From contig NZ_JAIWNS010000180.1 in the NCBI RefSeq assembly GCF_020216685.1, forward strand, positions 1-11,018: DNA of 11,018 nucleotides. Reading direction: 5' to 3'. Of this stretch, positions 1 through 11,018 are shown piece by piece (position 1 is the first letter of the stretch; the number at the start of each line of letters is the position of its first letter). Origin of the DNA: Methanospirillum hungatei. Lineage in GTDB: Archaea; Halobacteriota; Methanomicrobia; Methanomicrobiales; Methanospirillaceae. The translations under genes and the position numbers were made by a program. The notes below the pieces were generated by a model. The model was not told where the DNA came from. It did no database searches and saw only the letters and a list, made by a program, of their open reading frames with translations.

Positions 1-732
1 TCTCCCGACCGACTGATACTCTGTGAGAGTTCCGGATTGATCAAATATTGCCCTGGTGTTCCATTGCTGCCATAATATCCGGCCATCAGGCATAATAATC
101 CGTTGTTCAACCCATCCTGATGGGTTATCCGGGGATAATAAGGCATATACTCTGTGTACCGCTTCCCGGTCCTCGGGGTGGATATGTGGTCTGAATTTTT
201 TCCCAATGATATCTTTATCAAGACCGAAATACCGCAAATATGCATCATTCACAAAACTGATCGTTCCATCGGGGAGGAACCGGCAGATGAATTCAGACTG
301 AACTTCAACGACATTTCTGTATCGGTCTTCACTCTCCCGAAGGGCTTCTTCGCTTTTCCTTCGTGCAACCGCATATTTTACTTTTTCTGCAAGTTCTGCA
401 AATTGTGCAGACGGGTCACCTCCCTTCTGCAGATAAAAATCCGCCCCACTGTTCAGGGCCTCAATAACCACATCTTCCCGTCCTCTGCCGGTAAAGATGA
501 TAAAAGGGATGGAGTTTCCTGATTGCCGGATCGTTCGAAGGAATTCAAGCCCGTTCATCCGGGGCATTTCATAATCAGAGATGATAGCATCAAACGATTG
601 TTCGGTGAGCAGGTCCAGGGCATTCTGGGCGGATGGAGAGGTAGATACAGAAAAGTCGTATTTCTTCTCGAGAAACATCTTTCCGATGGTCAGAAGATCA
701 TGTTCATCATCCACATAGAGAACCTGAATCAT
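1..732 (-). CDS. Response regulator receiver fused to PAS domain (3' end outside window)
   Basis: The frame is open for 244 codons from ATG at 732 to the window edge, so the C-terminus is missing. Residues 1-120 form a receiver domain: acidic pair D8-D9 (LYVDDE), phosphoacceptor D53 (AIISDYEMP), T81 (IIFTG) and K103 (FYLQKGG). A short helical linker (about 121-138, EEALRESEDRYR) leads into a PAS domain (about 138-244, with PDGTISFVND and the HPEDRE turn). It is probably a cytoplasmic two-component protein. Relatives with this linker usually continue into more PAS domains and often a histidine kinase, but that part is not visible here. It lies downstream of the ATPase gene on the same strand, 74 bases away, and has its own TATA-like element in the gap. 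Receiver and PAS are secure; the full architecture is unknown. Confidence 0.93.
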   Translation of the reverse strand, partial: MIQVLYVDDEHDLLTIGKMFLEKKYDFSVSTSPSAQNALDLLTEQSFDAIISDYEMPRMNGLEFLRTIRQSGNSIPFIIFTGRGREDVVIEALNSGADFYLQKGGDPSAQFAELAEKVKYAVARRKSEEALRESEDRYRNVVEVQSEFICRFLPDGTISFVNDAYLRYFGLDKDIIGKKFRPHIHPEDREAVHRVYALLSPDNPSGWVEQRIIMPDGRILWQQWNTRAIFDQSGTLTEYQSVGR

Positions 733-783
733 AATAGTGTATCCTGCTGCATGGGCCTGGTATCTGGTATGTCTGATAATGAC

Positions 784-796
784 TATTATATATTGG
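784..796 (-). promoter_or_regulatory. Archaeal TATA-like element for the response regulator
   Basis: Read on the minus strand this is CCAATATATAATA, in the 74-base gap between the ATPase stop and the regulator start. A TATA box here predicts a transcript start near 764 and a leader of about 30 bases, so the regulator need not depend on ATPase transcription. No strong Shine-Dalgarno sequence precedes the ATG (only GCAGGAT). A T5 run on the minus strand at 800-804, just after the ATPase stop, could help end the upstream transcript. Confidence 0.5.
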
Positions 797-806
797 AATA
801 AAAAGG

Positions 807-2045
807 TTACCCTGAAAAGGAGCGAGCAGGCATCAAGATAATTGTTCTCCCATCGACGGTGAGTATATCCTCCTGTCTCCCGGTGAGGATATATCCCTCA
901 TTCAGATCAAACATACCCATCGCTTCAAGAAGACCCCGTATCTCCCGGTCTTTATTCCTGCTGGTTACCTCATAACAGACCTGTATCGCTTTGGTGACTT
1001 TGGTCTTTTCCTTCACGATAAAATCGCATTCGTGTTTTTCCCTGAAGTAGAATAACTCCCTGTATTTTTTCCGTAACATGATAAAAACCAGGTTCTCTAA
1101 AAGCCTTCCTAAATCATCTGAAAATCCTGTGGTATTTGCACATATCAGACCGTTATCGACAGCATATACCTTTTTCGGATTGATCTGTCTGCTCTTATGA
1201 GAATAACTGAAACGTGGCAGAGTAAAGAGGATGTAAGCATCTTCAAGATGAGAGATATAGGAGGCAACGGTGGTGACCGATCCTATCACAGAAAATGTCT
1301 TTTGTAATTGTGATAGTGTCATCTCCCTGGCGATATTTCCAAGCAGGTACACGGCAATTTCAGTAATGAGTGCAGGATTTTTAATATTGTTACGATAGAT
1401 TATGTCCCGTGCAATAATATCCAGGAGCAGGTTTTGTAATACTTCTTCCAGGCCCACACGGATATACTCCGGGAAGCCTCCTGTGAAGAGGTAGTCATGG
1501 AATGAGGTATCAGAATCTTCTTTATTTGTATATTCGAGAAACTCCTGATATGAAAATGGGAATAATTCCAGTCGTAAGTTCCTGCCGGTAAGTTTGGTTC
1601 CAAGTTCACGACTTAATAGGGAAGCATTAGATCCGGTGATGATGACTTTTTTTTCAGAATCCAGAAGATGTCGGATATAGTATTCCCACCCGGACAGGTT
1701 TTGGATTTCGTCAAAAAAATACAGATCATGGGGACCATACTCCTGATGAAATACCTCCTCTAATACTTCATAGTCCTGAATGGAAAAATCGATAATCCGC
1801 GGATCTTCAAAATTCAGGTAATAAAAATTCTCCTCCGTTTTCATCATCTGCAAAAGAAGTGTGCTCTTTCCACATCGTCTGATACCTGAAATGATAATCG
1901 CAAAATTCTGATGGGGGTGTATTTTTATAATGTCGTGGCGAATAATTCCTTGATTCCGATTGATTATTGAATTTCTCTGGGATTTGACTATCTTTGTAAT
2001 GTCGTCCCTGAGTATCATGAATAGTACTACTACTGGCGTACTCAT
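807..2045 (-). CDS. AAA-family ATPase with DUF4143 C-terminal domain
   Basis: The protein has up to 412 residues. The ATPase core holds Walker A GIRRCGKST (54-62), Walker B LYFFDE (108-113) and a sensor stretch ITGSNASLL (136-144). The rest matches the DUF4143 layout: a helix-rich region, a winged-helix-like stretch (about 245-275), then a nuclease-like alpha/beta core with E317, D341 (HECDFIV) and IQVCYE (354-359). That core resembles PD-(D/E)XK folds but lacks a clear E-x-K, so catalysis is doubtful. Family members are common in archaea and anaerobes; their role is unsettled, with AAA-driven toxin-antitoxin or defence roles suggested. Coordinates use the outermost ATG. The ATG at 2018 (MILRDDITK) fits the usual family N-terminus better and could be leaderless, since AT-rich ATAATTAAAT lies about 25 bases upstream. 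It is intact, unlike its paralogue at 9222-10568. Confidence 0.93.
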   Translation of the reverse strand: MSTPVVVLFMILRDDITKIVKSQRNSIINRNQGIIRHDIIKIHPHQNFAIIISGIRRCGKSTLLLQMMKTEENFYYLNFEDPRIIDFSIQDYEVLEEVFHQEYGPHDLYFFDEIQNLSGWEYYIRHLLDSEKKVIITGSNASLLSRELGTKLTGRNLRLELFPFSYQEFLEYTNKEDSDTSFHDYLFTGGFPEYIRVGLEEVLQNLLLDIIARDIIYRNNIKNPALITEIAVYLLGNIAREMTLSQLQKTFSVIGSVTTVASYISHLEDAYILFTLPRFSYSHKSRQINPKKVYAVDNGLICANTTGFSDDLGRLLENLVFIMLRKKYRELFYFREKHECDFIVKEKTKVTKAIQVCYEVTSRNKDREIRGLLEAMGMFDLNEGYILTGRQEDILTVDGRTIILMPARSFSG

Positions 2046-2060
2046 TTAATTATCCATTCC

Positions 2061-2121
2061 CATTGGATACTATTGTCCATTTCAAATGTTCAATCATATG
2101 ACGAATGATGTACATTGGATA
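2061..2121. repeat. Direct repeat CATTGGATA in divergent promoter region
   Basis: CATTGGATA occurs at 2061-2069 and again at 2113-2121. The copies start 52 bases apart, close to five helical turns, so they would lie on the same face of B-form DNA. Both sit between the divergently transcribed ATPase and chemoreceptor genes. Paired sites for one regulator are possible, but nine AT-rich bases can recur by chance. Confidence 0.4.
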
Positions 2122-2176
2122 TCACTTCTGTTCATCGGGCTTTTTCATATTACAATACGCGTTTATGTGATTCTGA

Positions 2177-2221
2177 ACCGATATCTATATCTCTCATAAA
2201 TTTCTATTTTCAGATATCGGT
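2177..2221. promoter_or_regulatory. 10-bp inverted repeat around the chemoreceptor promoter or leader
   Basis: ACCGATATCT (2177-2186) and AGATATCGGT (2212-2221) are perfect inverted copies separated by 25 bases. The spacer holds the AT-rich stretch ATAAATTTCTATTTT, the best TATA candidate upstream of the chemoreceptor. The right arm ends about 16 bases before the chosen ATG and just before its ribosome-binding region. It could be an operator straddling the promoter or, if transcribed, a hairpin near the ribosome-binding site. The repeat is directly visible; the function is inferred. Confidence 0.5.
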
Positions 2222-2237
2222 CAGGATGGGAATAATC

Positions 2238-5200
2238 ATGAATGGAAAAACTAGAAGTTCAGACATCGCATCACTTCAGAATATACTGGATGCAATATCC
2301 TCTTCAATTCAGATTATTGGGCCCGACGGGGTCTACATTGATTGCAATGCGGCTACATATGCAATGTTTCGTGCACAGAGCAGTGAAGATATCATCGGCA
2401 AACCTCCATCGGTTCTCTCACCGACACATCAGAGTGACGGAACCGATTCAAATGAAGGAGCTGGCCAATATATCCAGCGTGCATTTTCCGGTGAAGTTGT
2501 CAACTTTGAATGGGAACATACACGGTTAGATGGGTCCATATTTCCCTGCAAGGTCACTCTCCAGGTCATTGAGTATGAAGGAAAGACCTGTCTTATGGCG
2601 ACAATTGTTGATATCTCTGATATGGTCGCTCTCCGAAAGAAGTCAGAGTTTATTATCGCCAATGCGCCGACGCCGATCATTGAGTTTCGCCCTGATCTCT
2701 CCATCATCTATGCAAACCATGCATTTGCTGACCTGACCGACAAGTCATTTGAAGAGACCCAGAAGATGAAGATTTCAGACTTTGATGTCAGGAACCGGGT
2801 TGGCAGATCGCTTGCTGAAGGTATTGAGTCAAGAAGCACTGTGCACGGGGATCTGGACGCGGTGGTTGCCAGCGGGACAAAGCATCTTCAGTATTATTAT
2901 ACGCCATTCTTTGATGAAGAGGGAAATCTGCTCTCGATATTAGCGTATTATATCGATAAAACAGCGGAAAAGGCTGCAATCAGGGATATCATTACGCTCA
3001 CTGAGAAGTCTCAGGCTGGAGATCTGGATGCACGGGTTGACCCGGCACGGTATTCAGGCGAACTCAGACGTCTCATGGAAGGAATCAACGGGACACTGGA
3101 CAGCATCATCGGACCCTTGAATGTAGCTGCAGAGTATGTGGACCGGATATCAAAAGGAGACCTCCCTCCCCGGATAACTGAAGAGTATAATGGGGATTTT
3201 AACGAGATTAAGAATAATCTGAATAATTGCATCGATGCGATACAGCAGCTGATTATTGATGCAGGTATGCTTTCAGGAGCAGCAGTAAAAGGTCGTCTTG
3301 ATACCAGAGCAGATTTTACGAGGCATAAGGGAGAGTACCAGAAGATCGTTTTAGGGATAAATAATACTCTGGATGCCGTGATCACCCCGCTTCGGGATGC
3401 AGGGGCCGTTCTGGAACGAATGGCGATAAATGATCATACGAAAGGGATGGATGAGTCTGCATATCAGGGAGATTTTGTCTCCCTTGCATCGAGTATCAAT
3501 GCAGTCCGTGACCGGGTGAATCACATCGCCGGATCAATTGAAAAGATAAGTCACGGAGATCTCTCCGAATTAGAAGAGTATCGGCAGATTGGAAGGCGTT
3601 CAGAACAGGATCGTGTCGTTCCTGGTTTTATTAAGGCATTTGAAAACCTTCTGGCATTGACCCGTGATACAACCATGCTTGTCGATGCAGCATCGCAGGG
3701 GAACTTCAATGTCCGGGCTGATGTGAGCAGGCATGAAGGGGAATACCAGAAGATAATTAAAGGAATCAATACGACGGTTGAAACGATTGCCGATAAAGTC
3801 GCATGGTATGAATCCATTCTTGATGCAGTGCAGTTCCCGATTCATGTCACCGATATGGATATGAACTGGACGTACATGAATAAGGCATTTGAAGATGTGC
3901 TTCTGAAAAATAAAGTGATCAAAGACCGGAAATCAGCGTATGGGCTTCCCTGTCATACAGCCAATGCAACGATCTGCAAGACTGAGAACTGTGGTATTCA
4001 CCAGCTCAGGACGAAAGGAGTGACTGAAAGCTATTTTGAATGGCAGGGGATGAATGGCAAACAGGTCACCAAACCGGTCATGAATGCAAAAGGGGAGCAG
4101 GTCGGGTTTGTAGAGACCGTTCAGGATCTCACCGAACAACTGAACCAGATAGCCTACTACGAATCCATCCTTGACGCCGTCCCGATGGGCATTACCGTCA
4201 CCGACCTTGATTCACGGTGGACCTTTGTCAATAAAGCCGTTGAAACGATGCTGAAACGATCTCGAAAAGACCTCCTGGGCCATCAGTGCAATGAATGGGG
4301 TGCCAATATCTGTAACTCAGACAACTGCGGCATTAAACGGCTGAAAAAAGGATTTACGAATACAAAATTTGAGCAGGATGGCGGATATTATAATGTCGAT
4401 TGTGCGTATGTGTATGATGCCCGTGGTGATAAGGTCGGCCATGTAGAGGTAGTCGGTGATGTGACCGCGATGACCAAGGTTGAGAAATATCTTGATGAAT
4501 CGGTTCGGAACATCTCATACTGCCTTGGTATGTTTGCAAATGGAAAGACCGATTTTGATGTCCGAATCCCTGAATCAGATCAGTATACCGATGATGTCAG
4601 AAAGAAGATCGTTGATCTGACCGGCAATCTTCACCGTGCACGTGACTCCGTGAAGAATCTGGTCGTTCAGGCAAATGGTCTTGCGAACGGGGCAATCCAG
4701 GGAGACCTGAAAACCCGTGCAGATATCACCCAGGTACAAGGAGATTTTGCAGAGGTTCTGAGCGGGATTAACGAAACACTGGAATCTGTCGTCACCCCGG
4801 TCCAGGAAGCGATTCGTATCGCGAATGAGTATGCACAAGCAGACTTTACCGCACGATTTGATCCATCCCTGAAGGTGGCCGGAGACTGGGTCGGGTTTAA
4901 GGCCGCTCTTGACAACATCGGTATTCAGATCTGCGATGCCATCGGGGCAATTAATAAACAGATCCTGGAACTAGCTTCGAATGCTGAAGAGGCCACCGCA
5001 AGTGTTCAGGAGATATCCGCCGGGGCCCAGCAGATTGCCAGAAATACCGGGAGTGTCAGTGCCAATGCCGAGAAGGGAGATGACGGAATAACCCAGGTCT
5101 TAAAAGCCATGGAGGATCTGACGATCACCGTCGGTGAGGTCTCACAACGGGCCGAAAAGGTATCAGGATCTGCAACGGAGGCAAATCAGTTCTCAAAAGA

Positions 5201-5864
5201 AGGTATAGACCTTGCAAAGAAGTCAGAATCAGCCATGAATGGTATCCGGCTCTCTACCGGAGAGGTTGATCAGATCGTCAAGGAGATCAACAAACAGATG
5301 GAGGAGATTGGAAAGATTGTCAGGCTCATTACCGACATCTCAAACCAGACCAATCTTCTTGCCCTCAATGCTGCGATTGAGGCTGCACGGGCCGGAGAAG
5401 CAGGCCGGGGGTTTGCGGTTGTTGCAGCGGAAGTAAAATCCCTTGCCCAGGACTCCCGTGGTTCTGCTGAGAATATCGCCGATATGATCGCAAATCTCCA
5501 GGCGAAGGCAAATAAGGCTAATAATGCGATAATCACTGCCAGTACTGCGGTTGAAGACGGGAACCGTGCTCTCGAAGAGACGGTCGGTGCATTTACGAAG
5601 ATCGCTGAATCTATTGAGGATATCACCCGGAATGCGATGGATATGGCGTCATCTTCCGAAGAGCAGGCTGCATCGGTTGAGGAGATAACAGCAAGTGTGA
5701 ATGAGGTGTCGGTCCTGATTCAGGGTACGGCCAGGGAGGCTCAGGATGCAGCTGCTGCAACCGAAGAGGCGTCGGCTTCGATTGAACAGATCGGAAGGGT
5801 TGTTGCTAATGTGAGCGGGATTGCCGAGAGTATCTCACGGGAGATGACGAAGTTTAAAATATAA
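2238..5864 (+). CDS. Soluble methyl-accepting chemotaxis protein with four PAS domains and a poly-HAMP array
   Basis: A chemoreceptor of about 1,208 residues with no membrane segment, so cytoplasmic. In order: PAS1 (about 8-128), PAS2 (132-245), six HAMP-like units (251-520, repeating G-D-L-x-x-R then E/D-F-x-x-I...GIN-x-T-L), PAS3 (522-635), PAS4 (638-745), three more HAMP-like units (752-900), and the signalling coiled coil (905-1208). The hairpin tip [14 protein letters not shown] lies near 1041-1054, the CheA/CheW contact region. Glu/Gln-rich stretches near 917-930 and 1141-1155 are likely methylation sites. PAS3 and PAS4 share the start YESILDAV and an identical C-x7-C-x4-C-G-I spacing (C572, C580, C585; C684, C692, C697), suggesting a metal, cluster or redox site. 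There is no C-terminal CheR-tether pentapeptide. The ATG at 2238 was chosen because GGATGGGA lies 6 bases upstream; the in-frame ATG at 2226 is possible. It probably steers archaellar motility by an internal or redox signal. Confidence 0.95.
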
Positions 5865-5867
5865 ATT

Positions 5868-5907
5868 TCGGTCCATTTCAGGACTGACAATACCTATTTC
5901 TCCTTTT
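5868..5907 (+). terminator. Hairpin plus T-rich tract after the chemoreceptor gene
   Basis: TCGGTCC (5868-5874) pairs with GGACTGA (5881-5887) across a 6-base loop: seven pairs, one of them G-U. Pyrimidine-rich TTTCTCCTTTT follows at about 5897-5907. It begins 3 bases after the stop codon and fits a transcription terminator or a 3'-end stabilising hairpin. Confidence 0.55.
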
Positions 5908-5918
5908 AAAATTAATTA

Positions 5919-6272
5919 GTGTATGTGAAGAGCATTCAGGAGATTCCTCTCAATAATAGCCGGATAAAAGATGGCATTGAACGGTATCTCACTCTGATAC
6001 AAAAAAAATATGAAGACCGTATAGAGGAAGTTATTCTGTATGGATCAGTTGCACGTTCTGAAAATAATGAAAACTCAGATGTTGATCTCCTGATCATTGG
6101 AACTGAAGATAGCTCTGAAGTAGAGCTTGATATTATTGGAATGAGCTTTGATATATTCATGGAGACCGGAGTAGATATCTCCCCGAAATATCGTTCAAGA
6201 AGGCAATTTGATGAATACTGTTCTTTTTCCTTTCTTCAGAATGTCATTCATGATGGAGTGCGAATTGCCTGA
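5919..6272 (+). CDS. MNT-type nucleotidyltransferase (putative antitoxin of a MNT/HEPN pair)
   Basis: A minimal nucleotidyltransferase of 117 residues. The motif GSVARSENNENSDVDLL gives the G-S (42-43) and the two metal-binding aspartates (D54, D56); D86 (GVDISP) is the likely third acidic residue. In type VII toxin-antitoxin pairs, MNT proteins transfer AMP to a tyrosine of the HEPN partner and silence its RNase. The downstream HEPN reading frame starts 23 bases before this stop, as expected for a co-translated pair. The start is GTG at 5919; no ATG is available, and GTG at 5925 is an alternative. TTTTAAAATTAATTA lies immediately upstream: it may be a TATA element, but it is too close to give a leader to the first GTG, so the true start may be slightly downstream. 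The motif is intact, so the enzyme may still work although its partner is broken. Confidence 0.88.
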   Translation: MYVKSIQEIPLNNSRIKDGIERYLTLIQKKYEDRIEEVILYGSVARSENNENSDVDLLIIGTEDSSEVELDIIGMSFDIFMETGVDISPKYRSRRQFDEYCSFSFLQNVIHDGVRIA

Positions 6273-6649
6273 AAATTGTGAGATCGCTTTTCAGATTTGC
6301 CTCGCAGAAGAACGGTTGAACGAGGCTCAACTTCTTTTTGACGGAAAATTTTTATAGTGGAACCGTAAGCAGAGCATATTATGCCATGTTTGCAGCTACA
6401 AAGGCTGCTCTTCTCTCTAAAAATATTGAGGTAAAAACGCATACAGGGCTTCTCTCAGCTTTTGGTTTGGAGTTCATCCAGACCGGCATAGTTGAGAAAG
6501 AATTTGGTCGTATTCTCAGCCGAGGGGAACACCTGAGAGAGGAGGCTGATTATGGATCGGAAAAAGTTATGAACAGAGATGAGGCAGAAGCCATACTTAA
6601 TTCTTCGAAATCTTTTGTATCGATAGTAAAAGAGTTAATAGAAAAGTAA
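6250..6649 (+). pseudogene. HEPN-domain protein, frameshifted (MNT partner, PF05168/UPF0332-like)
   Basis: Two frames together make one HEPN protein. The first, from ATG at 6250 (or 6253), reads about 34 codons ending NEAQLLFDGKF and stops at TAG 6355-6357. The second, one base forward, continues YSGTVSRAYYAMFAATKA and runs to TAA at 6647-6649. The join falls in the run AAAATTTTT at 6345-6353; removing one T restores a single frame matching the usual opening of this family, where a helix ending in E-A-x-x-L-L is followed by G-x-F-Y-x-x-A-V-S-R-A-Y-Y-A-M-F. TTG at 6338 could start the second frame alone, but that would lose the first helix. The RX6H RNase motif of the family is also altered: Ala stands where His is expected (R-AYYAMF-A). 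Causes could be a real indel, a sequencing error at a homopolymer, or +1 slippage. It is probably inactive as an RNase. Confidence 0.8.
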
Positions 6650-6694
6650 ATACCAGATATCGTGAACTATGTGAGCCTGAATGGATGATAGTAA

Positions 6695-6701
6695 TTTTTT
6701 T
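6695..6701 (+). terminator. Oligo-T terminator after the HEPN remnant
   Basis: Seven consecutive T on the coding strand with no obvious stem before them. Archaeal RNA polymerase can terminate on such runs alone. It would close the MNT/HEPN transcript. Confidence 0.4.
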
Positions 6702-6820
6702 GTTTATCACCTATTACAATGGTATCATCATCGGTTCTGTGGTTGAGGTTGGTTTATGCCTGTTTTCTATTTGGGTACCATGACCGGCGACACACGAAAA
6801 GCACAAAGGATTACACATAC

Positions 6821-6830
6821 CATATAGATA
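6821..6830 (+). promoter_or_regulatory. TATA-like element for the MntA-like gene
   Basis: CATATAGATA predicts a transcript start near 6850, leaving a leader of roughly 10 bases before ATG 6861. Position and composition fit an archaeal promoter; the purine-rich BRE is not clear. Confidence 0.4.
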
Positions 6831-6860
6831 AGGCAACACTGCTTTCTATTGGAAATATCT

Positions 6861-7262
6861 ATGCCTGTCCAACCGATACCTGATATGATTCACTCCTGCA
6901 TGGAGATAATACGTGCAACTCCCGTATTTGAAAACATCCGGTTTATTATCCTCTATGGGTCTGTAACAGAAGGAAGAAATGACATTCATTCCGATATTGA
7001 TATTGCCATTTCAACCGACCTTCCCGACCTTGAGGCTGAACGAATGAGAATGCATATCCTTGGAAGGGTTCCGGATATATTTGACATTCACATCTTTGAG
7101 CATCTACCGTTATTTGTTCAGGTAGAGGTCTTTAAGGGAAAGGTTCTCTATGTGGCCGACGAAGATGAACTCTATGATCTGGCTTTGGAGATTTCACGTG
7201 AGTATGAGTTTTTTAAACCTCATTATCTTGATTACATCGGGGAGAGAGAGATATTATCCTGA
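6861..7262 (+). CDS. MntA-like nucleotidyltransferase antitoxin without adjacent HepT
   Basis: The protein has 133 residues from the ATG at 6861. An in-frame TTG 12 bases earlier is possible but less likely. The active site is GSVTEGRNDIHSDIDIAI: G33-S34, D45 and D47, with D75 (FDIHIF) as probable third metal ligand. The C-terminal end (LEISREYEFFKPHYLDYI) resembles MntA antitoxins, which AMPylate the HepT (DUF86) RNase. HepT normally adjoins MntA, but neither flank carries one: upstream is the frameshifted HEPN of a different subfamily, 211 bases away, and downstream is the ATPase gene. It is therefore an orphan antitoxin, a partner to a distant toxin, or a member of the ATPase/TOPRIM block. 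It differs clearly from the nucleotidyltransferase at 5919 outside the motif, so it is not a recent duplicate. Confidence 0.88.
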   Translation: MPVQPIPDMIHSCMEIIRATPVFENIRFIILYGSVTEGRNDIHSDIDIAISTDLPDLEAERMRMHILGRVPDIFDIHIFEHLPLFVQVEVFKGKVLYVADEDELYDLALEISREYEFFKPHYLDYIGEREILS

Positions 7263-7280
7263 AAGCCTCATTTCATAGGA

Positions 7281-7317
7281 AATAAATTATGTAATCTGAA
7301 CCTACTCTATAAGGGGT
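7281..7317 (+). promoter_or_regulatory. Promoter and ribosome-binding site of the ATPase/DUF3226 cassette
   Basis: AATAAATTAT (7281-7290) is a TATA candidate predicting a start near 7311. GGGGT (7313-7317) lies 4 bases before the ATG at 7322 as a Shine-Dalgarno-like element. The 59-base gap after the MntA-like gene would also allow co-transcription with it. Confidence 0.4.
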
Positions 7318-7321
7318 CAAT

Positions 7322-8383
7322 ATGCTCAAAAGCATCACGGTTAAAAATTTTCGGGGGTTCCAAAATGTTCATTGTAATAACCTTTCACTGATAAATTTGG
7401 TTGTTGGGAAAAATAACGTTGGAAAAACAGCTTTCCTCGAAGCATTATTTTTGTTTTTCGGCAGACAAAACCCCGGACTTGCTATGCATATAAATGCATC
7501 ACGGGGTCTTGGATCTGTTAAAATTGGTTCAGGTTCTGTGATGGAGAGTCCCTGGAATTCAATTTTCTATAATTTTGATATAACTAACCCTATCACGATT
7601 ACCTGTCAGGACGAACACGATACTTTGTATCTCCATATCTCTCTCAATACCTCATTAGATATGAATGATATCAGGGATACCTATTCTGAATCTGAAAGGA
7701 TATTAAAAATTAAAGACTCCGGATTTGTTCATGTATTAAACGTTACAAGTAGTGATGAAAAAGAACCATATCAATTACTGCTGACAAACCAGGGCTTGAG
7801 AGTGAACAGAATCGGAATATCAAAAACAATAGCATATTATCTACACTCCCGGGGAATTTTTGACTCTAAAGAAAGGGCAGAATTGTTTACCTCTCTAGAT
7901 GCAACCGGAAGAACTGATGAGATTGTGAAAGCAATACAGTATATAGAACCACGTCTGAAAAGACTAAGTATTGGGATAATTGCGGATGAACCAATTATTT
8001 TAGGTGATATTGGTGCTGCAAGGCTCATTCCCTTATCTTTGATGGGAGATGGTACTGTCCGTTTGTTTGATCTCCTTATCCGGATAATGAATGCACAAAA
8101 TGGAGCCGTAATAATCGATGAGATTGAAAATGGAATACATCATTCAGTTCAGGAAAAGATCTGGACGGTAATCGGCACCTGTGCGAAAAGGTATAATGTT
8201 CAGATTTTCGCATCTACTCATAGTCTGGAATGTATAAAAAATGCATTTGCAGCTTTTTCCACCTTTCATGATCAGATATTTCATGTTCAAAGAATTGAGA
8301 GGGCAGGAGAAGACATTCGGATAAAATCATTTGATATGGCAAAATTAGAAACAATATTTGATCTGAATCTTGAGGTCCGATAA
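7322..8383 (+). CDS. ABC/SMC-type AAA ATPase (OLD-family-like), first gene of a two-gene cassette
   Basis: A 353-residue ATPase. The N-terminal strand MLKSITVKNFRGFQNV and Walker A GKNNVGKT (29-36) are typical of the OLD/RecF/SMC-like group (AAA_15/AAA_21). Conserved C-terminal elements follow: a signature-like SLMGDGTVRL (239-248), Walker B GAVIIDEIENGIH (261-273, D266 and E267) and a switch histidine in ASTHS (H300). The insert between about 65 and 235 is the variable part. There is no TOPRIM domain at the C-terminus, unlike fused OLD or GajA proteins. The TOPRIM-like activity lies instead in the next gene, whose ATG overlaps this stop (TAATG). It probably dimerises, binds ATP, and senses DNA or a phage signal to gate the partner; that role is inferred from OLD and PARIS (AriA) analogues. 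Confidence 0.9.
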   Translation: MLKSITVKNFRGFQNVHCNNLSLINLVVGKNNVGKTAFLEALFLFFGRQNPGLAMHINASRGLGSVKIGSGSVMESPWNSIFYNFDITNPITITCQDEHDTLYLHISLNTSLDMNDIRDTYSESERILKIKDSGFVHVLNVTSSDEKEPYQLLLTNQGLRVNRIGISKTIAYYLHSRGIFDSKERAELFTSLDATGRTDEIVKAIQYIEPRLKRLSIGIIADEPIILGDIGAARLIPLSLMGDGTVRLFDLLIRIMNAQNGAVIIDEIENGIHHSVQEKIWTVIGTCAKRYNVQIFASTHSLECIKNAFAAFSTFHDQIFHVQRIERAGEDIRIKSFDMAKLETIFDLNLEVR

Positions 8384-9072
8384 TGGGGGGAGATAGCCCA
8401 AATATTTTTGAAAGGATAGAAATTACGCATCCATACCTGTTGATTGTTGAAGGGAAAGATGAGGTAGAGTTTTTTAAGGCATTTTTTCAATTCTTAAAGA
8501 AGTCATCATATGAGTGGGATGGATTGAATGACATTCAGATCATATCTACAGATAGTAAAGATAAATTGCCAAAACTTTTAGAGATTGTACCTGATTTAGT
8601 AAATAGCGACCAAATCAAAAGAATAGCAATTATTCAGGATGCAGATAATGATCAGAATCGCTCTTTTCAACAGATCCAAAAAATTCTTACTAAAATAGGA
8701 TTTCCTGTTCCTGAATGCCAAATTGAACCCAAAATAGGAAAAATAAATGTGAACCAAGTGATTTCTGTTCAGGTTCTCATAATTAGTGTTGATGGAAAAG
8801 GGATGCTGGAAGATATCTGTCTTGATTCTGTATCTGATGATTGTGCTATGCCATGCGTTGAATCTTTTTTCAATTGTTTATCAAAGTTTTATTTAACCTC
8901 AGAGTTAATCCCTCCAAAAAACCTTTCGAAAGCGAAAACCCGTGTATTCTTAGCGTCAAGAAAAGAATGTACCTTATATATTGGTCTTGCCGCTAAAGAA
9001 GGGTATTGGAACTTTGAAAAACCTTCATTTGACAAAATGAAGGAGTTATTACAGGTATTAATTATGAATTAA
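8383..9072 (+). CDS. DUF3226-like TOPRIM-fold protein, partner of the ATPase
   Basis: The protein has 229 residues. TOPRIM hallmarks are an N-terminal strand ending in a glutamate (LLIVEGKDEVEFF, E23) and an acidic D-x-D cluster after a hydrophobic strand (IAIIQDADND; D86, D88, D90). A later GKGMLEDIC stretch (138-146) and the C-terminal AAKEGYWNFEKPSFDKM (203-219) match DUF3226 as I know it. TOPRIM proteins use these acids with magnesium to cut or join DNA, so a nuclease effector is plausible. The start codon overlaps the ATPase stop by one base (TAATG), and GAGGT lies 6 bases upstream, so translation is probably coupled with near-equal output. PARIS AriB is the closest functional analogue but belongs to DUF4435. 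There is no signal peptide or membrane segment. The TOPRIM call is fairly firm; function is unproven. Confidence 0.85.
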   Translation: MGGDSPNIFERIEITHPYLLIVEGKDEVEFFKAFFQFLKKSSYEWDGLNDIQIISTDSKDKLPKLLEIVPDLVNSDQIKRIAIIQDADNDQNRSFQQIQKILTKIGFPVPECQIEPKIGKINVNQVISVQVLIISVDGKGMLEDICLDSVSDDCAMPCVESFFNCLSKFYLTSELIPPKNLSKAKTRVFLASRKECTLYIGLAAKEGYWNFEKPSFDKMKELLQVLIMN

Positions 9073-9221
9073 TGAGATACGCTCTTTAAAGAAAATCTCC
9101 ACTGAACATTCATGGTTTCATTACTTTGGTATAATGAAATAATATTTCGAACGCATTACATAGGTATACGAAATAATAAAATTTTAGTATTAAAAGGCCT
9201 TAAGGATAAAAAAACTAAATA
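9073..9221. other. AT-rich convergent intergenic region
   Basis: No coding frame is visible in these 149 bases between two convergent genes. GAAATAATA occurs twice (9136-9144 and 9170-9178). Overlapping palindromes AAGGCCTT (9194-9201) and CCTTAAGG (9198-9205) lie next to the T-run that serves the minus-strand gene. The stretch is distinctly AT-richer than the chemoreceptor region. Confidence 0.5.
9208..9214 (-). terminator. Oligo-T terminator after the second DUF4143 ATPase
   Basis: A7 on the plus strand reads as T7 on the minus strand, 7 bases after the stop at 9222-9224 that ends the original full-length frame. Its placement supports that stop, rather than the internal TAG, as the ancestral gene end. 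Confidence 0.45.
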
Positions 9222-10568
9222 TTATAGACAATTCTCACCCCCCCCCTCTAATACTGCCCTATCCTGACTCACAAACCCAAGTACATACTCAACAATCGGG
9301 ACTATCCGGATCTCAACCTCATCTTCCTTTATGATCCGATCTGTCTGCTCAGTGATGATATACCCGATAACCAGGTTAAAAGCTTTACATGCAGAAACCA
9401 GGCCTCCTATCTCCCCTGTCAGGTTCTGTTCGGTCAGGTGATAGCAGACCTGAATTGCGTTCGTGACTCTGGTCCCCTCCTACACAATAAAATCACATTC
9501 ATGAGTAGCATCACGAAAGAAAAAAATCTCTCTCCCTTCTCTGATGAGTGCATTACATACGACATTCTCATACAATCTTCCAATTTTCTCCGAAAAAGAA
9601 ACTGAATATACAAATCCGGTATCAAGGGTATAAAATTTAATATCCGACACCAGTTGTTTCTTTAGAGAATAATGAAAATTTCTGACTTCAAAGAAGAAAT
9701 ACACCTGTTTCAGATAATCAATGTAGTCATGTGTTGTTTCATAACTTATTGCTAGAGCCTTGCTGATGCTGTGGATATTATTCTGCTTTGTATCATTCGT
9801 GAGAAGATATTCAACGAATGTGAGCAGGATATCATAATTACGCAGTTTATATCTCCCCATGATATCTCTGAGTAATATCGTATGAAAATATGACAATAAC
9901 TCTTCCTTTTTCAGGTCTTCTTCAAGCATTGTTACCTTGGGAAAACCACCCCAGGTCAGGTATCCGGTAAACAAACGGTTAATCATCGTTCGGTTTGTGG
10001 TATACCCATTGATACTGATGCATGATATGTCGTGAAAGAGCAGAAACTCCCAAAATGTTAATGGATACACGTCAATATTGAGATATCGCCCACTGATGGA
10101 TGAGGCAATCTCACCGGAAAGGAGTGCGGGTGATGATCCGGTCAGATATATTCTGGCCTTTTGCAATTCATAGGTCGTTACAACCCACTTTTCCCAGGAT
10201 TGGACATTCTGCACTTCATCAAGGAACAGAAACACTTCCTTATCCGGATTGATATTCTCCCGGTATGTTGCAAGAATCTGGTCAAGTATTGAAGAATCCA
10301 TCGCTGGTGGGAATCGCGGGTCCTCAAAATTGATGTACAGAAGCTGGATCTTGTCATGGTCTCTGGCAAGATTCTCCATCTCCTGTTTGAGGAGTGTTGA
10401 TTTTCCACTTCTCCTCATGCCGGTCAGCACAATGATCTCATCAGACCTTCGCAGCCGCTGCATCTTCTCCTGATATTCAGGCCGGGGTTTAACCTTTGGA
10501 AAATCCTTGTACCAGTAATTCCAGTCATGGAGAATTGCCCTGATCCCAAGTTTTAAGAGAGCCTGCAT
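9222..10568 (-). pseudogene. AAA ATPase with DUF4143 domain, interrupted by an in-frame TAG
   Basis: From ATG 10568 the frame encodes 362 residues, then TAG (9480-9482), then 85 more sense codons in the same frame before TAA at 9222-9224. The ATPase part is intact: Walker A GMRRSGKST (50-58), Walker B FLFLDE (113-118) and TGSSPALL (143-150). The stop falls right after HECDFIV; beyond it the frame reads EGTRVTNAIQVCYHLTEQN, matching KEKTKVTKAIQVCYEVTSRN in the intact paralogue at 807-2045. Lys in the paralogue is replaced by the amber codon, so a point mutation (from CAG or AAG, for example) is the simplest cause. The product would keep its ATPase but lose the end of the nuclease-like domain. 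A C9 run at 9238-9246 lies near the end without breaking the frame. AGGAG lies 3 bases before the ATG. Pyrrolysine readthrough is possible in some methanogens but not expected in this lineage. Confidence 0.88.
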
Positions 10569-10599
10569 GGGCTCCTATTACAGTGCATCTGATATGGTT

Positions 10600-10643
10600 G
10601 TATAGTATGATCTCAGTTAAATTGCAATTTTGTTATACTATAC
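10600..10643 (-). promoter_or_regulatory. Promoter region with 9-bp inverted repeat and central palindrome
   Basis: GTATAGTAT (10600-10608) and ATACTATAC (10635-10643) are perfect inverted copies 26 bases apart. Between them lies the perfect 12-base palindrome AAATTGCAATTT (10619-10630), centred 3 bases away from the larger repeat. Each arm resembles a TATA box on the minus strand: the distal one predicts a transcript start near 10611 and the proximal one near 10577, both suitable for ATG 10568. This looks like an operator-bearing promoter, possibly autoregulated, though AT-rich palindromes arise easily. Confidence 0.5.
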
Positions 10644-10811
10644 TTGAAGTTAATATGGGCGTCCGGGCCTCATTTTCTGAAGGTTTCAAGGTATTTATTG
10701 GGAACTTACTCTCTGCTTGTATGTCATTTCGGTGAAATCAGGAGATGAGGATAGGAAAAAAATTGAGAAATGGTATGGTATTATTGAGGGTTTTGTCAGC
10801 TGATAATAGAC
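10644..10811. other. Intergenic, no gene seen; minus-strand T-run
   Basis: No convincing coding frame in about 168 bases. A 27-codon plus-strand frame from ATG 10745 has its AGGAG directly against the start and resembles nothing known. The A7 run at 10756-10762 is a T7 terminator candidate for the minus-strand gene ending at 10812. Confidence 0.5.
10756..10762 (-). terminator. Oligo-T terminator of the right-edge gene
   Basis: Seven T on the minus strand, about 50 bases after the stop of the partial gene at 10812. No clear stem precedes it, consistent with archaeal T-run termination. Confidence 0.35.
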
Positions 10812-11018
10812 TTATATCAGAGATCTGATCTCTTCCTCCGGCATCCCGGTAATCTTTGCTATCTCGGCAACTGACATCCCTGCTTTTTTCATCCGCTCCA
10901 GAATTAATGCCATCCCTTCAATTCTCCCTTCCGCTTTACCTTCAGCCTTATATGCTGCAATCCATTTATCTACTTTTTCAGCTAACATGGTCCCTCCAAC
11001 AAACGGGTTAGGTATAGG
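10812..11018 (-). CDS. C-terminal end of an Rpn/PD-(D/E)XK transposase-like protein (5' end outside window)
   Basis: The frame is open from the right edge to TAA at 10812-10814, giving 68 residues. The visible end reads VDKWIAAYKAEGKAEGRIEG, then an amphipathic helix (MALILERMKKAG) and an HTH-like close (MSVAEIAKITGMPEEEIRSLI). Repeated x-EG units followed by an AEIAxxTGxxxEEI end are typical of the tails of Rpn-family recombination-promoting nuclease/putative transposase proteins, in my recollection. The nuclease domain is not in the window, so the assignment rests on the tail alone. ATG at 10988 with GGAGG just upstream could instead start a 58-residue protein; I prefer the partial reading because ten upstream codons stay open in frame. 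Confidence 0.6.
   Translation of the reverse strand, partial: PIPNPFVGGTMLAEKVDKWIAAYKAEGKAEGRIEGMALILERMKKAGMSVAEIAKITGMPEEEIRSLI

Follow-up and report, generated by a model that had tools for sequence, protein, structure and literature searches.

Two Overlapping Genes and Their Products

The window (the whole 11,018-nucleotide stretch of DNA that was analyzed) carries two overlapping genes, A and B, whose predicted products are an ATPase and a nuclease-like protein of the TOPRIM type. The features discussed below are as follows.

6849..7262, forward strand: MntA-like nucleotidyltransferase gene without an adjacent hepT, a neighbor outside the unit (NCBIfam MntA model, 50.5 bits, cut-off 60)
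7258..9273, no strand assigned: segment missing from the syntenic site of a genome of the same genus (G003), with the pair and short spacers inside (comparison with G003)
7322..8383, forward strand: gene A, predicted OLD/Rad50-type ABC ATPase without a TOPRIM domain, 353 amino acids (Pfam and motifs)
8381..8385, forward strand: TAATG, in which one base is common to the stop codon of A and the start codon of B (sequence)
8383..9072, forward strand: gene B, predicted DUF3226 TOPRIM nuclease-like protein, 229 amino acids (Pfam and model)
Protein A, motifs: Walker A at 29-36; signature region G242-D-G244; Walker B at D266-E267; H300; C-terminal E351-x-R353
Protein B, predicted active site: E23, E27, D86, D88, E143, and K183 (alignment and model)

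Both open reading frames (ORFs) of the original prediction were found (7322-8383 and 8383-9072), together with the TAATG overlap it described, through which translational coupling of A and B would be expected. The pair has a GC content of 35.4%, versus 42.2% for the window, and downstream of B the window contains no further long ORF in the same orientation. A scan with bacterial promoter models and for terminators gave 9 and 1 sites, respectively, against 9.7 and 1.2 expected in shuffled sequences.

Protein A matches the Pfam families AAA_15 (82.9 bits) and AAA_21 (75 bits); no TOPRIM family occurs among its Pfam matches up to an E value of 1, in agreement with the original description of an ATPase lacking that domain. 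Its predicted fold is close to the heads of SMC and Rad50 proteins. Nine residues (G29, N31, G34, K35, D266, E267, Q294, H300, and S301) are invariant in all 55 aligned sequences, and E351 and R353, among the last residues of the protein, are kept in 54 of the 55, the remaining row being a gap.

The assignment of B to DUF3226 is borne out by a Pfam match of 97.1 bits (cut-off 27); the score against OLD-like_TOPRIM, 22.5 bits, is just under the cut-off of 23.2. The question of whether the second protein would model as a TOPRIM domain is answered favorably by a confident model of the OLD type, with a predicted TOPRIM fold and a helical extension like that of OLD. Used alone, B retrieved two matches in a sequence search of the PDB (best E value 0.47) and none in Foldseek at E ≤ 0.001. 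The acidic residues proposed originally were E23, D86, D88, and D90; the first three stand (E in 78, D in 80, and D in 62 of 80 aligned sequences, with E in another 14 at position 88, making it D or E in 76), whereas D90 is D in just 32 of 80 and is rejected as a conserved acidic position. Conservation extends beyond that list to E27 (E or D in 77 of 80), E143 (80 of 80), D144 (80 of 80), and K183 (K in 79 of 80), and to three cysteines, C146, C158, and C165 (80, 76, and 75 of 80, respectively).

In the OLD protein of B. pseudomallei, metal A is described as bound by E400, D455, and D457, and metal B by E508, E404, and T506, with K562 as the catalytic lysine (PMC6755086). This two-metal pattern appears to be kept in B in matching order, as mapped by order and spacing rather than by superposition; E23 and E27 are four residues apart, as are E400 and E404, and E143 starts a helix. 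The conserved motifs of A and B are retained in the window, and both proteins therefore look intact.

Conservation and Distribution of the Unit

From an alignment of 20 B sequences, the one from the window included, a single peptide pattern was used to collect 66 loci from genome contigs, a nonrandom sample that spans Chloroflexota, Bacteroidota, Planctomycetota, Desulfofundulus, cyanobacteria, Treponema, Methanosarcinales, and others. The adjacency of homologs proposed as a check of the original prediction is complete: in every one of the 62 loci that could be tested, a relative of A (phmmer, E ≤ 1e-3) lies directly upstream of B and in the same orientation; in the four others B is at the start of a contig (L005, L031, L032, and L067). 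With start codons, and hence gaps, picked by script, A and B are separated by -20 to +2 nucleotides in 58 of the 62 and by 34-189 nucleotides in the remaining 4; they overlap in 48. A is interrupted or partial in L017, L020, L039, and L046 and in further loci where a contig ends, and L035 and L036 are near-duplicates.

Because the peptide pattern made the 66 loci a selected sample, the DUF3226 Pfam model was also run, as an unselected check, over 392 genomes of the same phylum as the window. Seventeen, including the window's own genome, contain a match, which is above the cut-off in 14: eleven with A directly upstream, one cut by the contig end, and two in which ATPase and TOPRIM form a single chain. 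Among the eleven, one has A truncated by a contig edge, with just its end present (G389), one has A in two pieces (G158), and one has B interrupted by a stop (G251). The three matches below the cut-off likewise have an ATPase relative upstream. Distances among A proteins correlate with those among their B partners (Mantel r = 0.78 for 54 pairs and 0.66 for 46 nonredundant pairs; 0 of 5,000 shuffles as high), a correlation that common descent of the hosts may have raised. The recurrence of the pair across phyla is far beyond chance.

Six more distant relatives of A in the same phylum (L096, L097, L098, L099, L100, and L102) precede small proteins with a TOPRIM-like start; by our reading these proteins begin with a CEG or TEG plus D motif, and they give no match to the DUF3226 profile at an E value of 1. 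The DUF3226 pair thus seems to belong, as a single branch, to a broad group of split ATPase/TOPRIM (split-OLD) systems.

A Mobile Pair at a hepT Site

The pair is a horizontally moving unit. DUF3226 is matched in 3 of 61 relatives, the window's own genome included. One congener (G010) has a copy of the pair with 67% identity over window positions 7344-9038, and a blastn comparison of the window with the 19.9 kb around that copy shows no other match. In another congener (G003, L125) both flanks of the site are recognizable and the pair is absent: likeness to the window ends at 7257, at the end of the mntA-like gene, and restarts at 9274. The intervening slot in G003 holds a short spacer and a gene for a protein of 149 amino acids that overlaps the end of mntA and matches the Pfam HepT-like family (1.4e-24). 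The pair therefore stands in the exact place of hepT. The mntA-like protein of the window shares 89% amino acid identity over 136 residues with the product of the gene that precedes hepT in G003, and a tblastn search of the window with HepT of G003 gave no match; the hepT neighbor that mntA has in a type VII MntA-HepT toxin-antitoxin system is absent here. mntA is followed by hepT in G009 and by a partial hepT in G010; the occurrence of mntA-hepT in G009 favors hepT as the older state of the site. A literature search on MntA/HepT exchange produced nothing on the subject among the matches listed. At a further locus (G090), the pair adjoins a gene that resembles a transposase and includes an integrase core.

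The remainder of the window shows several features of its own. The HEPN gene that follows the first MNT gene (6241-6649) appears to be split between frames, an N-terminal piece stopping at about 6357 and the rest lying in another frame; blastn finds nothing like it between the two MNT genes of G003. An AAA_14/DUF4143 gene on the minus strand (9480-10568) stops within DUF4143 (at position 145 of the 160 in the profile), and the corresponding region of G003 shows two shorter ORFs. The right edge of the window (10786-11018) is repeated at least two more times nearby in G003 (L125), in ORFs with like starts.

Relatives of B are also carried by enterobacterial plasmids. They were found in 103 Klebsiella plasmid records in one search and, with a Klebsiella protein as query, in 144 plasmid records (138 Klebsiella, 4 Escherichia, 1 Raoultella, and 1 Salmonella). 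Among the matches listed, the plasmids are mostly of about 4.2 kb, and a few are of 7.8-12.5 kb. A ColRNAI-typed plasmid of 4,167 bp has four listed genes, encoding a helix-turn-helix (HTH) protein, a Rop-family protein, the ATPase, and the DUF3226 protein; a plasmid of 3,843 bp has the same set and a hypothetical gene. The pair is the main cargo of both of these Klebsiella plasmids, and a literature search for the 4,167-bp plasmid returned no paper. In E. coli, matches occur in 9 of 5,426 genomes, on plasmids only (4,693 or 3,795 bp). A search of a phage collection gave no match, and none of the eight pattern matches in viral contigs was confirmed as a relative.

Defense Genes near the Pair

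In a PADLOC scan (threshold 1e-10), 201 families were matched by 147 genes adjacent to the pair and 51 by 150 genes located far from it, at the ends of those loci. The contrast is a trend only, since families and not proteins were counted and the near set has the greater total gene length. Of 208 near genes, 150 were drawn at random and the 3 longest of these removed; the far set sampled 150 of 176 genes, and genes were called as simple greedy ORFs. The best 25 of the 201 near families include MADS, AriA, type IIG restriction, methylase, DISARM, and BREX models, and the best 25 of the 51 far families likewise include models for Csx1, AbiLii, and MADS.

One copy (G037) is part of a defense island in which AbiLi and AbiLii/RloB genes lie back to back with the pair (L104, 6397-10213), an arrangement that places split ATPase/TOPRIM systems of two kinds next to each other. 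Genes for Vsr, a cytosine methylase, and an AIPR protein lie no more than about 10 kb away. The AbiLi protein of this island matches a different AbiLi model (PDLC02335, 291 bits) from the one that leads for A of the window, and an hhalign comparison of B with the RloB of G037 gave a probability of 0.2. The proposed enrichment near defense genes is thus supported by the near/far trend and by this island, though less cleanly than adjacency and the TOPRIM model are, as there are also copies with ordinary neighbors, such as a thymidylate synthase match after the pair in G090 and a lyase before it in G208.

Relation to Known Systems

Both genes match the components of PDC-M38 (PADLOC-DB 2.0.0), in order and adjacent with a one-base overlap, and no difference was seen. 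A matches PDC-M38A (PDLC04611) at 4e-61 and 205.6 bits, residues 1-353 on 1-383 of 383, as scored without PADLOC's own cut-offs; B matches PDC-M38B (PDLC04623) at 5.2e-13 and 47.2 bits, residues 19-223 on 5-214 of 219. Four other A-B pairs match the PDC-M38 models, B scoring 31-50 bits in its best model. PDC is given as "phage defence candidate" (PMC11514479). As a catalog entry, then, the pair is already known. The novelty that the original prediction attached to the arrangement is not supported, since PADLOC already has PDC-M38A/B and AbiL is an older split ATPase/TOPRIM pair. A literature search whose scope left out bioRxiv and most subscription journals found no paper containing DUF3226 or PDC-M38.

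The highest PADLOC match of A is to an AbiLi model (PDLC02336, 214.1 bits, full length), the other AbiLi model (PDLC02335) scoring just 59.2 bits; AbiLi again leads for A in three of the four other pairs, and AbiL as described has the same two-gene ATPase/TOPRIM logic. Membership of AbiL and of PARIS is rejected because the second-gene families of these systems were sought in B and are absent from its matches. The second gene of AbiL is reported to be RloB-like (PMC10440598), and neither AbiLii nor RloB appears among the matches of B up to an E value of 1. PARIS was defined with DUF4435 (PMC9122126), a family that does not occur among the Pfam matches of B up to an E value of 1; the AriB model scores an E value of 0.0065. 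A review proposes PARIS as a fourth OLD class on account of its two domains being on separate genes (PMC10568477). The original characterization, PARIS logic with a different effector family, is consistent with the sequence evidence. OLD proteins of classes 1 and 2 (TsOLD and GajA) share with the pair the ATPase group, the TOPRIM type, and the order of predicted catalytic residues but are single polypeptides, where the pair is two ORFs. PH0156 (PDB 2p62), also considered, is titled as a hypothetical protein.

Proposed Function

Our analysis supports a real, widespread, and mobile two-gene module that is most likely antiviral, with a defense activity, substrate, and trigger that we infer; it is a split-OLD module, probably one acting by abortive infection. 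By analogy, A would restrain and sense and B would cut. In PARIS, the ATPase is described as holding the TOPRIM nuclease and freeing it on sensing a phage protein, after which the nuclease cuts tRNA (PMC12409363). The phage proteins that trigger PARIS are of the Ocr type. In uninfected cells, A, an ABC ATPase of the OLD/Rad50 group, would bind and restrain B in a complex. A may also be the sensor of infection, upon which a change in its ATPase state would free or activate B. B would then cut nucleic acid, either DNA or tRNA, by two-metal chemistry through E23, E27, D86, D88, and E143, with K183 as the putative catalytic lysine, and the infected cell would stop growing before virus release. We hold it reasonably probable that the pair is a self-contained, mobile split-OLD defense module of this kind, with A as sensor and restraint of the nuclease B and growth arrest of the infected cell as the outcome.

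The same architecture could serve to keep mobile DNA, with B as toxin and A as antitoxin in a toxin-antitoxin or plasmid-addiction module that has no real antiviral role. The place of the pair at a hepT site and its position as main cargo of two plasmids of about 4 kb are in keeping with this, as are published accounts of related pairs in which, where tested, a toxic TOPRIM_OLD protein is neutralized by an AAA protein. We regard it as rather improbable: AbiL and PARIS, which share the two-gene ATPase/TOPRIM logic, are both described as acting on phages; deletion of either PARIS gene is reported to be nontoxic and to abolish defense (PMC9122126); and one copy of the pair sits inside a dense defense island. 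A housekeeping role, in DNA repair like that of Rad50-Mre11 or in cell-cycle control as for the archaeal OLD-family protein Cran1, would suit the likeness of A to SMC and Rad50 heads, and Cran1 itself is described as apparently essential and apparently not antiviral. The patchy presence of DUF3226 (matched in 3 of 61 relatives and, across the phylum, in 17 of 392 genomes), the movement of the pair between sites, and its carriage on plasmids in enterobacteria make such a role unlikely, more so than addiction.

MntA modifies HepT, and the upstream mntA-like gene might in like manner be a third partner of the pair, one that modifies A or B, for example. Its ORF is open, on the same strand, and 59 bases upstream of the pair, which occupies the place of hepT. 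The original prediction placed the pair in a block with MNT and HEPN genes, and both are present in the window, but a lasting link is not supported: phmmer matches to the MNT and HEPN proteins of the window occur in only 2 of 78 loci, both more than 5 kb from the pair, in a single-sequence search that can miss distant relatives, and MNT/HEPN is rejected as a part of the system. One Desulfofundulus locus has a Polbeta-family gene just downstream of the pair. Neither of the two Klebsiella plasmids described above carries an annotated gene of the mntA type, and the genome of the window has 15 places matching that nucleotidyltransferase family. A third component of this kind is very improbable, the least probable of these explanations.

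Within the favored interpretation, antiviral defense by a split-OLD pair, a further and tentative possibility is that DUF3226 pairs form an independent class of split-OLD immunity, defined by the effector signature G-x-L-E-D-x-C ... C-x6-C ... K. The three near-invariant cysteines, on two helices just behind the catalytic glutamate, might then place the nuclease activity of B under metal or redox control; A would hold B through its nearly invariant C-terminal E-x-R tail, and the pair would travel between hosts as stand-alone immunity cargo on tiny plasmids.

ATPase/TOPRIM systems of the OLD type recur, in published accounts, in Gabija, retrons, PARIS, and AbiL, and many relatives are without a tested role. 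Because the pair described here occurs across many phyla and on small plasmids that are easy to handle, little work would be needed to test its role. The swap between hepT and the pair at one site in a genus of methanogens is a well-resolved exchange of two conflict modules, and one that leaves an antitoxin-like gene without its partner.
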